Shown here piece after piece: positions 1 to 64,000 of a stretch of DNA of 64,000 bases. Made by a program: the position numbers and the translations under genes. This stretch comes from Nitrosovibrio sp. Nv4 (lineage in GTDB: Bacteria > Pseudomonadota > Gammaproteobacteria > Burkholderiales > Nitrosomonadaceae). The stretch lies in assembly GCF_900215485.1 (NCBI RefSeq), contig NZ_OCMZ01000002.1:434001-498000 (forward strand), in the 5' to 3' direction. Under the pieces are notes generated by a model. The model did not search any database and was not told where the DNA came from. It worked only from the letters and a program-made list of their open reading frames with translations. The first letter of the stretch is position 1, and every line of letters begins with the position of its first letter.

Positions 1-2279
1 AAGAGGCCGAGCTCGGCGACCGCCATAACATGATCTTCAGCGGCACGGCTGCAACTTTCGGTCGAGGGCGCGCCGTGGTCGTTGCAACTGGCATGCAGAC
101 GCAGATGGGGCGCATCGCAGGGATGCTGAAAGAAACCCCGGTAGAGATCACGCTGCTGCAAAAGGAACTCGCTCGCGTCGGCAAGCTCCTGGGGATAATT
201 ATTGTCATTATCGCCGTTATCATGATCGCAACGATTATCCTCATCGAGGATGTCAGCGGTTTCGCGGCGTTATTCGACGTTCTTATCCTGGGCATCGCGC
301 TGGCCGTAGCAGCAATACCGGAAGGCTTGCCCGCGGTTGTTACAGCTGTCCTTGCCCTCGGCGTGCAGCGTATGGCGCGCAGAAACGTCATCATACGACA
401 CCTCCCGGCAGTCGAGACACTTGGTTCGGCAACCGTTATTGCCTCAGACAAAACAGGCACATTGACGAAGAATGAGATGACAGTACGCGCCGTTGTCACC
501 GCGAGCGGCCGGGTAGTAATGGATGGCGCGGGGTATGCACCAGGGGGTGAAGTAAGACTGCAGGGCAGTGAAGAGATCGCTGATGGCGGCACTAAGGACG
601 ATACGGCCCGAAAGGGAGCAATAGCCGGTGCGCCGAAAATAGAGCTGGAGCGTGCGCTCGTAATCGCCCAGCGGGCCAATAATGCCGTGCTGCAGCAGCA
701 TGACGGTCGGTGGACGGTTCAGGGCGACCCAACCGAAGGGGCGCTCATCGTCGCTTCCCGCAAGGCGGGACTGGAAGATGAGGCACTCGATGCGCGTTTC
801 GAGCGCCTGGGCGAACTACCCTTCACATCCGACCGTAAATTGATGACGACGATTCATAAAGACACACAGAGACAGGAGCATCTGCGAGTCTTCACCAAAG
901 GCGCACCAGACCTGTTGCTCGAGCGCTGTTCGCACGAACTTGTGGGAGAAGAGGCGAAACCACTGACCGCAAACCGCCGGGCAGCGATTCTGCAAACAAA
1001 CGAAGAGCTTGCAGGGGAAGCCCTGCGTTCACTTGGCGTCGCCTTCCGTTCTTTGCCCGCTAACGCGTTTGATGCCGACAAAGTTGACGAACGCATCGAG
1101 CAGGATCTCGTTTTCGCGGGCCTGATCGGCATGATCGATCCACCGCGTGAAGAAGCGAAGCAAGCTGTCGCCCGCGCGGCCGCGGCAGGGATACGCCCGA
1201 TAATGATAACGGGAGATCACCCCGTAACCGCAGCCGTTATCGCCGGCCAACTCGGCATTACCGAAAAAGCACGCGCGACTACCGGCGCCGAAATCGAGAA
1301 GCTTTCGGACGACGCCCTCGATCAGACAGTAAAGGAAGTATCAGTCTACGCACGCGTCAGCCCCAGACACAAGCTGCGAATCGTCGAAGCGTTGCAGCGA
1401 GGAGGAGCGATTGTGGCGATGACGGGTGATGGTGTAAATGACGCGCCCGCGCTGAAAACCGCGGATATCGGCGTCGCAATGGGCATAATGGGAACGGATG
1501 TTTCCAAGGAAGCAGCCGACATGATACTCATGGACGACAACTTCGCATCGATCGTTGCAGCGGTCGAAGAAGGACGCGCTATTTTCTCCAATATCCGCAA
1601 GTTCCTGTGGTATCTGCTCTCGTCCAACAGCGGGGAGGTGCTCGTGATGTTCTTCGGCTTGCTGCTGGCGGACATCATCGGATTGAAGGCTGAAGGACAA
1701 TCCCTCGTGCTGCCGCTGCTGGCAACGCAACTCCTGTGGATCAATCTCGTAACGGACGGCGCGCCGGCACTCGCGCTTGGCGTGGATCCTCCCAGCTCAG
1801 ATGTAATGAGCAAGCAGCCCCGTCCGCAGGACGAAGGCGTGATCACATCCCGGATGTGGTTCGGCATCCTCCTGGTAGGCGTGATCATGGGTATGGGGAC
1901 GCTGCTGGTACTCGATGCCAGCTTGCCGGGCGGTTTTATTGAAGGCTCCGGCAGCATACGCTATGCACAAACCATGGCGTTTACGACGCTGGTACTGTTT
2001 AACCTCTTTAACGTTTTCAACGCCCGGTCCGGCGAACAGAGCGCATCCGTTGGATTGCTTTCCAACAAATGGCTGTGGGGCACGATCCTGTTATCGTTCC
2101 TGTTGCAAATGGCGGTAGTGTACGTGCCCTTCCTGCAGCAGGCGTTTTCGACGGTGAGCTTGAGCTTTCGGGACTGGCTGTTTTGCATACTGGTGGCAAG
2201 TTCCGTGCTGTGGCTGCGTGAACTGAGCAAAATAATCGGACGCGCCACACGCGGCCACGCGGATGTGCCGCCAAGCTAG
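1..2279 (+). CDS. Cation-transporting P-type ATPase (Ca2+/IIA type), 5' end outside window
   Basis: Inner-membrane ATP-driven cation pump of the P-type ATPase superfamily. The reading frame is open from base 3, so the actuator domain and first helices lie upstream of the window. Visible in order: the end of the actuator domain (NMIFSGT), a helix pair with the PEGLP metal-site motif near base 320, the phosphorylation motif DKTGTLT near bases 447-467, the nucleotide-binding domain, the hinge motif TGDGVNDAP near base 1425, and a C-terminal membrane domain with several helices. PEGLP and the SERCA-like C-terminal domain favour a Ca2+ or PMR1-like type IIA pump over heavy-metal PIB pumps. Substrate is inferred from family only. 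pssA follows 52 bases downstream on the same strand. Confidence 0.93.
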   Translation, partial: EAELGDRHNMIFSGTAATFGRGRAVVVATGMQTQMGRIAGMLKETPVEITLLQKELARVGKLLGIIIVIIAVIMIATIILIEDVSGFAALFDVLILGIALAVAAIPEGLPAVVTAVLALGVQRMARRNVIIRHLPAVETLGSATVIASDKTGTLTKNEMTVRAVVTASGRVVMDGAGYAPGGEVRLQGSEEIADGGTKDDTARKGAIAGAPKIELERALVIAQRANNAVLQQHDGRWTVQGDPTEGALIVASRKAGLEDEALDARFERLGELPFTSDRKLMTTIHKDTQRQEHLRVFTKGAPDLLLERCSHELVGEEAKPLTANRRAAILQTNEELAGEALRSLGVAFRSLPANAFDADKVDERIEQDLVFAGLIGMIDPPREEAKQAVARAAAAGIRPIMITGDHPVTAAVIAGQLGITEKARATTGAEIEKLSDDALDQTVKEVSVYARVSPRHKLRIVEALQRGGAIVAMTGDGVNDAPALKTADIGVAMGIMGTDVSKEAADMILMDDNFASIVAAVEEGRAIFSNIRKFLWYLLSSNSGEVLVMFFGLLLADIIGLKAEGQSLVLPLLATQLLWINLVTDGAPALALGVDPPSSDVMSKQPRPQDEGVITSRMWFGILLVGVIMGMGTLLVLDASLPGGFIEGSGSIRYAQTMAFTTLVLFNLFNVFNARSGEQSASVGLLSNKWLWGTILLSFLLQMAVVYVPFLQQAFSTVSLSFRDWLFCILVASSVLWLRELSKIIGRATRGHADVPPS

Positions 2280-2331
2280 GTACGGCCAGGATCATCACAC
2301 TATACATCTTGATGACTGACTCGGAAAAACC

Positions 2332-2991
2332 ATGCCCCCATCCCCCAAGTCCCCCGGTTCCCCCAATTCCCCCAGTTCCCCCAAGCATTTTTCGATGATT
2401 CGCGGATTCCACCTGGCGGACTTTTTTACGCTGGGTAACGCCGCCTGCGGTGTAACGGCTGTGCTATTCGCCATGCTCTATATTGATAGCAAAGCCGCAA
2501 CCCATTTCTTCAGCTCGGCCGCAATGATGGCGGCAGCTTTTGTATTCGACGTGCTCGATGGATACATAGCGCGCTTGCGGCGCCAGCATTCGGCGCTGGG
2601 GCGCGAACTCGACTCGCTGGCGGACATCCTTTCATTCGGCATCGCCCCAGCGGCTCTTGGTTTCGCTGCGGGATTGCGCGGCGGCTGGGATTGGTTATTG
2701 CTGATTTATTTTGTATGTTGCGGAGTAAGTCGGCTGGCAAGGTTTAATATTACGGCAGAAAGTCTTTCAGCGGGGGCCGATAAGGTAGCCTACTTCGAAG
2801 GTACCCCGATTCCTACCAGCATCTTTCTGACCGCCGTATTGGCACTAGCCGCATGGAAGGAGCAGCTGGGCGACAATCTTTACTGGGGGGCGTGGACAGT
2901 CGGACCATGGGAGCTGCACCCTCTAGCCCTGCTGTTTGCATTGTCCGGGACCCTCATGATCAGCAAAACGCTGCGCATCCCGAAAATATAG
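2332..2991 (+). CDS. pssA: CDP-diacylglycerol--serine O-phosphatidyltransferase
   Basis: Membrane enzyme that joins CDP-diacylglycerol and L-serine to make phosphatidylserine, the precursor of phosphatidylethanolamine. The CDP-alcohol phosphotransferase signature is complete: D76-G77-x2-A80-R81-x8-G90-x3-D94-x3-D98. Several hydrophobic segments follow. Length suits the family. The first 20 residues are a Pro/Ser-rich repeat encoded by repeated CCCCCA/T tracts. A second ATG at 2395 (MIRGFHLADFF) would drop this leader and match usual family N-termini better. Neither start has a strong ribosome site, so the start is uncertain. It probably follows the ATPase gene in one transcript. Confidence 0.9.
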   Translation: MPPSPKSPGSPNSPSSPKHFSMIRGFHLADFFTLGNAACGVTAVLFAMLYIDSKAATHFFSSAAMMAAAFVFDVLDGYIARLRRQHSALGRELDSLADILSFGIAPAALGFAAGLRGGWDWLLLIYFVCCGVSRLARFNITAESLSAGADKVAYFEGTPIPTSIFLTAVLALAAWKEQLGDNLYWGAWTVGPWELHPLALLFALSGTLMISKTLRIPKI

Positions 2992-3167
2992 CCCGGTTCG
3001 CACGCGCACGCTTTGTAGTGACCCCTCTTCGCTGTCTGATGAGGAGGAAGTGCGGAGGAAGTAGGAAAATCACACTTCCCACGGCCTGGGGGTGGTGATA
3101 AAGAAACGGCCGGTCCTAGTGCCATCCCGGTGCCATCCCGATTCCTCCACCGCCTTTTTCGCCCTTT

Positions 3168-3413
3168 TTATTTCGCAGCAGACTTTACGTTTTCTTCTGC
3201 CCGAGCCGCGTTCTTGCAATCCGGCATCGCATCAGCCGTGGTTGGATCAGCCTGGCAGTCAGCCAGCATTGCTGCTCGTTCCTTGTCATGTTTTTCATAC
3301 CAGTCTACTGGACGAACATCCTGCGGATCCCGTATCTTGCAGCCCACCAGTACCGATATGAATAGCAGGCTTGCTCCGATTCGAATAAAGGTTACGTTCT
3401 GTCTCGTCTTCAT
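3168..3413 (-). CDS. EexN family entry-exclusion-type lipoprotein (copy 1)
   Basis: Small lipoprotein of 81 residues. It has a positively charged N-terminus, a hydrophobic segment and a lipobox ending LVGC. The mature part carries the EexN-like pattern (V-x-WY, ERAA-x-LADC, then a C-x-NA-x-RAEENVK tail). EexN proteins in conjugative systems reduce DNA uptake from like donors; many chromosomal members have no known role. It is paralogous to the protein at 3731-4030, and the bases just upstream of both starts are also similar (catggtttaac-type leader), which points to duplication. It sits at the downstream end of the leftward phage-type gene row. Function here is unproven. Confidence 0.72.
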   Translation of the reverse strand: MKTRQNVTFIRIGASLLFISVLVGCKIRDPQDVRPVDWYEKHDKERAAMLADCQADPTTADAMPDCKNAARAEENVKSAAK

Positions 3414-3503
3414 GGTTTAACCCATTAATGGAAATATGTTCATTAACAAATTATCGATCCGGGGACGCCACAGATAGAGCGAATAGAGGCTAGGGCGCTC
3501 TTG

Positions 3504-3734
3504 TCATGATTTTTGATGATGGCGCCCTGCTTCACTCTCCACAACCAAACCGTGGTATCCCCGCTCAAAAACCCAGCCCATCCATTTTGGCCGCCATATG
3601 TTGCAGGCCACGTTATTAATGATCTCGTATCGAGGCACGTTGCTCTGTGCGCTAGTCAACCTATCTGCGAAATTCCAGGATGAAAAAACCAGCCAGACCG
3701 ATGCAAAACAACCCACCACCTCTTTCAATCTCAC
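3504..3734 (-). CDS. Small hypothetical protein between the two EexN-like genes
   Basis: A 76-residue reading frame that I do not recognise. It starts with GTG at 3734, overlapping the TGA of the upstream EexN-like gene (GTGA), which is a typical sign of translational coupling and the main reason to believe it. The N-terminal 25 residues are hydrophobic (VVGCFASVWLVFSSW) and could be a signal or anchor. The rest has W and Y residues but no known motif. It lies between two paralogous lipoprotein genes on the same strand. It could still be a chance frame. Confidence 0.4.
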   Translation of the reverse strand: MRLKEVVGCFASVWLVFSSWNFADRLTSAQSNVPRYEIINNVACNIWRPKWMGWVFERGYHGLVVESEAGRHHQKS

Positions 3735-4030
3735 TTGACAATGGGCGGCGGGGTGGTCCGAACGCCCTCATCCGGCGTCCCCCATTCTGTATTGGCTTTT
3801 ACGTTATTCTCCGCACGGCTGGCGTTCACGCAATCTGGCGTGGCGTCAAGCGTGCGGGGGCTGGTCATGCAGTCAGCCAGCTTTGCCGCTCGTTCCGCTG
3901 AATGTTGCTCGTACCAATCCACGGACCGGACTTCGTCCTGCGCTTGACGGCCTTCGCATCCCGCCAGTACCGATATCACCAGCACACTTGCCGCCATTGG
4001 AACAGCAGTTACGTTTTTTTTCATCTTCAT
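3731..4030 (-). CDS. EexN family entry-exclusion-type lipoprotein (copy 2)
   Basis: Lipoprotein of 99 residues with a lipobox ending VLAGC near residue 24. The mature region has the EexN-like features SVDWYEQH, ERAAKLADC, a second conserved cysteine in DATPDCVNA, and SRAENNVKA. It is closely similar to the product of 3168-3413 but has a longer, Thr/Pro-rich C-terminus (TTPPP). The next gene begins inside its stop codon. EexN-type proteins are known from conjugation entry exclusion. In this remnant the role could be exclusion, superinfection protection or simply an inherited surface protein. Confidence 0.72.
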   Translation of the reverse strand: MKMKKNVTAVPMAASVLVISVLAGCEGRQAQDEVRSVDWYEQHSAERAAKLADCMTSPRTLDATPDCVNASRAENNVKANTEWGTPDEGVRTTPPPIVK

Positions 4031-4315
4031 GGTTTAACTCTTCAATAGAAATATATGCCCCCTGAATTTTCGGTTGGGCGCTTTGTTTGAAAAGTGGAGG
4101 CTGTAAGCCATAACGTATCATCTGCAAGCTTTCCCATTTCGAATCATCGTTCTTTCCAGCACCGTTGATTTCGAGCATTACATGTGGCCGCACCCTTTCT
4201 CTGTGCGCTAGCGAACCATGGCAATACATCATTGATGGATAATGCCGACTGCAGGCACAATCGTTCCACGCATCATTCCCCTCCGGCGAATTACCCACGC
4301 TAATCCGGTCTGCAT

Positions 4316-4852
4316 CTATGACATTTCGCCTATAGCCGGACCATGACCCGAACTCTGCAGCAAATCCCGGGCTTCCATTTCCCTTTGCAAAATGTCCATG
4401 GCCTGGTTGTGGATCATATCCAGCGCATCATAGCCGCGGTTGCGCAGCGACGCCGCCTTGAGCATCCCGCATGACAAGTTTTTTCTGATCTCGCGCAGTC
4501 CTGTCTTTTGCCCACAGTAAGTGCGGATTATCAGCTCGACGCCTCTCCGACTGTGCATTCCCGTGCCAAAATTCGCGGCGAGATGGCGTGCAAGCAAATC
4601 AAATCCGCTTGCTTCCCGGCCGTACTGCACGGTTACGTAGGCCATATGCAAGGCCGATAATACGCGTTCGCACAGCCCCAGTATCAACGCCGCCTGAGCG
4701 TGCCGGTCATAAGCTGTCAGGTCGCCATCCGCACCGGTCTCCCCTCCCCTGTCCGGTCCACGCATCGCATTAACGGACGAGATTTTCACGATTGGCCTGT
4801 TAGTGGTTTCATAAGCCCATCTCAGGGCATGCTCCGGATTTCTGAACTTCAC
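4316..4852 (-). CDS. Hypothetical protein of phage-type operon
   Basis: 178-residue soluble protein without a motif I can name. It begins four bases after the end of the zinc-finger-like gene, so the two are almost surely cotranscribed. The N-terminal HALRWAYETT and the basic, helix-rich middle (HSRRGVELIIRTYCG, LREIRKNLSCG) resemble small late-operon phage regulators of the antitermination kind, which commonly follow replication genes. That is a contextual guess. It is the last long gene of the leftward operon running from 6823. Confidence 0.6.
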   Translation of the reverse strand: MKFRNPEHALRWAYETTNRPIVKISSVNAMRGPDRGGETGADGDLTAYDRHAQAALILGLCERVLSALHMAYVTVQYGREASGFDLLARHLAANFGTGMHSRRGVELIIRTYCGQKTGLREIRKNLSCGMLKAASLRNRGYDALDMIHNQAMDILQREMEARDLLQSSGHGPAIGEMS

Positions 4853-4855
4853 TTG

Positions 4856-5116
4856 TTATATTCCTTTTGATTGATATAACGCACAATGCTTCCCATATTT
4901 CCGTCCTTTCGCGCAATACTTCGAGAATTGCGAGTCAAAACGGATCGTTTCTTCAAATCGGCAACCGTGGCATGATTGCGCCTGCCTGCGCTCCGCAACC
5001 GCTTGGGGATTTCCGTACTCCCAGCGCTCGAGATGCGTGGAGCTGTCATATGCCGTAGTTGTAGAATTTCCTCCGATTCTGTGTGGTCCCGCTGTTCGAG
5101 TGGTTCTTGTTTCCAT
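4856..5116 (-). CDS. Small phage-type zinc-finger-like protein
   Basis: 86-residue protein with cysteines arranged C-H-G-C near residue 50 and then C-A-K-G-R-K-Y-G-x2-C near residues 67-76, a pattern typical of short phage proteins that probably bind one zinc ion. The N-terminal half is Thr/Arg rich and low in complexity. It lies between the DUF6475-like gene (80 bases upstream) and the 178-residue gene (4 bases downstream). A competing frame at 4849-5049 lacks the cysteine pattern and is less likely. Role unknown. Confidence 0.55.
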   Translation of the reverse strand: METRTTRTAGPHRIGGNSTTTAYDSSTHLERWEYGNPQAVAERRQAQSCHGCRFEETIRFDSQFSKYCAKGRKYGKHCALYQSKGI

Positions 5117-5196
5117 TTGCTTTCAGTCTCCTGCTTTAGCTGCTGCTATGGTTCCGATAGATTCCGCTTACCTTGTCTCGACCCGTAGGGGGCATC

Positions 5197-5874
5197 TCAA
5201 CCTGCCTTTCTTTGCTCGCTCATCAGCCTGGTCTGGCTGTGCAGGGCCTCGCCCACAGTCTCGTCCAGGGCGACGCTCATGCGTTTCAAACCCAATGCCG
5301 GCCGGTCCGTTCCACCGCGCAGCACTTGCAGTGCCAACTGCTCATTCCCGATCAGCACCGGGTGGTCATTTTTGAAGCCCTTCAGGTTGTTGTGTGCTGC
5401 TGCAATTCCAATTAAAGTAGCCGGGTATTGCGGACGCTCACTGCGGGAACAGAATCCGCGATAACGGTTTTCAAATTCCCTCGCCACAAACGGCCATTCA
5501 TCCTCCGCCTTGGCGCCGAGCGCAATCCATCCACCCATATCCTGGACTACACGATGAATCAGCGCATCGTCGAACACCACGTCGCAATAGGTTCCCACGC
5601 TGCGCACCGCTTGATCGACTTTAGCCCACGCCCTCATCGCGGCATCCTGCGTCGATCCTTGCAGCATGCGAATAACGTCCGCTGGCTTCGGCGCAAACTG
5701 CCCTGCGTCGGGATTTGCGAGATGGCGGTTAAAAGCGTCCACAATCGCGGCCAGGTCATACCGCTTGAGAGCGGTCCACCACACATCCAGTGCAAACCGC
5801 GATACGCTTTTGCCATAGAACCCCATCACCCCGGCAATACCATCCTGAAATTTCTGAAAATCATCAGTTTGCAT
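5197..5874 (-). CDS. DUF6475-like phage replication-region protein
   Basis: 225-residue soluble protein. It contains a motif typical of prophage replication modules: an N-terminal helical region (F-x-YGKSVS, LDVWWTAL, YDL-x2-IVDAFNRHL, FAPKPADVIRML) followed by an alpha-helical domain ending in an invariant-looking W-x-FVAREFENRYR segment. I assign it to the DUF6475 type from memory of that pattern. Its start overlaps the end of the DUF1376 gene by 11 bases, so the two are translationally linked. Such proteins occupy the position of helicase loaders or lambda P analogues, but no activity is shown here. Confidence 0.68.
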   Translation of the reverse strand: MQTDDFQKFQDGIAGVMGFYGKSVSRFALDVWWTALKRYDLAAIVDAFNRHLANPDAGQFAPKPADVIRMLQGSTQDAAMRAWAKVDQAVRSVGTYCDVVFDDALIHRVVQDMGGWIALGAKAEDEWPFVAREFENRYRGFCSRSERPQYPATLIGIAAAHNNLKGFKNDHPVLIGNEQLALQVLRGGTDRPALGLKRMSVALDETVGEALHSQTRLMSEQRKAG

Positions 5875-6823
5875 GCTGAGCTTCCCTCAATTCCGGTGGC
5901 AGCCATCCTTCGGTCGCGGCCTTATTGGATGATTCAAGCATTTCCTGGCTGTTGGGCATCCGTCCCCGGTGCAAAACCAGTTTCGCAGCCTCTTCGCGCT
6001 GCCGTTTCACAGTGCCGACCACATAAGCGAAATTCGCTTTTCCCTTGGCAGCAGCGTTTCTTGCTGCCTGCACAAACTCATCCTCCACCGCTCCAGCCTG
6101 AAGCAACGCAAGCAATATGGGATGATGCGGATTACAACCTTGCACACCCAGCCGAGTCAGGGTTTTGCAGCACGCACCTCCTGCGCCAGACGGCAAGGAT
6201 TCCCAATCGGCGGTTTCGGTCGAGTCTGTGGTGAGGTGAGGAGCGAGCGAAACGAAGTCAGACACGGGGCTGGGCGCGGACGTCTGCTCCTTCGAAGGCT
6301 CAATAGCGTCCGTATAATCGCAGCCTGTATTTTTATTAGGCTGGTGCTGGGATTGGTGCTGGTGCTGGTGCTGGCGCTGGTGGGTTTTCCCGATGGGTTC
6401 CCCAGGGGATATCCCGGCGGCCGCATTGCCGGAATCCGCGGGTAACCCATCAGGTAGGTCCGGGGTTTCCTGCCGCGCTTGCCGCAAGCTTTCTCTCGAA
6501 GGGCGGCCCCCTTTCCTGCCATTGATACGTGCCGCTTCTATTTTCGGTCGGGCTTTGGCAATTTCGCGGTCAGCACGATGGTTGTGGCGCAACCCGTCAA
6601 TCCCCGAAACCGGAAAAAACTGCTCGGCAATCGTCTTTACGGCTTGCTGCTCAACCCTCGTCATTGCCCTGCAGACCCTGTAGAGACTGGGCAAATCTTT
6701 GGGCAACGGTTTTTCCACGCTAAAATAGGTGTCGAGTAGCATCGTATAAGCGCCGTGCTCGGCTAGAGAAAGATGTGCGGTATCACGCTGGTAGTCGCCG
6801 CAATAACGTTCATAATAATTCAC
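5864..6823 (-). CDS. DUF1376 (YdaU-like) phage replication initiation protein
   Basis: 319-residue protein beginning with the DUF1376 signature (MNYYERYCGDYQRDTAHLS, then EHGAY, LLDTYF and LPKDLPSLYRVC). The middle 110-200 is low-complexity (Q/H-rich run encoded by repeated tggtgctggtgctgg-type DNA). The C-terminal domain has HP-x-LLALL and a basic AKGKANFAYVVGTVKRQREEA segment like phage DNA-binding replication proteins. It is the first gene of the leftward operon controlled by the operator-promoter at 6921-6949. In other phages this family is linked to replication initiation. The CAG/CAC-type repeat tract may be length-variable. Confidence 0.78.
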   Translation of the reverse strand: MNYYERYCGDYQRDTAHLSLAEHGAYTMLLDTYFSVEKPLPKDLPSLYRVCRAMTRVEQQAVKTIAEQFFPVSGIDGLRHNHRADREIAKARPKIEAARINGRKGGRPSRESLRQARQETPDLPDGLPADSGNAAAGISPGEPIGKTHQRQHQHQHQSQHQPNKNTGCDYTDAIEPSKEQTSAPSPVSDFVSLAPHLTTDSTETADWESLPSGAGGACCKTLTRLGVQGCNPHHPILLALLQAGAVEDEFVQAARNAAAKGKANFAYVVGTVKRQREEAAKLVLHRGRMPNSQEMLESSNKAATEGWLPPELREAQHAN

Positions 6824-6920
6824 GGGATAACTCCGTTCATTGAAGGTAACTGGGCTTGGTCAACACCTGCTTATCCGCCGGCAGGCGAACTTTTTTGATT
6901 AACCGATCTCCAATAGGGAC

Positions 6921-6949
6921 ATTATTACAAGTAATACTTGTATTGTCAA
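6921..6949 (-). promoter_or_regulatory. Leftward prophage promoter with operator in spacer
   Basis: On the minus strand TTGACA (6944-6949) is followed after 16-17 bases by TAATAA/AATAAT (6921-6927). The spacer is filled by the perfect palindrome ACAAGTATTACTTGT, so repressor binding would block RNA polymerase directly. It reads toward the replication-type operon that starts at 6823. The same arrangement recurs at 8542-8570 on the other strand. Confidence 0.75.
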
Positions 6950-6984
6950 GTAATTCTTGTAAACACTCTGCAAGCGTTGCTTGT
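6927..6984. promoter_or_regulatory. Three operator repeats of the prophage repressor
   Basis: Three 15-bp dyads share the form nCAAG-N5-CTTGT: 6927-6941 (perfect 7-bp arms), 6946-6960 and 6970-6984. Centres are 19 and 24 bases apart. They fill the gap between the leftward promoter and the repressor start, in the manner of lambda-type operator clusters. The third overlaps the presumed -10 box (TATTAT, 6984-6989) of the repressor gene. Confidence 0.75.
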
Positions 6985-6995
6985 ATTATGAATGC

Positions 6996-7565
6996 ATGAA
7001 TATTGCGAAAATAATCCGCGACGGTCGTGAAAGGCTCAACCTGAACCAGTCCCAATTGGCGGAACTGGTCGGTGTGTCTCCGCAGGCCGTGCAGCAATGG
7101 GAAGCTGGTGCAACCCAGCCTCGTGGAAAAAGATTGAACAAGATCGCGCAAGTACTCAAGCTACCGCAGGCACTGATGCATTTTGGCGCGTCTGCGGAAG
7201 CCCTCACGGCCTTGAGTGGAGCAGCAGTATCCGCCGGCGCCAGAGATGCAAGGACCGGTCAATCTTCCAAAACTGCCATTGAGAAATCTGCTTCAAACGA
7301 GAAACCCGTTTCAAACAACGATCCGCTCATCAATCAGGTTGTCGAAGCAATGCGACGCATGTCAAAAGAAGACGCTGCCCGCCTTGTAACGATCAGCAAG
7401 GCTCTGGTAGGCGAAGCCCCTGCGGAAGGGGCGGAAGCATCACCTGCGGTAGACCTGAAGCCCTTGCCTTTACCCGATATGGCCCCTCACCCGGCTCCAG
7501 CGTTTCCTGCGCGTCGGATGCCCGAGACAGGAACGAAGGTTCGTGGAAAGACGGCTGTCAGATAG
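6996..7565 (+). CDS. XRE-family phage-type repressor
   Basis: Regulator of 189 residues with an N-terminal helix-turn-helix (RLNLNQSQLAELVGVSPQAV, followed by QQWEAG and P-x-GKRLNKIAQVL) and a Pro/Ala-rich C-terminal tail. No LexA-like S24 peptidase residues are visible, so SOS self-cleavage is not supported. I start it at ATG 6996; a TTG at 6981 is in frame. The -10 box TATTAT (6984-6989) ends six bases before this ATG, so the transcript may be leaderless as for lambda cI from PRM. It is divergent from the leftward operon and lies between two copies of the same operator, which makes self-regulation and control of both promoters likely. Confidence 0.82.
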   Translation: MNIAKIIRDGRERLNLNQSQLAELVGVSPQAVQQWEAGATQPRGKRLNKIAQVLKLPQALMHFGASAEALTALSGAAVSAGARDARTGQSSKTAIEKSASNEKPVSNNDPLINQVVEAMRRMSKEDAARLVTISKALVGEAPAEGAEASPAVDLKPLPLPDMAPHPAPAFPARRMPETGTKVRGKTAVR

Positions 7566-7786
7566 AAGATTGCATGACAGACATCAGATAGATCGGCGAA
7601 AAAACGACAGACGCCGCAGCTAGCGGAAACAGACCTGAACTATACAAACTCGATCGGATAGATCGGGATGAAATAAGGATATGAAGATATGGAAAGGGAC
7701 AAAATTCACAGGCATTGTGGCCCGGACACAAGCCAGCCCAGAGCCCCATTTTGTGATCCTGATAATCCGCCCGGGATTGTAGCAAT

Positions 7787-8020
7787 ATGAAATCTTCGAT
7801 GAAAGCCGCCATGAGCAGCTTGCCCTATGATAGCCTGGAGATGCTGCTCGCTTTTCATGTTTCAGAAAAAGCGCGGGCAAAGCTGGAGCAATATATTACG
7901 CAATTTCCCGAGCATCTTCATGAAGTGGAAAAACGCAGGTACACCCTCGAGCAAGCGGTAAAGGAAGTCTTGGCGGAAGTGGCGGAGGTCGCGCTGCTCA
8001 TCAAGGAATTGGAGAGCTAG
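7787..8020 (+). CDS. Small helical hypothetical protein
   Basis: 77-residue protein that I do not recognise. After a short N-terminus it is almost entirely predicted helix with heptad-like spacing (SEKARAKLEQYI, HEVEKRRYTLEQAVKEVLAEVAEVALLIKELE), so a coiled-coil or dimer is possible. It is rich in E and K and has no cysteine. It follows the repressor gene by about 220 bases on the same strand and precedes a lipoprotein gene. Role unknown. Confidence 0.5.
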   Translation: MKSSMKAAMSSLPYDSLEMLLAFHVSEKARAKLEQYITQFPEHLHEVEKRRYTLEQAVKEVLAEVAEVALLIKELES

Positions 8021-8127
8021 CGCAGGGGAGCTAGCGCAACAGGACTCATTCTTTCTGCCCGGCGAGTGCCCGCGCCGACGGTGACGACTTTTAAAATAAT
8101 ACTGTTCATACTCTCAATGGAGCCATT

Positions 8128-8460
8128 ATGAAAACTGTTATTTTCGCGCTGCTCAGCATATTGATCCTTTCCTCATGCGTCACGCGGGGAAAAATGACTG
8201 GAGTGCATGAGGGTATGACAAAGGCGGAAGTTATCAGGGCCGCCGGCGATCCGGATGGCTATCAGCGCAGCGGTGAATATGAAGTACTGTTCTACATCGA
8301 TCGAAGTGCTGGTAACTGGTCGGCTTTTAGTACCTCCTACCGGGATGTCGTCGATTATTCGGTAATCCTGAAAGATGACCACGTCGTTGAGTACGGCCCT
8401 GGACGAACGCATCAACGCGCCTCCGGCGCCACGCCTTTTGTAAGAATGCCAGCCCGCTAA
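8128..8460 (+). CDS. Small lipoprotein with SmpA/BamE-like fold pattern
   Basis: 110-residue protein with a lipoprotein signal (ILILSSC, cysteine near residue 17). The mature part shows the pattern G-M-T-K-A-E-V-x-x-A-x-G-x-P-D near residues 29-43 followed by beta-strand-like segments (YEVLFYIDR, DYSVILKDDHVVEYG), which is the arrangement seen in SmpA/OmlA/BamE-type outer-membrane lipoproteins. Here it is probably an accessory lipoprotein and not the assembly factor, since it sits inside prophage-like DNA. Its own ribosome site is weak (aatggagcc). Confidence 0.62.
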   Translation: MKTVIFALLSILILSSCVTRGKMTGVHEGMTKAEVIRAAGDPDGYQRSGEYEVLFYIDRSAGNWSAFSTSYRDVVDYSVILKDDHVVEYGPGRTHQRASGATPFVRMPAR

Positions 8461-8541
8461 AGAGCACCAACCGACCCTCTGGCAAGAGCATTCCCCTCAT
8501 TGGCGTCGAACCCCGCCCTTGCAGTCATTACAAGTTTCTCC

Positions 8542-8570
8542 TTGACAATTACAAGTATTACTTGTAACAT
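8542..8570 (+). promoter_or_regulatory. Rightward prophage promoter with identical operator in spacer
   Basis: TTGACA (8542-8547), exactly 17 bases, then TAACAT (8565-8570). The spacer contains ACAAGTATTACTTGT (8551-8565), identical to the operator inside the leftward promoter 1.6 kb away. Transcription would run toward the short genes at 8681 and 8807. Confidence 0.75.
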
Positions 8571-8680
8571 ACTCTCCATGCTGTAAAACATCTCCGCAGT
8601 TTGTTCGATGGGTTGTTTACAGCATTCGCGAAACAGATGTGTAGCCCGATTCGGCATAGCCTCGATCCAGTAAGCCCCGG

Positions 8681-8803
8681 GTGGCGTGGAAAGACAAGCG
8701 GTCGGTGACGGAAAGGCACAAAGAAATGTCCAGGCCGTGCCTGGCGCGGAACTCTGCCCGGTTTGAAAGGGCGCAGCAACAGTGGAGAAAGAGTCGGGGC
8801 TAA
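8681..8803 (+). CDS. Possible short basic phage protein
   Basis: 40-codon GTG-initiated frame whose product is strongly basic and protein-like (WKDKRSVTERHKE, ARFERAQQQWRKS). It ends three bases before the ATG of the next phage-type gene and is downstream of the operator-controlled promoter. No ribosome site and no recognised family, so it may be a chance frame. Confidence 0.28.
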   Translation: MAWKDKRSVTERHKEMSRPCLARNSARFERAQQQWRKSRG

Positions 8804-8806
8804 ACT

Positions 8807-9061
8807 ATGGGAAAGGGGGCTGTGCGCTGGATGGCTTGGAAAGAATTGTGGACCGAACAGCGTCCGGCCCCCCTTAACCTTTCGGACACCGAAATACTGG
8901 ACTGGTTAGGTGAATATTGCGACCAGGCGGTCTATAACCGCCCTTCCCCTCAATACCGGGGCGGGTTCACTTTATACTGCGATGAAATCAGCACCAGCGG
9001 GGCAACCTTGCGCGAAGCGGTCTGCCTGGCGGCGGCAAAATTGGATGAATTGAACGAATAG
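8807..9061 (+). CDS. Small phage-type hypothetical protein
   Basis: 84-residue protein (or 76 from the in-frame ATG at 8831). The body DTEILDWLGEYCD, GGFTLYCDE and TLREAVCLAAAKLDEL has the pattern of short phage proteins in which a strand-turn region precedes a C-terminal LREA-x-CLAAAK helix. No enzymatic motif. It is the first convincing gene after the rightward operator-controlled promoter, so it would be expressed when the repressor is absent. It marks the right edge of recognisable prophage DNA. Confidence 0.55.
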   Translation: MGKGAVRWMAWKELWTEQRPAPLNLSDTEILDWLGEYCDQAVYNRPSPQYRGGFTLYCDEISTSGATLREAVCLAAAKLDELNE

Positions 9062-9559
9062 TATTTTTTTCAATTATTACTGGTAAACCCAAGTATATAA
9101 ATCGTTAACGTACCGCTTCATTCTTCGGATGTTCCTCCGGATACAGCAAAAGACTCATATTCCGCTACGGCGGATCTCAGCATTAGCGCATTATATTGCC
9201 CGGTTACGCTGCGCTAACCCGATCCGCCCCAAATTTCCGACCAATTTTGGGGATTCGAGAAATCTGTGAAAATCATTTTGTTCAGCTATGTTTTGCAAAT
9301 ACCTGATCCGGGAATAATCTCGTAACTTGCAGGTCGCGTTAGCGCAGCGTCAACGTTTCGCTGCAGAAAATGCGGCCAAATGACGTGACGGGATATCCAT
9401 ACCGATCGACCAGATCCAGGAGTGTGTGGAGACAATAGGCCATGTCCGCCATGTTTCGAGTGAGCACGGGCGGTAGCTCGATCGGAATCGAGGCACGTGT
9501 GTTCGGTTTCATTCTCCATCAATAGGAAATTTTCCTGCATGGCATGCTCCCGCCTCGAC
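9062..9559. other. Gene-poor stretch at prophage edge
   Basis: No convincing gene. Contains an imperfect palindrome GGTTACGCTGCGCTAACCC near 9200-9222; a similar TTTACGCTGCGCTAGCCCG occurs near 32280, so this may be a small interspersed repeat. The 84-codon minus-strand frame at 9286-9540 has no recognisable character. Confidence 0.4.
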
Positions 9560-11779
9560 TCAGAAGTCGATCGTGGCCGATACCAGGACGGTGCGCGGCA
9601 TGCCTAGCGATAAAGTGCCGAAAGAGGCCACACCTGACCAGTGGTTGGTATCGAATGCATTAAGTACATTGGCCCGGACAGTGGTCGATTTTCCGGCCAC
9701 CTTGGTAGTGTAGCGCGCGCCAAAATCAAACGTCGTCCAGGAAGGCACGCTTTGCGTATTCGCCTGGTCGATATATCGTTTGCCGGTATGGATAAGATGT
9801 CCGGTCAAGGTGAATCCGGGCAGCCACCGCACATCCCATTCGGTGCTCAGATTGGCTTGCAATGTCGGCACGCCGACCGGTTTGTTGCCCACCGTGGCCG
9901 CGCTGCTGGTCTTCGTCAATTCGGCATCGAACAGCGTCGCGCCGCCCAGCAGCCGAAGACCTGACAGGGGTTCGCCAAATAGGGAAAGTTCCAGGCCACG
10001 GTTGCGCTGCTCACTATCCACGGCAAAGACATTGCCCGTGAGCTGGCCGCTAGGCCTTTTGATCTCGAAGAGACTAAGTGTAGTGATCAGGCTGCCATGA
10101 TCAATCTTGACGCCGACTTCAACCTGCTCGGTTTTGTAGGGCGCGAAGATCTGGCCGGCATTGGCCGCGACCTGTGGCGCAATGTCGCCCTTGCTTAGCC
10201 CTTCCATGCGGTTGGCGTAAACGGAAACATTTTTCCAGGGCCTGACGACCAGACCGGCCAGCGGCGTGACGGCGCCCTTGTCATAGGAAGAAGTGACGGC
10301 GCCCGTTGGACCGAAGTTGTCCGAGCTGATCTGCTGCAGGCGCACGCCGAGCGTAAGCAGCACGCGCTCGTCGGCGATAGACAGGACATCGGTTAATGCG
10401 CCTCCGTAGAATTCTGTCTCCGAAACTTTCATCAGGCCAGGCCTGGCCAAGTCTTGACCGGGGCGATCGATTGGGGAATACATGTTCGACAACACTGCCG
10501 TACCAGTAGTGGAACCTCGATCCAGACGATCACGATAACCGCTGCCCTGAAGCGTCATGGTATGGCGAATGGGCCCGGTATTGAAGCGGGCGCGCAGCCC
10601 CCCGTCCGCGCTGGAGCGGTTGACGCCGAACCTGAAGTGCATCGGCGTTGACCTGGTATCGCCGGCGGCATTCTGGATCGTAGGCGTCTGATCCGAGAGC
10701 CGACTCACCCATGATTGGGAGCCGCCGACACTGCCGAACAGTGTCAGCGAGTCCGAGATGTCGTATTCCGCCTTGGCCAGGAGCGACACGTCCTCGATCG
10801 TCGACCGGCCCCAAGGCTGAGTTACGTTACGCCTGCCATCGGGGGCGGTGGGCACGGCAAGGCCTGCGGCAACCAGGAACGGGCGCGATGGAGCCTTGAA
10901 CCGCTCATACTGCCCAAGGGCGTCAAAGGTCGCCCGAAACCTTTCGCCCTGATAGTCGAGCGCCACGGCACCGACATCCGCCTGGCGAAACTGGTTGTCC
11001 AGCATCGTATTACCCTGGTGATGACTACCGTTGAGCCGAATGCCGAACTGGCGATCCGCACCAAACCGCCTGCTGACATCGAGGTGGCCGCCTCCTTGCG
11101 TGTTCGACAGGTAGTTGCCCGTGAGCCGGGTCAGGTCGGTTGAAGATGCGCGCTTTGGAACGATATTGATGACGCCGCCTACGCCGCTGTTCGGGGACAT
11201 GCCGTACAGCAGGGCGGCAGGTCCCTTGATCACCTCGACGCGCTCGGCGTAATCGGTAAATACCCGGTAATTGGGCGCTACCCCATACTGCCCGTCGAAG
11301 GCGAGTTCTCCAATGTTGCCTTCGCCGATCGGAAAGCCACGAATATAGAAAGAATCGACGACACCGCCCCTCTGGCCAGTAGAGCGGACTGAAGGATCTC
11401 TGGACAAGACGTCGGCCGCCGTAATTGCGTGCTGGTCCCGGACCATCTGCGACGTATAGCTGCTGATGCTGAAAGGCGTCTTCATGAGATCGGTATTGCC
11501 GAGCAACCCGAGCCGTCCACCACGCGCAACGTGTCCGCCGGCATAGGGCTCCGGAAGCGCATCAGGGCGTTCCGCACTGACTTTCACCTCAGGGAGTGTC
11601 GCCACGTCTTTGGCGGCCTCTTGCTTTGCGTCTGGCGCAGTTTGTGCATGACTAGGATTGATGAATCCCGCGGTCAACAGGCCCGCGAAGGCCATGCGCA
11701 TGGCAAAGGCCAGCGGCTTGAAGCGTACTAGTGCAGGGACGCACGAAGAGCGGGGAGCAAAAGTAATCTCGCGCAGCAC
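9560..11779 (-). CDS. TonB-dependent siderophore receptor
   Basis: Outer-membrane receptor of about 739 residues that imports ferric siderophore with energy from TonB-ExbBD. From the chosen start: a signal peptide ending SHAQ, a TonB box-like segment (LPEVKVSA), a plug domain (MVRDQHAITAADVL, GGVVDSFYIRGF, VEVIKGPAALLYG, GGVINIVPK), then a long beta-barrel ending in the aromatic residue F. I start at GTG 11779, preceded by AGGAAAA. A frame extends to 12058, but that extension lacks secretion features and contains the Fur-like box at 11862-11880, so it is untranslated leader or promoter DNA. Plug sequence and length fit the FhuE/FpvA type. Expected to be iron-repressed. Confidence 0.92.
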   Translation of the reverse strand: MLREITFAPRSSCVPALVRFKPLAFAMRMAFAGLLTAGFINPSHAQTAPDAKQEAAKDVATLPEVKVSAERPDALPEPYAGGHVARGGRLGLLGNTDLMKTPFSISSYTSQMVRDQHAITAADVLSRDPSVRSTGQRGGVVDSFYIRGFPIGEGNIGELAFDGQYGVAPNYRVFTDYAERVEVIKGPAALLYGMSPNSGVGGVINIVPKRASSTDLTRLTGNYLSNTQGGGHLDVSRRFGADRQFGIRLNGSHHQGNTMLDNQFRQADVGAVALDYQGERFRATFDALGQYERFKAPSRPFLVAAGLAVPTAPDGRRNVTQPWGRSTIEDVSLLAKAEYDISDSLTLFGSVGGSQSWVSRLSDQTPTIQNAAGDTRSTPMHFRFGVNRSSADGGLRARFNTGPIRHTMTLQGSGYRDRLDRGSTTGTAVLSNMYSPIDRPGQDLARPGLMKVSETEFYGGALTDVLSIADERVLLTLGVRLQQISSDNFGPTGAVTSSYDKGAVTPLAGLVVRPWKNVSVYANRMEGLSKGDIAPQVAANAGQIFAPYKTEQVEVGVKIDHGSLITTLSLFEIKRPSGQLTGNVFAVDSEQRNRGLELSLFGEPLSGLRLLGGATLFDAELTKTSSAATVGNKPVGVPTLQANLSTEWDVRWLPGFTLTGHLIHTGKRYIDQANTQSVPSWTTFDFGARYTTKVAGKSTTVRANVLNAFDTNHWSGVASFGTLSLGMPRTVLVSATIDF

Positions 11780-11861
11780 AATGTTTTCCTTTTTCCTGGT
11801 TTTTCTTGGAAGAGCACTGGCTGGCGATGGCTGGCGGGGTGCGGTTGCAGGTTCGCATTGT

Positions 11862-11880
11862 AAATTATAATCATTCTCAT
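11862..11880 (-). promoter_or_regulatory. Fur-like box upstream of siderophore receptor
   Basis: On the minus strand ATGAGAATGATTATAATTT matches the classical 19-bp Fur consensus at most positions and contains the GAATGATTAT core. It lies about 80 bases before the GTG start at 11779, the right place for iron-dependent repression. Confidence 0.7.
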
Positions 11881-12137
11881 GGAAAGCAAGACGAGGGGTA
11901 ATGGGGCTCACCTTCTCCATAGAGCTAGCCCTACTGAGAGCAAGGCCGAAGGCCGTGTCAGGAAGATTTCCTTTGTGTGGTGAAGGGTTGAATGCCTGTG
12001 GGCAATCTCTGTGAAAAACCTCGTGGACGGGGATATATCCGTCCATCAGGTTTTCCATTAGAGTTGTCCATGGCTAAGCGTAGCGTGCCGGGCGATCGGC
12101 AAGGCCGCTGCTACAATAGGTTTCAGCGATGGCTATC

Positions 12138-12305
12138 TGTAGCAACCTGCATTTAAAAATGGTCCGACCAGCATTCAACGCGATTTTGGGCCAGGAATAA
12201 CTGCATCTATCCACCCCCGCAAACCAGAGATAACTGCAAATGAACCTGCGTTTATCCCCGTCGACCTGCATTTGATCTTCGCGAACCGGGAATAAGTGCG
12301 ACTGA
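12138..12305 (-). repeat. Left 168-bp terminal inverted repeat
   Basis: Contains at least four direct copies of a 12-base unit (AAATGC-N-GGTT type; here also AAACGCAGGTT) spaced along the repeat, as expected of multiple transposase-binding sites at a Mu/Tn7-like end. The outer tip is TGTAGC at 12138. It matches 16125-16292 in inverted orientation along its whole length. Confidence 0.75.
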
Positions 12306-12318
12306 GGGGGCACTCACT

Positions 12319-12768
12319 TTAGATCGGCAAACCCGCAGCCAATATCCGCTCGCGGAACTCAGCTGCGCGGGCTGGTTCAACTGGTTGCTGAACTGCGCCC
12401 TGATTTCTGCCGGCTTGGCGTCGAACTTCTCCACCATGTCTTTAAGCCGATAGCCAATGGCGCGTCAGCGTCGACTCCAAATCGTCGAGCTGCCGCGACA
12501 GCACGGTTTCCACCAGTTCCGCCGTGACTGGCTTTTTACCTGTGTGGAAGCCGGCTTCCAGTGCCAATGTCAGGTGCAGCTGGACTTGCAGTGGGGTGCG
12601 CAGTTTGGTGGCCAGCATGTCGATCGCTTCAGTCGTCAAAATCGACTCCGGCTTGGTTTTGGTGGCAAAGCTGGCGCCGAGCAACCGTTACGCGAGGTTG
12701 CAGATCGAGTCCAACAAACGGACGTTTTTTACACTGACACTTGCGCTCTGATTTGACACAAGTAGGGC
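12319..12768 (-). pseudogene. Remnant of ExeA/TniB-like transposition ATPase
   Basis: C-terminal part of an AAA+ ATPase of the kind that partners DDE transposases. Pieces in three frames reconstruct a typical tail: LLDSICNLA, a stop, LLGASFATKTKPESILT...LRTPLQVQLHLTLALEAG...VETVLSRQLDDLE (12442-12684), then VEKFDAKPAEIRAQF (shifted frame), then RERILAAGLPI and a stop at 12319. At least two frameshifts and one stop are present, and the Walker motifs are lost. The gene would have ended only about 15 bases from the terminal repeat, which supports the repeat being the element's end. Confidence 0.65.
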
Positions 12769-12856
12769 CTCTTTGGAATCGGGCTCCAGTTCTACAACAA
12801 AAGGTTCATGAGTCCGGGTTTCGCTCTCAGGCGTGTGGCAATGCGTGGGAGATTAC

Positions 12857-12871
12857 TAGACGACTGGTCAG
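12857..12871. promoter_or_regulatory. Putative TetR-type operator
   Basis: TAGAC-GACTG-GTCAG is an imperfect dyad of the TAGAC-N5-GTCTA form used by several TetR/AcrR regulators. It lies 23 bases before the TetR start, consistent with autoregulation. Confidence 0.5.
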
Positions 12872-12893
12872 TTATACGCTATAGTGCGCAGCT

Positions 12894-13475
12894 ATGAAGA
12901 AACCAGCACAGGAAACGCGGCAGCACATCTTGGATATAACCAAGTCGCTGATGACCAACAAAGGCTATACCGCCGTCGGCCTGGCCGAGGTGGTGACCGC
13001 CGCTGGTGTGCCCAAGGGCTCTTTTTACTACTATTTCAAGTCGAAGGAGGAGTTCGGACACGCATTGCTGGATGAGTACTTTTCCGAATATCTATCCAAG
13101 GTAGATACGATGCTGAATACGGACGGTCCTGCAGCTGAACGCCTGCTGAGCTATTTCCGCTACTGGGCGGATAGCCAAGGCACGGATCTGCCCGATGACA
13201 AGTGCCTGGTCGTCAAGCTGGGGCCGGAAGTATGCGATCTGTCCGAAGACATGCGCCTGGTTCTCAAGAAGGGAACCGATGCCATCATCGGGCGCATCGC
13301 CAAGTGCATTGCGCAAGGCCATGCCGATGGCTCAATCCCAGCCGGCACTGAGGCTCCTGTGCTCGCCGAATCTCTGTACCAGTTGTGGTTGGGTGCTTCA
13401 CTGCTGGCCAAGCTGGGCAAGGATGGCGCACCGTTCGACACAGCTTTGTCTGCTATGGAGCGACTGCTTCACTGA
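12894..13475 (+). CDS. TetR/AcrR family transcriptional regulator
   Basis: 193-residue repressor. The N-terminal helix-turn-helix is clear (TRQHILDITKSLM, GYTAVGLAEVVTAAGVPKGS, FYYYFKSKEEFG) within residues 8-52. The C-terminal ligand domain has conserved-looking C and W residues (DDKCLVVKLGPEV, LYQLWLGASLLAKL) as in the regulators paired with oxidoreductases for electrophile or quinone detoxification. A TAGAC-type dyad lies just upstream. It precedes the SDR gene by 35 bases, so the two probably form one operon responding to a small organic compound. GC-rich codon use differs from the AT-richer DNA to the right of the element. Confidence 0.88.
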   Translation: MKKPAQETRQHILDITKSLMTNKGYTAVGLAEVVTAAGVPKGSFYYYFKSKEEFGHALLDEYFSEYLSKVDTMLNTDGPAAERLLSYFRYWADSQGTDLPDDKCLVVKLGPEVCDLSEDMRLVLKKGTDAIIGRIAKCIAQGHADGSIPAGTEAPVLAESLYQLWLGASLLAKLGKDGAPFDTALSAMERLLH

Positions 13476-13510
13476 GGTGTTTTTTAGCCAAAGCAAAGAG
13501 GAAATTCGAC

Positions 13511-14254
13511 ATGAATCATCTGGAGAGTAAAACCGCCATTGTCACCGGAGCATCGTCCGGTATCGGGGCAGCAACAACCCGTGCACTGGTTGCGCAGGGT
13601 GTTCGTGTGATAGCCGTTGCCCAGGACCAGCAAGAGCTCGATGCGTTCGTGGCTGATGTGCGCCAGACCGGCGGACGAATCGTGGGGCACGTAGCAGACG
13701 TCACGGATCTGGACCAAATGAAGGCGCTAGCCCAGTCCGCTCAGGACACCTACGGTTCCATCGATATCCTGATCAACAACGCCGGGCTGATGCTGTTCTC
13801 GAACTGGACGAATCTTGCAGTCCAGGATTGGGAAAAAATGATTGATGTCAACATCAGGGGTTATCTGAACGGGGTTGCTGCAGTTTTGCCCTTCATGCTG
13901 AAGCAGAAGTCAGGGCAGATCCTCAACATGGACTCCGTGGCTGGCCATCAAGTGTCTCCGTCAGCGGGTGTATACAGCGCCACCAAGTTCTTCATCCGGG
14001 CCATGACCGAGTCGATGCGAAAGGAACTGGGTGTCCAGCATGGTATCCAGGTCAACACGATCAGCCCCGGCGTGATCAACACCGGCTGGGCCGACAAGGT
14101 GAGCGACCCTGTGGGTCGCCAAGCTGCCCAGGAGCTCAACAAGCTCGCTATCGCACCCGAGGACGTTGCGCAAGCAGTCATCTATGCGCTCAACCAACCG
14201 GCGACGGTGACTATCAATGACCTGATTATCTCGCCGACGCGGCAAGACTGGTGA
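13511..14254 (+). CDS. Short-chain dehydrogenase/reductase (classical SDR)
   Basis: 247-residue NAD(P)-dependent oxidoreductase. Rossmann motif TGASSGIG (residues 13-20), the NNAG structural motif near residue 87, and the catalytic Ser...YSATK pair near residues 138-155 are all present. ATG 13511 is preceded by a purine-rich stretch (aaagaggaaattcgac) and matches family N-termini, so the 42-codon extension of the frame is excluded. Substrate cannot be told; many close SDRs reduce small carbonyls. It follows the TetR gene and is likely under its control. Confidence 0.9.
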   Translation: MNHLESKTAIVTGASSGIGAATTRALVAQGVRVIAVAQDQQELDAFVADVRQTGGRIVGHVADVTDLDQMKALAQSAQDTYGSIDILINNAGLMLFSNWTNLAVQDWEKMIDVNIRGYLNGVAAVLPFMLKQKSGQILNMDSVAGHQVSPSAGVYSATKFFIRAMTESMRKELGVQHGIQVNTISPGVINTGWADKVSDPVGRQAAQELNKLAIAPEDVAQAVIYALNQPATVTINDLIISPTRQDW

Positions 14255-14468
14255 TCAGAGTCATCCATGAGGAAACGACAGCTAATGAAGTCCGAATCGC
14301 AAGATAGGCTCCTGGAAACCGTTTCTCCGTACGAGCACGAGATTCGGCAGTTGGGACCCCGGATTCCGGCTGCTGCCGAGGCCACCGCATGAAAGCGAAA
14401 CCCGTCCCAAGCCCGAGCAAGCGTCCACGAGACCTCTGCTTTTTTTTATTTTCAACAGGAGTTACGTT

Positions 14469-14855
14469 ATGAGCAAGCCAACTTACGTCCAGGAATATAA
14501 CGCCATCGTCGAGGTGCTGAACCAGTATAACGAAGGCGGCAAGCAGGCCAAGAGCAGCATCATGAAGCCGGCCTTCAGCGACCAGGCTACCATCTTCGGC
14601 ATCGATGGCGACAACAAGCTGACCGGTGGTCCGATCCAGGGGCTGTTTGACACCATCGACAACCCGCCGTTCCGGCCGTCGCCCGAAGCCCAAGGCGTGA
14701 TCGTCAACATCGATATCGTCGGAACCGCCGCCAGCGCCCGCATCGATACCAACGACATTTCGGGCTTCTGCTTCACCGACTTCTTCAACCTGCTGAAGGT
14801 CGAGGGCAAGTGGACGGTGGTCAGCAAGATCTACCATACCCACGTCGCCCCTTGA
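14469..14855 (+). CDS. NTF2/SnoaL-like (lumazine-binding-type) protein 1
   Basis: 128-residue alpha+beta-cone protein of the nuclear-transport-factor-2 superfamily. Visible pattern: N-terminal helices (YNAIVEVLNQYNEGGKQ), AFSDQATIFGIDGDNKLTGGPI, then strands ending in the family tail DFFNLLKVEGKWTVVSKIYHTH. A ribosome site (caggagttac) precedes ATG. Close in form to the next gene, so the two are tandem paralogues. Members include isomerases, hydrolases and ligand-binding proteins; no catalytic residue set is evident. Context suggests work with the SDR on one small molecule. Confidence 0.8.
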   Translation: MSKPTYVQEYNAIVEVLNQYNEGGKQAKSSIMKPAFSDQATIFGIDGDNKLTGGPIQGLFDTIDNPPFRPSPEAQGVIVNIDIVGTAASARIDTNDISGFCFTDFFNLLKVEGKWTVVSKIYHTHVAP

Positions 14856-14934
14856 GCCGATCGCGCCTCGCATCGGCCGATGCGGTGGCGCCTATCCCCC
14901 GGCGCGTCATGCACCACTTGAACCGGAGAACATC

Positions 14935-15321
14935 ATGAGCAAGAACATCAAGGCAGTCCCAACCGCCGACTACAACGCGGTGATCGCGGTGGCCCAGAAG
15001 TACGTCGACGGCCTGCGCATTGGCAGCGTCGAAGGCGTGGCCGAGGCATTCCACAAGGATGCGGTCATGTACGGCTTCACCAATGGCGAACTGCTGGGCG
15101 GCCCGATTGCCAATCTTTTTGACTTCGTCAAGAAGAACGGCAAGGCCCCCGAGATCACCACGCGACTGGACGTACTGGCGATCACGCCGACCACTGCGGT
15201 GGTGCGGGTGGACATGGAGAAGGACGCCATCGGTGCGGACTACAATGACTACCTGACGCTGATCAGGATCGACGGCGAGTGGAAGGTCATCGCCAAGGTC
15301 TATCACCAGTTCGAAGGCTGA
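14935..15321 (+). CDS. NTF2/SnoaL-like (lumazine-binding-type) protein 2
   Basis: 128 residues, the same length and fold pattern as the preceding gene: DYNAVIAVAQKYVDGLR, AFHKDAVMYGFTNGELLGGPI, RVDMEKDAIGADYNDYLTLI and the tail DGEWKVIAKVYHQFEG. ATG follows accggagaacatc, a plausible ribosome site. The two proteins share the FxxDA/Q-x-x-x-x-G, GGPI and YH residues that would line the cone pocket, suggesting paired or redundant function in the TetR-SDR operon. Confidence 0.8.
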   Translation: MSKNIKAVPTADYNAVIAVAQKYVDGLRIGSVEGVAEAFHKDAVMYGFTNGELLGGPIANLFDFVKKNGKAPEITTRLDVLAITPTTAVVRVDMEKDAIGADYNDYLTLIRIDGEWKVIAKVYHQFEG

Positions 15322-15366
15322 CGGCGGCATAAGCCGCAGGCTCTTTCAACTCATCGGGATGTGCGC

Positions 15367-15787
15367 GTGATGCAATCCACTTCAATGACCGAGCGGCTGG
15401 ACGAGGCCATCGACCAGGCCTTGGCCGACGAGCGTATCCTCGGCACGGTGGTGCTGGTCAGCCGGGACGGCGAGCCAATCTATCGCCGGGCCGCGGACTG
15501 GGCCGACCGCGAGGGTGGCAGCGCCATGGGGAAGAACTGATCTTCCGGCTGGCGTCGGTTACCAAACCGATCGTCACGGTCGCGGCGACGCGGCTGATCG
15601 AACTCCGCACGCTGGCGCTGGATGCGCCCGTGACGCGCCACCTGCCCGATTTTCGTCCGCGCTTGGCTGACGGCACGGAAGCCGTCATCACCCTCAATCA
15701 CCTGCTCAGCCATACCGCAAGCCTGGGCTATCGCTTTCTGATGGCCGAGGGCAGTGCGTACGACCGGCTCGATGATGATGCAGCCTG
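15367..15787 (+). pseudogene. Truncated, frameshifted serine hydrolase (beta-lactamase class C-like)
   Basis: The first 50 codons (MTERLDEAIDQALADERILG, then VVLVSRDGEPIYRRAADWADREGG) run into a stop at 15540; a one-base shift near 15525 restores ELIFRLASVTKPIV with the SxxK catalytic motif, then LLSHTASLGYRFLMAEGSAYDRLD. The sequence then breaks off and an unrelated gene fragment begins. Only the N-terminal third of the roughly 400-residue family remains, so it is inactive. Confidence 0.7.
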
Positions 15788-15805
15788 GTGGCGTGCCGAT
15801 GCCGT

Positions 15806-16022
15806 CACTGCACCCTGGGCACCACCACCATCCGCACCGCCGGCTCGCAGACGGCGTTCCGTCGTGTGGATCACGATTATCCGCTGGCCGTGGCGCAACG
15901 GGCCCATGCCCATGGCACACCGACCTACGTGCTCAACTCGGCGATCGGCGCCGACGCAGGCTCGCGGTTCTTCTACAACCGGGTCAAGAGCGAGCTGGAA
16001 AATCAGGCCAACGACCTGCTAG
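15806..16022 (+). pseudogene. Fragment of NAD(P)-binding epimerase/dehydratase-like gene
   Basis: Reads [24 protein letters not shown]...[33 protein letters not shown], typical of the middle of atypical SDR proteins of the HTATIP2/NAD(P)H-binding type. Both the N-terminal Rossmann loop and the C-terminus are missing. It is joined directly to the beta-lactamase-like fragment on its left, so this is a deletion scar. Confidence 0.6.
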
Positions 16023-16031
16023 GAGAATACC

Positions 16032-16115
16032 ATGCCCTTGGTTCAATACAACGCTGTCGTGGAAAGCGACGCCGCACGCGTTTGGAGCGTGCTCAAGCAG
16101 TTCAGCGCCAAAATG
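16032..16115 (+). pseudogene. N-terminal fragment of SRPBCC-family gene cut by repeat
   Basis: ATG after a good ribosome site (aggagaatacc). [18 protein letters not shown] and SVLKQFSA match the start of SRPBCC/polyketide-cyclase-like proteins. The homology stops about 10 bases before the right terminal repeat of the element, so the gene was cut at that junction. Confidence 0.5.
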
Positions 16116-16124
16116 AGTGTCACG

Positions 16125-16292
16125 TCAGTCGCGCTTATTCCTGGTTCGCGAAGATCAAATGCAGGTCGGCAAGGATAAATGCAGGTTCATTTGCAGTTAT
16201 CTCTGGTTTGCGAGGGTGGATAGATGCAGTTATTCTCGGTTGGAAAAGCCGTTAAATGCTGGTTGGACCATTTCTAAATGCGGGTTGCTACA
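16125..16292 (+). repeat. Right 168-bp terminal inverted repeat
   Basis: Inverted partner of 12138-12305. Carries four direct AAATGC-N-GGT(T/C) units and ends outward with GGTTGCTACA, the complement of the left tip. Beyond 16292 similarity to the left flank stops. Confidence 0.75.
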
Positions 16293-16500
16293 CCTATGAC
16301 CTAATTAGCTAAATGGTGCAAAGAATCCCGGATCATAATAATTGGTCCGCCCCCAGTCGGCGTTCAATGGCGTTAGACTTGCAGAGAATATCTTATTGAA
16401 ATCTCATAGCTACAATGACACCCCCCGAATTAATTCTGAAGATTTGTAGAGTTCGGCGACTCCTGTGCAGAGAACGTCAAACGAACGTTTGTTGATCTCC

Positions 16501-16710
16501 CTAATAACTTACTTTAAACGTCGGACTATCCTCCGGCCGAGTCTTACGGTGATCATAGATCCGCGTCGTGGCAATGTTCGCATGCCCCAGCCATTCCTGC
16601 ACCTTGGCAATGTCTGCCTAATGATCCAGAGCATTGGTTGCCGCAGTCGCGCGTAGCGCATGCGCACCGATCTTGAAACCCAGCGCAGTCTTCCGCGGAT
16701 CTGATGTTTC
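16501..16710 (-). pseudogene. C-terminal remnant of a tyrosine recombinase/integrase
   Basis: The minus strand reads TSDPRKTALGFKIGAHALRA, then TAATNALDH, an in-frame [41 protein letters not shown] and a stop. This is the HxLR...LGH...Y core of the tyrosine recombinase catalytic domain, with the catalytic Arg, His and Tyr still present. The TAG falls between the two halves, and upstream the frame is closed by TAA. The N-terminal domains are absent. Confidence 0.75.
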
Positions 16711-16840
16711 TTACAGCCGCATTCAAGATCAGCAAAGGTGGTTTGGCGAGGCATGGTGTAGATAAAAAAGCTAGCGGATGCTGCTATTATCCCAAATCTG
16801 GTGATTTGTTCAGCGCTTCCTTAGAGATCTTGGCGGTTAT

Positions 16841-18913
16841 ATGAGTGTCAAGCGGATTTGGTCAAGATCATTGTTATTTGCGATTGTCTTTTTCGCAATG
16901 CTATCGGACTGTAGCAAGGCGAAAGCATGGCTTGACTTCGAGATTGAAGACTATTTACCTGAGGAGCAACGCCAACTCTCACGGGAATTTTCCAAAGCAG
17001 CCCAAGATGCGACTCGCGATTGGAGAACTCAACAGTGCAGTAAAGAGGGAATAGATACGATTCCATCCAACCATTATGATGCTTTTGGTCACTGCTGGTA
17101 TGGCTGTCAAGCCGAGCGTTCTATCTTCCCAGGAGCTGGCGCAGTAGGATGGTTTCGAGAATTAGCGCGAGAAACTGGATGGGGAGGCGAACATGATAGC
17201 TTTTGGCAAGATATCCACAATGAAAATGAGGGGATATATTACAGTTTATGGGAAGGAAGCTGCTCAACCATTTGCGATACTGCTTACCAAAATAATGTTC
17301 TCGATCTTACTGCCCCTGAGAGACAGTGGTGGGACTGCGGAACTAGGCAGGTACGAAATACACGTGAAGAAGGAGATCGTTGCGAAAAATGCAGCGCCAG
17401 CCATGGTGATCCGCATATAACAACCAGGGATGGGTTTCATTATGATTTTCAGGCAGCTGGAGAGTTTATTGCGCTGAAATCAATCACTGATGACCTGGTG
17501 ATCCAAGTCCGACAGGAGCCATGGGAGAATTCGAAGACCGTTAGCTTGAATACGGCTGCGGCTGCAAACGTGCACGGAGATCGGGTGGCGGTGTATGGGG
17601 CACGTCCGGAGGGGGTACAGATAAAAGTCAATGGACGTGATTATTCCGCCGATGACAATTGGCGTAACCTGCCAAAAGGCGGGACCGTGCGAAACCATCG
17701 GGGAAGAGTCATCACTCGCTGGCTCGACGGCACTGAGATGTGGGTCGAATCGTTTCCGAAGCATTTAAATGTTTACGTTAAGCTTGCTCCTGAAAGGTCT
17801 GGGCAGGTGCGCGGATTACTTGGAAATTACAACGATAACCCCGACGATGAGTTGATTACGAGGGATGGAAAGCAGATAACGCTGTCAGGGAAAAAGGATG
17901 AGCTGTATTGGGTCCAGCTATACGAAACTTTCGGCGAGAGTTGGCGAATCAGCGAAGCGGAATCTCTGTTTGATTACGTTCAGGGTAAGAATTATGCTGC
18001 ATTTCAGATTAGGTCGTTCCCAATAAAATCATTTACTGTCATTGACCTTTCAGATGATGACCGTAAAAAGGCGCAAGCAGTATGTACAAGCAGTGGAATT
18101 CGAACGCAACCGTTGCTTGATGATTGCATCCTAGATGTAGGGGTAACAAAAGATGCTGAATTTGCTCGTTCGGCCCTTGCTGTCTCAAACAGTCGGCATC
18201 GCGAGAATACAGGTCATTCGTTAGAAGCAGAAACAAAATCCTTCACTGTCGAGATCGACAAGCCGGGTAGTTACCCAATCGAGAATTTTGAGGCCCTGGC
18301 GGGCCAGAAAATGTTTTTTCGTGCCTTAGCTTCCGGCGGACTGAAGTGGAGCGAATGGAAACTCGAAGATTCGGAAGGAAAAATTATTTTTACACAATAT
18401 TTTGATCCTGGAGCAATGCAACCTGGCGAACACGTCTTACCAAAAACAGGCAACTATCGATCCACTCTAACGACATCAGGTAGTGAAACCGGGACTCTTG
18501 AAGTTACTCGTAATCTGGTTCCCGACCCTCAAATTTTCGATATTAGCCTACCAGCAAGGATATCGCCTGATGTCCCAGCAAAAGGGGCGGGGCGTATCGA
18601 GTTGCCAGGGTCGAAGGATACATTCCGTTTTGCTGCTAATAGCGGAGACATGCTTGCACTATCGGTGCTAAAAAAGGATAACCGCTTATATCTCGCGAAG
18701 TGGCAATTGAGAGATCCAAAGGGAAAGCTGATATTTGATCGACTATTGCCTGACCCGCTGATCGGCGACGTAGAGGCTCGTCAGGAAAAAGCTTCAATAA
18801 AAGAAAACGGAGAGCACACCTTAACAATTACAGGGGGTAACAAAGGACTCCCTTCCCGATTTGACTACGGGCATGGGGAGTACGGCATTTTTTTAAGATT
18901 AGTCTCTCACTGA
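16841..18913 (+). CDS. Secreted protein with von Willebrand type D domain
   Basis: 690-residue exported protein. A signal peptide (to about residue 29, SKAKA) is followed by a Cys-rich region (30-180) with a DAFGHCWYGC...DIHNENEG pattern reminiscent of DUF6973-type modules. A VWD domain spans about residues 183-345, shown by the hallmark motif HGDPHITT at its start and GLLGNYNDNPDDEL at its end. The last 240 residues hold two similar beta-rich repeats (residues about 455-545 and 575-680; each has W-x-LxD-x-x-GKxIF), like PPC-type domains. Codon use is AT-richer than flanking core genes. VWD domains are best known from animal mucins and vitellogenins; bacterial ones are scattered and poorly studied. 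Likely role: extracellular adhesion or matrix, inferred. Confidence 0.8.
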   Translation: MSVKRIWSRSLLFAIVFFAMLSDCSKAKAWLDFEIEDYLPEEQRQLSREFSKAAQDATRDWRTQQCSKEGIDTIPSNHYDAFGHCWYGCQAERSIFPGAGAVGWFRELARETGWGGEHDSFWQDIHNENEGIYYSLWEGSCSTICDTAYQNNVLDLTAPERQWWDCGTRQVRNTREEGDRCEKCSASHGDPHITTRDGFHYDFQAAGEFIALKSITDDLVIQVRQEPWENSKTVSLNTAAAANVHGDRVAVYGARPEGVQIKVNGRDYSADDNWRNLPKGGTVRNHRGRVITRWLDGTEMWVESFPKHLNVYVKLAPERSGQVRGLLGNYNDNPDDELITRDGKQITLSGKKDELYWVQLYETFGESWRISEAESLFDYVQGKNYAAFQIRSFPIKSFTVIDLSDDDRKKAQAVCTSSGIRTQPLLDDCILDVGVTKDAEFARSALAVSNSRHRENTGHSLEAETKSFTVEIDKPGSYPIENFEALAGQKMFFRALASGGLKWSEWKLEDSEGKIIFTQYFDPGAMQPGEHVLPKTGNYRSTLTTSGSETGTLEVTRNLVPDPQIFDISLPARISPDVPAKGAGRIELPGSKDTFRFAANSGDMLALSVLKKDNRLYLAKWQLRDPKGKLIFDRLLPDPLIGDVEARQEKASIKENGEHTLTITGGNKGLPSRFDYGHGEYGIFLRLVSH

Positions 18914-19121
18914 AATTCGGTCATCAGCGCAACAATCCTTCCTTAGGGAAGGCAACTTATTGAAAAGATCCATCTAGTGAGATTACGGCGTAAGCCAGCT
19001 TACTGGCGTGTCTATTAATTCAAGGATCCTTTTGTAGCCGTTTCCCTTCCCCATGAAAAAATGGCATGCTTACAAGGCGCCCTGCCCTTCGCCCTCCTTG
19101 GGAATGAGGCACACTGAATAC

Positions 19122-20057
19122 TTAACATTTTGCTACGTCACATTCCAGACGTGCCAACTCAACTAAGTCATCAGCGGTAGAACCAACGCCGCCGCATACG
19201 ATAACCAATACGGTTTTATACCCTGATAACGCTGCAACTTTTTCGTACACCGCAGCGAGCGCAACGCCGCAAGCAGGCTCAACGACAATTCCATGATCTT
19301 GCAGAAACTGCAAAGAAGCAGAAACGGCCAACTTGTCCGGCAACACAACGCTTTCGATACGATGATTTTTGGAGTACGCCAACGCTTGTTCACAAACAAT
19401 GCGCGCTCCTAACGTCGTCGCAATACTCGATATGCATGCAAGCTCGATAAGAAACCCCGCGTTTAACGATTTCCCATAGGAGTCGGCACCTTCAGTTTCA
19501 ACAGCGATGATGGGCACGTCGGCCCCTCCATGCCGCTTCAATCCTTCTATAACACCGCAAAGGAGGCCGCCACCGCCGACTGACAGAACGATTGCGTCAG
19601 GCTTTAGACCAGCACGGAATATTTCATCAATTAGACTGGCATGACCCCTCCAAACCAGAGGGTCATCGAAAGGATGTATATATGCATCGGTAGATTGCAT
19701 GATTGACAGCGCAAATCGGTGTGCTTCGTCCAAAGACTTCCCATGGACTATAACTTCCGCACTCTCTAAACGCATCAAGTTCACCGCCCGCTTTGAAGCT
19801 GTCTCAGGTACCACGATGATTACAGGTACCGAAAGGCAACGTCCAGCAAACGCAACTGCTAGCCCGGCATTACCGCCCGATGATGCAATGAAACGTTTTG
19901 CTCCTCGTTTTAGATATTCTTCGCATGCGTAGCCGATCCCTCGGGTTTTGAAAGAGCCGGATGGTTGCGCGGACTCCATTTTCAACCAAATGGATTGACC
20001 CACTTTACGGCTGATCGAATGGGATTCAATTAGCGGTGTTTCAATATGTAGCGGCAT
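19122..20057 (-). CDS. PLP-dependent serine/threonine dehydratase-like enzyme
   Basis: 311-residue fold-type II PLP enzyme. The PLP lysine lies in SGSFKTRG (K37), the substrate loop is SSGGNAG (59-65) and the phosphate-binding glycine loop is SVGGGGL near residue 169; VVPETA and EPACGVALAA are also typical. Length matches the short serine dehydratase/threonine dehydratase-like group lacking the ACT regulatory domain. It could deaminate Ser/Thr, racemise Ser, or do beta-replacement; sequence alone does not decide. It is divergent from the ATP-grasp/GNAT/epimerase genes at 21.1-24.1 kb, with which it may form a locus handling an unusual amino acid. Confidence 0.85.
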   Translation of the reverse strand: MPLHIETPLIESHSISRKVGQSIWLKMESAQPSGSFKTRGIGYACEEYLKRGAKRFIASSGGNAGLAVAFAGRCLSVPVIIVVPETASKRAVNLMRLESAEVIVHGKSLDEAHRFALSIMQSTDAYIHPFDDPLVWRGHASLIDEIFRAGLKPDAIVLSVGGGGLLCGVIEGLKRHGGADVPIIAVETEGADSYGKSLNAGFLIELACISSIATTLGARIVCEQALAYSKNHRIESVVLPDKLAVSASLQFLQDHGIVVEPACGVALAAVYEKVAALSGYKTVLVIVCGGVGSTADDLVELARLECDVAKC

Positions 20058-20174
20058 TCCGAAGAGATCTCCATGTAATGCGAACAGCTAATCCACGGGC
20101 CAGTGCAGAGAATCAAGTCGTACTGTTTCACCCAGTCCAGCCAGATTCACCGCTGAGCTTCTGGGCAATCCAAA

Positions 20175-20573
20175 TCAATGTGACGCCCTCGAAGCAATAT
20201 AATCGCGTTTCGCGAGCTGCGACACCATTCTGTGGTGAAAAGCAGATTCGGCGGCTTTCTCTGCCGCCCGCTTGTATTTTTGCACCAGGGCGATGGCATG
20301 CGCTTGTGAATCCTGCCCGTGTCTTCCGTAGCGGTAGCTTTTGTCCTCGTAATACTGGAGCCGTTTCTCGTGTTTCGCCGCTATTTCCAGCAGTGTCCTG
20401 GCCCGGTTTTCATACCGCCTGGCGAGGCCGTCGTGGTCGACAAAAGGCCTGATATTTTGTGCGGACGCACTCGTGTCGTCCTTCTTTGCTTCGATTGCAC
20501 CGGTCTCCGAGCAGCCCGCTAGTAGGCCCAGCGTGGATATAGCCGCTACAAACTTCCTTATTTCTTTTTGCAT
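20175..20573 (-). CDS. Small lipoprotein, helix-rich
   Basis: 132-residue protein from ATG 20573. Lipoprotein signal with LGLLAGC near residue 20. The mature part is hydrophilic and strongly helical, rich in R, K, Y and H (ENRARTLLEIAAKHEKRLQY, KYKRAAEKAAESAFHHRM). I recognise no family. The frame continues 15 codons upstream, but the charged MQKEIRKF start gives a proper signal peptide. It lies between the dehydratase-like gene and the divergent promoter region. Confidence 0.62.
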   Translation of the reverse strand: MQKEIRKFVAAISTLGLLAGCSETGAIEAKKDDTSASAQNIRPFVDHDGLARRYENRARTLLEIAAKHEKRLQYYEDKSYRYGRHGQDSQAHAIALVQKYKRAAEKAAESAFHHRMVSQLAKRDYIASRASH

Positions 20574-21137
20574 GATAGGTACACTCCAAGAAAATGGATG
20601 AAGTGAAAGCCGCTTCATCTAATGCAGTCCATGCTTCAGAATTGTACTCAGTATTATTATAAATGAAAGTCACGTGTTTTGATTGTAAGCATAATGTTTT
20701 GTTTATACATTACGGACCTTTAATCCTAACTGCAGTGCCCCCGGAATATGCCCAAAAAATGGTATCTCTGCTCACTTTTGCTGCTCGAGCTTTAACGAAG
20801 GCAGGGTGTGAGCGAGTAAGACCGATTTCTCACTAGAGCCAGGCCCTAATAAGAAATCTTTCGAACGAAGGGAGGACGTGTGAAGCAGCAGTTTTGTGGT
20901 TGAGCCAAACTATTCGGATCTGTTCGCTATCGTTCTAAATTAACTCCCACTGGAATTAAGTCTCATCTGAAGGCGTTGGCTCTGGGAAAAATGTACAAAT
21001 AACCGAGTCTGAGTCTGTCAACGAATAACGGCCCCGTTCATTATTAATAATTAAACAGGAGGATCTTCTCAAACTCAGCTTTCAGCTGATTTCGTTTTTA
21101 ATAAAAAGGATGTTATTTCCTATATCTATCTGTCGCT
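20574..21137. other. AT-rich intergenic region upstream of ATP-grasp gene
   Basis: No convincing gene in about 560 bases. A strong ribosome-site-like AACAGGAGGATC at 21054-21065 has no start codon at the right distance, suggesting a lost short gene. AT-rich tracts (TATTATTATAAATG near 20650; TTATTAATAATTAAA near 21040) could be promoters for the divergent genes. Confidence 0.35.
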
Positions 21138-22244
21138 ATGGAAAAACTCAATATTGCTTATACGTGTAATGTAAGAAAACCGGGAATGGACGATGAGCGC
21201 TATGGTGAATTTGAAAGCCCCGCTACCATCAATGCAGTAACGGCAGCGCTAGAACGTATCGGCGCGAATGTGGAATTGATTGATGTTGGTTCTGATATCT
21301 ATTACCAACTCGAAAGGCGCAAGAACCATATCGATTTGGTCTTCAATAACGCAGAAGGTCTCGACGAAAAAGAATTGCGTGAGGCTATTGTTCCCTTCTT
21401 TTGTGAGCACCTGCAAATCCCTTATACCGGCAGCAGTCCCAAAACCTTCATTAACAAGATGGATAAAGCAACGGCAAAAAAGATCGTTGCATATGACGCT
21501 GTTCCGACTGCACGATTCCAACTCATGGCACCAGGGGATCGACTCGAAGATTTATCCTTTCCACTGATGGTTAAGCCTCGCAGTGAAGGGACGAGCATTG
21601 GCATCAGTCAAAAAAGTAAAGTTCATGATTTTCCGGAGCTCGACGAGGCCGTGAAAATGGTCCACACGAATTTCAATGAATCAGCGCTCGTCGAAGAATT
21701 CTTGCCAGGGCGCGAGTATACAATTGGCATTATAGGTAAATACGTCTTACCGATCCTGGAGATCGACTACACGAGAATTCCAGGGCAACCACACGTGCGT
21801 GATCCACACGTAAAAGATATTGAGAATCCTTTTGTCACACACATTGCCTGGACTGAAAAGGCGAAAAGCTTTGCGCAGCTTGCCATCGTGGCGCACGAGG
21901 CCCTTGAAGTGCGCGACTATAACCGCATGGATTTTCGCGAGCGAGATGACCAGCTTTATTTCCTTGAAGCTAACGTGATTCCCGGCCTTCATCCAACAGA
22001 AGCTGATCTCACAAACATGTGCCGTCATGCCCATATCCCACACGATGACATGATTGCGCTGATCGTCCATGCTGCCTTCCAGCGGCTCTCCAGGCTTTAT
22101 CCGATCCGATTTACAGGAAAGACTGAAATACTTGAGGAGCTAGCAAATCTTGCTATCAACAAGGCAACAAAAGCAGGCACGATTATCTATCGTGATCGAA
22201 TGTATACACTTTTAGGAGAACAAATAAGAGAGGACGAAGCATGA
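21138..22244 (+). CDS. ATP-grasp ligase (D-Ala-D-Ala ligase-like)
   Basis: 368-residue ATP-grasp enzyme that should join a carboxylate to an amine through an acyl-phosphate. Visible: N-terminal domain with VFNNAEG in the place of Ddl FNxxEG, PYTGSSPKTF with NKMDKATAKKI (typical of Ddl domain 2), the ATP-binding VKPRSEGTSIGI near residues 144-155, VEEFLPGREYTIGI, and the metal-binding LEANVIPGLHP near residue 275 (Ddl has EVNTxPGxT). The changed last motif and the extra C-terminal 50 residues separate it from housekeeping Ddl. Its stop overlaps the GNAT gene start by 4 bases. Likely makes a dipeptide or amide; substrates unknown. Confidence 0.85.
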   Translation: MEKLNIAYTCNVRKPGMDDERYGEFESPATINAVTAALERIGANVELIDVGSDIYYQLERRKNHIDLVFNNAEGLDEKELREAIVPFFCEHLQIPYTGSSPKTFINKMDKATAKKIVAYDAVPTARFQLMAPGDRLEDLSFPLMVKPRSEGTSIGISQKSKVHDFPELDEAVKMVHTNFNESALVEEFLPGREYTIGIIGKYVLPILEIDYTRIPGQPHVRDPHVKDIENPFVTHIAWTEKAKSFAQLAIVAHEALEVRDYNRMDFRERDDQLYFLEANVIPGLHPTEADLTNMCRHAHIPHDDMIALIVHAAFQRLSRLYPIRFTGKTEILEELANLAINKATKAGTIIYRDRMYTLLGEQIREDEA

Positions 22245-22687
22245 TTGTCCCAATCACGAAAGAATTGCACCTTGGGCTTGCGAAGATTGCTTTACAGGAT
22301 ATTGGCGCAATGTATGAATCTGCAATTCATGACGAACTGGAAGAGGTCGCGAGCGGCAAGAGTTTCGGCATTTGCGCTATAGACAATGGAAATCCTCTTG
22401 GCTATGCAGTGGCTAAAAAGACCGTTGATACATATCACTTGCTTACGTTCGCGGTGGACAGGGATCATCGCGGCAAGGGGTATGGTTCTCTTATTTTAGA
22501 CGGCATTTTCGCCGAGATTGAGCAACAGGGAGGAAAAATCCTAAATGTCGTTACTGATGCCGATGCGAATGAAGTTTTACGGTTTTATCTTAAAAATGGC
22601 TTTTCCTTGACCGGTATTGTTCAAGATGAATTTATCTCCGGCATTGCCCAGGCGCATCTCACAAGACGGTTAGGTTATAAACCATAG
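22241..22687 (+). CDS. GNAT family N-acetyltransferase
   Basis: 148 residues with a standard GNAT core: YHLLTFAVDRDHRGKGYGS (acetyl-CoA pyrophosphate loop R-x-x-G-K-G-Y-G, near residues 73-83), then VVTDADANEVLRFYLKNGFS typical of motif B. It overlaps the ATP-grasp stop (ATGA), so the two proteins are made together and probably act in sequence. It could acetylate the amino group of the ligase product or of its amino acid substrate. Confidence 0.85.
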   Translation: MIVPITKELHLGLAKIALQDIGAMYESAIHDELEEVASGKSFGICAIDNGNPLGYAVAKKTVDTYHLLTFAVDRDHRGKGYGSLILDGIFAEIEQQGGKILNVVTDADANEVLRFYLKNGFSLTGIVQDEFISGIAQAHLTRRLGYKP

Positions 22688-23096
22688 TTAATTACAAAAG
22701 CTTATATTCCTCGTAATAAAGTTCCACTAGGTGGATCGCTGTGGTCAGTGACGGTTTGCAATGACAAGACCACGATCTCCAGATCACAATAATCTGCGCA
22801 AAGGCACGTGTATCACTTGTATGTGTATCACTTGCCCATTCGGCATGAAATCTTGAACTCCATGGCAGTTCGGTTGCGCAAGGTAAGGTGCCCAACTCGG
22901 GGATCCGCTTTTTCGATTTCCGTACTTCGACCCTCAAACACCATCTCCTCATCGGTACATGTGGTTTTCTCCGCTCATAAGCATTCTCCAACGGAATAAC
23001 AAGCGGGGAGAACCACATTGTCATGGCACATATGACCTCATACCGGATTTAATCAGATTCCTCGACAGCTTTTAATTTACGCCAAGCCTGTGTGGG
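22688..23096. other. Spacer with one doubtful short frame
   Basis: No firm gene. A minus-strand 38-codon frame at 22828-22944 has protein-like composition (STEIEKADPRVGHLTLRN) but lacks a spaced ribosome site. A direct repeat GTGTATCACTTG occurs twice at about 22808-22834. Longer minus-strand frames here look random. Confidence 0.3.
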
Positions 23097-23324
23097 GTGA
23101 ATTGGAACCACCGCAAGGAAAAGAGCGGCCTTTTAGGCAGCATCCTGCCTGTAATCGATTTTTTGCGGAAATTAACCGCTGAAAACATTGGAGCAGTGTC
23201 AACGGGCTCGCTCTTAGCAGCGTTGTTGTTTTACAGGCTTTGTAACAATTGGAGGTATGGGGGAATACCAACGTGCCTTCTTGCTGGAGAATTTTATGAA
23301 CTCATGAGGCGCGGAGGACGATGA
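23097..23324 (+). CDS. Doubtful small protein coupled to epimerase gene
   Basis: 75-codon frame whose TGA overlaps the ATG of the DapF-like gene (ATGA). It has one hydrophobic segment (IGAVSTGSLLAALLFYRL). No family is recognised and the start lacks a ribosome site. The overlap is the only positive evidence, so this may be chance. Confidence 0.27.
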   Translation: MNWNHRKEKSGLLGSILPVIDFLRKLTAENIGAVSTGSLLAALLFYRLCNNWRYGGIPTCLLAGEFYELMRRGGR

Positions 23325-24139
23325 GAATCAAAGCGACAAAGATTGACGGGTGTGGCAATTCGTTCTTGATAGTGGATGAGATGAAAACCCCGCTGAATGG
23401 GTTTGATCGATCGCTGATTTCGAGCGCGCTGGCGACTCAGCATGGAACCGATGGCATTATCTACGTGGACCAGCTGCGTGGAGTTCCCACGATGAAGATT
23501 TTCGATAGCGATGGAACTGAAGAGACCATGTGCGGGAATGGTCTGCGGTGCGCAACCCGGTATTTACGGGACACGCACATTTCCAATGATTCATTTTGGA
23601 TCCTTACCGGCGATGGCGAGAAGGAGGTGTGCGTAGTCGATGACCTGATCGAGGTGAATCTGGGTGAGGCACGAAACTATCGGCAAATCAACCATCAGCT
23701 TCATTTTGTTTTTACCGGTGTCCCCCATATAGTGGTTCTTTGCTCGGAACTTGATGTGGAGAGCGCAAGGATGCTCGGCAAATCCTTAAGAGAAGAAAAA
23801 TCACTAAGTGAACTCGTCGGTCATCCGGAAGGCGTGAACGTTAATTTTATCTGGCCCAACCAGGAAGGCATCTCCGTGTACACGTACGAAGTGGGCGTTG
23901 AGGACATCACCAGAAGTTGCGGAACAGGAAGCGCGGCAAGCGCGTACGTGACGGCCAAGGTCTTCGGGATGGCGTTTCCGCTCGTCACCAGTTCGATCGG
24001 AGGAAGTCTGGAAATCAAAGAAAGCAATGGGTCCTTGTCAATTCGGGGTCCGACATGTTATCAAGGGAAGGCAATCGGATTTGTGAAGGATCTTTATCCA
24101 AAACCGCCGACGCCAATCTATTATCGAAATGTTGGGTGA
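23321..24139 (+). CDS. Diaminopimelate epimerase-like (DapF-family) racemase/epimerase
   Basis: 272-residue cofactor-independent two-thiol epimerase. Both catalytic cysteines are in place: C71 in ETMCGNGLRC and C200 in RSCGTGSAAS; the GNSFLIVDE start and GVNVNFI are also DapF-like. Differences from housekeeping DapF, such as VGVEDITRSCGTG for the usual YERGVGET-x-ACGTG, suggest a changed substrate. The genome presumably has another dapF, which cannot be checked here. Ribosome site GCGGAGG precedes ATG. With the ATP-grasp, GNAT and PLP enzymes it suggests formation of a D- or meso-amino acid derivative. Confidence 0.85.
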   Translation: MRIKATKIDGCGNSFLIVDEMKTPLNGFDRSLISSALATQHGTDGIIYVDQLRGVPTMKIFDSDGTEETMCGNGLRCATRYLRDTHISNDSFWILTGDGEKEVCVVDDLIEVNLGEARNYRQINHQLHFVFTGVPHIVVLCSELDVESARMLGKSLREEKSLSELVGHPEGVNVNFIWPNQEGISVYTYEVGVEDITRSCGTGSAASAYVTAKVFGMAFPLVTSSIGGSLEIKESNGSLSIRGPTCYQGKAIGFVKDLYPKPPTPIYYRNVG

Positions 24140-24387
24140 TCGAAAACCAAATTCAGTCAATTATTCTCTTCAGGTCAACTTGGCAGGCTGCATATAAGCG
24201 ATTCTTTTGGTAATCGTTTATTGATGCTACGTTCGCATTCTCATCCCGATTAAACCATGGGAGACCTGGCAGGGATCGCTCGTTGTTTTCGAGGAACCCT
24301 ATCGGCTGCTGCCGGACACAAGTAGTTGACTCACAACACTTGCGAGCCGTTTAATTCGGCGCACTACTACTATTTTTAGGTCGTCGT

Positions 24388-24657
24388 ATGGAATTTTCAA
24401 TTGTCACGTTTTTATTAATTGTCCTGGCAATGGCGCTCGCAGATATATGTTGGACACTATATTTCATTGATGTAGATGAAAGAAAGGCATATGGCGCGTC
24501 GTTTTGGTCAGCTATGATTGTTCTGGTGCACGCATTTACAGTCACTACTTATGTAGAGAACAAAATCTATATAACCGCTGCGTTTATAGGCGCCTATTTA
24601 GGTACGTTTGGAACAATTAGGTGGAAGCAGAGAAAGGAAAAGCAACAAAATTCTTAG
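24388..24657 (+). CDS. Small integral membrane protein
   Basis: 89 residues with three hydrophobic segments (FLLIVLAMALADICWTLYFI, FWSAMIVLVHAFTVTTYV, YITAAFIGAYLGTFGTI) and a basic tail (RWKQRKEKQQ) that should be cytoplasmic. The arrangement ADICWTLYFI...GAYLGT recalls a widespread family of small unknown membrane proteins in bacteria and phages. No function is known to me. It stands alone between the epimerase-like gene and the c-di-GMP protein. Confidence 0.6.
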   Translation: MEFSIVTFLLIVLAMALADICWTLYFIDVDERKAYGASFWSAMIVLVHAFTVTTYVENKIYITAAFIGAYLGTFGTIRWKQRKEKQQNS

Positions 24658-24743
24658 ACAGGGTAAAACCAAATCAACGAAATTAAAATCCGCCATAACG
24701 GATCCGCATAACGGCTTTCGGATAGGGTATATACGGCTCTTGT

Positions 24744-27700
24744 TCATACAGCCCGTCTGCCTCCTCCACGCACGAAATCCTCGAATCGGTCTAATGGCAG
24801 AGGCGGACTGAACAGATAGCCTTGGTAGGCGCTACATCCGTGCATAGCGAGAAAGTCCTTTTGTGCCAAGGTTTCCACCCCTTCGGCAATTACCGCTAAT
24901 CCCATGCTTTTTGAAAGGAGCAGAATAGCGCGGACGATTGTTGCGTCGTTATGATCAATCAGCACGTCTCTTATAAATGACTGATCGATTTTTACCCAAT
25001 CCAGGGGAAGGCGTTTCAGATAGTAGAGCGAGGAATAGCCGACTCCGAAGTCATCCAGGGAAAAACCCAAACCCTTGGCTTTCAGTGCCATCATTTTTGC
25101 AATGGTTTCATCCATATTGCTTACCAGGATGCTCTCGGTAAGCTCAAGCGTGAGCCTTTGTGGATTGGCGCCGGTCCGCTCGAGCGTCGAGATCATCTGC
25201 TCGACAAAATCGGGTTGGCAAAACTGGCGCGGACTGACATTTACGGAGAGATGGAGCTGGGCCGTCTCCGGTTGAAGCGACCACCTTGCCAGCTGATTGC
25301 ATGCCGTTTCCAGAACCAAGGCGCCCAAAGGCAGAATCAGGCCGATTTCCTCAGCCTGAGGAATGAATTCGGATGGAGACAAGAGGCCTCGGCGCGGGTG
25401 CTGCCATCGTACCAGCGCTTCGGCGCCTATGATTCCATCATTACTCACCTGGGGCTGATAGTGGAGAACAAACTCGTTTCTCTCCCAGCTTTTGTGTAAA
25501 TCCGATTCCAGAATAGCGCGAGCATTCATTTCTGCTTGCATATCCGGATCGAAAAAGCACATGGCATTGCGACCTGATGCTTTTGCCTGGTACATCGCGA
25601 GATCTGCCCGCTTCAGCAGTTCGTCGGCCGTGTGTGACTGAACGTTAAATAGCGCGATGCCGATACTTGGCGTGGTGTGATGTTTGTATACATCCAAGGT
25701 AAAAGGCTGATTGAACGCGCTGCGAATCCTCTCGCAAATGGTTCTTACCTGAGCAACGGCTTCGTCATGATCTTCGCTAAAGTTAGCCGCCAGGATTACC
25801 ACAAACTCGTCGCCGCCCAGGCGGGCTACGGTGTCGCTGTCGCGTACGCTGGAGATCAGGCGAGGAGCGACCTGCTGCAGCAATCTGTCACCCAAGTCGT
25901 GGCCCAGCGTGTCATTGAGCAATTTAAAATTATCCAGGTCTATGAACAGCAATGCGCCGGTGTGCCGGTGCCGGGCGCCAGAAGCGAGGGCTTGCCGCAG
26001 GCGATCCAGCAGAAGTTGCCTGTTGGGTAATCCAGTCAAAGAATCATAGAATGCCAAGTACTGGATTTCGTTCTCAGCGCTCTTGCGCCGGGTAATATCT
26101 GTGTTGATCTCCAAAATCGACCATGGTCGCCCCTCGTCATCTCTAACCAAAGTCCAATGGGCTTCAATGATCAGCATGCTTTGGTCCTTGCGCCGCTGCC
26201 TTATTTCGCCCCGCCATTCGCCAGCATTGAGCAGCAACCTGGTTGCTTCATTAAAGGCTGTCATACTGTCATATAACATGCCAACCGGTCTGCCCATTAC
26301 CTCTTCGGATATCCACCCATAAAGCCGCCAGGCTCCCTGGTTCCAGAACTGAATACAGTCATCGATTCCACGAACAATGATCGCATTCGTTGCCTTGTCG
26401 AGAAGAGAAGCCTGTTGGCGAATGCGCGCGTCGGCTTCTTTGCGAGTGGTAATATCGCGAAAATAAATAGTCAGGCCTTCTTCCGTCGGATATGCGTGTA
26501 CCTCGAACCATTTGCCAAGGGGGACATAGAACTCTTCAAATGTCGCTGCGGCGTTTTCCATGAGCGCTTGATGGTATTCACGATCAAAGACTGTTCCTTT
26601 TGTCTCCTCAAATTCTTCCCAGATCACTTTGCCCAGAAGGTCACCGCGGTCGCGCCGTAGCAGGTTTTCCGCTTCCTTATTTATATAGGTGAAGCGCCAT
26701 TCCCGATTCAAGGTGTAAAAAGCATCGGCAATACTTTCCAGGATCCTCTCTGTTCGAATCTTCGAGTTCAGAAGCTCCAGTGTTGTTGACTCCTGCTCCT
26801 CCATTGCCAACAGCAGTTTTTTATTTATCCGGCCTAGCGCCGCAACTCTCTCTTTGTTTCCAGAAAGTACAAAGGCAACCATGGCCGTCAAAATACTGAC
26901 CAGAATTCCGCCTAACAGAACGAGAAACGCCTGGTAACTTTTTGTCGCTTTTTCAAATACGGGACGTGAAGACACTTCGATCGCCCATGTCTGTCCATAC
27001 TCGGATAAGGATAGAGGTATGATTCGTTTAAATTTAGGATCGGGCAGCGGTCCAAGCCGATGTTTTGCGCTGTCGAAAAGAAGAGAACTTTCTTCCATTA
27101 CCCCGCCATCAAATATTCTCAAATCCAGAACATCAAGCTCGGTGCGAAGGGTGGCTCGTACGAAGTCATCCATTCTGATCGGCGCATATACATAGCCTGC
27201 AAGCGATTTGTGCCTTTCTCCCAGTGTTTCCGGCAGGTTTTCAATCCCGTAATACGGGACGTACATAAGAACGCCCGCCTGGATATCTTCGCCGGTTTCC
27301 TGGACGAGCTCTACCTTGATCGAGAGCGCGGCTTCTCCCGTATCGCGCGCGCGGGACATGGCGGTGCGTCGGACAGCGTCCGAGAACATGTCGTATCCTA
27401 GCGCGCGCAGGTTGCTTCCCGAAAAGGGTTCAAGATAGACGATTGAGGTGTACTCTTGCCGCGAATTCTCCGGCCAGACTTTATAATCAGGGAATCCCTC
27501 CGCACGTATTTCCTCTACGTGGGCCGCGAGCTCTGAAGGTGAGATATATTTGGCGAAACCGACACCGTGAATACCCGGATATCTCTCATTTATCCGCAGG
27601 GCATTTACGTATGTGCGCCATCCATCCCGTGAAACGAAATTGGAGGCAAGCAGGTGTCCCCGCCCTGCTTTCAATACCTGTTCATATGCCGAAAAGTGGT

Positions 27701-27893
27701 GCTCGATCTTTTGGATAACCTCTGCTACCACCTTATCGAATCGGGTATTTTCGTTCCGCTCCTGTAAATTGTGGACGACAAACCAGCTCACCAGGGTAAG
27801 TGATATAAAAATCGTAAACGTTAGAGTGGCGACAGCCCGCCGAGATAGGGTGTGTTCGGCAGGGAGAGTATGTTTGTAGATTTCTGTCTCCAT
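24744..27893 (-). CDS. CHASE-PAS-GGDEF-EAL cyclic-di-GMP signalling protein
   Basis: 1049-residue membrane sensor for c-di-GMP turnover. Order: N-terminal membrane helix (about 20-40), periplasmic CHASE domain (about 80-290; GIHGVGFAKYIS, YDMFSDAVRRTAM), second helix (about 318-342), two PAS domains with PAC segments (about 390-500 and 510-625), GGDEF near residue 691 (ARLGGDEFVV, active-site form intact), and EAL starting near 823 (GAEALVRW) with downstream ELTES, DDFGVGYSSL and KIDQSFI. Both catalytic signatures look intact, so it may make or degrade c-di-GMP, probably in response to a small ligand. Single-gene unit on the minus strand. Confidence 0.93.
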   Translation of the reverse strand: METEIYKHTLPAEHTLSRRAVATLTFTIFISLTLVSWFVVHNLQERNENTRFDKVVAEVIQKIEHHFSAYEQVLKAGRGHLLASNFVSRDGWRTYVNALRINERYPGIHGVGFAKYISPSELAAHVEEIRAEGFPDYKVWPENSRQEYTSIVYLEPFSGSNLRALGYDMFSDAVRRTAMSRARDTGEAALSIKVELVQETGEDIQAGVLMYVPYYGIENLPETLGERHKSLAGYVYAPIRMDDFVRATLRTELDVLDLRIFDGGVMEESSLLFDSAKHRLGPLPDPKFKRIIPLSLSEYGQTWAIEVSSRPVFEKATKSYQAFLVLLGGILVSILTAMVAFVLSGNKERVAALGRINKKLLLAMEEQESTTLELLNSKIRTERILESIADAFYTLNREWRFTYINKEAENLLRRDRGDLLGKVIWEEFEETKGTVFDREYHQALMENAAATFEEFYVPLGKWFEVHAYPTEEGLTIYFRDITTRKEADARIRQQASLLDKATNAIIVRGIDDCIQFWNQGAWRLYGWISEEVMGRPVGMLYDSMTAFNEATRLLLNAGEWRGEIRQRRKDQSMLIIEAHWTLVRDDEGRPWSILEINTDITRRKSAENEIQYLAFYDSLTGLPNRQLLLDRLRQALASGARHRHTGALLFIDLDNFKLLNDTLGHDLGDRLLQQVAPRLISSVRDSDTVARLGGDEFVVILAANFSEDHDEAVAQVRTICERIRSAFNQPFTLDVYKHHTTPSIGIALFNVQSHTADELLKRADLAMYQAKASGRNAMCFFDPDMQAEMNARAILESDLHKSWERNEFVLHYQPQVSNDGIIGAEALVRWQHPRRGLLSPSEFIPQAEEIGLILPLGALVLETACNQLARWSLQPETAQLHLSVNVSPRQFCQPDFVEQMISTLERTGANPQRLTLELTESILVSNMDETIAKMMALKAKGLGFSLDDFGVGYSSLYYLKRLPLDWVKIDQSFIRDVLIDHNDATIVRAILLLSKSMGLAVIAEGVETLAQKDFLAMHGCSAYQGYLFSPPLPLDRFEDFVRGGGRRAV

Positions 27894-28345
27894 CTCCGAA
27901 ACGCCGCGAATCTCTATCGTATCGCGGCCTGTCTACTTCAGCTATGCGAAACCTCTGAGATAGCGATCGCCTCTACTACAATATGCAACAACTTGCTCGC
28001 GTAACCAGCCGAGCCAGCGAGAAGCAGATTTAGGAGGCGGAACGTTGAACCATGCCAGTTTTCCGGTTTGCAATACCCTGATTACGTCAGTTGCGCCTCA
28101 AACTTGAGATGCTCTGGCTGACTTAGTTGATCTTGCTCGCAATCCTATCCCCGATCTATCCCGGGTAAAGGGAAAAAACTCCGTTGGATTAATTTGACGT
28201 GGATGCAAGCCACATGAGCATCAAGTGTAGGACCAGCGGATATTCGCCCTTATCGCCCATGTGAATAGCTGCACCGACAGCTTGGGCTACGAGGCCGATT
28301 TCAGGCCATTGTGCGCACTGGCATCCCGCGCTGGCCGGCCGATCC
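27894..28345. other. Gene-poor region upstream of c-di-GMP protein
   Basis: Contains the leader of the c-di-GMP gene and no convincing gene. A ribosome-site-like TTTAGGAGGCGG near 28030-28041 precedes only a short frame. Minus-strand frames around 28189-28413 look like shadows of the toxin remnant. Confidence 0.3.
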
Positions 28346-28620
28346 GTGGCGAAGACAAAGACACCTTGCTGCATCGAGTGGCGGCTGAGGGCCCGCGAGG
28401 ATTTGCGCGCCATTGTGGCCTACATCGGCAAGGACAATCCGAACGGGGCGCGCAGCTTTGGCCAAGAGTTGCGCGACAGGAGAGCGCCGTTGCTGACGCG
28501 ACCCTCCTATATGATGACAGCCAGGTTTCTGGAGACTCTCGCCGTCGAGTTCGACGAGGTTGCGTGAGATGTTCTATTAAACCGATGACAAAAACTTCGT
28601 GGGAAAGATTCAATCCAGAA
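28346..28620 (+). pseudogene. Decayed ParE/RelE-like toxin gene
   Basis: The N-terminal part IEWRLRAREDLRAIVAYIGKDNP...FGQELRDR is a clear ParE-type toxin start. From about residue 50 the expected strand motif does not appear in the same frame; shifted frames give SGDSRRRVRR and TDDKNFV, which resemble the usual toxin C-terminus. At least one frameshift is needed, so the toxin is probably dead. No intact antitoxin was found upstream. Confidence 0.5.
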
Positions 28621-28839
28621 AACTGAGCAAAGGCCAAGATCGATGAAACTCAGCTCAGCCCTGCCAAGCATTCCAACTTCCACTTGAGCAGATAGAGGGA
28701 TCTTCAGAACCCTTCTCTCAGAAATGTGGTGTTTAAACCCCCATCCAGGCAACATCATCATGGTAATTGGGCAGTTTCAGAGAACGTTGAATCTATTTCT
28801 AGAGCGCCGCTTCCATTGACGCCTGTTATACGGTCTTCG

Positions 28840-29070
28840 TTAGATCACTGGTCGCAATATTACTTCTTCCTCACCCGTAATCAACCAGTCCAGGGAAAAA
28901 ACAAGATTTGAACTTAGTTTAATCAGCTTGCTTATTCCCGTCGTGGAGATTTCCTTCTCCCATTGAGAAATCGCGGCTCTAGTAACATCACATAGCTCCC
29001 CCAACTGGCCCTGGTTAAGCTTATATCTGAGCTGTAACTGTATAAGACGCGTACCTATCCCTGAATACAC
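28840..29070 (-). CDS. Small XRE-family regulator (paralogue A)
   Basis: 76-residue helix-turn-helix protein: TRLIQLQLRYKLNQGQLGEL, CDVTRAAISQWEK, then FSLDWLITGEEE. The layout is that of stand-alone Cro/CI-like regulators. Starts at GTG 29070. It is closely similar to the protein at 30228-30512 but in opposite orientation and without its Arg-rich tail. Between the two lies an unknown DNA-binding-like gene, so the three may form one regulatory unit. Confidence 0.75.
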   Translation of the reverse strand: MYSGIGTRLIQLQLRYKLNQGQLGELCDVTRAAISQWEKEISTTGISKLIKLSSNLVFSLDWLITGEEEVILRPVI

Positions 29071-29399
29071 ATGCTGATATAAATATAAACGCTCGCTTTC
29101 TTATTGAAAGACTAGTTATACTTTACATTTATGTCAAGGCACCTTTAACACAGCAGTTCACGCCAGCAGGCGCATTGAACTGATCAGCTGGTCCCTGGCG
29201 GTCAGCAAGGCGCATTGCTACATCACGGTGGAAAAGGGAAGAAAAAAGATGGTGGCCCCGGGCACACGAATAGATGTGGCCGCCGAGCAGGTGTGCAACC
29301 CAAAATGAGGGATCGGCTGTATTTTCGCACGTGCGAAAATCACTCCAACCCTCTTATCGCCATCACCTAAAAAAGTCTGATTAAAAAAGGAGGATTCCT
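29071..29399. other. Intergenic region with a coding remnant
   Basis: Plus-strand bases 29157-29308 read as the open tail of a protein (RRIELISWSLAVSKAHCYIT, then EKGRKKMVAPGTRIDVAAEQ and a stop) with no start codon, so it is probably a gene scrap of unknown origin. AT-rich promoter-like sequence lies at 29085-29145 before XRE paralogue A. Confidence 0.35.
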
Positions 29400-29909
29400 A
29401 TGGAAGATGAGGCGAAACCCGGCAAGAATGTTGGCCTCTCAAATAGAGAAAATCCAGATGAAGATGTATTAGATCTGTGGAACGAAGAGCTTCAGCAGTC
29501 ATATCAAATATTGAAGAATGTTTTGAACACCCTCCCGCCCGAGCGCCGAGCAGAGCTTGTTGAGTTGGTGCAAATTATTGCTGAAAATTGTGTATCTCGG
29601 AAATCGCAATCCTCTCTAGCATCGACAGCGGAGCAAATCATAGCCATGATATGCAGAGATGATAGCGCGCGCCCTGGAGTTACCAGGCGTGAACCGGAGC
29701 GCAGAACCAACGAGAGGCGGCAGGGCGAAAGACGGCAGCGAGCATATAATTCATATGGCCCCTGGACAGCAGAGCACATTCACATTCTGGAGGCCATGGT
29801 CAGCCAGAATGTACCCATCAGGCGAATCGCATTGAAGCTTGGCAGAACTTCCGGAGCTGTCGAGGCCAAGGCCAAAGAGATGAATATCCCTCTGCCATCA
29901 ATCGAGTAG
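29400..29909 (+). CDS. Hypothetical protein with Myb/homeodomain-like C-terminus
   Basis: 169 residues. Excellent ribosome site (aaaaggaggattcct). An N-terminal acidic helix (DLWNEELQQSYQILKNVLNT) and a helical middle are followed by an Arg-rich link (RREPERRTNERRQGERRQR) near residues 98-116 and then a three-helix segment (PWTAEHIHILEAMVSQ, PIRRIALKLGRTSGAVEAKA) like SANT/Myb or sigma-r4 DNA-binding folds. A related ERR-x-x-E/L-RR tail occurs in the neighbouring XRE protein. Terminator at 29937. Probably a regulator; target unknown. Confidence 0.7.
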   Translation: MEDEAKPGKNVGLSNRENPDEDVLDLWNEELQQSYQILKNVLNTLPPERRAELVELVQIIAENCVSRKSQSSLASTAEQIIAMICRDDSARPGVTRREPERRTNERRQGERRQRAYNSYGPWTAEHIHILEAMVSQNVPIRRIALKLGRTSGAVEAKAKEMNIPLPSIE

Positions 29910-29936
29910 TCCTCCCATTGCGCTGACTATTGCGCC

Positions 29937-29960
29937 AACCCGCGTTAAGCGGGTTTTTAT
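29937..29960 (+). terminator. Rho-independent terminator
   Basis: AACCCGC, loop GTTAA, GCGGGTT followed by TTTTAT, 28 bases after the stop of the gene at 29400-29909. Confidence 0.85.
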
Positions 29961-30227
29961 TGCGCAATCTTCCCCCTGTTAAAGGCGGGCGATAAGCCTG
30001 AACTGAAGTTATTCAGGAAAAAGATAACACGCCTGTCCAACGGAGGTATCGGTAGATCAGATTGGAAAAAAACATGGCCGGGTAACTCCAGGATACCCTT
30101 TGCCCCTTTCATGAAAGTTAAATAATACTTGACATACGAGTAAAGCGTTACTATCATAAATTTCATATCCAATTTTTGTAATTGAAAAAATAAAATATTG
30201 AATACCTCTAAACTGAATCAAACGAAT

Positions 30228-30512
30228 ATGGGATCAAGGCTCGTCCAGCTGCGTCGCAGACATAACCTCAATCAGACTCAATTGGGTGAGTTATGCGGGG
30301 TCACTAGAGCAGCGGTTTCCCAATGGGAGAAAGGGTTCTCCACGCCGGAAATAAGTAAGCTGATTAAACTACGTTCGAATCTTGTCTTTTCCCTGGACTG
30401 GTTAATTGCCGGAGAGGAAGAGGTTGCGCCATCACCAATCAAAGAGCGACGGGAAGCGGAAAGACGTCAGCTGAACCGACGTCTGAGCGATAGGCTCAAC
30501 AATGCCCTCTAG
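30228..30512 (+). CDS. Small XRE-family regulator (paralogue B) with Arg-rich tail
   Basis: 94 residues from ATG 30228 (a TTG at 30198 is also in frame). Helix-turn-helix SRLVQLRRRHNLNQTQLGEL, CGVTRAAVSQWEK, then KLRSNLVFSLDWLIAGEEE, nearly the same as paralogue A. It adds a basic tail KERREAERRQLNRRLSDR that resembles the Arg-rich linker in the product of 29400-29909. It precedes the bactofilin gene by 85 bases on the same strand and may regulate it. Confidence 0.75.
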   Translation: MGSRLVQLRRRHNLNQTQLGELCGVTRAAVSQWEKGFSTPEISKLIKLRSNLVFSLDWLIAGEEEVAPSPIKERREAERRQLNRRLSDRLNNAL

Positions 30513-30597
30513 AAAACTTCAATTGCGGCGCTTATGGTGACTCATGATTGAGTGCTGCAGTGCCATGCCTTTCTTTTACGAGAGGACTTAAAAAAAC

Positions 30598-31056
30598 ATG
30601 TTTGGAAAAAAGAAGACTAATGAATCGCCAAACCATATAGATTCACTTATCGGCACAGATACCGAAATTCGCGGCGATATCAACTTTCAGGGAGGATTGC
30701 GAATAGATGGCCGTGTAACTGGAAATATTACCGCCTCAGGCGACAGGTCCAGCACACTGATCATGAGTAAGGAGGCCTTTGTTCAAGGCCAAATCGAAGT
30801 TTCATACGCGATTATCAACGGTACTGTCGTTGGGCCTATCCACTCATACGAATATCTTGAACTGCAAGCCGAAGCCAAAGTCTCTGGAGCAGTTTCTTAC
30901 AAAAACATGGCAACGCATATTGGGGCAACAGTCAATGGTGTGTGCCGCCATCTGGATAAAGCGCAACCCGGCAATAAGGTAGTTACGTTAATACCACCTA
31001 CAGAAGTCGCCTCACCTTCGCGGCTGCACCTTACAGTCGACTTGGACGAACAATAA
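30598..31056 (+). CDS. Bactofilin family cytoskeletal protein
   Basis: 152-residue polymer-forming protein. The DUF583 core runs from about residue 17 to 110: LIGTDTEIRGDINFQGGLRI, DGRVTGNIT, then repeated short beta-strand turns (EAFVQGQIEVSYAIINGTVV, HSYEYLELQAEAKVSGAVSY) forming the right-handed beta-helix. The N-terminal KKKTNES may bind membrane. Bactofilins scaffold cell-shape or polarity functions. Ribosome site acgagaggac. No peptidoglycan hydrolase gene lies beside it, unlike many bactofilin loci. Confidence 0.88.
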   Translation: MFGKKKTNESPNHIDSLIGTDTEIRGDINFQGGLRIDGRVTGNITASGDRSSTLIMSKEAFVQGQIEVSYAIINGTVVGPIHSYEYLELQAEAKVSGAVSYKNMATHIGATVNGVCRHLDKAQPGNKVVTLIPPTEVASPSRLHLTVDLDEQ

Positions 31057-31429
31057 AAATAAAACAGGAAGCCTGTCTTGCCCGGCCATTCATCGTGTCA
31101 AACCAGTATGACTTTCGCTTCCAGTAATTCGTCTTTCCATTCTTTTAACTCAGGTTGTTTTGCATTTCAATCGAATAGTTAATGTTGCGGGTCTTCTGTT
31201 TAATGGTGAGCCGCTGGATGTGCAAAACAACATTAGCTTGTTCGTGATCGAAAAAATTTGGTGCTAGGTGGCGGTCAGTTCGCAGAGATTCTTGCCATGA
31301 TGTTGCCATTATGTGAAATGAAGTATGGATGGCTATGATCAATGGAGATAATCTCAATGATCATCAAGTTGGGATAGAACCGCTTGCCCTATTCCCCTCT
31401 CTACTTGAGCTTTCAAGCGAAAAGCTACT
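31057..31429. other. Intergenic, nothing firm
   Basis: About 370 bases without a convincing gene. AT-rich, with a few short frames of random composition. Confidence 0.3.
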
Positions 31430-31705
31430 ATGTTCACCAAGCGTGTTGCGCATTCATCCATCATTTATGCCGGAGAGCGTCTTTATGGAGTTCGTTATAA
31501 CGATACTGTAGCCAATGGTGACAATGTTGCTTTGCTCCTCGGTACAGAATTAGTGTTGGTAGAAATTGTGCAAGTCATGGGCGGTTCCCGTTTTCGTGGA
31601 CGAATACATGGCTTTCAGCTGAGCTGTGCGCGAGCGTTTAACGGAATGAAAATCCACGATGAAGTAGCGTTTGAAGAAGCGCACGTTCTTACTTGCTTTC
31701 GATAA
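31430..31705 (+). CDS. Small hypothetical protein
   Basis: 91 residues with a regular beta-rich pattern: IYAGERLYGVRYNDTVANGD, NVALLLGTELVLVEIV, FRGRIHGFQ, FNGMKIHDEVAFEEAHVLTC. The G-M-K-x-x-D-E-V-x-F-E-E-x-H-V end is a form I have seen in unnamed bacterial proteins, so a real gene is likely. No catalytic motif. Ribosome site weak. Stands alone. Confidence 0.5.
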   Translation: MFTKRVAHSSIIYAGERLYGVRYNDTVANGDNVALLLGTELVLVEIVQVMGGSRFRGRIHGFQLSCARAFNGMKIHDEVAFEEAHVLTCFR

Positions 31706-32029
31706 TATCGAAAGCCCCGAGAGATTGGCGAAGTTATGAGATCGGCCGTTGGACAGCTTGGTGTGTTGCCCGCACTTTTCTCTTATCGTAGCCATTGATT
31801 TCTTTTTCTGTGCATAAATTCCTGGCCCATTAAAAGCTATCAGAGCCGCAATTACATAATTGACCTCTCAGGTATACATACAAGGGACGCACCAGAAGGC
31901 AGCCAGATTCCAGCGTTGGTTAATTATTTTTTACTGACGTAATTAGGGCGGTTAGCATGTAAGAAGCCCTTAACTGCGAGAAATATACTATAGCTACGAG
32001 ATAAGACATCTCAATTAAGGAGGTACGCC

Positions 32030-32107
32030 ATGAACAACAGGGTAATGTTTTGGAGTACGTTTGCTCTTGTGCTTATAGCAGGGCTTGGAGTTCTAGGAGT
32101 AAGCTGA
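32030..32107 (+). CDS. 25-residue single-pass membrane peptide
   Basis: ATG preceded by a near-perfect ribosome site (TTAAGGAGGTACGCC). The product is MNNRVMFW followed by STFALVLIAGLGVLGVS, one hydrophobic helix with a short basic N-terminus. Too short for usual gene finders. The strong translation signal and complete helix support a real small protein, perhaps partner of a membrane complex or a type I toxin-like peptide. An AT-rich promoter-like region precedes it (tatactatagctacgag). Confidence 0.5.
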   Translation: MNNRVMFWSTFALVLIAGLGVLGVS

Positions 32108-32137
32108 AGTTATCTTGGGTTTGGGATGAGATAATGG

Positions 32138-32242
32138 TGACCCTACCCCAGTAAACCGTACCATTTAAAAGTAGAATTTCCGGCATGATTTTCACCCTCA
32201 ATGGAAAGGAGTCATGACGTGAAGAAGAGCAGGTATACGGAA
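32138..32242 (+). mobile_element. End fragment of an IS3-type insertion sequence
   Basis: Starts TGACCCTACCCCAGTAAACC, typical of an IS3-family terminus, and runs through a ribosome site (ggaaaggagtc) into GTG AAG AAG AGC AGG TAT ACG GAA, the first eight codons of an OrfA (KKSRYTE). The sequence then diverges, so only the left end remains. Confidence 0.55.
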
Positions 32243-32339
32243 CGGTGCTCGCCTCTATCGCATTGATTAATCCTCGTCCGTTTACGCTGCGCTAGCCCGA
32301 CCCATACCTATATGGTTTGCGAGCGTTATGATGCCGGTT

Positions 32340-33500
32340 TCAGAAGGAAACGCTACGGCTTATCGCCTCGGAAGTTTCCGTTTTCCCTGAGGAAAACATC
32401 AGCGGCGGAAGACTTCCGAACCTCTTCCTTCTGGCCCCCCGTTCGACCACCGTTATGAAAACGTAATCCGGCTTGTAAATATCCACCAGACGGGCAAATG
32501 TCTCGGGATGCGCCGCGTCGTAATGGAGTTGGAGCGTTTCACTAAAGGTGGCAGCCATAAAAGGAGCCATCGCCGTTCCAAAAGAGTCGCGCAGCCACAA
32601 TATTCTCTTCTGATTCAAGGCATTTTTCGACTTGACAAGTAATGGGCGCTGCGCGGTATGAATTTCGGGATTTCCGCCGGAATGCTTGAGGCGGCCCGTC
32701 TCGAAATCGTACTGCTCGGTTTCGATGGGCAGCTTGCTGATGATATCGACGACCACCTCATTATCTCGCAATGTTTCCTTCAACCTCAGGAATTTAGCCA
32801 AATCCCCCCCCTGGCGATCGCCGATGCCCGAAATACGCACATCCTGCTCGGTAAGCCAGTTCAACCCTGCTTCAGTGCGGGCAATCTCCGCCTGGAAAGC
32901 ATGAAATGCCACCCAGGCTCCCAGGCTGTTCCAATGGGTATCCGTTTTGTAGTAGAGGGACTCTGAAAACCGGGATTTTGCCGTTCTCAACGCGGTTCTG
33001 GTATCAACATAAAGGCCCTGGCTGACATTAGCCAACAACGTATCCGTCGCGGACGCCGAGGCAGGCTGTGCCCAGTCAGGAAGAAACTCGGGATAGATGC
33101 TTCCCTTGTCGGGTCCCAGCATGACCCGGAACGTACTGACGCCTTTGAGATTCAACCACTGGCTCCACGATTCCGTTGCGTGCCCGATTATCCTGGCGAC
33201 TTCCGCATCCTCGACAGTCGCACCACGGCGTCCGGCAGTGATCGTATTTCCGTATTTCTCCCCAAGGTAGAGCCAGTCGTCTTTTCCTATCAATACCTGA
33301 TCCGGGTTAGTGGAAATTCCATGTGGATAAAAGAAGCGGCTCAGGAAGGCTGAGGCGAAATCGAAGTTGTAGAGTACAGACGCTCTCCACCATTCCTGCT
33401 CCCCCTTTTTTTGTCCATTTCCCAGGTTCAGGTTAATTGCCGGAACAACCGCCAGCGCAAGCAAGGCAACCCAGACAAACATGAAAACCCGTTTTTTCAT
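32340..33500 (-). CDS. AlgJ/AlgX-like SGNH-type O-acetyltransferase accessory protein
   Basis: 386 residues with one N-terminal membrane anchor (VFMFVWVALLALAVVPAI) and an extracytoplasmic domain of the AlgJ/AlgX group. Likely catalytic residues: TDTHWN (Asp/His near 185-187) and the nucleophile-type LRDSFG serine near 303, with DDWLYLGEKYG typical of this family near residue 75. Such proteins transfer acetyl from the partner MBOAT protein to a surface polysaccharide. The MBOAT gene ends nine bases upstream, so both are in one operon. Confidence 0.85.
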   Translation of the reverse strand: MKKRVFMFVWVALLALAVVPAINLNLGNGQKKGEQEWWRASVLYNFDFASAFLSRFFYPHGISTNPDQVLIGKDDWLYLGEKYGNTITAGRRGATVEDAEVARIIGHATESWSQWLNLKGVSTFRVMLGPDKGSIYPEFLPDWAQPASASATDTLLANVSQGLYVDTRTALRTAKSRFSESLYYKTDTHWNSLGAWVAFHAFQAEIARTEAGLNWLTEQDVRISGIGDRQGGDLAKFLRLKETLRDNEVVVDIISKLPIETEQYDFETGRLKHSGGNPEIHTAQRPLLVKSKNALNQKRILWLRDSFGTAMAPFMAATFSETLQLHYDAAHPETFARLVDIYKPDYVFITVVERGARRKRFGSLPPLMFSSGKTETSEAISRSVSF

Positions 33501-33509
33501 GGCGATGGC

Positions 33510-34988
33510 TTAAAAATTGAAGTAAAGAAATACCGAGCTTGTCGTTGCCATCGTGAAATGCATCGCGATGCAAAACAACAGAAGCGCGCCCGACAGTTTT
33601 ACCGCGCCATGGCCGTCTACCATCAACTCAAATGAATTCTTCTGGCTGATAATTCCCAGCGTGAGCATGATCGCGCCGAAGCAGAGTACGTTCGCAGCAA
33701 GACCGGCAGGCAGCCATCTCAGAAGATAATCCGAAAACCAGCCGCCCCACACCAGGCTATTGGCCGGTATGTCTATTACCGGAAAATTCAGAACCGAGTC
33801 GATGTCCGCCATTCCGCGTATCACCCTGAGCGCATCATCAGGAGTGTTTGCCCGAAAGAAAATCCAGGTGATGTTGATGAAGTTGAACGTCAGCAGCCAT
33901 GCCGCCGCTTTAGGCATGCTCAAACCCAGCCCGCTCCACGCCCGATGAACAACCAGCGCAGCACCGTGAAGCGCACCCCATATGACAAACATCCAGCTTG
34001 CGCCATGCCAGAGGCCGCCCAATATAAAGGTCGCCATGAGATTGAAGTAAACGCGTGGCGTGGAGCAACGGCTGCCGCCCAATGGAATGTAGAGATAATC
34101 GCGCAGGTAGCGGCTAAGCGTCATGTGCCATCTTCTCCAGAAATCCTGTATGTCCAATGCCTGATAGGGAGAATTGAAATTGATGGGCAGCCATATATTG
34201 AACAGCAGCGCAGCGCCGATCGCCATATCGCAGTATCCGCTGAAATCGAAATAGAGCTGGAACGTGTACGAGAGACTGGTTGCCCAGGCACTGAAAAAAT
34301 CAAGCGTCTTTCCGCCATCGAATCCGGCATCTGCCCAGACCGCAAAGGTATCCGCGATGACCACCTTCTTGAACAGACCAATACTGAAAATGAACAGACC
34401 CAGGGCGATATTCCGATAACGCACAGCCAGCGTCCAGCGGGATGCGAATTGCGACATCATTTCGCGGTGATGCAAAATTGGACCCGCTATCAGGTGAGGA
34501 AAGAAGGTAACAAACAGCGCGTAGTTGAGAAAATCGTATTCCTTGGCTTCCCCCCGGTAACTATCCACCAGGTAGGCGATTTGCGTGAATGTAAAGAAAC
34601 TGATACCCAATGGCAGCAGGATCTGAGGCAAATTCAAACCAACGTCGAATGCAGTATTAATATTTTCGATCAGAAAGTCGGCGTACTTGAAATAGCCAAG
34701 CAAACCAAGATTCGCAACAATGCCGGCGCCCAGAACAAAACGGGGTGAAAACCACGGGCGACTCGATGCCGGATTTCGGGAAAGACTTGTGCCAACGGCA
34801 AAGTTGAAAAATATGGAACCCAGAAGAAGCGGCAGGTAAGCAATGTTCCAGTAGGCGTAAAAGAACAGGCTTACAGCCACGAGCCACGCCTTGCCTGCGA
34901 GGACAAGTCGAAGTCGATTCAGGAAGAAGTAGCCGAAGAACGCTAGCGGTAGAAATAGCAGAATGAACTTCGGAGAGCTAAAAATCAT
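33510..34988 (-). CDS. MBOAT family O-acyltransferase (AlgI-like)
   Basis: 492-residue polytopic inner-membrane protein. Start MIFSSPKFILLFLP matches AlgI-type proteins. The MBOAT core includes FPHLIAGPILHH, FQLYFDFSGYCDMAIGAA, FWRRWHMTLSRYLRDYLYIP and FILGGLWHGASW with the catalytic-type His near residue 327. It moves acetyl groups from the cytoplasm across the membrane for the AlgJ-like partner. No alginate or other polysaccharide polymerase genes lie nearby, so the target polymer is unknown. Confidence 0.92.
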   Translation of the reverse strand: MIFSSPKFILLFLPLAFFGYFFLNRLRLVLAGKAWLVAVSLFFYAYWNIAYLPLLLGSIFFNFAVGTSLSRNPASSRPWFSPRFVLGAGIVANLGLLGYFKYADFLIENINTAFDVGLNLPQILLPLGISFFTFTQIAYLVDSYRGEAKEYDFLNYALFVTFFPHLIAGPILHHREMMSQFASRWTLAVRYRNIALGLFIFSIGLFKKVVIADTFAVWADAGFDGGKTLDFFSAWATSLSYTFQLYFDFSGYCDMAIGAALLFNIWLPINFNSPYQALDIQDFWRRWHMTLSRYLRDYLYIPLGGSRCSTPRVYFNLMATFILGGLWHGASWMFVIWGALHGAALVVHRAWSGLGLSMPKAAAWLLTFNFINITWIFFRANTPDDALRVIRGMADIDSVLNFPVIDIPANSLVWGGWFSDYLLRWLPAGLAANVLCFGAIMLTLGIISQKNSFELMVDGHGAVKLSGALLLFCIAMHFTMATTSSVFLYFNF

Positions 34989-35414
34989 CTGTCCGTAACT
35001 TATCTCTATAAATTAACCAGGTGCGTTACCGTGGCCAGAGTCAATATTTACGGCCGAATTTCCGGTTGTATTAACGAGAATTCGCGGATGACAAAGGCTT
35101 CCGCACGCTGGTTCTTCATGGACGAAGCCAGACTATAGCTTCACGGGTTCAAATGAATGCAGTCCAGACCTCGGGCGCATCCGCACGTTCGCGGCACACG
35201 CGCCGAATTAAGATGTTGTCATTGCATTGTTGCGCTTGCCCATTTTGCTGATACAGGGCTGTTTGGGATTGTACGCAAATTGAGCTCGCAATGCTCAGGA
35301 AATTTCAAAGAAGTCTTATGTGGGTGCGACGGCTGCCCCGCAGACTTCGGCCACTATGAAAGTCCATTTTTGCCTGTTGGGCTGAAGTATCCCTGCTAAC
35401 ATAACAATAGCCTT
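34989..35414. other. Intergenic region between acetylation operon and relaxase remnant
   Basis: No firm gene. A plus-strand 80-codon frame at 35157-35399 is Cys-rich (CCHC, CGCDGCPAD) but lacks a ribosome site and a recognised pattern, so I leave it out. Confidence 0.3.
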
Positions 35415-36196
35415 ATGAACACGGCATTAGAGCCGGTTTTAAGGGCGATTGAGGGAGTTCTTCCGCACACAGTGGGAGTTCTTCAGCACACAAACCGCAT
35501 GTGCATGTAGTCATCAATAACTATAACCAGCTCGAAAAGAAACAAAAGCTGCGCTTGAACCCGCCCGAGTTGTTTGCACTGCGCTCGGCTTTCGCGGAGA
35601 AACTGAACGCGCTAGGCATCGAGCAGGGCGCGACCTTGCGCCGCGACCGACTGCAGACGCTGGACCGAGTTGAAAAGGGAATCGAACGGTTGAGGCAAAA
35701 GCAGGAATGGTACAAAGCGAAAATGAACCAGGCAGCGCCAACAGTGGACGCTCTGAATCTTCGCCGCGCCGCTGCAAAGCAGAGCCGAATCCTAAAAGCC
35801 GAGATAAAGGCGGCAACTTTGCCGTTTAGCCCACTGCGCAAAGAAGCGATAGCGACAGTATGCGTCTTGGACAAGGCATTAATTGATCCCAAAGTTGATA
35901 TAAGCCAGGCGGTAGAGGCAACATTCAAAAAACTTCAGAAGGATCACGGCCAGATGCGAGCGTTTGTTCAGGACCTTGGGAAGCCAGCTGCGGATGCGCC
36001 AAAACTCTCTTACCGGCAACAGCTACAGCGCAAGCGCGCAATCGAGAATTTGCGAGAACGCGCCCTGGCTAACGTCAACCAGGCGCGTACGGATATTGTT
36101 AAATCCGCTACGCCCCATGCACAGAAAGCCGCGATGCTACAACGGCTGAAAGCATTGGAACGTGGTTTTGGACGTGGCATGGGGCGCTTACTGTAG
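35415..36196 (+). pseudogene. C-terminal remnant of a MOB relaxase (mobilisation nuclease)
   Basis: Frame one (from ATG 35415) gives EPVLRAIEGVLPHTVGVLQHTN; a shift near 35493 leads into PHVHVVINNYN, the relaxase HxH metal-binding motif III, followed by LRLNPPELFALRSAFAEKL and a long basic helical tail to 36196. The N-terminal domain with the catalytic Tyr is absent. A 21-bp near-perfect tandem repeat (gggagttcttc-type, 35455-35493) lies at the break. This is plasmid or integrative-element debris. The downstream 231-codon part could still be translated from GTG 35501. Confidence 0.65.
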
Positions 36197-36270
36197 CCTA
36201 TAGACCAGGTATTAGGATAATTCCTTAGGGGCGGGGCAACCCACTCACATACTGTCAGCGGGACCGGGCT

Positions 36271-37200
36271 TTACGTGCTACGCAAGTCCCTGCCATTCGG
36301 TGACGAATATCGGCGATTCCGTCCGATCAAACTTATAACAAAAATGAGACCGCTGATGAACATTGCCCAACTCGCTGGTTCAGGAATGGGGCTTGTCGTA
36401 AAGTTGTTCAATTGACCGGTTAGGGTGAAATCATTTTCCAAACCGGGACCGGAAAATACGAGTGTTAAAAGTGACGATTCCACCTCACTTGAGGTAACGA
36501 ATGAAGCTGAATCTGGCAGCAATACGCTATCAACGAGACTTTTGTCCGCAGTGGAAATAAGGATAAAAGACAGCGCCTGTACATTCACGTCGCCAAAGCT
36601 CGGCGTCGAAAGGCGGGGAAATAAGGCGCTATGACCGGGCGTGAAACCAATTGCTAGAGCAATCGCATCGCGGTCATAATAGTAGGCCGGAGTCCCATTT
36701 GGGTTGAGATAGAAATCGCTATTGTTGACAACTTGTATCAGGTTTCCGGTGGGAGCGAACGTCAGATTATTTTGTAAGCAAGTACCGGGGCTGACGCACC
36801 ATATCGACGACGAGGGGTCCTTGTTGTAACCAATTTGACTCGTCGCTGCATTGGCTGCAATATCTTGAATGTCTGCGGTTACCGTTGAGGCGCCAATGGT
36901 GGCGGTTGCCCCTGTGATCGCATTTATGTAGCCAGCACTCCGACTGTTACTGTTTAGGGCAGGCGCGGTGCTTTCATATGTAAACACTCCCGTCACTTTC
37001 GCAGTTCCCGTGGAGCCAATTCCGGAGCCGAACAACTCATTGATCAATGTGCCCGCATTCTGGCCCCCCACCCCGACGGTTGCTGATGGGTTGAACCCAA
37101 TAGTTGCGGAATAAGAAACTGCGACAGGTGCAGCATTGGTCGAAAGCGGTATAGCTAGTGCGATCAAAATCCCAGAACACCACTTATTCATTATATTCAT
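36271..37200 (-). CDS. PEP-CTERM sorting domain exported protein
   Basis: 309 residues. Signal peptide to about residue 23 (ALAIPLSTNAAP). The body is Ser/Thr/Ala/Asn-rich and beta-prone with one Cys pair (WCVSPGTC). The C-terminus carries a full PEP-CTERM signal: PIPEPASWAMF, a hydrophobic stretch (ISGLIFVISLIG) and RNRRY, then an extra 11 residues. This directs processing by an exosortase elsewhere in the genome and display at the surface or in exopolysaccharide. The body has no recognised domain. Confidence 0.88.
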   Translation of the reverse strand: MNIMNKWCSGILIALAIPLSTNAAPVAVSYSATIGFNPSATVGVGGQNAGTLINELFGSGIGSTGTAKVTGVFTYESTAPALNSNSRSAGYINAITGATATIGASTVTADIQDIAANAATSQIGYNKDPSSSIWCVSPGTCLQNNLTFAPTGNLIQVVNNSDFYLNPNGTPAYYYDRDAIALAIGFTPGHSALFPRLSTPSFGDVNVQALSFILISTADKSLVDSVLLPDSASFVTSSEVESSLLTLVFSGPGLENDFTLTGQLNNFTTSPIPEPASWAMFISGLIFVISLIGRNRRYSSPNGRDLRST

Positions 37201-37442
37201 TATTTTTCTCTCTTATAGGTTAAGTAGCAGTTTCCTTGGTGGCAGCAACCAATCCCAGCTCAGCCTTTAATCCAGCTTAATTCAACGCCAGTTGCCCCGT
37301 AGCCGAGTAGATCATGTTATGACATAATAATAATTGCAATAGTCCGACAGGCCTATTAGAGAAGCTATGCTCAAAAACTTGCGTATGTCAAGGAGGAGTG
37401 AGGCGGCGTATGGTGTCACGACGAAACATGCTGGCCAAAAGT

Positions 37443-37552
37443 GCTGAACGCGATTGGCGCAAATTGAAAGGAGCGGGATGTTTGGCAGATTGATCGCCGG
37501 CGTTCAGTTCAAAAACGGAGTGCCGGAAAACAGCAAGAAAATCGCCGCTTAA
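37443..37552 (+). pseudogene. C-terminal scrap of an IS256/mutator-type transposase
   Basis: AERDWRKLKG in one frame and, after a shift, LIAGVQFKNGVPE...AA with a stop at 37550-37552 reproduce the usual end of IS256-family transposases. Nothing of the DDE core remains. Confidence 0.5.
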
Positions 37553-37667
37553 TAGCAAGCCATACTCGACATTTGACAATAACTCGCAGATCCATCTAGC
37601 AGTCTCGTCCATTCGACCACGCTGTCAAAATCTCAATTGCAGGATTAAACCAAAGCTGTTTTAGAGA

Positions 37668-37719
37668 TTATCCCCCTCAAGCCCCCGACCCTCTGCGAGG
37701 GGGACTTGAGGGGGGATAA
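37668..37719. repeat. Long near-perfect hairpin
   Basis: TTATCCCCCTCAAG pairs with CTTGAGGGGGGATAA (one extra G bulged), with an inner CCCCC/GGGGG stem. No U-run follows either side, so it is not a classic terminator. It could be an IS or REP-like remnant or a recombination site near the mobile-element scraps. Confidence 0.6.
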
Positions 37720-37897
37720 CCAGAACGCAACGGGCAGGAAACAGCGGCCTGTTGCTTCCCGTCCATCTACCCCACCCATTCCCAACCCTTGCCCATGAAG
37801 GCAAGGACTATCCCCACCACCGCCGCCCCAAGGGCGGCCCGAGGAAGGCCAAGCGAAAGGATGTATTTATTAACCCGAACCGCGAGGAATCCAGAGC

Positions 37898-38796
37898 ATG
37901 AAAACCACCAGCAGCCCTAAGAAAGATATGTATGCACAGATCACGGAAGAAATTATCGCCATGTTGGAAAGCGGGAAAAAAAGCAATATTACCTGGGCAC
38001 GAACCGGCAACGGCTTGCCCCGCAACCATAGGACCGGCGCGACCTATCAGGGCGTAAACGTGCTTTTGTTGTGGGCCTCGGCCATGACTCACGGCTATTC
38101 AAGCGACCGCTGGCTGACCTACACACAAGCGGCAGAGATGGGCGGCCAAGTCCGTAGAGGTGAGAAGAGCGTTACGTGCGTTTTTTTCAAGACGCTTGAG
38201 CGCGAGTCGGAGAACGAAGGCGACAGCACCGAAAAAAACCGACTCCATACGCGTGATTAAGCCATTCTGGTTATTCAATCTTGACCAGATAGACAGCATA
38301 GACAAGCCACAGACCACCGCGCAGCTTAACGAGTTTTCAGCAGATCGATGCGGCCGAAAACGTTTTGATCCGTTCCGGCGCAGTTATCCGCGAACAGGGC
38401 GACAAGGCGTTTTATCGCCCTTCGACCGATGAAATTTATTTGCCGGAACGAAACCGCTTTGCTTCGGAGGTCGAGTTCTACAGCGTGGCCCTGCACGAGC
38501 TGACGCATTGGACCAGAGCCAAGCACCGTTTAGCGCGTGACTTCGCCAGCCGCTTTGGTACAGAATCCTACGCTTTCGAGGAATTGATTACCGAGCTTGG
38601 CAGCGCTTTCCTGAATGCGGAACTTGGCTTTGCCGCGTCTATGATCCCGAACCATGCCGGGTATATCGATTCATGGCTGAAGGTGCTGAAAAGCGACAAA
38701 CGCGCAATATTCACCGCAACCAGCCAAGCCGCCAAGGCGCACCGTTATATCATGGATTTGGTGGAAGGCCAACAAAGCGGGCAGAAAGCCGCTTAA
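37898..38796 (+). pseudogene. ardC: ArdC-family antirestriction/metallopeptidase gene with two frameshifts
   Basis: N-terminal ssDNA-binding domain from 37898: MYAQITEEIIAMLESGK...WLTYTQAAEMGGQVRRGEKS...FFKTLE. A shift near 38235, in a run of seven A, is needed to read SIRVIKPFWLFNLDQIDSID, and a second near 38345 to enter QQIDAAENVLIRSGAVI and the zinc peptidase part with HELTHW (38493-38510). The C-terminal 143 codons (38365-38796) remain open. ArdC proteins protect incoming plasmid DNA from restriction. Probably inactive as one protein. Confidence 0.75.
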
Positions 38797-38812
38797 CTAA
38801 GGAGATAGAGCC

Positions 38813-39073
38813 ATGCCAATCATAAGCACGTTTTATGGGATTATAATTCAGATGTATTGGCGCGATCATTCACCGCCGCATTTTCATGCAAGATATGCAG
38901 GTGAACAGGTAGCAATCGACATACACACCTTGAAGATACTGCAAGGTAAAATGTCACGGCGTGCGCTAGTGCTGGTGCTTGAATGGGCGCAGGAACACCG
39001 CGACGAACTTATGGAGGATTGGGAATTATGTCAAGCCATGCAGTCACCAAAGAAAATCTCGCCGCTTCTGTAG
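38813..39073 (+). CDS. DUF4160 domain protein
   Basis: 86 residues with the DUF4160 pattern: MPIISTFYGIIIQMYWRDHS, then PPHFHARY and a helix ALVLVLEWAQEHRDELMEDW. The PPHFH segment could bind metal or act catalytically. Ribosome site aaggagatagagcc. It overlaps the start of the DUF2442 gene. DUF4160-DUF2442 pairs recur in genomes and have been proposed as toxin-antitoxin-like modules. Confidence 0.85.
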   Translation: MPIISTFYGIIIQMYWRDHSPPHFHARYAGEQVAIDIHTLKILQGKMSRRALVLVLEWAQEHRDELMEDWELCQAMQSPKKISPLL

Positions 39074-39357
39074 TCCCACCTATACAGACTGGCGGGGTGT
39101 GTTGGGATGTGATGGCCGTCGAAGCGTTGGACGGCTACCGGCTGCGCGTTCGCTTCGCTGATGGGCTGGAAGGCGAGGTCGAAATGGCCGAGTTTGTACA
39201 CGCACCCAATGCCGGAGTTTTTGCGGCTTTGGCCGACCCCGAAATATTCGCCCAGGCGCACGTAGAGCTTGGTGCGGTCACATGGCCGGGTGAGCTTGAC
39301 CTGGCCCCGGACGCCATGCATGACGAGATCGAGAAAAACGGGGTGTGGAAGTTGTGA
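39028..39357 (+). CDS. DUF2442 domain protein
   Basis: 109 residues from ATG 39028 inside the DUF4160 gene. DUF2442 core: WDVMAVEALDGYRLRVRFAD, GLEGEVEM, F-x-x-L-x-DPEIFAQAHVEL, GAVTWPGELDLAPDAM-x-x-E. A longer frame begins at 38983, but that part is the DUF4160 gene read in another frame. Usually found paired with DUF4160 as here; the 46-base overlap implies coupled translation. Confidence 0.85.
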   Translation: MSSHAVTKENLAASVVPPIQTGGVCWDVMAVEALDGYRLRVRFADGLEGEVEMAEFVHAPNAGVFAALADPEIFAQAHVELGAVTWPGELDLAPDAMHDEIEKNGVWKL

Positions 39358-39555
39358 AACGCCGCGGGGCCCCTGGCCGCGCCTAGCCGCCTGCTTTCAG
39401 CAGCGGCCCAACAAAAAAGAGAAGTGGGAAAATCATTTCAAAAACAGATCCATTTCTTTAGCCGCGTTTCAAAATAGCAGCTGCCGGCAGATCCATTTTT
39501 TGATTAAAAGTGGGAAATAATTAATACCAGCAAGTTTTATTCCTGGGAAATCAAT

Positions 39556-40146
39556 ATGCAAAAAACCCAGTCATTACCAGATGTACTGAACTCTATTCCT
39601 GCAGATCTACCAATCCCGATGGATGATGGTGCGTGTCAGCATCTGGAAAACATGCTGCTGCCCGATGTTTCTCTCCCCTCCACAGATGATAAAAGAATCA
39701 ATCTGTCCCAATTAGCAGGTTGGAATGTTATCTTCTGTTACCCCATGACCGGTCGCCCCGGATTTGCCATTCCTAAAGGTTGGGTGCAAATTCCCGGTGC
39801 CGCAGGGTGTACGCCACAAGTTTGTTCTTATCGTGAGAATCACGCTGAATTCAAACGCAATTGTATAAGCGTTTATGGGCTAAGCTCTCAAACACCGGAA
39901 GCACAAAAAGAAGCTGCTATTCGCCTAAAGTTACCCTATCCACTGTTAAGCGATTCAATGTACTCGTTTTCCTCGGCGATGGAATTGCCTATGCTTGAGG
40001 TTGACGGTCTAAGACTGATCAAGAGACTGACGCTCATTATCAAAGATGGCGTAGTCAGGAAGTGCTTTTATCCGGTATTTCCGCCAGATAAAAATGCTGA
40101 TGAGGTGATCGTTTGGCTTTCCGCTTTAACGCTCGATGCAGGGTAG
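39556..40146 (+). CDS. Peroxiredoxin (AhpC/TSA-type redoxin)
   Basis: 196-residue thioredoxin-fold peroxidase. The expected P-x-x-x-C region is present as PGAAGCTPQVCSYR with Cys85 and Cys90 forming a Prx-type pair; Y-P-M-T-G-R-P-G precedes it. Later strands (ISVYGLSSQ, LPYPLLSD, LTLIIKDGVVRKCFYPVFPP) fit the family. It reduces peroxides through a thiol donor. Its last 92 bases overlap the resolvase gene on the opposite strand. AT-richer codon use than the flanking genes suggests acquisition. Confidence 0.87.
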   Translation: MQKTQSLPDVLNSIPADLPIPMDDGACQHLENMLLPDVSLPSTDDKRINLSQLAGWNVIFCYPMTGRPGFAIPKGWVQIPGAAGCTPQVCSYRENHAEFKRNCISVYGLSSQTPEAQKEAAIRLKLPYPLLSDSMYSFSSAMELPMLEVDGLRLIKRLTLIIKDGVVRKCFYPVFPPDKNADEVIVWLSALTLDAG

Positions 40147-40669
40147 TGCGATCCACCTTCAACAATTCGGCCATGCCGGAAACTGTTTCCCGCTCTTCCT
40201 TGACCATCCCCGCCGCGTGATTAATTTGCTCCTGACTTAATTTAACTGGCCGACCTAAATGCTTCCCCCGTTTTCTTGCAGCTTGCATCCCGGCCTTTGA
40301 TCTTTCAGAAATCAGCACACGTTCGAACTCGGCCAGTGCACCCATGATATGAAACACCAGTTTCCCGCCTGCGGTCGTGGTGTTGATGCCATCCGATAGG
40401 CTTTCAAATCCCGCCCGGTCTTTTCGTAACTTATCGATCAACTCTATTAGGAAACTCAGTGACCGGCCCAGCCGGTCGAGTTTCCACACCACCAGCACAT
40501 CACCCTTCCCGACTGCTGCAATCGCCTGGGATAGTCCCTCACGCTCGATAGTAGCCCCGCTGACGCCCTGGTCGGTGAATATCCGTTCACATCCTGCCTT
40601 GTTCAAAGCGTCCATCTGCAAGTCAAGATTCTGATCGTCAGTCGATACCCGCGCATAGCCGATTTTCAT
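40055..40669 (-). CDS. Serine recombinase (resolvase/invertase family)
   Basis: 204-residue site-specific recombinase. Catalytic serine S9 in GYARVSTDDQ; the GDVLVVWKLDRLGRS, GALAEFERVLISER and C-terminal helix-turn-helix (VSGMAELLKVDRTTLHRAL) are intact. I start at ATG 40669 because MKIGYARVS is the family N-terminus. A perfect 36-bp palindrome lies 50 bases upstream. The 3' end runs antiparallel into the peroxiredoxin gene. Such resolvases belong to plasmids and Tn3-like elements, consistent with the relaxase and ArdC scraps. Confidence 0.93.
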   Translation of the reverse strand: MKIGYARVSTDDQNLDLQMDALNKAGCERIFTDQGVSGATIEREGLSQAIAAVGKGDVLVVWKLDRLGRSLSFLIELIDKLRKDRAGFESLSDGINTTTAGGKLVFHIMGALAEFERVLISERSKAGMQAARKRGKHLGRPVKLSQEQINHAAGMVKEERETVSGMAELLKVDRTTLHRALKRKAKRSPHQHFYLAEIPDKSTS

Positions 40670-40719
40670 GCCTGATTTCCTCCATTCTTTTCGCCACAGC
40701 CTTTCGCCACACCACGAAC

Positions 40720-40755
40720 CTAAAAAAAACAATGCATTAGCATTGTTTTTTTTAG
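40720..40755. terminator. Perfect 36-bp palindrome, possible bidirectional terminator or resolvase site
   Basis: CTAAAAAAAACAATGC, loop ATTA, GCATTGTTTTTTTTAG: 16-bp arms without mismatch and an 8-base A or T run in each arm. It could end transcription from both sides, or serve as a recombinase site or operator for the resolvase gene just downstream. Confidence 0.6.
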
Positions 40756-40778
40756 TGTAGCAAAAGGGAAGCCTTATG

Positions 40779-40935
40779 CTACAGTGAGTTCTTCTCCATC
40801 ATCTTTTCACAGTACTCAACCAACTGATCTAAGCGCTGATTAGATTCTGCAATAGGATCATTTGGTAATCTTTGCTAATGCATCTGAAATTATCTCTTTT
40901 TGGACCTCGTAATTAGCCCGAGCAAAGTCGGGCAT
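40779..40935 (-). pseudogene. Frameshifted small unknown gene
   Basis: MPDFARANYEVQKEIISDAL, AKITK then, after a shift, DPIAESNQRLDQLVEYCEKM and MEKNSL with a stop at 40779. The joined product looks like a small helical protein of about 50 residues. It follows four bases after the next entry. Family unknown. Confidence 0.35.
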
Positions 40936-40938
40936 GTG

Positions 40939-41088
40939 TTAAAAGTCCCCGAATATAGCCTCAAGCTCATCAAAGGTATAAAGAGCTCCTTGATAGACTG
41001 GGTTATTTAAAGCAGGAGCAAGAGCATTGCTAAGATAGCGGGCTGTAATCGTACGCGAATTCAAGGCAGAATGTTTGACCGTCAACAT
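40939..41088 (-). CDS. Short hypothetical protein or gene tail
   Basis: 49 codons: MLTVKHSALNSRTITARYLS, then ALAPALNNPVYQGALYTFDE and a stop. Composition is protein-like and the upstream bases include no clear ribosome site, so it may be the tail of a larger lost gene. It is directly upstream of the frameshifted gene above and probably came with the same mobile DNA. Confidence 0.35.
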   Translation of the reverse strand: MLTVKHSALNSRTITARYLSNALAPALNNPVYQGALYTFDELEAIFGDF

Positions 41089-41192
41089 CTGCAACGGGGA
41101 TTGTCACCTGCTCTTTTTTTTGTCTATCCGCATAAGACTTGAAGGAACGTAGGCAGCCGCTGGAGGCGAGGCATGTGGCTCGGTCCTCCAGC

Positions 41193-41639
41193 TCAAGGCT
41201 CGATTCCTTTCTTGCGCAGTTCCGCTTGCGCCTCTTCGCTCTTGTCCAGGTCCAGTCCCATGGACTTCAGCACTGCGTCAGTCTTGGTAAACTGCAGGTC
41301 GCGGTACTCGACCACCTGGATGCGGTTGCCCCACGGATCGAGGAAGTCGAGCCTGGCGCCTTCCAGCATCGTTGCGCCCGCTATTTCCGCGAGTTCTCGT
41401 ACGCGGGAACGGTCATCGACGACCAGACCGAAATGCCTGTGGTCGTCTGCGCTCTGTGAGCGCCCTTCCATGAGCGCGATGAACTGATCGCCCATATCGA
41501 TGAAAGCGGAGCCTTGACCGCGGCCTCTTAATTTGAACGTGAAAATGCGACCATAAAAGTCCAGCGCCTCCTCGATATTTCCGACCTCAAGCGCGACGTG
41601 GTTGATACCCACAATATGCGGTTTCGTTTGCTCGTCCAT
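41193..41639 (-). CDS. VOC family (glyoxalase-fold) protein
   Basis: 148 residues from ATG 41639. Paired beta-alpha-beta modules of the vicinal oxygen chelate fold: GINHVALEVGNIEEALDFYG (metal-type His near 15) and HFGLVVDD...LDFLDPWGNRIQVVEY with the usual DPxGN and Glu end. This is a single-domain member that would act as a dimer. Substrate unknown: such proteins include dioxygenases, epoxide-opening and resistance enzymes. Stands alone on the minus strand. The C-terminal 40 residues are a charged helical extension. Confidence 0.85.
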   Translation of the reverse strand: MDEQTKPHIVGINHVALEVGNIEEALDFYGRIFTFKLRGRGQGSAFIDMGDQFIALMEGRSQSADDHRHFGLVVDDRSRVRELAEIAGATMLEGARLDFLDPWGNRIQVVEYRDLQFTKTDAVLKSMGLDLDKSEEAQAELRKKGIEP

Positions 41640-41881
41640 GTTTGTTTCCCCCCGGGGTGGCATACACTGGTTTGATTGCGGAGAATCTTTCCTTGTCTAT
41701 TTCAGGTCTGCCATTTTACTCTTTGTACTCTATGGCTGTGGTGTAACAACTACAGCTGTTTATGATATCCGCTGCCCTACCCTCACCCTGAAGACCAAAT
41801 TTTCGGGGTGAATCTTCGGGAACCACCTGCAAGGCCCGTGTGCGGAGATAATTCAACCTCAAGGAGGATGTGAAAGGTTTC

Positions 41882-43072
41882 ATGCTGAACAAAGCTTCCC
41901 CAATGACTTCTTCACCCGCCACGTCCTACATCGCGTCGGTGGATCTCATGCGCGGGCTGGTAATCGTACTCATGGCGCTTGACCACGTGCGTGGATTCTT
42001 CACTGAGGCCGATTTCAGCGCTACCGACCTTTCCCGCACAGATTGGGCGCTTTTTCTTACCCGCTGGATCACGCATCTTTGCGCACCGACTTTTGTCTTC
42101 CTCGCAGGCACCAGTGCTTTTCTGTCGGCTGCTCGCGGTATGGACCGCCGTCAGCTTGCCAGCCGATTATTTACCCGCGGACTCTGGCTCGTTATTCTCG
42201 AAGTTACTGTTGTGCGTTTTTCCTGGTATTTCAACCTCGATTATAGCCAAATGAGCTTGCAGGTCATCTGGGCGCTGGGCTGGTCAATGGTCGTACTTTC
42301 CGCACTGAGCTATCTCCCTTTATGGGCGATAGCCAGCGTCGGTGCTGTCATGATTTTTGGCCACAACCTGCTGGATGGCCTGGATGGCATATGGCTCGAG
42401 GAGTTCCAGACGGCGGAAGGCAGGCTCGAATGGCAGGGATGGCTGCTCAGCGTGCTTCATATTCCGCACTACCCGGTAATCTATCCCCTCATTCCCTGGA
42501 TCGGGGTAATGGCGGCGGGCTATGCCTTTGGCCCCGTCATGCAATGGCCATTAACTGCAAGAAGAAAAACAGCACTTGGATGCGGAATACTTCTCATCGC
42601 AGCCTTCGTCATCCTGCGCGTTTACAATGGCTATGGCGACCCCGCGCCCTGGTCACGGCAGGACACTATTCTGTTTACACTGCTTTCGTTTGTCAACACT
42701 ACGAAATATCCTCCTTCGCTGCTGTATCTGCTGATGACCCTGGGATTGATGTTCATTCTGCTTTCAGCATTTGAGCAGGCGTATGGCGCTCAACGCGCAA
42801 TCGGACGTTTTTTTATCACTTTTGGACGCGTGCCCCTGTTTTTTTACCTTCTTCATCTATATGTCATACACGGGCTGGCCCTTATCATTGCGTATGGGAT
42901 GAGTGGAGATATCTATTCCTCGTCTTCCCAATTTCCTTCCTGGTGGGGATTCGGCCTTCCCATCGTCTACCTGATCTGGATAGGGGTGGTTATGCTGCTC
43001 TATCCGGTCTGCACATGGTTTTCGGCGGTGAAGTCGCGCCACAAAGGCCGCCCGTGGACGCCTTATATCTAG
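41882..43072 (+). CDS. DUF1624-type membrane acyltransferase-like protein
   Basis: About 396 residues with roughly ten membrane helices. The N-terminal YIASVDLMRGLVIVLMALDH, VRGFF and WITHLCAPTFVFLAGTSAF are the marks of the DUF1624/heparan-alpha-glucosaminide N-acetyltransferase-like group, including the D-x-x-R-G and H near the first helix. YPLIPWIGVMAAGYAFG and the C-terminal FGRVPLFFYLLHLYVIH also fit. Probably acetylates a sugar or lipid substrate across the membrane. AAGGAGG lies at 41860; GTG 41870 is too close to it, so ATG 41882 is preferred but not certain. Confidence 0.85.
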   Translation: MLNKASPMTSSPATSYIASVDLMRGLVIVLMALDHVRGFFTEADFSATDLSRTDWALFLTRWITHLCAPTFVFLAGTSAFLSAARGMDRRQLASRLFTRGLWLVILEVTVVRFSWYFNLDYSQMSLQVIWALGWSMVVLSALSYLPLWAIASVGAVMIFGHNLLDGLDGIWLEEFQTAEGRLEWQGWLLSVLHIPHYPVIYPLIPWIGVMAAGYAFGPVMQWPLTARRKTALGCGILLIAAFVILRVYNGYGDPAPWSRQDTILFTLLSFVNTTKYPPSLLYLLMTLGLMFILLSAFEQAYGAQRAIGRFFITFGRVPLFFYLLHLYVIHGLALIIAYGMSGDIYSSSSQFPSWWGFGLPIVYLIWIGVVMLLYPVCTWFSAVKSRHKGRPWTPYI

Positions 43073-43345
43073 CCTGGACGACTGGCACTGCTCATCGCGA
43101 AGTGATTGCAATCGCAAATCAAATTGCCGGGACGCTAGCTGGCAGACTGTACCTCATGCTCGAGCAGAACGGCGAAAACGACAACCATCATGACTCCTCA
43201 TTTATCCGAACGGATTCCTGATAACCGCGCTTTCTATTGGGGCACCGATAGCACTGCCGGTTCTCCCGCTTATGTGCGTTAGGCCACAAAAAAGAAACAT
43301 TTGCTTTGCTACACTGGCGCTTTATATTTGCCGGCGGGAGTTTTT

Positions 43346-43612
43346 ATGGGTGACGATCTTTTTCAATTTCCTATCACGGGATGGGAAGTAAAAACAGAGC
43401 CAATTGATGGTTTGCTCTCTATTCGCTTTCCTTTTTTAGCTCATGAGCAGCAGAAACTGGCCGAAGCTGACCCAGGCAGGCCATACATAATGCAGGCAGA
43501 GCAGGCTCGCGAATTCCGGGACGCGCTGTCGAGGGCCATCGAACGTATCGAAAACCAGGGATTGGCTTCCCCGTTACTTGCGGAAGTGCCGGGAGAACAG
43601 TTCAGCTACTGA
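43346..43612 (+). CDS. Small BssS-like hypothetical protein
   Basis: 88 residues from ATG 43346, after ribosome site GGCGGGAG. The pattern FPITGWEVKTEPIDGLLSIR, YIMQAEQAREFRDALSRAIE resembles the biofilm regulator BssS of enterobacteria (P-L-V-G-W-D-I-x-T; T-x-x-x-A-R-x-F-x-x-x-L-x-x-x-I). The resemblance is by eye and moderate. No operon partner is obvious. Confidence 0.55.
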   Translation: MGDDLFQFPITGWEVKTEPIDGLLSIRFPFLAHEQQKLAEADPGRPYIMQAEQAREFRDALSRAIERIENQGLASPLLAEVPGEQFSY

Positions 43613-43748
43613 TCGGGCAGCCATCTTTGCACGCTTGCCGACGTACGTAAACAGGACGTAAGCACATAGTAAATACGTGGGCTCGAATCCAGCCGTATTT
43701 ACCCAGCGTGAAGCAGCGCCCTCGACATCCCTTCTACCCCGATCGACC

Positions 43749-45623
43749 GTGACACCGGAGACTCCGCCCAACCGGCTCGACCGGCCCGTCGACGAAAAGC
43801 ACGACCATGTTCTGGGTCCTCCCGATGCCGAGATCACACTGGTCGAATACGGCAGCTATGCCGACGCTTCCTCCCGCGCAGCCCACGAGCGCGTCGCAGA
43901 ATTGCGCAACCGGTTTGGCAACCGATTACGCTATGTGTTTCGTCACCGGCCGCTGAAAGGAAGCGATCTCGCGCGTCGTGCAGCCGAGTTGGTGGAATCA
44001 TATAGCAGCGACCCCACGCGCTTCTGGAATGTGCACGTGGCGCTGATGACCCGGTCCGATAAGCTGAGTGACGACGATCTGCGCAAGCTTGCCGCCGACT
44101 TGAGTCTCGGTTCGGACAATGGCGGTCCTCGGGGAAATGACAGCGCCGCGCAAGCCAAAGCTCGCGTGGATGCGGATATCGACAGCGCGACCGCCAGCGG
44201 CGTCATCATGACGCCGACCTTTTTCATCAATGATCGCCGTTACGATGGCCCGTGGGATGTGAACTCCCTTTCCGAGGCTATGCTTGGCTCGCTAGGTCAC
44301 GTGGTCCACTCGGCTGCACTGGATTTTGCCAAATGGGCGCCGTCGACGGGCATCATGCTGCTGGTGGCCACGGGACTTGCAGTCGTGCTGAGCAATTCCA
44401 TCATTGGTCCCGATTTTCGCGAGTTGTGGAATCTGCGCCTGGGGTTTACCTTTGCCGGCGCGGAATTCGGTCTTTCTTTGCAGAACTGGATTAATGACGG
44501 ACTGCTTGTAATTTTCTTCCTGGTTGTCGGGCTGGAAATCAAGCGGGAATTCACCATCGGCCATCTTGCAAACCCCCAGTCCGCCATGCTGCCGGTTGCC
44601 GCGGCCATTGGTGGAATGGCTGTACCGGCAATACTCTATCTGATACTGGTGCCCGGTGGTCCGGACGGCACATGGCCCCTCGGTTGGGGGGTACCGATGG
44701 CTACCGATACGGCATTTGCGATTGCGTTGATCGCAATGATGGGCAGGCGCGTTCCGATCGAGTTACGTGTTTTTCTTACCGCGGCTGCTATTGTCGACGA
44801 TATCGGCGCAATCATTGTCGTGGCGATCTTCTACACCGCGGATCTGCATATCGAGTATCTGGCCAGCGCTGTCCTTATCGTGGGATTACTGGCGCTGCTT
44901 AATGAGGGAGGCGTCTATCGCGCGTCCCCCTACGTGGTCCTCGGTATTGCTCTCTGGACTTGCGTACATGCCAGCGGAATACACGCTACCCTGGCGGGCG
45001 TCATTCTCGCCCTTTTTATTCCAACCCGTCCGCCACCCAATCTCAGGGCGCTGATGCTGCAAGCCGACGCCATCCTGACTGCGGAAACGCAGCGCGGCAA
45101 GGAAGTGTTGCGTTATGGCCCATCCGAGCCCGCGCTGGAGGCGCTGGACGCCATCCATGATCGCCTTGAATCCCCTGCCGACCGCATGCTTCGCCATGTT
45201 GCGCCGAGATCGAGCTTTCTGGTATTGCCGGTATTCGCCCTGGCCAATGCAGGCGTGGTAATGGATACAAGCCTATTCAGCAACCATGCACCGCTAATGG
45301 CGAGTACCGCTGCAGCGTTGGTAATCGGGAAACCGCTCGGATTTATCGCCGCTGCCGCCATGGCGGTATGGCTGAACATTGCGAACAAGCCGTATGCCTA
45401 TTCCTGGCGTCAATTGGCCGGAGCAGGGGCGTTGGCCGGCATCGGCTTTACTATGTCGCTCTTCATCGCAAGCCAGACTTTTCCCGTAGAAAGCGATTAT
45501 GCGGCTGTGAAAATTGCGATTTTCACGGGGTCGATTCTGTCCGCGATGATCGGCGTTGCAATATTGTGGAATGCGGGTTCAATGGAGCGGCGATATCACC
45601 CGTCCTCCAACAGCATTGGATGA
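43749..45623 (+). CDS. nhaA: NhaA Na+/H+ antiporter with N-terminal DsbA-like domain
   Basis: About 624 residues. Residues 1-195 form a DsbA/thioredoxin-like domain (DHVLGPPDAEITLVEYGSYA, FGNRLRYVFRHRPL, TPTFFINDRRYDG). The usual CxxC is replaced by A-D-A-S, so redox chemistry is not expected. The remainder is a full NhaA: WINDGLLVIFFLVVGLEIKR, MATDTAFAIAL and AAAIVDDIGAIIVVAIFY, giving the transport Asp equivalents of E. coli D133, D163 and D164, and AGIGFTMSLFIA. GTG 43749 gives a family-like start (TPETPPNRL); a GTG at 43677 is also in frame. DsbA-NhaA fusions are known in several groups; their domain role is unclear. Confidence 0.92.
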   Translation: MTPETPPNRLDRPVDEKHDHVLGPPDAEITLVEYGSYADASSRAAHERVAELRNRFGNRLRYVFRHRPLKGSDLARRAAELVESYSSDPTRFWNVHVALMTRSDKLSDDDLRKLAADLSLGSDNGGPRGNDSAAQAKARVDADIDSATASGVIMTPTFFINDRRYDGPWDVNSLSEAMLGSLGHVVHSAALDFAKWAPSTGIMLLVATGLAVVLSNSIIGPDFRELWNLRLGFTFAGAEFGLSLQNWINDGLLVIFFLVVGLEIKREFTIGHLANPQSAMLPVAAAIGGMAVPAILYLILVPGGPDGTWPLGWGVPMATDTAFAIALIAMMGRRVPIELRVFLTAAAIVDDIGAIIVVAIFYTADLHIEYLASAVLIVGLLALLNEGGVYRASPYVVLGIALWTCVHASGIHATLAGVILALFIPTRPPPNLRALMLQADAILTAETQRGKEVLRYGPSEPALEALDAIHDRLESPADRMLRHVAPRSSFLVLPVFALANAGVVMDTSLFSNHAPLMASTAAALVIGKPLGFIAAAAMAVWLNIANKPYAYSWRQLAGAGALAGIGFTMSLFIASQTFPVESDYAAVKIAIFTGSILSAMIGVAILWNAGSMERRYHPSSNSIG

Positions 45624-45796
45624 AAGTATCTCAAGCAGCATGCGAAAATTGCAGGAACAAGCGTCCAAGTAGCGGTATCCGTTAGAAAGCGCACAGACCC
45701 GCCGTGATTTTGCGCACACTCTGGCAATTTTTTATCAGCGCCGGTTCAATGCACGGCCGATTCTGGCAACAATAACCTTTTTCCGGAGGAGAGATC

Positions 45797-46222
45797 ATGA
45801 CGACAAAGAAAGCATGGGCAGTGTGGAAGGGCGGCATCAAGGATGGCGGCGGCACTATTTCCACCGAAACCGGCGTACTCAAGGAAGCGCCTTATGGATT
45901 CAAAGCGAGATTCGAGGACGGCAAGGGTACCAACCCCGAGGAGTTGATCGGCGCTGCGCATGCGGGCTGTTTTTCGATGGCGCTGTCCTTGATGCTCGGC
46001 GAAGCGGGACTGACGGCGGAGAAGATCGAGACACACGCCGACGTTACGCTCGACAAGATTGGCGAGGGTTTCGAGATTACGGCAAGCCACCTTACCGTAG
46101 CGGCGAAAATTCCGGGGGCGGATAAAGCAAAGTTCGAGGAGATTGCAAATAAGGCAAAAGCGGGATGTCCCGTGTCGAAGCTGATGAAAGCAAAGATTAC
46201 GATGGATGCCCGACTGGAATAA
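45797..46222 (+). CDS. OsmC family peroxiredoxin
   Basis: 141 residues. Both redox cysteines of the OsmC/Ohr fold are present: Cys58 in AAHAGCFSMALS and Cys124 in AKAGCPVSKLM, with Arg/Glu-containing N-terminal strands. Reduces organic hydroperoxides using a dihydrolipoyl-type donor. It is closer to OsmC than to Ohr by the HAGCFSMALS motif. Strong ribosome site (ccggaggagagatc). Single gene. Confidence 0.93.
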   Translation: MTTKKAWAVWKGGIKDGGGTISTETGVLKEAPYGFKARFEDGKGTNPEELIGAAHAGCFSMALSLMLGEAGLTAEKIETHADVTLDKIGEGFEITASHLTVAAKIPGADKAKFEEIANKAKAGCPVSKLMKAKITMDARLE

Positions 46223-46577
46223 ATTATAGCCTCTCGTCCGCCAAATGCCGGAGCACCTCCGCTAACCCGGCTCATTTTCTCATTCCAAGCGGTCTTTCAT
46301 GCAACGCGCTTATCGTCAGTTCGCAACCGGTTTTACAGCCTGGTCCGCACGGATGAAAATACCGCCGACGGATCTGTGTCATATCAGCACATTACGAATG
46401 AAGAAAAAACCCGGAGCAGGATCACTGCTGCCGGGCTGAATTGTCCCGCTACCGTGGAGGAGCATTTATGATATTCCTCTTCTTCTAGTATTATTTTACC
46501 GGCTTCAGGCGCGCTGCCTATCGGACTGAAGTACAACCACGGGGCCGGGGTAAAGTTCTCGAGGAGCAATAGCTATC
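46223..46577. other. Region with minus-strand terminator and a tiny leader frame before the CotH gene
   Basis: Stem CCCGGAGCAG/CTGCTGCCGGG at 46410-46435 is preceded on the plus strand by six A, so on the minus strand it is a good terminator with a T-run, yet no minus-strand gene feeds into it. At 46468-46488, after GTGGAGGAGCATTT, a six-residue frame (MIFLFF, stop) could be a leader peptide for the CotH-like gene 90 bases on. Confidence 0.45.
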
Positions 46578-48095
46578 ATGAATAAACAGTGGGTACTGCC
46601 TGTCTGTTGCATCTCTGTCTTCCTCGGTTTTTCCCCGACCCGGTCATCCGCCCAGCCGCCCATCGATGTAGCTCGCTCAAACGCACAAATGTCGGGTTCG
46701 GAATTATGGAACCTTACCGAAAGTAAACTATTCGACGGGCAGGTGCACAAGATTTCCATTCGCATCAACCAGGCGGTGTGGAACCGGCTCCACGAGGACG
46801 AAAAGAACAATGGATGCCGCAATCCGGGCACTGCGAAGTGGGCGCATGTGCGGGATTTCACCTTCAATGACATTACCATGAAGGATGTTGCCATCAGGGT
46901 TCGCGGTAACAGCTCACGTTGCTTGCCGCAACTGAAACTCGGCATTTCCTTCGACAGAACAAAAGACGTCTACACCAGGCAAGGCACCGGGAACTGGATA
47001 GCAGTCGAATACAGCGAGCCTGCCAGGGAGGCAATTGAGGACCGTACATTGCACGGTCTCGAAGAACTGAACCTGAGCGGCAACTTCAGCGACTCAAGCC
47101 CGGAGCATGACAATGGCAATGACACGCTCGCGCAAGAATTCATAGCCACGTGGGCTGCCACAAAGGCGGAAGACGTTGTCAAAACCACGCTTCGCGGCCC
47201 GCCGGTCTATCGCACCGCCTACGCACTAGTCGAGTTTCAATTTTGCACCGGCGATGCCGACAATGTTTGCAATAACCGTTTTGCGCACGCTTACCTGATT
47301 GCCGAACCCCTCGACAAGGGGTTCTTCAAGATGCGCTACGACGACGACAAACCCACCGTCTTCTCGATGGATCATGGTTGCGCCCTGAGGGTCGACAGAG
47401 GCAGCAAGGGTTTTACCTACCCCTGCCTGGAGCCCGAATACCTGGATGGAAAAAAGATCGATGAAGCAGACGCGGCGGCGCAATTAAAGGCTCTGGCTCT
47501 TATTACCGGGGCCGGAAGCTTCAAAACGCGAATGGATGCGACCGCAACGGCACCGGAGCTTGGCGAGGTTCTCGACCTCGACTCGATCATGAATTATGCG
47601 GCATTCGCCACCACCACAGGTCATTGGGATAGCGCCTACGGAAATTTCAACAACGATGTGCTGTATTTTCACGCGCCCAGCGGCAAATGGAAACTTATCG
47701 CACGGGATGTAAACGACACATTCGACGCCGATAGCCGTGGCGGCCCGCCGTGCAGCTATTCGTATGCCGAGATTGCCCGAGCGCCCCGCATCCTGTTTGA
47801 TAAATTGTTCGGTATCCCAAAGCTTGATGCGCAGTTCAGAAAGCACCTGGGTGATTACCTGACCGCGCTCTATGGTCGGCATGGTTCGGATAGTCCGCTC
47901 AAAAGCAAGATTACGGAGGTGCGCGACCGCTACATCAGAAAAACCGGCGAGGAATTGCCCAGTGGCGAGCGCCGGAATACTCAGACTGTACAGAAGATGC
48001 TCGACTATGCAACGCAGCGCTTGCGGATCCTGAGAAATCAGCCACGACCCCCCGAGGCGATAGGACTAACCGAGGCAGAAGGACAAACTAGATAA
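46578..48095 (+). CDS. CotH-like protein kinase family exported protein
   Basis: 505 residues. Signal peptide ending SSAQ near residue 27. CotH fold features: HKISIRINQAVWNRL, VAIRVRGNSS (early strand), a long central region with four or more Cys, LDLDSIMNYAAFATTTGHWD near residue 335, and GKWKLIARDVNDTFD near residue 375, where the paired Asp would bind metal/ATP. CotH kinases phosphorylate secreted proteins in spore formers; proteobacterial members are exported and of unknown target. Ribosome site gaggag 11 bases before ATG. Confidence 0.8.
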   Translation: MNKQWVLPVCCISVFLGFSPTRSSAQPPIDVARSNAQMSGSELWNLTESKLFDGQVHKISIRINQAVWNRLHEDEKNNGCRNPGTAKWAHVRDFTFNDITMKDVAIRVRGNSSRCLPQLKLGISFDRTKDVYTRQGTGNWIAVEYSEPAREAIEDRTLHGLEELNLSGNFSDSSPEHDNGNDTLAQEFIATWAATKAEDVVKTTLRGPPVYRTAYALVEFQFCTGDADNVCNNRFAHAYLIAEPLDKGFFKMRYDDDKPTVFSMDHGCALRVDRGSKGFTYPCLEPEYLDGKKIDEADAAAQLKALALITGAGSFKTRMDATATAPELGEVLDLDSIMNYAAFATTTGHWDSAYGNFNNDVLYFHAPSGKWKLIARDVNDTFDADSRGGPPCSYSYAEIARAPRILFDKLFGIPKLDAQFRKHLGDYLTALYGRHGSDSPLKSKITEVRDRYIRKTGEELPSGERRNTQTVQKMLDYATQRLRILRNQPRPPEAIGLTEAEGQTR

Positions 48096-48232
48096 GAAAT
48101 GTGGGTAACATCAAGGCATTCGCAGGCCATGATGCGGGCGATGGTCCAATTTGCATGGATAGGTCAGAGAGCACCGAAGGAACATTATGGGGCCATAGCC
48201 GGCCGAAAATCGTCTTCCGGACCAACTCTTGA

Positions 48233-49216
48233 TTACCGGTGGTTTCGCTGCTTAGTGCCTGCCAGCGCTTCAACACCAGCTATGACATCAAACAATTCTT
48301 CGTCGATTTTACTCTGGCGCAAACGGTAGAACGTCTTTTGAAGGTCTTCGCGCAGTTGATCGATATTTCTTTCGGCTCGCTCCATCGCGGCCAGGCGGCT
48401 TGCGTTTTCGCTCGCGAGGGATTCGGCACATGCGCGGAAGAGCGAGACGAACAGATACTCCCGAACCAGCGCCCGTAGCGTCGCGGCATTGCCGCCCACC
48501 ACCTCCGGCAGATTCCTTGTGGGCCAGGGCAGTTCAGCCAGTTTGCGCTGCCAGGTTTCGTCCAGCGGCAGGAGTTGCTGATTGACCGGCTCGTATATCT
48601 CGCCTGATCTGGAATTATTATAGAAGAGATAAAGCTGGGTGACCTTGTTCTTATCCCGATGTACTTTCTGTTCCAGCTGATCGTTGTTTTGTTCCCGATG
48701 CGCTTCGCCCTCTGCCAGACTCGGCGCCATGATCCGCATCAGGATCTGCCCCACCAGCGGCGTGATGGCGTTGATCGAAAGCGGAACGGTTAAAAGCCCC
48801 GCCAGCGACACGCCCGCATCAGCCAAGCGGTCATGCACGCGTTCGCCTACCGCCCAGACTTTCTTTTTACCCGGCAGGGCCGCCAGCGTATGAAGGGCGT
48901 AATCCACTACCACATCGTTGAACTGACCCACAAGTCCCTGATCCGAGCCAAATACGATGGCGCCAGTGACACCACTGCCTTTTTTTGCTTTCTGCTCGTA
49001 TTCATGCGGCATGGCCACGCCTGTCGAGGACATCCTCGCACTCAGGCAGACACTCAAGCCAAGCTGTACGGCCCGATAATAATCATCCAGCGAGCGTACG
49101 GATTTTTCGTATTGCCCGATACTCGCCGCAGCCAGAGCCTTCATGGTGCTGACCACCGAACGCAGGTCTCGGGCTCTTTCTATCTTCCGGCGCAGATTCG
49201 CGAGGGTATCGCTCAT
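48233..49216 (-). CDS. atpG: F-type ATPase gamma subunit, alternative (N-ATPase) type, orphan
   Basis: 327 residues. The gamma-subunit coiled-coil ends are both visible: N-terminal SDTLANLRRKIERARDLRSV, VSTMKALAAASI and C-terminal ENASRLAAMERAERNIDQLR, EDLQKTFYRLRQSKIDEELF. The middle Rossmann-like part (AIVFGSDQGLVGQFNDVVVD) also fits. At 327 residues and with a long insert (about 175-225) it is longer and more divergent than standard AtpG (about 290), and matches the alternate Na+-type N-ATPase group best. None of the other ATPase subunits lie beside it; it follows bamC by 54 bases on the same strand. Confidence 0.82.
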   Translation of the reverse strand: MSDTLANLRRKIERARDLRSVVSTMKALAAASIGQYEKSVRSLDDYYRAVQLGLSVCLSARMSSTGVAMPHEYEQKAKKGSGVTGAIVFGSDQGLVGQFNDVVVDYALHTLAALPGKKKVWAVGERVHDRLADAGVSLAGLLTVPLSINAITPLVGQILMRIMAPSLAEGEAHREQNNDQLEQKVHRDKNKVTQLYLFYNNSRSGEIYEPVNQQLLPLDETWQRKLAELPWPTRNLPEVVGGNAATLRALVREYLFVSLFRACAESLASENASRLAAMERAERNIDQLREDLQKTFYRLRQSKIDEELFDVIAGVEALAGTKQRNHR

Positions 49217-49270
49217 GACTTCCCTCTGATTGTCCTGGCATGGCAGGTTGCCGGAATTTCCGGATCCTGC

Positions 49271-50401
49271 CTACTTCAACTGTTCATGCAGCAATTGCAA
49301 TATCCTGCTCCCGTTACCGGATTTCTCGGGCTCACCATCCTTATTGAGCACCTTGACATCGGTACTCTCTCCTGCTTCTCCCGCTTCACTTAGCTGGATA
49401 CGGAATTGCTCCGGCTTGTCGTCTTCACCGTCGCGCCAGAAGATAAGTTTCGAAAGCATGCCGGGTCCTGCACCGCTATCCACATCGGGGTTGATATAGC
49501 GCACGAAATAAATCCCCTGGGAACGGTTGCGGTCCTCGACGGTGAAGCCAATACGATCGAGCGCCAATCCGACACGGCGCCACGAGCGGTCAAACGCCTC
49601 GTTTACAGTAAGTACACCGCCCTTTTCCCGGTCGAGGCGCGCCCGCTCCACGGCGATGCCTGTACTGGCAACTGCTGATCGTGCACGTTCTTCCGCTACG
49701 CCAAAACGCATCATCAGGCGCGAAAGCATTTCAGCTTCAAGATCGGGATCAGCAGGGCGAGGCTGCCATACGGTGCGCACATCGCCCTGCATTACTTCAT
49801 CCATACCGCGATGGCTGATATAAATCTCGGTGGTGCCGTCTTCTCCACGTTCGAGACGGGTGCGAAACTTGTCACGTTCAGCTGTCGAATACAAGGTATC
49901 CAGAATTTTTCCGAGCGTATTTCGAATCAGATCCTCCGGAATTTTGGCGCGGTTCTCGGCCCAATCGGTTTCCATTACGCCGGCTTCCGGCATCTCCACC
50001 TTGATGAGAAACCCTAATTCCTGCCAAAACCCTTTTACTACCGGCCATATCTCATCCGGTTCACCCCTCACGACCAGCCAGCGCTGGGTGCCGGATCGTT
50101 CCATGCGCACGCCACCCTCCTCCAGCGAGGGCAGAACAGAGCCACCGCCGGTGCTGGTGCCGGTCTCCTTATTGCGCTCTTTATTATAGGTGGAAAAAGT
50201 GGCACTTCCTGCCGTGCTGATATCCGGGACAATATAACGCTCGTCTGAACCTGGCGCCGTCAGATCAGGCGGCACTTCCAGCGGTGGAAGCTTGCCTGCC
50301 GATTTGTAATTTATTTTCTTGGCTTCCGGAAGCAGGTTGCACCCCGCCACCGTCACTGCTAAACATAGCGCGACCAATATCCGCCATCTCATGTGCAACA
50401 T
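49271..50401 (-). CDS. bamC: Outer-membrane protein assembly factor BamC
   Basis: 376-residue lipoprotein of the Bam complex that inserts beta-barrel proteins. Signal with VTVAGC (Cys21). The unstructured N-terminal stretch contains YKSAGKLPPLEVPPDLT, the BamD-binding type segment. Two helix-grip domains follow (GTQRWLVVRGEPDEIWPVVK and VNEAFDRSWRRVGLALDRIG). A ribosome site AGAGGG lies six bases before ATG 50401. It follows dapA by 29 bases, the arrangement known from E. coli, and is followed by the orphan gamma subunit gene. Confidence 0.92.
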   Translation of the reverse strand: MLHMRWRILVALCLAVTVAGCNLLPEAKKINYKSAGKLPPLEVPPDLTAPGSDERYIVPDISTAGSATFSTYNKERNKETGTSTGGGSVLPSLEEGGVRMERSGTQRWLVVRGEPDEIWPVVKGFWQELGFLIKVEMPEAGVMETDWAENRAKIPEDLIRNTLGKILDTLYSTAERDKFRTRLERGEDGTTEIYISHRGMDEVMQGDVRTVWQPRPADPDLEAEMLSRLMMRFGVAEERARSAVASTGIAVERARLDREKGGVLTVNEAFDRSWRRVGLALDRIGFTVEDRNRSQGIYFVRYINPDVDSGAGPGMLSKLIFWRDGEDDKPEQFRIQLSEAGEAGESTDVKVLNKDGEPEKSGNGSRILQLLHEQLK

Positions 50402-50430
50402 TCAATCCCTCTTAAATTCCGGCCAGCCAT

Positions 50431-51327
50431 TTATACGGCGATCCCGGCCTTGCTCATTGCTTCTCTGACAATTTGATGATATTGATCCGACAGCGGCGTC
50501 AAAGGCAGACGCAGCCCGGCGCCTATCAGCCCCATTTGCGCCACCGCCCACTTTACGGGAATGGGATTGGCCTCGATGAATAAATCCTGGTGCAGACTTC
50601 GTAGTTTACTGTTGGCGGTTCGCGCAGCGGCGAGATCCCCGGCGAAGGCCGCAACACACATTTCATGCATCAGCCTGGGCGCTGCATTGGCCGTGACCGA
50701 AATCACCCCATGGGCGCCCAGCAACAACATTGCCAGAGCGCTCGCATCGTCTCCACTATAAACCGCAAAGTCTTGCGGCACCCGGCACAGCAGGTCGAAA
50801 CCACGCCCCATATCCCCCGTCGCGTCCTTGATACCGACAATATTGGGAATCTCTGCCAGGCGCAGCACCGTGTCATTGCCAATATCGGCCACGGTCCTGC
50901 CGGGTACGTTGTATAAAATCTGCGGTATATCAACTGCTTCCGCTATTGCCCTGAAGTGCTGATACAAACCTTCCTGAGTCGGCTTGTTGTAATAGGGAAC
51001 CACTGAAAGGCTCGCGTCCGCACCGGCGTTCTTGGCATAGACAGAGAGATCGATGGCCTCCCGGGTGGAATTCGCGCCCGTACCGGCGATGACCGGCACG
51101 CGCCCGGCCGCGCAATCTACCGCGGTTTTGATTACCAGATGGTGCTCGTCGAAATCGACCGTCGGAGACTCGCCAGTGGTACCCACCACCACGAGGCCGT
51201 CTGTTCCCTCCGCTACATGAAAGTCGATCAGGGCATGAAAACGCTCCAGGTCCAGCTCGCCGTTTTCTTGCATGGGCGTGACGATTGCGACGAGGCTGCC
51301 TCTTATTGGAATTGCAACATTATCCAT
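50431..51327 (-). CDS. dapA: 4-hydroxy-tetrahydrodipicolinate synthase
   Basis: 298-residue TIM-barrel enzyme that condenses pyruvate with aspartate semialdehyde in the lysine/diaminopimelate pathway. Schiff-base Lys167 in VGIKDATGD, Tyr139 and Arg144 in ILYNVPGRT, and GTTGES (49-54) are all present. Standard length. First gene of the dapA-bamC unit. Acts in the cytoplasm as a tetramer. Confidence 0.96.
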
Positions 51328-51493
51328 GGCGGTCGATCCAGCGAAAAATCATATTTTACCCGAATCTCGCCTCTGCCAGCATATTCCCCACCCTGCACCC
51401 GAGTGAAAGCAGTTTACGCACACAAAATCCATCGCATCGCGTTCTCAGACCATTGCAGTGCTTCCCGGTTCCACAGCTATCCTCCTCGCGTGA

Positions 51494-54103
51494 TCATGAT
51501 TTCGAAAATACCATCGCGCCATTTCTGTAATCGACGCTGATCGTGTCTTTGGCGCCGAAGCGGCCTTCGAGTATCTCCTTTGCGAGGGGGTTCTCGATTT
51601 GCGCCTGAATTGCACGCTTCAACGGCCGCGCCCCAAAAACCGGATCGAAACCAGCCTCGGCAAGTTCCGCGAGGGCCGTGTCTGTCACTTCCAGATTCAT
51701 CTGCAGTTTCGCCAGCCGCGCTTCCAGGTATTGCAACTGTATCCGGGCTATGGACTGGATGTGCTTGTCGGACAGTGCATGGAATACCACGACCTCATCA
51801 ATGCGATTGATGAACTCAGGGCGGAAATAGGCTTTTACTTCGCCCATCACCGCCAGCTTGATTACCTGATAATCATCGCCTGCCATTTGCTGGATCATTT
51901 GCGAACCGAGATTTGAGGTCATGACAACGACAGTATTCTTGAAATCCACCGTGCGTCCCTGCCCATCGGTCATGCGGCCGTCGTCCAGCACCTGCAGCAG
52001 AACGTTGAACACGTCTGGATGGGCCTTTTCGACTTCATCCAGCAGAATTACGGAATAAGGCTTTCTGCGCACCGCTTCAGTCAGGTAGCCGCCTTCCTCG
52101 TAGCCGACATAACCCGGCGGCGCTCCGATCAATCGCGCAACGGAATGTTTTTCCATGAACTCCGACATATCAATGCGGATCAGATGTTCTTCCGAATCAA
52201 ACAGAAAGCCGGCCAACGCCTTGCATAGCTCCGTTTTGCCCACACCGGTGGGCCCCAGGAATAAAAACGAGCCATAAGGACGGTTGGGATCGGCCAGTCC
52301 TGCTCTCGAACGGCGTATCGCATCGGACACCAGGCGCACCGCCTCATCCTGTCCCACCACCCGCTCGTGCAGCTTCTGTTCCATCTGCAGGAGTTTCTCG
52401 CGCTCACCCTGCATCATTTTCGATACGGGAATGCCGGTCGCTCGGGAAACCACCTCGGCAATTTCTTCCGCACCCACCTGTGTGCGGAGCAGCTTCGGCC
52501 TGTTCTCGCCGGCGCCTTGCCCGGCCATTTCGCTCTGCCGGTCCTGGTCGCTGAGTTGTGTCTGCAATTGCGCTTCCAGTTGGGGAATACGGCCGTATTG
52601 CAGTTCCGAAACTTTCTGCCAGTCTCCCTTGCGTGTCGCTGCTTCCATTTCCAGCTTGACCTTCTCCATCTCCTCCTTGATGTGCTGCGAACCCTGCACC
52701 TGCGATTTCTCGGTTTTCCAGATTTCTTCCAGGTCGGCGTATTCACGCTCGAGCTTCGCTATTTCATCTTCCAGCAAGCCCAAGCGCTTCTGTGAGGCTT
52801 CGTCCTTTTCCTTCCTGACCGCCTCGCGTTCGATCTTAAGTTGGATGAGACGCCGGTCGAGCCGGTCCATCACCTCCGGCTTGGAGTCGATTTCCATGCG
52901 AATTCGCGCTGCTGCTTCATCGATCAGATCAATGGCCTTGTCAGGCAGGAAACGGTCGGTTATATAACGATGAGACAGTTCGGCAGCGGCTACAATGGCC
53001 GGGTCAGTGATATCGACACCGTGATGCAGCTCGTACTTTTCCTGTAATCCACGCAGAATGGCGATGGTGGCTTCCATGGTGGGCTCGTCCACCAGCACCT
53101 TCTGGAAACGCCGCTCGAGCGCCGCATCCTTCTCGACATACTTGCGATATTCATTCAGCGTGGTCGCGCCTACGCAATGCAACTCCCCGCGGGCCAGCGC
53201 AGGTTTGAGCATGTTTCCCGCATCAATGGCGCCTTCCGCCTTGCCCGCGCCCACCATGGTATGAAGCTCGTCAATAAAAACAATAATACGTCCTTCGTTC
53301 TGCGCGATCTCTTTCAAAACGGATTTCAGGCGCTCCTCGAATTCGCCGCGATATTTAGCCCCTGCCAGTAACGAAGCCATATCAAGCGAAAGCACTTTCT
53401 TGTCCTTCAGGGTTTCCGGCACTTCACCCTTGACAATCCGCTGCGCCAGACCTTCAACGATAGCGGTCTTGCCCACGCCTGGCTCGCCGATCAGAACCGG
53501 ATTATTCTTGGTGCGCCGCTGCAATACCTGGATGGTCCGGCGGATCTCGTCATCACGCCCGATGACGGGGTCGAGCTTACCCATTCGTGCGCGTTCGGTA
53601 AGATCAAGCGTATATTTTTTGAGGGCTTCACGGCTGCCCTCCGCTTCCGCGCTGCCAACGTTTTCTCCTCCCCGCACCTCACTGATAGCCTGTTCCAGCG
53701 CAGCGCGATTCGCGCCGTGCTGCCTGAGCAGATTGCCGGTTTCACCTTTATCCTGAAGGGCCGCCACCAGGAACATTTCCGATGCAATGAACTGGTCGCC
53801 CCGTTTCTGCGCTTCCTTATCCGCGACATTGAGCAAATTTCCCAACTCGCGTGAGGCGTTGATTTCGCCGCCGGTACCTTCCACCTTGGGGAAGCGCTCT
53901 ATCGCTTTCTTCAATGCATCGCGCAAAGGGGGAACATTCGCGCCAGCGCGTTGCAACAGCGAAATCGTGCCACTGTCCTCCTGCTGCAATAGCGCAAGCA
54001 GCAGATGCTGTGGTTCAACGTAGGGATGGTCCTGGCCCACGGCAATGCTCTGCGCATCGGCCAGCGCCTGCTGGAATTTAGTGGTTAACTTGTCGAAACG
54101 CAT
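51494..54103 (-). CDS. clpB: ATP-dependent disaggregase ClpB
   Basis: 869-residue Hsp100 chaperone that works with DnaK to dissolve aggregates. N-terminal double Clp-N domain (1-150), AAA-1 with Walker [10 protein letters not shown] near 206-214 and Walker B VFIDELH, the long coiled-coil middle domain (about 400-530) that separates ClpB from ClpA/C, AAA-2 with Walker [10 protein letters not shown] near 607, and the sensor/C-terminal domain ([11 protein letters not shown]). Full length. A sigma32-type promoter lies 33-60 bases upstream. Confidence 0.97.
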
Positions 54104-54135
54104 GGGAACTCCTCGGTGGGTTCTGAATGACTCTT

Positions 54136-54163
54136 ATATGTGGGAGACGAGTGGATTTTCAAG
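54136..54163 (-). promoter_or_regulatory. Sigma32-type heat-shock promoter of clpB
   Basis: On the minus strand CTTGAAA (54157-54163) and CCCACATAT (54136-54144) are separated by 12 bases, close to the sigma32 consensus CTTGAAA-N13-15-CCCCATAT. It is in the expected place for clpB. Confidence 0.7.
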
Positions 54164-54323
54164 GTGACACTCCCAGGTGTGTCAATTCCCCACTGGGACG
54201 CGGGACAGAGGCAGACTGCAATAAGCGAAGCATATTGCGTCATTTTTGAGGTGCAAAGATTTCAAGTCGGGGCACGGTGGAGCAGCCCATACCCTCTCGT
54301 CGAATTCACTCCGGATTCACCCT

Positions 54324-55799
54324 TCAAGACACCTCCGGATAGGGGTACAACATATTGAGCGCTACGCTTTTGCCAGCGGTTTCAACGATGCGGACGTGCT
54401 CACGCCTCAATTGCCGCGCATGGTGCAACCCGCACGAGTAAGCAATCATGTCGATCTCCTTGTCCATGTTTCTCGCGTAATTTGCAACTCGCAGGTATTT
54501 TTCCCTCACCACGAGGCCGCGCTGCAAGCGTTTATTGTGGGTGGTAATGCCGGTAGGACATGTGTTGGCGTGGCAGCGCATGGCCTGGATGCAGCCGAGC
54601 GAGAACATAAAACCGCGTGCCGTATTGACGAAATCCGCACCCGCGCAAAGCGCCCATGCCGCCCTTGCCGACGTCACCAGCTTACCCGCTGCAACCACGC
54701 GTATCCGGTCTTTCAAGCCGGATTGAAGCAACGAATCCACCACTCGCGGCAATGCTTCGGCAATAGGCAGGCTCATGTGGTCGAGCAGGGTCTGGGGCGC
54801 AGCCCCGCTGCCGCCTTCGCCCCCATCAATAGTGAGAAAATCCGGGGCATATTCAAAACCCCGGCGGTTCACTGCGTCGCATAAGTCGTTGACAAAGCGC
54901 CAGCCGCCAATGGCAGCCTTCACTCCCACCGGGCGCCCTGTCAATTCCCGGACATAGGCAATCTTGTCGAGCAACTCATCCACATTGCCGATGTCGTGAT
55001 GGCGATTGGGGCTGATTGAATCATGGTGAGCGGGAATACCCCGGATAGCTGCAATTTCATTGGTCACCTTGACGCCGAGCAGCAATCCGCCCTTGCCCGG
55101 TTTCGCACCCTGGGAGAGCTTTATTTCAAATGCCTTGACTACCTTGGCAAGTTCCTTCGCCCGATCCGGTGAAAAATTGCCGTCCTGGTCCCGAATACCA
55201 TACTTGGCCGTACCGATTTGCATAACGATGTCGCAGCTACCCTCCAGATGATAAGGCGAAAGTCCGCCCTCCCCCGTATTCAACCAGCATCCCGCCTCCG
55301 CCGCACCGAGCGACAGCGCACGCACAGCGGGCGCCGAGATTGCCCCGTAGCTCATGCCGCTGATATTGATTATGGATCTCGCATGGAACGGATGCTCGCA
55401 GTAGCCGTCGCCGATTATCAGCGATGGGGTCGGCAGCCGGCCGCTCTCCAATACCGGAAAAGCGACATTGACGAAAATGATCGAGCCGGGCTCACGCAGA
55501 TCATTGGTCGAGCCGAAACCGACCATGCCGCCCTCGTTTTTTGCATTCCTGTATACCCAGGACCGGGTAGCGCGATTAAAAGGCATTTCGTCCCGGTCGC
55601 TGGAAAAGAAGTATTGGCGAAAATATTCTCCCTGTTTCTCCAGGAAAAATCGCAGACGTCCAACGACCGGATAATTACGCAGGATAGAATGCTTCTTCTG
55701 GGTTACATCCTGGATGAACCAGAACACGATGATCCCGAGCAGGATCAAGCCAAGTATCGTGCCAAAACCGTAGGAAATAACCTTCAGTGCATCAGACAT
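54324..55799 (-). CDS. FMN-binding glutamate synthase-like protein, membrane-anchored
   Basis: 491 residues. An N-terminal helix (GFGTILGLILLGIIVFWFI) precedes a GltB FMN domain: MSYGAISAPAVRALSLGAAE, HDSISPNRHHDIG, TIDGGEGGSGAAPQTLLDHM, and the 3Fe-4S cysteines C-x5-C-x4-C in GCIQAMRCHANTCPTGITT. It lacks the amidotransferase domain and GltB C-terminal beta-helix, so it belongs to the stand-alone FMN group of unclear donor and product. Convergent to clpB's leader and divergent from nadC. Confidence 0.88.
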   Translation of the reverse strand: MSDALKVISYGFGTILGLILLGIIVFWFIQDVTQKKHSILRNYPVVGRLRFFLEKQGEYFRQYFFSSDRDEMPFNRATRSWVYRNAKNEGGMVGFGSTNDLREPGSIIFVNVAFPVLESGRLPTPSLIIGDGYCEHPFHARSIINISGMSYGAISAPAVRALSLGAAEAGCWLNTGEGGLSPYHLEGSCDIVMQIGTAKYGIRDQDGNFSPDRAKELAKVVKAFEIKLSQGAKPGKGGLLLGVKVTNEIAAIRGIPAHHDSISPNRHHDIGNVDELLDKIAYVRELTGRPVGVKAAIGGWRFVNDLCDAVNRRGFEYAPDFLTIDGGEGGSGAAPQTLLDHMSLPIAEALPRVVDSLLQSGLKDRIRVVAAGKLVTSARAAWALCAGADFVNTARGFMFSLGCIQAMRCHANTCPTGITTHNKRLQRGLVVREKYLRVANYARNMDKEIDMIAYSCGLHHARQLRREHVRIVETAGKSVALNMLYPYPEVS

Positions 55800-55877
55800 G
55801 CCGCCTCCACTATCGCATTCAGCTAAAATACTCCATTCATTCCAGTAAACATAATAAGAATGTTTTACGATAAGTTC

Positions 55878-56744
55878 ATGAATCTGGAAACGGAGATCAA
55901 AAATAACGTCAACCAGGCGCTGGCCGAAGACACCGGCACGGGCGATCTCACCGCGCTTCTGATTCCTGCTGATGGGACCGCCACAGCCAGTGTCGTCAGC
56001 CGCCAGGATATGGTCTTATGTGGAACTCAGTGGTTTGACATCTGTTTTTGGCAATTGTCACCGCACACCGACGTGCGCTGGCTTGCGAAAGATGGCGAAG
56101 CCATAACCGCTGGACAGCAGCTCTGCGAAATAACCGGAAACGCCCGTGCGCTTCTCACCGGGGAACGTACCGCGCTGAACTTCCTGCAGTTGCTGTCGGC
56201 GGTTGCAACGCAAACCCGGCGCTATGTGAACGCGGTGGCGGGAACCGGCGCGGTGATCGTCGATACCCGCAAGACGCTGCCGGGGTTACGGATAGCTCAA
56301 AAATACGCGGTCAAATGCGGGGGTGGCGTAAACCATCGTTTCGGCTTATACGACGGCATACTCATCAAGGAGAATCATATTATCGCCGCCGGCGGCATCA
56401 GGCCGGCGTTGAACGCCGCAAAGAAGATTGCCCCCCCTGGCGTATTCGTTCAGATCGAAGTGGAAACCCTGGATGATTTGCGCATCGCGCTGGACGCTGG
56501 AGCGAAACTCATTCTGTTGGATAATTTCGATTTCAATTCATTATGCGAAGCGGTCATACTGAATGCGCGATTGACCAACAAAGACGCGAAACTTGAAGCA
56601 TCCGGAGGAATCACGCTGGAGAACGTCCGTGCGATAGCGAAAACCGGCGTGGACCGGATTTCCATCGGCAGCCTCACGAAAGATATAAAGGCGATAGATT
56701 TATCGATGCGGTTTACCTCCAACACAACAGAGGTAGCGCGCTAA
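55878..56744 (+). CDS. nadC: Nicotinate-nucleotide pyrophosphorylase (carboxylating)
   Basis: 288 residues from ATG 55878 (ATG 55860 is also in frame). Quinolinate phosphoribosyltransferase that makes nicotinate mononucleotide in de novo NAD synthesis. Family motifs: LAEDTGTGDLTA, GERTALNFLQLLS, DTRKTLPGLR (quinolinate and PRPP contacts), GGGVNHRFGLYDGILIKENH, VEVETLDDL and DRISIGSLT. Length is standard. Divergent from the FMN protein gene, with a short shared promoter region. Confidence 0.95.
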   Translation: MNLETEIKNNVNQALAEDTGTGDLTALLIPADGTATASVVSRQDMVLCGTQWFDICFWQLSPHTDVRWLAKDGEAITAGQQLCEITGNARALLTGERTALNFLQLLSAVATQTRRYVNAVAGTGAVIVDTRKTLPGLRIAQKYAVKCGGGVNHRFGLYDGILIKENHIIAAGGIRPALNAAKKIAPPGVFVQIEVETLDDLRIALDAGAKLILLDNFDFNSLCEAVILNARLTNKDAKLEASGGITLENVRAIAKTGVDRISIGSLTKDIKAIDLSMRFTSNTTEVAR

Positions 56745-56925
56745 TAAATGCAGCGCATTGCGCCGCATGAAAAAACCATTCAATACACTATTGCCTGATC
56801 AAAAAGAAGGTCGAAGTGACTCAAAATGTCATTATCGTCATGAGGCAAAACTGCAAATGAGCATTCAATAGCGCCGGATATGGAATTAGCCGTTTGACCG
56901 TAACGGAAGAAGGAATACAGTATTT

Positions 56926-57831
56926 TTAAAGAATAATAATATTACCCTGCAAGGGCAATATCACTGTCCCTTGACCTTCCTCGGGATCAGCGCTCAACGT
57001 ACTAAGGGGCCAGGTGGGAAGATGCACTAAGGGCACAACAAATTCAGGCGGCTGTCCGCCTTCATCCTCGCTGAGGCCGAAAAGAAAGAAGCGCGCAGGC
57101 AACCACGCATCCCTGCCCAGAATACTTAAACGAATAGCATCGTCATTCAGGTCAATCTTTCGGAACGGTATGTTGACCGGTACGTAATAAAGATTCGCTT
57201 GTGCTCTTTCCAGATCATCCTGCGATGTGTCTGGAAAAATGTGATTCACAACCTGGCTGCCATCCCTGGTTGCGATCCGGATCTGAATATCATCATCGGT
57301 ACCCGCATCGTCTGCATCCGCAGTAGTCATGACCACGAGCAACCGTCTGATTACCGTATCGGCATTCCCTGATTGAACACGCGAGGGCGCAAAGGAGAGC
57401 TTGCCTTCACTCGCATCCGTGCTGAGGCGCACACCTACCAACTGACCCCCGATACCGATCCGGCCCTGCAATTCGGTATCGAGAGCAAGCGGGACAATCA
57501 GTCCATCTTTTTGCTCTCCCCAAATAAAGACACTTTTGGGGCGCCATGAATCGTTGCCCCGGATACCGATACGGATTGAGGAAACGTTCAGGTCCTGAGG
57601 ATCGACTGTAGCGCCGACAAAAGCCTGTGGCTCAAAATCATCCTCTGTTATCTCATACAGATTGGCTTGTCCTTGTTCCTGATCCTCCTGGACCGTATCC
57701 GGAAAAGTGCGGTGTAAAACGTCGAATCTGCCCCCCGTTACATTGAAAATTAATACGATAGGACTATCCGTACCTGAATCATCCGAATCATCAGTAAGCA
57801 TTCCGAACCATACGGTTTTGAGATCTGCCAT
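56926..57831 (-). CDS. Duplicated PLAT-like domain protein
   Basis: 301 residues without signal peptide. Two repeats of about 140 residues: D-D-S-G-T-D-S-P-I-V-L-I-F...PDTVQEDQEQGQANLY...I-R-I-G-I-R-G-N-D-S-W and D-D-A-G-T-D-D-D-I-Q-I-R-I...PDTSQDDLERAQANLY...I-R-L-S-I-L-G-R-D-A-W. The G-T-D...W layout recalls PLAT/LH2 beta-sandwiches, which bind lipid or protein. No catalytic site. Very acidic. Role unknown; could be a secreted or cell-surface structural protein using a non-classical route, or a cytoplasmic scaffold. Confidence 0.7.
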   Translation of the reverse strand: MADLKTVWFGMLTDDSDDSGTDSPIVLIFNVTGGRFDVLHRTFPDTVQEDQEQGQANLYEITEDDFEPQAFVGATVDPQDLNVSSIRIGIRGNDSWRPKSVFIWGEQKDGLIVPLALDTELQGRIGIGGQLVGVRLSTDASEGKLSFAPSRVQSGNADTVIRRLLVVMTTADADDAGTDDDIQIRIATRDGSQVVNHIFPDTSQDDLERAQANLYYVPVNIPFRKIDLNDDAIRLSILGRDAWLPARFFLFGLSEDEGGQPPEFVVPLVHLPTWPLSTLSADPEEGQGTVILPLQGNIIIL

Positions 57832-57973
57832 GATTTACTCCTCGCTTTTGTTTGCGCCCTTGAAAAACATAAATATTCGTTTTACAGAAAGCATCACTTC
57901 ATTTTTAGACGCCGCAAGAATGTTTGGCAAGAAACAATCAGAGATAGGCACTTCGCTTATTGGCGTCCTGCCT

Positions 57974-58416
57974 CTATCCCTTATGTGATTTAGATGATGA
58001 AAGCTGGAGAAGCGTCGCAGGATCGGGTATTCCATCAAAATATTTGCCCAGGCATTCGTTGAAAACCTCGTTGTCAGCTGCGACCTCCGTAAATAGAGTC
58101 ATTGACGAGTGAAACTTCATGTAGTCCGGATAGCCAAAAATATCTTCGATTGAGCGGCCATGGACGGCTGCCACGAACCGGCTGCATTCCCGCAGCCGGG
58201 GTCCGAGGATGGGTGTTCCAGATATGCTTTTGCTTCTTCACGAGAAGAAATGGCAAATTTTTGTGCCATAGCGCTCCTGCCCAAGCCTTTGGCCTGCGGG
58301 AAAATGAACCACATCCAATGGCTTTGTTTACTGCCCAGGCGTAGTTCCCGGCATACGTTTTCGTAGACCGGTTGCTGAGCAGCCACGAAGCGTTGCAGAT
58401 TACACGGATCGTTCAT
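57974..58416 (-). pseudogene. DUF1810 protein gene with a single frameshift
   Basis: Starts MNDPCNLQRFVAAQQPVYEN and continues SHWMWFIFPQAKGLG, AISSREEAKAYLEHP; after HP at about 58215 the frame is lost, but a one-base shift restores ILGPRLRECSRFVAAVHG, RSIEDIFGYPDYMKFHSS and the family end DPATLLQL. All DUF1810 motifs are present on the two sides. The damage is either a recent mutation or a sequencing error. In reading frames alone it appears as two short genes. Confidence 0.8.
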
Positions 58417-58864
58417 ATCTTTCTCGAAATCGTTGAGTGATTTAAGTTTAGAATGCAATCATGCCAGATGCCGCCAGTATTATCAGGGATCGAAATCCTG
58501 AGGGAAGGGAAGGCAAGCGAACAGGGCCACGCCGCATGTTTACTCGCTCGGGTGGCGTGCGCCGCCGGCGCGCCGGCGCAATCGTTCGGCTCATTGATCT
58601 TCCCGGGTACTGCTTGTAGTACAGCAATCGCTGTCAGCGCTTCCCACTTTCCATTCATGGTTTATAATCGCGGCATCTCTTCCGGATTAATCCAGTAACC
58701 CCACCGAACTGGCGAGTACTTTCTGTAGTCCAGTTGGGGTCCGTAAACTTCCAGTTACAGACCTGAACATCCGTATTTCATCCTGAAGGAGACCGGATGC
58801 ATCTGAAAATAACGTCGACAGCTATCGGAACAGGTTCATTTTCACTGTTCCTCCGCGATCTCCC
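58417..58864. other. Intergenic with a hairpin before antiporter gene
   Basis: No gene. A hairpin CCCCA-ccg-AACTGG/CCAGTT-GGGG occupies 58699-58739 without a U-run, possibly a leader element for the antiporter operon. GC-rich palindrome GCGCCGGCGCGCCGGCGC lies at about 58561-58578. Confidence 0.35.
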
Positions 58865-60073
58865 ATGACCTGGTCCGCCTATCTTCCTGTCTGGCCGCTT
58901 GAGATCAGCCCGGCGCTCTGGCTTGCGCTCACACTCGTAGTCGCCGTACTGGTGGGTGAAGTACTGGTGCGCCAGCTGAGGCTGCCGCGCATTGTCGGCT
59001 ATATCGGTATAGGCGTATTGCTGGGCCCTGGCGGGCTGGGCCTGATTCCCCAACTGCCTGCCACCGAATGGCGGCTGGTCATCGATCTGGCGCTCGGCAT
59101 TCTTTTGTTCGAATTGGGAAGCAAGGTGAATCTGCGCTGGCTTAAAGCCAATCCCTGGATCGCGGGCACGAGCTTGCTCGAGACTGTTGCAACCTTTGTA
59201 GTCGTATTTTTACTGTTGACGTGGTTTGAGGTCGCGGCTGTCACCGCCGCGGTTGTCGCGGCAATTGCGATCGCCACCTCGCCCGCCATCGTAGTGCGCA
59301 CAGTAACCGAGTCACGTGCTCAGGGGCAGGTTACGGACCGGCTCCTGCTCATGACCGCACTCAATTGTATCTATGCCGTCATCTTTCACAAGCTTGCTGT
59401 GGCGGCGATGCACGGGCAAACCGGCGTCAGCTTCGTCCATACGGCGTTGCAGCCGATCTACCTCCTCGGTGGTTCGGCGTTACTGGCATGGCTGTTCGGT
59501 ATTACCTTCGAGCGAATTCACCATTATCTGGGACACCACGAGGAAACTTTTTCTTTTGTTCTGTTTGGCATGATCGCATTTGCGACTATCATGGCTTCAA
59601 CGCTTAAGCTCAGCCCTATCCTGGTACTTCTGGTGGCCGGCCTTGTTACACGTTACCAGCGAAAGCGTACGCGGACTTTTCCGCCACATTTTGGTTCTGC
59701 CGGCGCCGTCCTGGTAGTACTGATGTTCATCGCCAATGGCCTGGCGGGGGACCTCAATGGGTTACGTTATAGTCTGCTGCTGGTGTTGCTGCTCATCGCA
59801 GTACGCACTATAGCCAAACTGCTTTCCGTGCTGGCGTTGGCGCATTACAGCGGGATCGGCGTGCGGCAGGCCATGGCACTGGGCCTTGCGCTTGTACCCA
59901 TGTCGAGTGTGGCACTCTTGCTGACGTTGGACACTGCGGCGACTTTTCCCGACTTCGGCTCGGGACTGGGGCTGGTACTGATGAGCTGTATCGTAATTCT
60001 TGAGCTTGCGGGACCGATTGTCGTGCAAAAGGCCTTACAGATAGCCGGAGAAACCCCGGACAAAAAAACATGA
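58865..60073 (+). CDS. CPA2-family cation:proton antiporter without regulatory domain
   Basis: 402 residues, about 12 membrane helices. Family features: GEVLVRQLRLPRIVGYIGIG, GVLLGPGGLG, LALGILLFELGSKVNL and ATSPAIVVRTVTESRAQGQ in place of the Kef/NapA core. It ends shortly after the last helix, with no TrkA-N/RCK domain as KefB/C would have. Its stop overlaps the YbdK-type gene by four bases. Ion specificity (Na+ or K+) cannot be read from sequence. Second antiporter in the window besides NhaA. Confidence 0.87.
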   Translation: MTWSAYLPVWPLEISPALWLALTLVVAVLVGEVLVRQLRLPRIVGYIGIGVLLGPGGLGLIPQLPATEWRLVIDLALGILLFELGSKVNLRWLKANPWIAGTSLLETVATFVVVFLLLTWFEVAAVTAAVVAAIAIATSPAIVVRTVTESRAQGQVTDRLLLMTALNCIYAVIFHKLAVAAMHGQTGVSFVHTALQPIYLLGGSALLAWLFGITFERIHHYLGHHEETFSFVLFGMIAFATIMASTLKLSPILVLLVAGLVTRYQRKRTRTFPPHFGSAGAVLVVLMFIANGLAGDLNGLRYSLLLVLLLIAVRTIAKLLSVLALAHYSGIGVRQAMALGLALVPMSSVALLLTLDTAATFPDFGSGLGLVLMSCIVILELAGPIVVQKALQIAGETPDKKT

Positions 60074-61185
60074 GCCTGATGCCCTTCGCCCCGTCCCGCC
60101 CCTTAAGTATTGGGGTAGAGCTTGAGTTGCAGCTGCTCAGTTGCAATGACTATAACCTGTCTTCCTCTGCCCCAGATATGCTGCGCCGCGTTGAAAAACG
60201 CGCCCATCCGGGCGAAATAAAACCGGAAATGACACGCAGCATGATCGAAATCAACACTTCGGTGAAGCAGGAATACAGCGGGCTGGTCGAGGAATTGCAT
60301 GCATTGCGTGATGTTGTTTGCGATGCGGGACGCTTTCTCAATGTCGCGGTAGCAGGCGGCGGCACTCATCCATTCCAGCATTGGAGCGAGCAGAAAATTT
60401 TCGACGCGCCGCGCTTTCATCACCTATCCGAGCTGTACGGCTACCTTGCGAAGCAGTTCACCATATTTGGCCAGCATGTCCACATCGGCTGCCCCGGACC
60501 GGATGAGGCGCTTCACCTGATGCATATGCTGTCACGCTACGTCCCCCACTTTATTGCCTTATCGGCCAGTTCGCCGTTCGTTCAAGGACATGATACGGGA
60601 TTCGCTTCAGCGCGCCTGAATTCCGTATTTTCCTTCCCGCTGAGCGGAAGGGCGCCGTTCGTGCTGTGCTGGGACGACTTCGAACGGTTTTTCGGCAAAA
60701 TGACCGGCACCGGGGTGGTCGAGTCAATGAAAGATTTCTACTGGGATATTCGCCCCAAGCCCGAATTCGGCACTATCGAGGTCAGGGTATGCGATACGCC
60801 TCTTACTGTTGAAATTGCCGCTTCCATTGCCTGCTATATCCAGGCAATGTCTCGTTACATCATGGTGGAGCAGCGTGTGGCGCCGGAAGAGGACGATTAT
60901 CTGGTTTATACATTCAACCGTTTCCAGGCCTGCCGTTTTGGGCTTGAAGGGGTTTTCATCGATCCCCGCACGCACGAGCAGCGCAGCATCCGCGAGGATA
61001 TAACCGATATGCTGGGGCGCATTGCCGACCACGCCCGAGAGTTGCATGCGGTCGAAGCAATGGAGCGCATCCGCGACATTCTTATCGCGGGTAACGGCAC
61101 AAGCTGGTTGCGCCAGACTTATGCGCGTGAGCACAATCTTGCCGATGTGATGCAACTGCAGGCCGAGTTGTGGATGGGGAAATGA
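60070..61185 (+). CDS. YbdK-type carboxylate-amine ligase (glutamate--cysteine ligase 2 family)
   Basis: 371 residues. GCS2 fold: SIGVELELQLL (Glu metal ligands), EIKPEMTRSMIEINTSV, GGGTHPFQHW, FGQHVHIGCPGPDEAL and the C-terminal GNGTSWLRQTY. YbdK has weak gamma-glutamylcysteine ligase activity in E. coli; natural substrates of the family are often unknown. Coupled to the antiporter gene by ATGA. True gshA-type gene lies 2 kb away, so this one is unlikely to be the main glutathione enzyme. Confidence 0.9.
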   Translation: MSLMPFAPSRPLSIGVELELQLLSCNDYNLSSSAPDMLRRVEKRAHPGEIKPEMTRSMIEINTSVKQEYSGLVEELHALRDVVCDAGRFLNVAVAGGGTHPFQHWSEQKIFDAPRFHHLSELYGYLAKQFTIFGQHVHIGCPGPDEALHLMHMLSRYVPHFIALSASSPFVQGHDTGFASARLNSVFSFPLSGRAPFVLCWDDFERFFGKMTGTGVVESMKDFYWDIRPKPEFGTIEVRVCDTPLTVEIAASIACYIQAMSRYIMVEQRVAPEEDDYLVYTFNRFQACRFGLEGVFIDPRTHEQRSIREDITDMLGRIADHARELHAVEAMERIRDILIAGNGTSWLRQTYAREHNLADVMQLQAELWMGK

Positions 61186-61393
61186 GGGTTTTCAGGCGAT
61201 GTTGACATGGTTCTATTGTTACCCGTGGAAACCGGGACGGAGCAAAAACTTCAAATAGCTCCATTGGCCTGAAGGGGGTTTAGGGAGTAATGGAACGTAA
61301 AACCCGGTTAAGGCCCTGTTACCCCGCAGGAGACGCGACAGCGGAACTACTCGACAAAATGTTGCGGGGCTGAAGGGGAAGTCGTGGATCGGA

Positions 61394-62149
61394 TCATTTT
61401 CGGATTTTGTACCCTGTTTTCAGCATTTGCAATGTCCACCACGATACTGCCAGGAAACATGTCATCAGAGTCCCAAGGCTGAGGTAGGGTGAAACATCCG
61501 AGGCGCGAAAGAAGCCGTAGCGAAACCCGTCTACCATGTAGAAAAACGGATTCAGATACGATAATCCTTGCCAAAGTGGAGGCAACGAGGGGATCGTATA
61601 GAAAACCCCCGATAAAAACGTCAGTGGCAGGACGATAAAGTTTTGCAACGCAGCAAGCTGCTCAAATTTTTCCGCCCAGATTCCCGCAATGATGCCTAAG
61701 GCGCCCAGCAACGCGGTGCCCATTAAGGCAAATGCGAATACCCATGCGAACGAGTACAGGGGAAGTTCAAAAAACCCCAGCGTCACCACGTAGATACCCA
61801 GTCCTACCACGAGACCGCGAACTACCGATGCCAGTACATAAGCAATGAATATTTCCTGGTAAGAAAGCGGCGATAACAGCATGAAGATGTGATTGCCCGA
61901 GACCGTCGATTGAATCAGGCTTGATGAGGAGTTAGCGAAAGCGTTCTGCAACATGGCCATTATCACCAGCCCCGGAATCAGAAAAACTGTGTAGGTTACA
62001 CCGGGGTATGCCTGCACGCGTTCTTCCAGTGCGTGAGAAAAAATCAATAGATAGAGCAAGGTAGACAGCATGGGTGCAAATACGGTCTGGAACCCGACTT
62101 TCCAGAATCGTAGCAGTTCCTTGTAGAGCAGCGTAAGAAATCCATTCAT
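61394..62149 (-). CDS. ABC-2 type transporter permease (YadH-like)
   Basis: 251 residues with six hydrophobic segments. The ABC-2 pattern is clear: TLLYKELLRFWKVGFQTVFA at the start, LIPGLVIMAMLQNAFANSSS, LLSPLSYQEIFIAY and IVLPLTFLSGVFYTIPSLPP. Overlaps the end of the ATPase gene by four bases. Together they form an exporter like E. coli YadG/YadH or NodI/NodJ, substrate unknown. Confidence 0.92.
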   Translation of the reverse strand: MNGFLTLLYKELLRFWKVGFQTVFAPMLSTLLYLLIFSHALEERVQAYPGVTYTVFLIPGLVIMAMLQNAFANSSSSLIQSTVSGNHIFMLLSPLSYQEIFIAYVLASVVRGLVVGLGIYVVTLGFFELPLYSFAWVFAFALMGTALLGALGIIAGIWAEKFEQLAALQNFIVLPLTFLSGVFYTIPSLPPLWQGLSYLNPFFYMVDGFRYGFFRASDVSPYLSLGTLMTCFLAVSWWTLQMLKTGYKIRK

Positions 62150-63069
62150 ACCGATGCAGGTTCCAGACTCTCTGCACCGTGCATGATCTTTACGAACACT
62201 TCTTCCAGATCAGGTTGCAATATCTGCAGTTCCAGGACTTGGGTCTGGGTTGCGCGTAATGCTGTCATCACATTTTCAAGCTGGGAGTATTCCTCGATTG
62301 CCAGAACGTAGTAGCCTTGGTCGTGGCCGATTATCAGTAGCTGTAACGCCGCCGGCAGCGTATCGGGAGATAACCGCAATCGTATCCGGTGTCCGGAAAT
62401 GTTGCTGATGAGATTTCTGACGCTATCAAGCACAACGATACTGCCATTTTTGAGCATTGCCACGCGGTTGCATAAAGCCTCTGCTTCTTCCAGATAATGC
62501 GTAGTGAGCACAATGGTATGACCGCTGCGGTTTAACTGCTTGATGAAGCGCCACAGGGCCTGGCGCAATTCCACATCTACGCCTGCGGTGGGTTCATCCA
62601 AAACGATTACCGGGGGTTTGTGGACCAATGCCTGCGCTACCAGTACGCGCCGCTTCATGCCGCCGGACAACGAACGCATGTTGGTATCGGCCTTATCGGC
62701 AAGGTCGAGATGGTGGATTATCTCGTCTATCCAGCTGTTATTCTTCTTTATGCCGTAATAGCCGGATTGGAACACAAGCGTTTCCCGAACGGTAAAGAAC
62801 GGATCAAATACCAACTCCTGGGGCACCACGCCTAACATGCGGCGTGCTTTACGGTACTCGGCAACGACATCATGCCCCTTTACCCTGACACTCCCGCTGC
62901 TGGCAAGGGTAAGGCCCGCGATAATATTGATCAGCGTCGTCTTTCCCGCTCCATTGGGGCCAAGCAATGCGAAGAATTCGCCTGTATCGATTTCGAGATC
63001 AATGCCGCACAAGGCATGCAATGCACCGAAACGCTTGTGCACCTGCCTGACTTCGATTGCCGGAGTCAT
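62146..63069 (-). CDS. ABC transporter ATP-binding protein (YadG/NodI-like)
   Basis: 307 residues. Walker A GPNGAGKTT at 37-45, Q-loop VPQELVFDP, signature LSGGMKRR near 144, Walker B VIVLDEPTAGVD and switch His in TTHYLEEAE. The C-terminal 80 residues are an extra domain common in drug/lipid exporter ATPases. Translationally coupled with the permease gene. gshA lies upstream on the same strand with a 63-base gap. Confidence 0.94.
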   Translation of the reverse strand: MTPAIEVRQVHKRFGALHALCGIDLEIDTGEFFALLGPNGAGKTTLINIIAGLTLASSGSVRVKGHDVVAEYRKARRMLGVVPQELVFDPFFTVRETLVFQSGYYGIKKNNSWIDEIIHHLDLADKADTNMRSLSGGMKRRVLVAQALVHKPPVIVLDEPTAGVDVELRQALWRFIKQLNRSGHTIVLTTHYLEEAEALCNRVAMLKNGSIVVLDSVRNLISNISGHRIRLRLSPDTLPAALQLLIIGHDQGYYVLAIEEYSQLENVMTALRATQTQVLELQILQPDLEEVFVKIMHGAESLEPASV

Positions 63070-63132
63070 GAAGAAAGCTCTGTTTCAAGCGTAGGAATAG
63101 CACGCTTTAATGTTTGCATGAGCGTACGGAAT

Positions 63133-64000
63133 TCATCGAGCAGCAGTTTCGACCATGGAGACAGGCAGGTTTGGGGATTGAATGATGCTGGCTGAGGCGT
63201 CTTGCGAGAAATAGTTGCTCAGGTATTTATCGAAAGGGATCTCATCCGTGGCATCGAGCTGTTTCTGTTGCGCCAGCGATGTCTTGACCTGGAGATCAAA
63301 ATTCCTCTTTACCGCCGCATCCAGTGTGGCCTTCTGGAAATAACGAGTGTATTCACGGGACTTCTGCAATACCAGTTCGGTAATTGACATCTTTTGCGCG
63401 CGCATGGCCGTCAGCACTCTTGCTGAAGCCGTCAACTCAGGATGGTGAATTGTTTCGATCTGCTGGTGCAATGCGCGGGTGTAGGGGATATCGGCATTGC
63501 CGTTGTCCAGGATCTCACAGATCTCCCGCATCTGCTCACACAGCGTCAGCGCCCATTGCCGCAACGGAACTTCACACCCATTGTCCAGCAGCTTAAGCTT
63601 CGGATCCCTGCCGCGATTGGCCACCGACAATACGTTATTGCTGATCTCGTCAAGCTGCTTCGAGTCATGCCCCACATTGGGTTGGAATAGACAGAAAAGA
63701 CTCAGCGCTTCAAGAAAGCGCGTAGTTTCGATCGCAATGCCCGCAGGTTCAAACACATCGACATCCACGGATCGTATTTCAATATATTGAATCCCCCGGC
63801 TTCCCAGTGCCTGCAGCGGCCTCTCAGCGGGCCTCGTGGGCTGTTTTGGCCGCACCGAAGTGTAATATTCGTTCTCTATCTGCAGGAAATGGGTATTCAA
63901 CTGCCGGTACTGGATGCCTACCTTTGCCCCGATCCTTTCATATCCGAGATAAGGTATCGTTGTTGCTCTGCCCAAATGCCGTATATATTCTTCGATGCTG
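63133..64000 (-). CDS. gshA: Glutamate--cysteine ligase, 5' part outside window
   Basis: The visible 289 codons are the C-terminal half of an E. coli-type GshA, which makes gamma-glutamylcysteine, the first step to glutathione. Seen: GRATTIPYLGYERIGAKVGI, QYRQLNTHFLQIENEYYTSV, RPKQP, GIQYIEIRSVDVDVFEPAG and a long helical tail with FDKYLSNYFSQ. The frame is open to the window edge at 64000, so the ATG of about 63975 is not the true start. An 82-residue-type ending (SIIQSPNLPVSMVE) is intact. Confidence 0.93.
   Translation of the reverse strand, partial: SIEEYIRHLGRATTIPYLGYERIGAKVGIQYRQLNTHFLQIENEYYTSVRPKQPTRPAERPLQALGSRGIQYIEIRSVDVDVFEPAGIAIETTRFLEALSLFCLFQPNVGHDSKQLDEISNNVLSVANRGRDPKLKLLDNGCEVPLRQWALTLCEQMREICEILDNGNADIPYTRALHQQIETIHHPELTASARVLTAMRAQKMSITELVLQKSREYTRYFQKATLDAAVKRNFDLQVKTSLAQQKQLDATDEIPFDKYLSNYFSQDASASIIQSPNLPVSMVETAAR

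Follow-up and report, generated by a model that had tools for sequence, protein, structure and literature searches.

The question raised by this locus is what a Ddl-type ligase and a DapF-type epimerase, encoded together with an acetyltransferase, are making in a bacterium that carries separate housekeeping copies of both ddl and dapF. The window, i.e., the whole stretch of 64,000 nucleotides that was analysed, comes from Nitrosovibrio sp. Nv4 (contig NZ_OCMZ01000002.1). A first-pass annotation had proposed an unusual amino-acid or dipeptide pathway, composed of a PLP enzyme, an ATP-grasp ligase, a GNAT and a DapF-like epimerase, with a lipoprotein alongside. All five genes lie where it had placed them, Pfam and NCBIfam concur with the four enzyme families, and the motifs EANVIPG in the ligase and VEDITRSCGTG in the epimerase were found as claimed. 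Its gene list was correct for these five and missed the gene of 89 aa (Table 1). The lipoprotein was given no family by Pfam or NCBIfam. The reading which we favour, with a probability of roughly 45%, is a dedicated pathway to an N-acetylated D-amino-acid conjugate, encoded by a self-contained cassette of four genes; the D-amino-acid conjugate as the product is what we infer from the sequences.

Table 1. Genes and the promoter-like element of the locus, in positions of the window.
Feature	Position	Strand	Remarks
PLP enzyme	19122-20057	-	L-serine dehydratase-like
Lipoprotein	20175-20618	-	LLAGC lipobox read by eye
Promoter-like box, degenerate copy	21016..21045	+	TGTCAAC-N16-CATTATT; consensus TGTNAAC-N16-CGTTAAT
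Ddl-fold ATP-grasp ligase with C-terminal extension	21138..22244	+	Pfam PF07478
GNAT N-acetyltransferase	22241..22687	+	Pfam PF00583/PF13508; 4-base overlap with ligase gene
DapF-fold two-cysteine racemase/epimerase, altered distal pocket	23321..24139	+	Pfam PF01678, TIGR00652
Fourth cassette gene, 89 aa	24388..24657	+	No family match above cut-off

Which of these genes belong together was read from 28 related loci, comprising 27 bacterial ones, of which 26 bear the title Nitrosomonas/Nitrosomonadaceae, and one on a contig labelled Pacearchaeota, which also carries a TFIIE-alpha gene. The order and strand of ligase, GNAT and epimerase were kept in all 28, with the GNAT always adjoining the ligase, and these three were thus the genes that stay together in homologous neighbourhoods. 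The PLP enzyme and the lipoprotein, which had been counted as part of the locus, do not belong to it, as homologues of them were present in none of the 28 loci (the full 6 kb upstream was covered in 22, and less in the rest). The fourth gene was found downstream of the epimerase in 27 loci, full or nearly full in 25 and partial in L015 and L024, where contig ends are close, and was absent from the archaeal locus L040. Its product has many hydrophobic stretches and looks by eye like a membrane protein. Besides this gene and alternative frames within the cassette genes, no cluster of neighbouring open frames occurred in more than seven of the 28 loci. In the window, GNAT and epimerase are spaced by 633 bp; the spacer has no second copy elsewhere in the genome and no inverted repeat of length 12 or above, and an Rfam search of positions 16000-30000 gave no known RNA at E <= 1. 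The cassette sits within a low-GC stretch of the window.

The distribution of the cassette is patchy. In genus g2, which we take to be Nitrosomonas, ligase and epimerase occur in an identical set of 33 genomes out of 85 and are absent from the other 52 at the thresholds used (Fisher 2.5e-24, a value derived from related and hence not independent genomes). The fourth gene was matched in all 33, complete and next to the epimerase in 31, partially in G862 and on another contig only in G792; the genomes without the cassette had degenerate pieces of it only, in three of 52. At the level of sequence, ligase, GNAT and epimerase are shown to be inherited together as one unit. A spread over 33 of 85 genomes would also fit an accessory function of another kind, namely a catabolic or detoxifying set in which an unusual D-amino acid is epimerised and acetylated, with the ligase as a scavenger. 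We hold this to be improbable, since an ATP-spending ligase would point to synthesis, and no degradative partner is visible among neighbours which, besides the fourth gene, occur in at most seven of 28 loci.

At E <= 1e-45 the ligase profile matched 10 of 398 genomes of the phylum and, in the phylum of the archaeal genome, 20 of 371. Scores of the cassette type were confined to G000 (734 bits) and G398 (591 bits), the remaining matches lying at 158-239 bits, and neither GNAT nor epimerase was found within short flanks of the other 9 and 19 matches. Viral contigs gave one remote ATP-grasp match and no epimerase, while all matches in plasmids were below 60% identity. The cassette was not found in any other genome of the window's own genus, and the copy in the window was probably acquired horizontally; the trees place it close to L013 and L024, though not with strong support. 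Values of dN/dS between the window and two relatives were 0.10-0.21, at a dS of 0.6-1.2 that is near saturation, and the cassette enzymes look to be under purifying selection. Searches of the open-licence literature gave no description of this gene set.

The ligase is like the Ddl and Van ligases in its fold, the model matching Ddl structures with Z 22.3, and in K97, K144, E180, E187, D257, E270 and N272, which we take to be the ATP/Mg residues of Ddl and which were kept in 29 of 29 cassette ligases. The differences lie at four sites and in a C-terminal segment of ca. 45 residues past the range aligned to solved structures. Ser281 of Ddl, which presumably binds the carboxylate of the second D-Ala, corresponds to Asp in all 29, in an alignment that contains a gap here, an ungapped reading by eye placing Glu288 at this site. 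Furthermore, Ser150 is replaced by Thr, Lys215 by Pro (29 of 29), and Tyr216 is His in 23 and Tyr in 6, while Arg255, which we assume to touch the acceptor as well, is kept. The separate housekeeping ddl of the genome scores 193 bits against 74 for the cassette ligase.

A ligase of the Ddl/Van kind in one unit with a racemase-fold enzyme recalls the Van sets, in which a ligase and a racemase occur together with a D,D-dipeptidase. The cassette might similarly supply the peptidoglycan with a different D-amino-acid dipeptide, and the unit of the archaeal locus is followed by a gene for an M15 (VanX/VanY-type) peptidase. We consider such a cell-wall variant rather unlikely, as the M15 gene was seen in this one locus only, Asp stands where Ddl has its acceptor serine, and the three-enzyme unit stands also on the Pacearchaeota contig with its TFIIE-alpha gene, murein not being known from archaea. 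In addition, the cassette has a GNAT, and Van sets are not known to include one.

The epimerase agrees with DapF in fold, in both catalytic cysteines (C71 and C200, kept in 29 of 29 cassettes), and in the residues for the alpha-carboxylate and the alpha-amine. It departs from DapF in the distal pocket, where three of four residues for the distal carboxylate are lost: Asn64 is Asp and Asn157 is Val in all 29, and Arg209 is Val in 26 and Met in 3. The fourth residue, Asn190, is kept in 29 of 29, which leaves room for an acidic group in the substrate; Glu208 is likewise kept in all. The changed residues are equivalents of N74, N159 and R213 of Corynebacterium glutamicum DapF, whose replacement by alanine almost abolished the DAP epimerase activity (PMC5296763). 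Among the closest known systems is PddB, a DapF-type racemase for diaminobutyrate from poly-D-Dab producers, in whose model Val takes the place of Arg209 and whose gene lies beside one for an amide-forming enzyme (PMC8225329). As far as the published description of PddB goes, the cassette epimerases share with it this Val (or Met) and Glu208, and differ in keeping Asn190. In addition, the partner is here a Ddl-type ATP-grasp enzyme and not a poly-D-Dab synthetase, and the epimerase of the window starts few residues from the E. coli DapF start, while PddB has an N-terminal extension of 27-28 residues.

With the NCBIfam equivalog model for DapF, the epimerase reached 146.9 bits, above the cut-off of 114.65, and routine annotation would label two of the cassette genes ddl and dapF from such family matches. 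It is nevertheless very improbable that they are housekeeping copies beside an unrelated GNAT: a canonical ddl and a canonical dapF (303 bits against 145 for the cassette epimerase) are present elsewhere in the genome, the unit is missing from 52 of 85 g2 genomes, and the pocket residues are changed. The earlier view of a non-housekeeping role is supported for ligase, GNAT and epimerase by these separate copies and by the 28 of 28 loci in which the three stay together; the pocket is altered in 29 of 29 with the catalytic residues kept. Since the two genes can pass as ddl and dapF, a pathway may lie hidden in nitrifier genomes, and the pocket residues make a simple sequence test for mis-annotated DapF relatives.

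The parallel to D-cycloserine synthesis, also drawn in the first-pass annotation, was not supported. The epimerase model matched O-ureidoserine racemase as closely as the best DapF, both with Z 27.4, proline-racemase, PhzF and histidine-racemase entries ranking lower. By sequence, however, O-ureidoserine racemase scored 51 bits, below the best DapF (101) though above DapF 3fve (48); on these two measures the epimerase is no nearer to it than to DapF. The ligase is of Ddl type. The cysteine-synthase-type fold-II PLP enzyme of the dcs cluster has no counterpart at this locus, where the PLP enzyme, unlinked to the cassette, has L-serine dehydratase/L-threonine deaminase 4h27 as its best solved relative (E 3.7e-80, against 2e-13 for the best cysteine-synthase-type entry). 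A pathway of this type is hardly credible here.

Matches of the GNAT to N-terminal acetyltransferases (best E 1.6e-10) scored better than the weak ones to spermine/spermidine (E 1.7e-4) and diamine acetyltransferases (E 9e-4); none of these matches tells the substrate. The weak ones would agree with a ligase that uses a polyamine or diamine as the partner of an amino acid, with the GNAT capping a free amine and the epimerase providing the D-amino acid, and Asp at Ser281, given the role we assume for that serine, would favour a cationic acceptor. This coupling is in our opinion doubtful, as the N-terminal acetyltransferases score better and Arg255, the presumed acceptor contact, is kept.

The same logic underlies the osmolyte enzyme N-acetylglutaminylglutamine synthetase (TIGR03103), which combines ATP-grasp and GNAT and yields an acetylated dipeptide. 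The cassette differs from it by separate genes and an added epimerase, and TIGR03103 was not among the best 25 of 30 NCBIfam matches of the ligase. In a Streptomyces locus with a C39 peptidase (NZ_CP108307.1), DapF-like and ATP-grasp genes are adjacent and overlapping, but its epimerase has 28% identity and no GNAT is among the genes listed. The pairing of a DapF relative with ATP-grasp ligases has a precedent in the belactosin A cluster, with its possible DapF homologue BelM; there the homologue is thought to supply lysine and the cluster includes iron oxygenases (PMC10764440).

In the favoured pathway to an N-acetylated D-amino-acid conjugate, the cassette would read as ligase, acetyltransferase, racemase and small membrane-type protein. 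The two-cysteine enzyme may act as a racemase on a free amino acid, not DAP but probably one that is cationic in its side chain (Dab, Orn, Lys, Arg or His), which is favoured by the loss of Arg209 and the gain of Asp at position 64. The ligase would join the ATP-activated carboxylate of an amino acid to an amine, at an acceptor site changed by Asp in place of Ser281, and the GNAT would acetylate a free amine. The predicted product is a small dipeptide or amide of a D-amino acid, N-acetylated, which could stay in the cell as a solute or a store of nitrogen, or leave it with the membrane-type protein helping. If such a metabolite exists, it would be a testable element in how ammonia oxidisers deal with nitrogen and stress, and ddl- and dapF-like genes would be able to travel as a kit.

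In 25 of the 27 loci L013-L039 the ligase is preceded by the strict pattern of the promoter-like box, the exceptions being L027, with the loose pattern only, and L036, with none in the 157 bp to the contig edge; the copy in the window follows the loose pattern only and was read by eye. The same box was found upstream of cyanophycin synthetase (cphA) genes, the likeness between cassette and cphA being limited to the box. A link by gene presence was rejected, with cphA in 21 of 33 cassette genomes and 32 of 52 others (p = 1). A bolder proposal, which we rate as unlikely, would be a new class of metabolite in ammonia-oxidising bacteria, an acetylated dipeptide or amide of a D-cationic amino acid under a cphA-type promoter, serving as a nitrogen-rich solute or reserve and made by an enzyme set that a DPANN archaeon has as well. 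A gene for an extracytoplasmic-type sigma factor lies close to the cassette in seven of the 28 loci; as a candidate regulator of the cassette it gained no support, the box being found upstream of none of the seven sigma genes. Ketosynthase genes lie downstream of the cassette in five of the 28 loci and are not a general feature.

The five genes of the first-pass annotation, proposed there as an amino-acid or dipeptide pathway, were all found in the sequence at the positions in the table, as was the four-base overlap of the ligase and GNAT genes. By Pfam and NCBIfam the PLP enzyme is of the PALP type, the ligase has the D-Ala-D-Ala ligase C-terminal domain, the two other cassette enzymes are a GNAT and a DAP epimerase, and the lipoprotein had no family match. 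The 633-bp spacer between GNAT and epimerase is single copy in the genome. The product of a fourth gene gave no match above the cut-off in a family search.

Features of the cassette, its surroundings and related loci (window positions unless a locus is named)
Feature	Position	Strand	Remark
Hydrolase-like frames	15480-16255		Short overlapping frames resembling a broken gene (by eye)
690-aa protein	16841-18913		von Willebrand factor type D domain; inside low-GC stretch
PLP enzyme	19122-20057	-	
Lipoprotein	20175-20618	-	
ATP-grasp ligase	21138-22244	+	
GNAT	22241-22687	+	
GNAT-epimerase gap	22688-23320		633 bp, against 33-242 bp between matches in relatives
DapF-like epimerase	23321-24139	+	
Fourth gene	24388-24657	+	89 aa; cluster of open frames common to related loci
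Plasmid-like stretch	28291-28481		85.5% identical to Nitrosospira sp. NRS527 plasmid; at RelE/ParE-family toxin gene
Bactofilin gene	30598-31056		
M15 D,D-peptidase-like gene	L040:8412-9023		Directly after archaeal cassette, where fourth gene is missing
Box before cphA	L013:9123, L132:1501, L140:1501		Box start 57-59 bp before cphA start

Related loci were sought in species genomes by means of peptide patterns taken from the window ligase only, by which remote cassettes can be missed. The scan gave 28 loci, 26 of them titled Nitrosomonas or Nitrosomonadaceae, one Proteobacteria only (L018) and one from a Pacearchaeota contig, the ligase of which showed 55% identity. The latter contig carries a TFIIE-alpha gene, which argues against misbinned bacterial DNA. 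Ligase, GNAT and epimerase stood in identical order and strand in all 28 loci. The PLP enzyme (serine dehydratase-like) and the lipoprotein, counted initially as members of the set, do not belong to it, since neither was matched in any of the 28 loci, with the full 6 kb upstream covered in 22 and the others cut by contig ends. Open-frame clusters present in more than 7 of the 28 loci comprised the three enzyme genes, alternative frames inside them, and the fourth gene. The fourth gene was matched in 27 loci, over its whole length or almost so in 25 of them, and only partially in L015 and L024, where a contig end is near; it was absent from the archaeal locus.

Neither enzyme with a housekeeping relative is the only one of its kind. 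Canonical dapF (303 bits, versus 145 for the window copy) and canonical ddl (193 versus 74 bits) were each located on another contig of the genome, in agreement with the proposal of non-housekeeping substrates; the window epimerase is nonetheless above the NCBIfam DapF cut-off. When 29 cassette epimerases were compared with the DapF of E. coli and that of the genome itself, all were found to keep the two cysteines, the residues for the alpha-carboxylate, Glu208 and Asn190, while Asn64 was changed to Asp, Asn157 to Val, and Arg209 to Val (26) or Met (3). According to a study on C. glutamicum DapF, the residues equivalent to Asn64, Asn157, Asn190 and Arg209 (Asn74, Asn159, Asn194 and Arg213) are responsible for binding the distal carboxylate, and alanine at any of them almost abolished activity (PMC5296763). 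Val occupies the Arg209 place in the modelled diaminobutyrate racemase PddB (PMC8225329). The cassette pocket has lost a positive and gained a negative residue, which suggests that the substrate may have a cationic side chain. The epimerase model was good (mean pLDDT 82.5) and matched DapF and O-ureidoserine racemase by fold, both with Z 27.4.

In the cassette ligases the ATP and Mg residues of Ddl are retained, and in the alignment Ser281 of DdlB corresponds to Asp in 29 of 29, or, by eye and without the alignment gap, to Glu288. Lys215 is replaced by Pro, and Tyr216 is replaced by His in 23 ligases and kept in 6. The ligase model was fair (pLDDT 76.3), with Ddl as fold match (Z 22.3).

Judged from sequence, the racemase of the cassette has changed away from DAP as its substrate and the ligase has a modified acceptor site; together with the acetyltransferase they would most simply make an acetylated D-amino-acid conjugate. 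The analogy to D-cycloserine biosynthesis drawn in the first-pass annotation fails both on the PLP enzyme and on the ligase type. The combination of enzyme kinds is not wholly new, because a possible DapF relative stands beside ATP-grasp ligases in the belactosin cluster (PMC10764440), and a DapF relative likewise stands beside an ATP-grasp ligase in a Streptomyces plasmid locus. No description of the three-gene set with GNAT was found in the literature searched.

At E <= 1e-90 the ligase was matched in 34 of 125 genomes of the window's family, i.e., the window's own and 33 of the 85 genomes of a genus taken to be Nitrosomonas; no other genome of the window's genus among the 125 had a match. 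The epimerase (E <= 1e-60) was found in the identical 33 of these 85. All 33 matched the fourth gene, 31 of them at full length beside the epimerase; the match was partial and near a contig end in genome G862, and on another contig only in G792, whose cassette contig stops shortly behind the epimerase. Of the 33, 8 had an additional copy that is more distant. Three of the 52 genomes without cassette (G780, G850, G852) held fourth-gene pieces, all either fragmentary or interrupted by stops, which may perhaps be remains of a lost cassette. A search at E <= 1e-45 through 398 genomes of the phylum and through 371 from the phylum of the archaeon gave no further cassette ligases; weaker Ddl-like matches in 9 and 19 genomes, respectively, lacked a GNAT or epimerase in the flanking sequence retrieved. 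Ddl-like ATP-grasp genes standing in pairs, either adjacent or fused, were seen in Pseudomonadota and the archaeal phylum (loci L042-L044, L047-L049, L058-L060, L062-L068); they are 22-40% identical to the cassette ligases, with no GNAT or epimerase in the flanking stretch covered.

GC content is 48% at 16-32 kb of the window. It is higher on both sides, at 56% in the preceding 1-15 kb, about 51% at 32-42 kb, and 54% from 42 kb onward. The window cassette is most similar to that of bacterial locus L013 (84%, 82% and 81%). Horizontal acquisition is the simplest reading; the alternative is that the cassette was lost in all relatives of the window genome, and the trees were not decisive between such origins. 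The cassette genes of the window are intact, with dN/dS of 0.10-0.21 against two relatives.

A promoter-like box in two parts (TGTNAAC and CGTTA, about 16 bases apart) lies 5' of the ligase in 25 of the 27 bacterial loci. Across the 316 kb of the 28 loci its longer exact form, TGTNAAC-N13-20-CGTTAAT, occurred 19 times, 18 times before the ligase and once before the cyanophycin synthetase gene cphA, against about 0.08 expected under even base use; it was not found in the window, where the ligase box is degenerate. In six whole genomes, exact matches with N16 fell on promoters of the ligase (four) and of cphA (one). Allowing up to one mismatch gave 24 matches versus 31 for the reversed control, so that these are mostly chance. 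Among 30 cphA loci 8 were not scorable, and the box was present in 21 of the 22 Nitrosomonas loci scored (13 in cassette genomes, 8 in genomes without); the predicted promoter type of the cassette is thus also found before cphA. The presence of cassette and cphA is independent, with cphA in 21 of 33 cassette and 32 of 52 non-cassette genomes of the Nitrosomonas set. In PMC10687191, too, some Nitrosomonas genomes (7 of 12) are reported to carry cphA.
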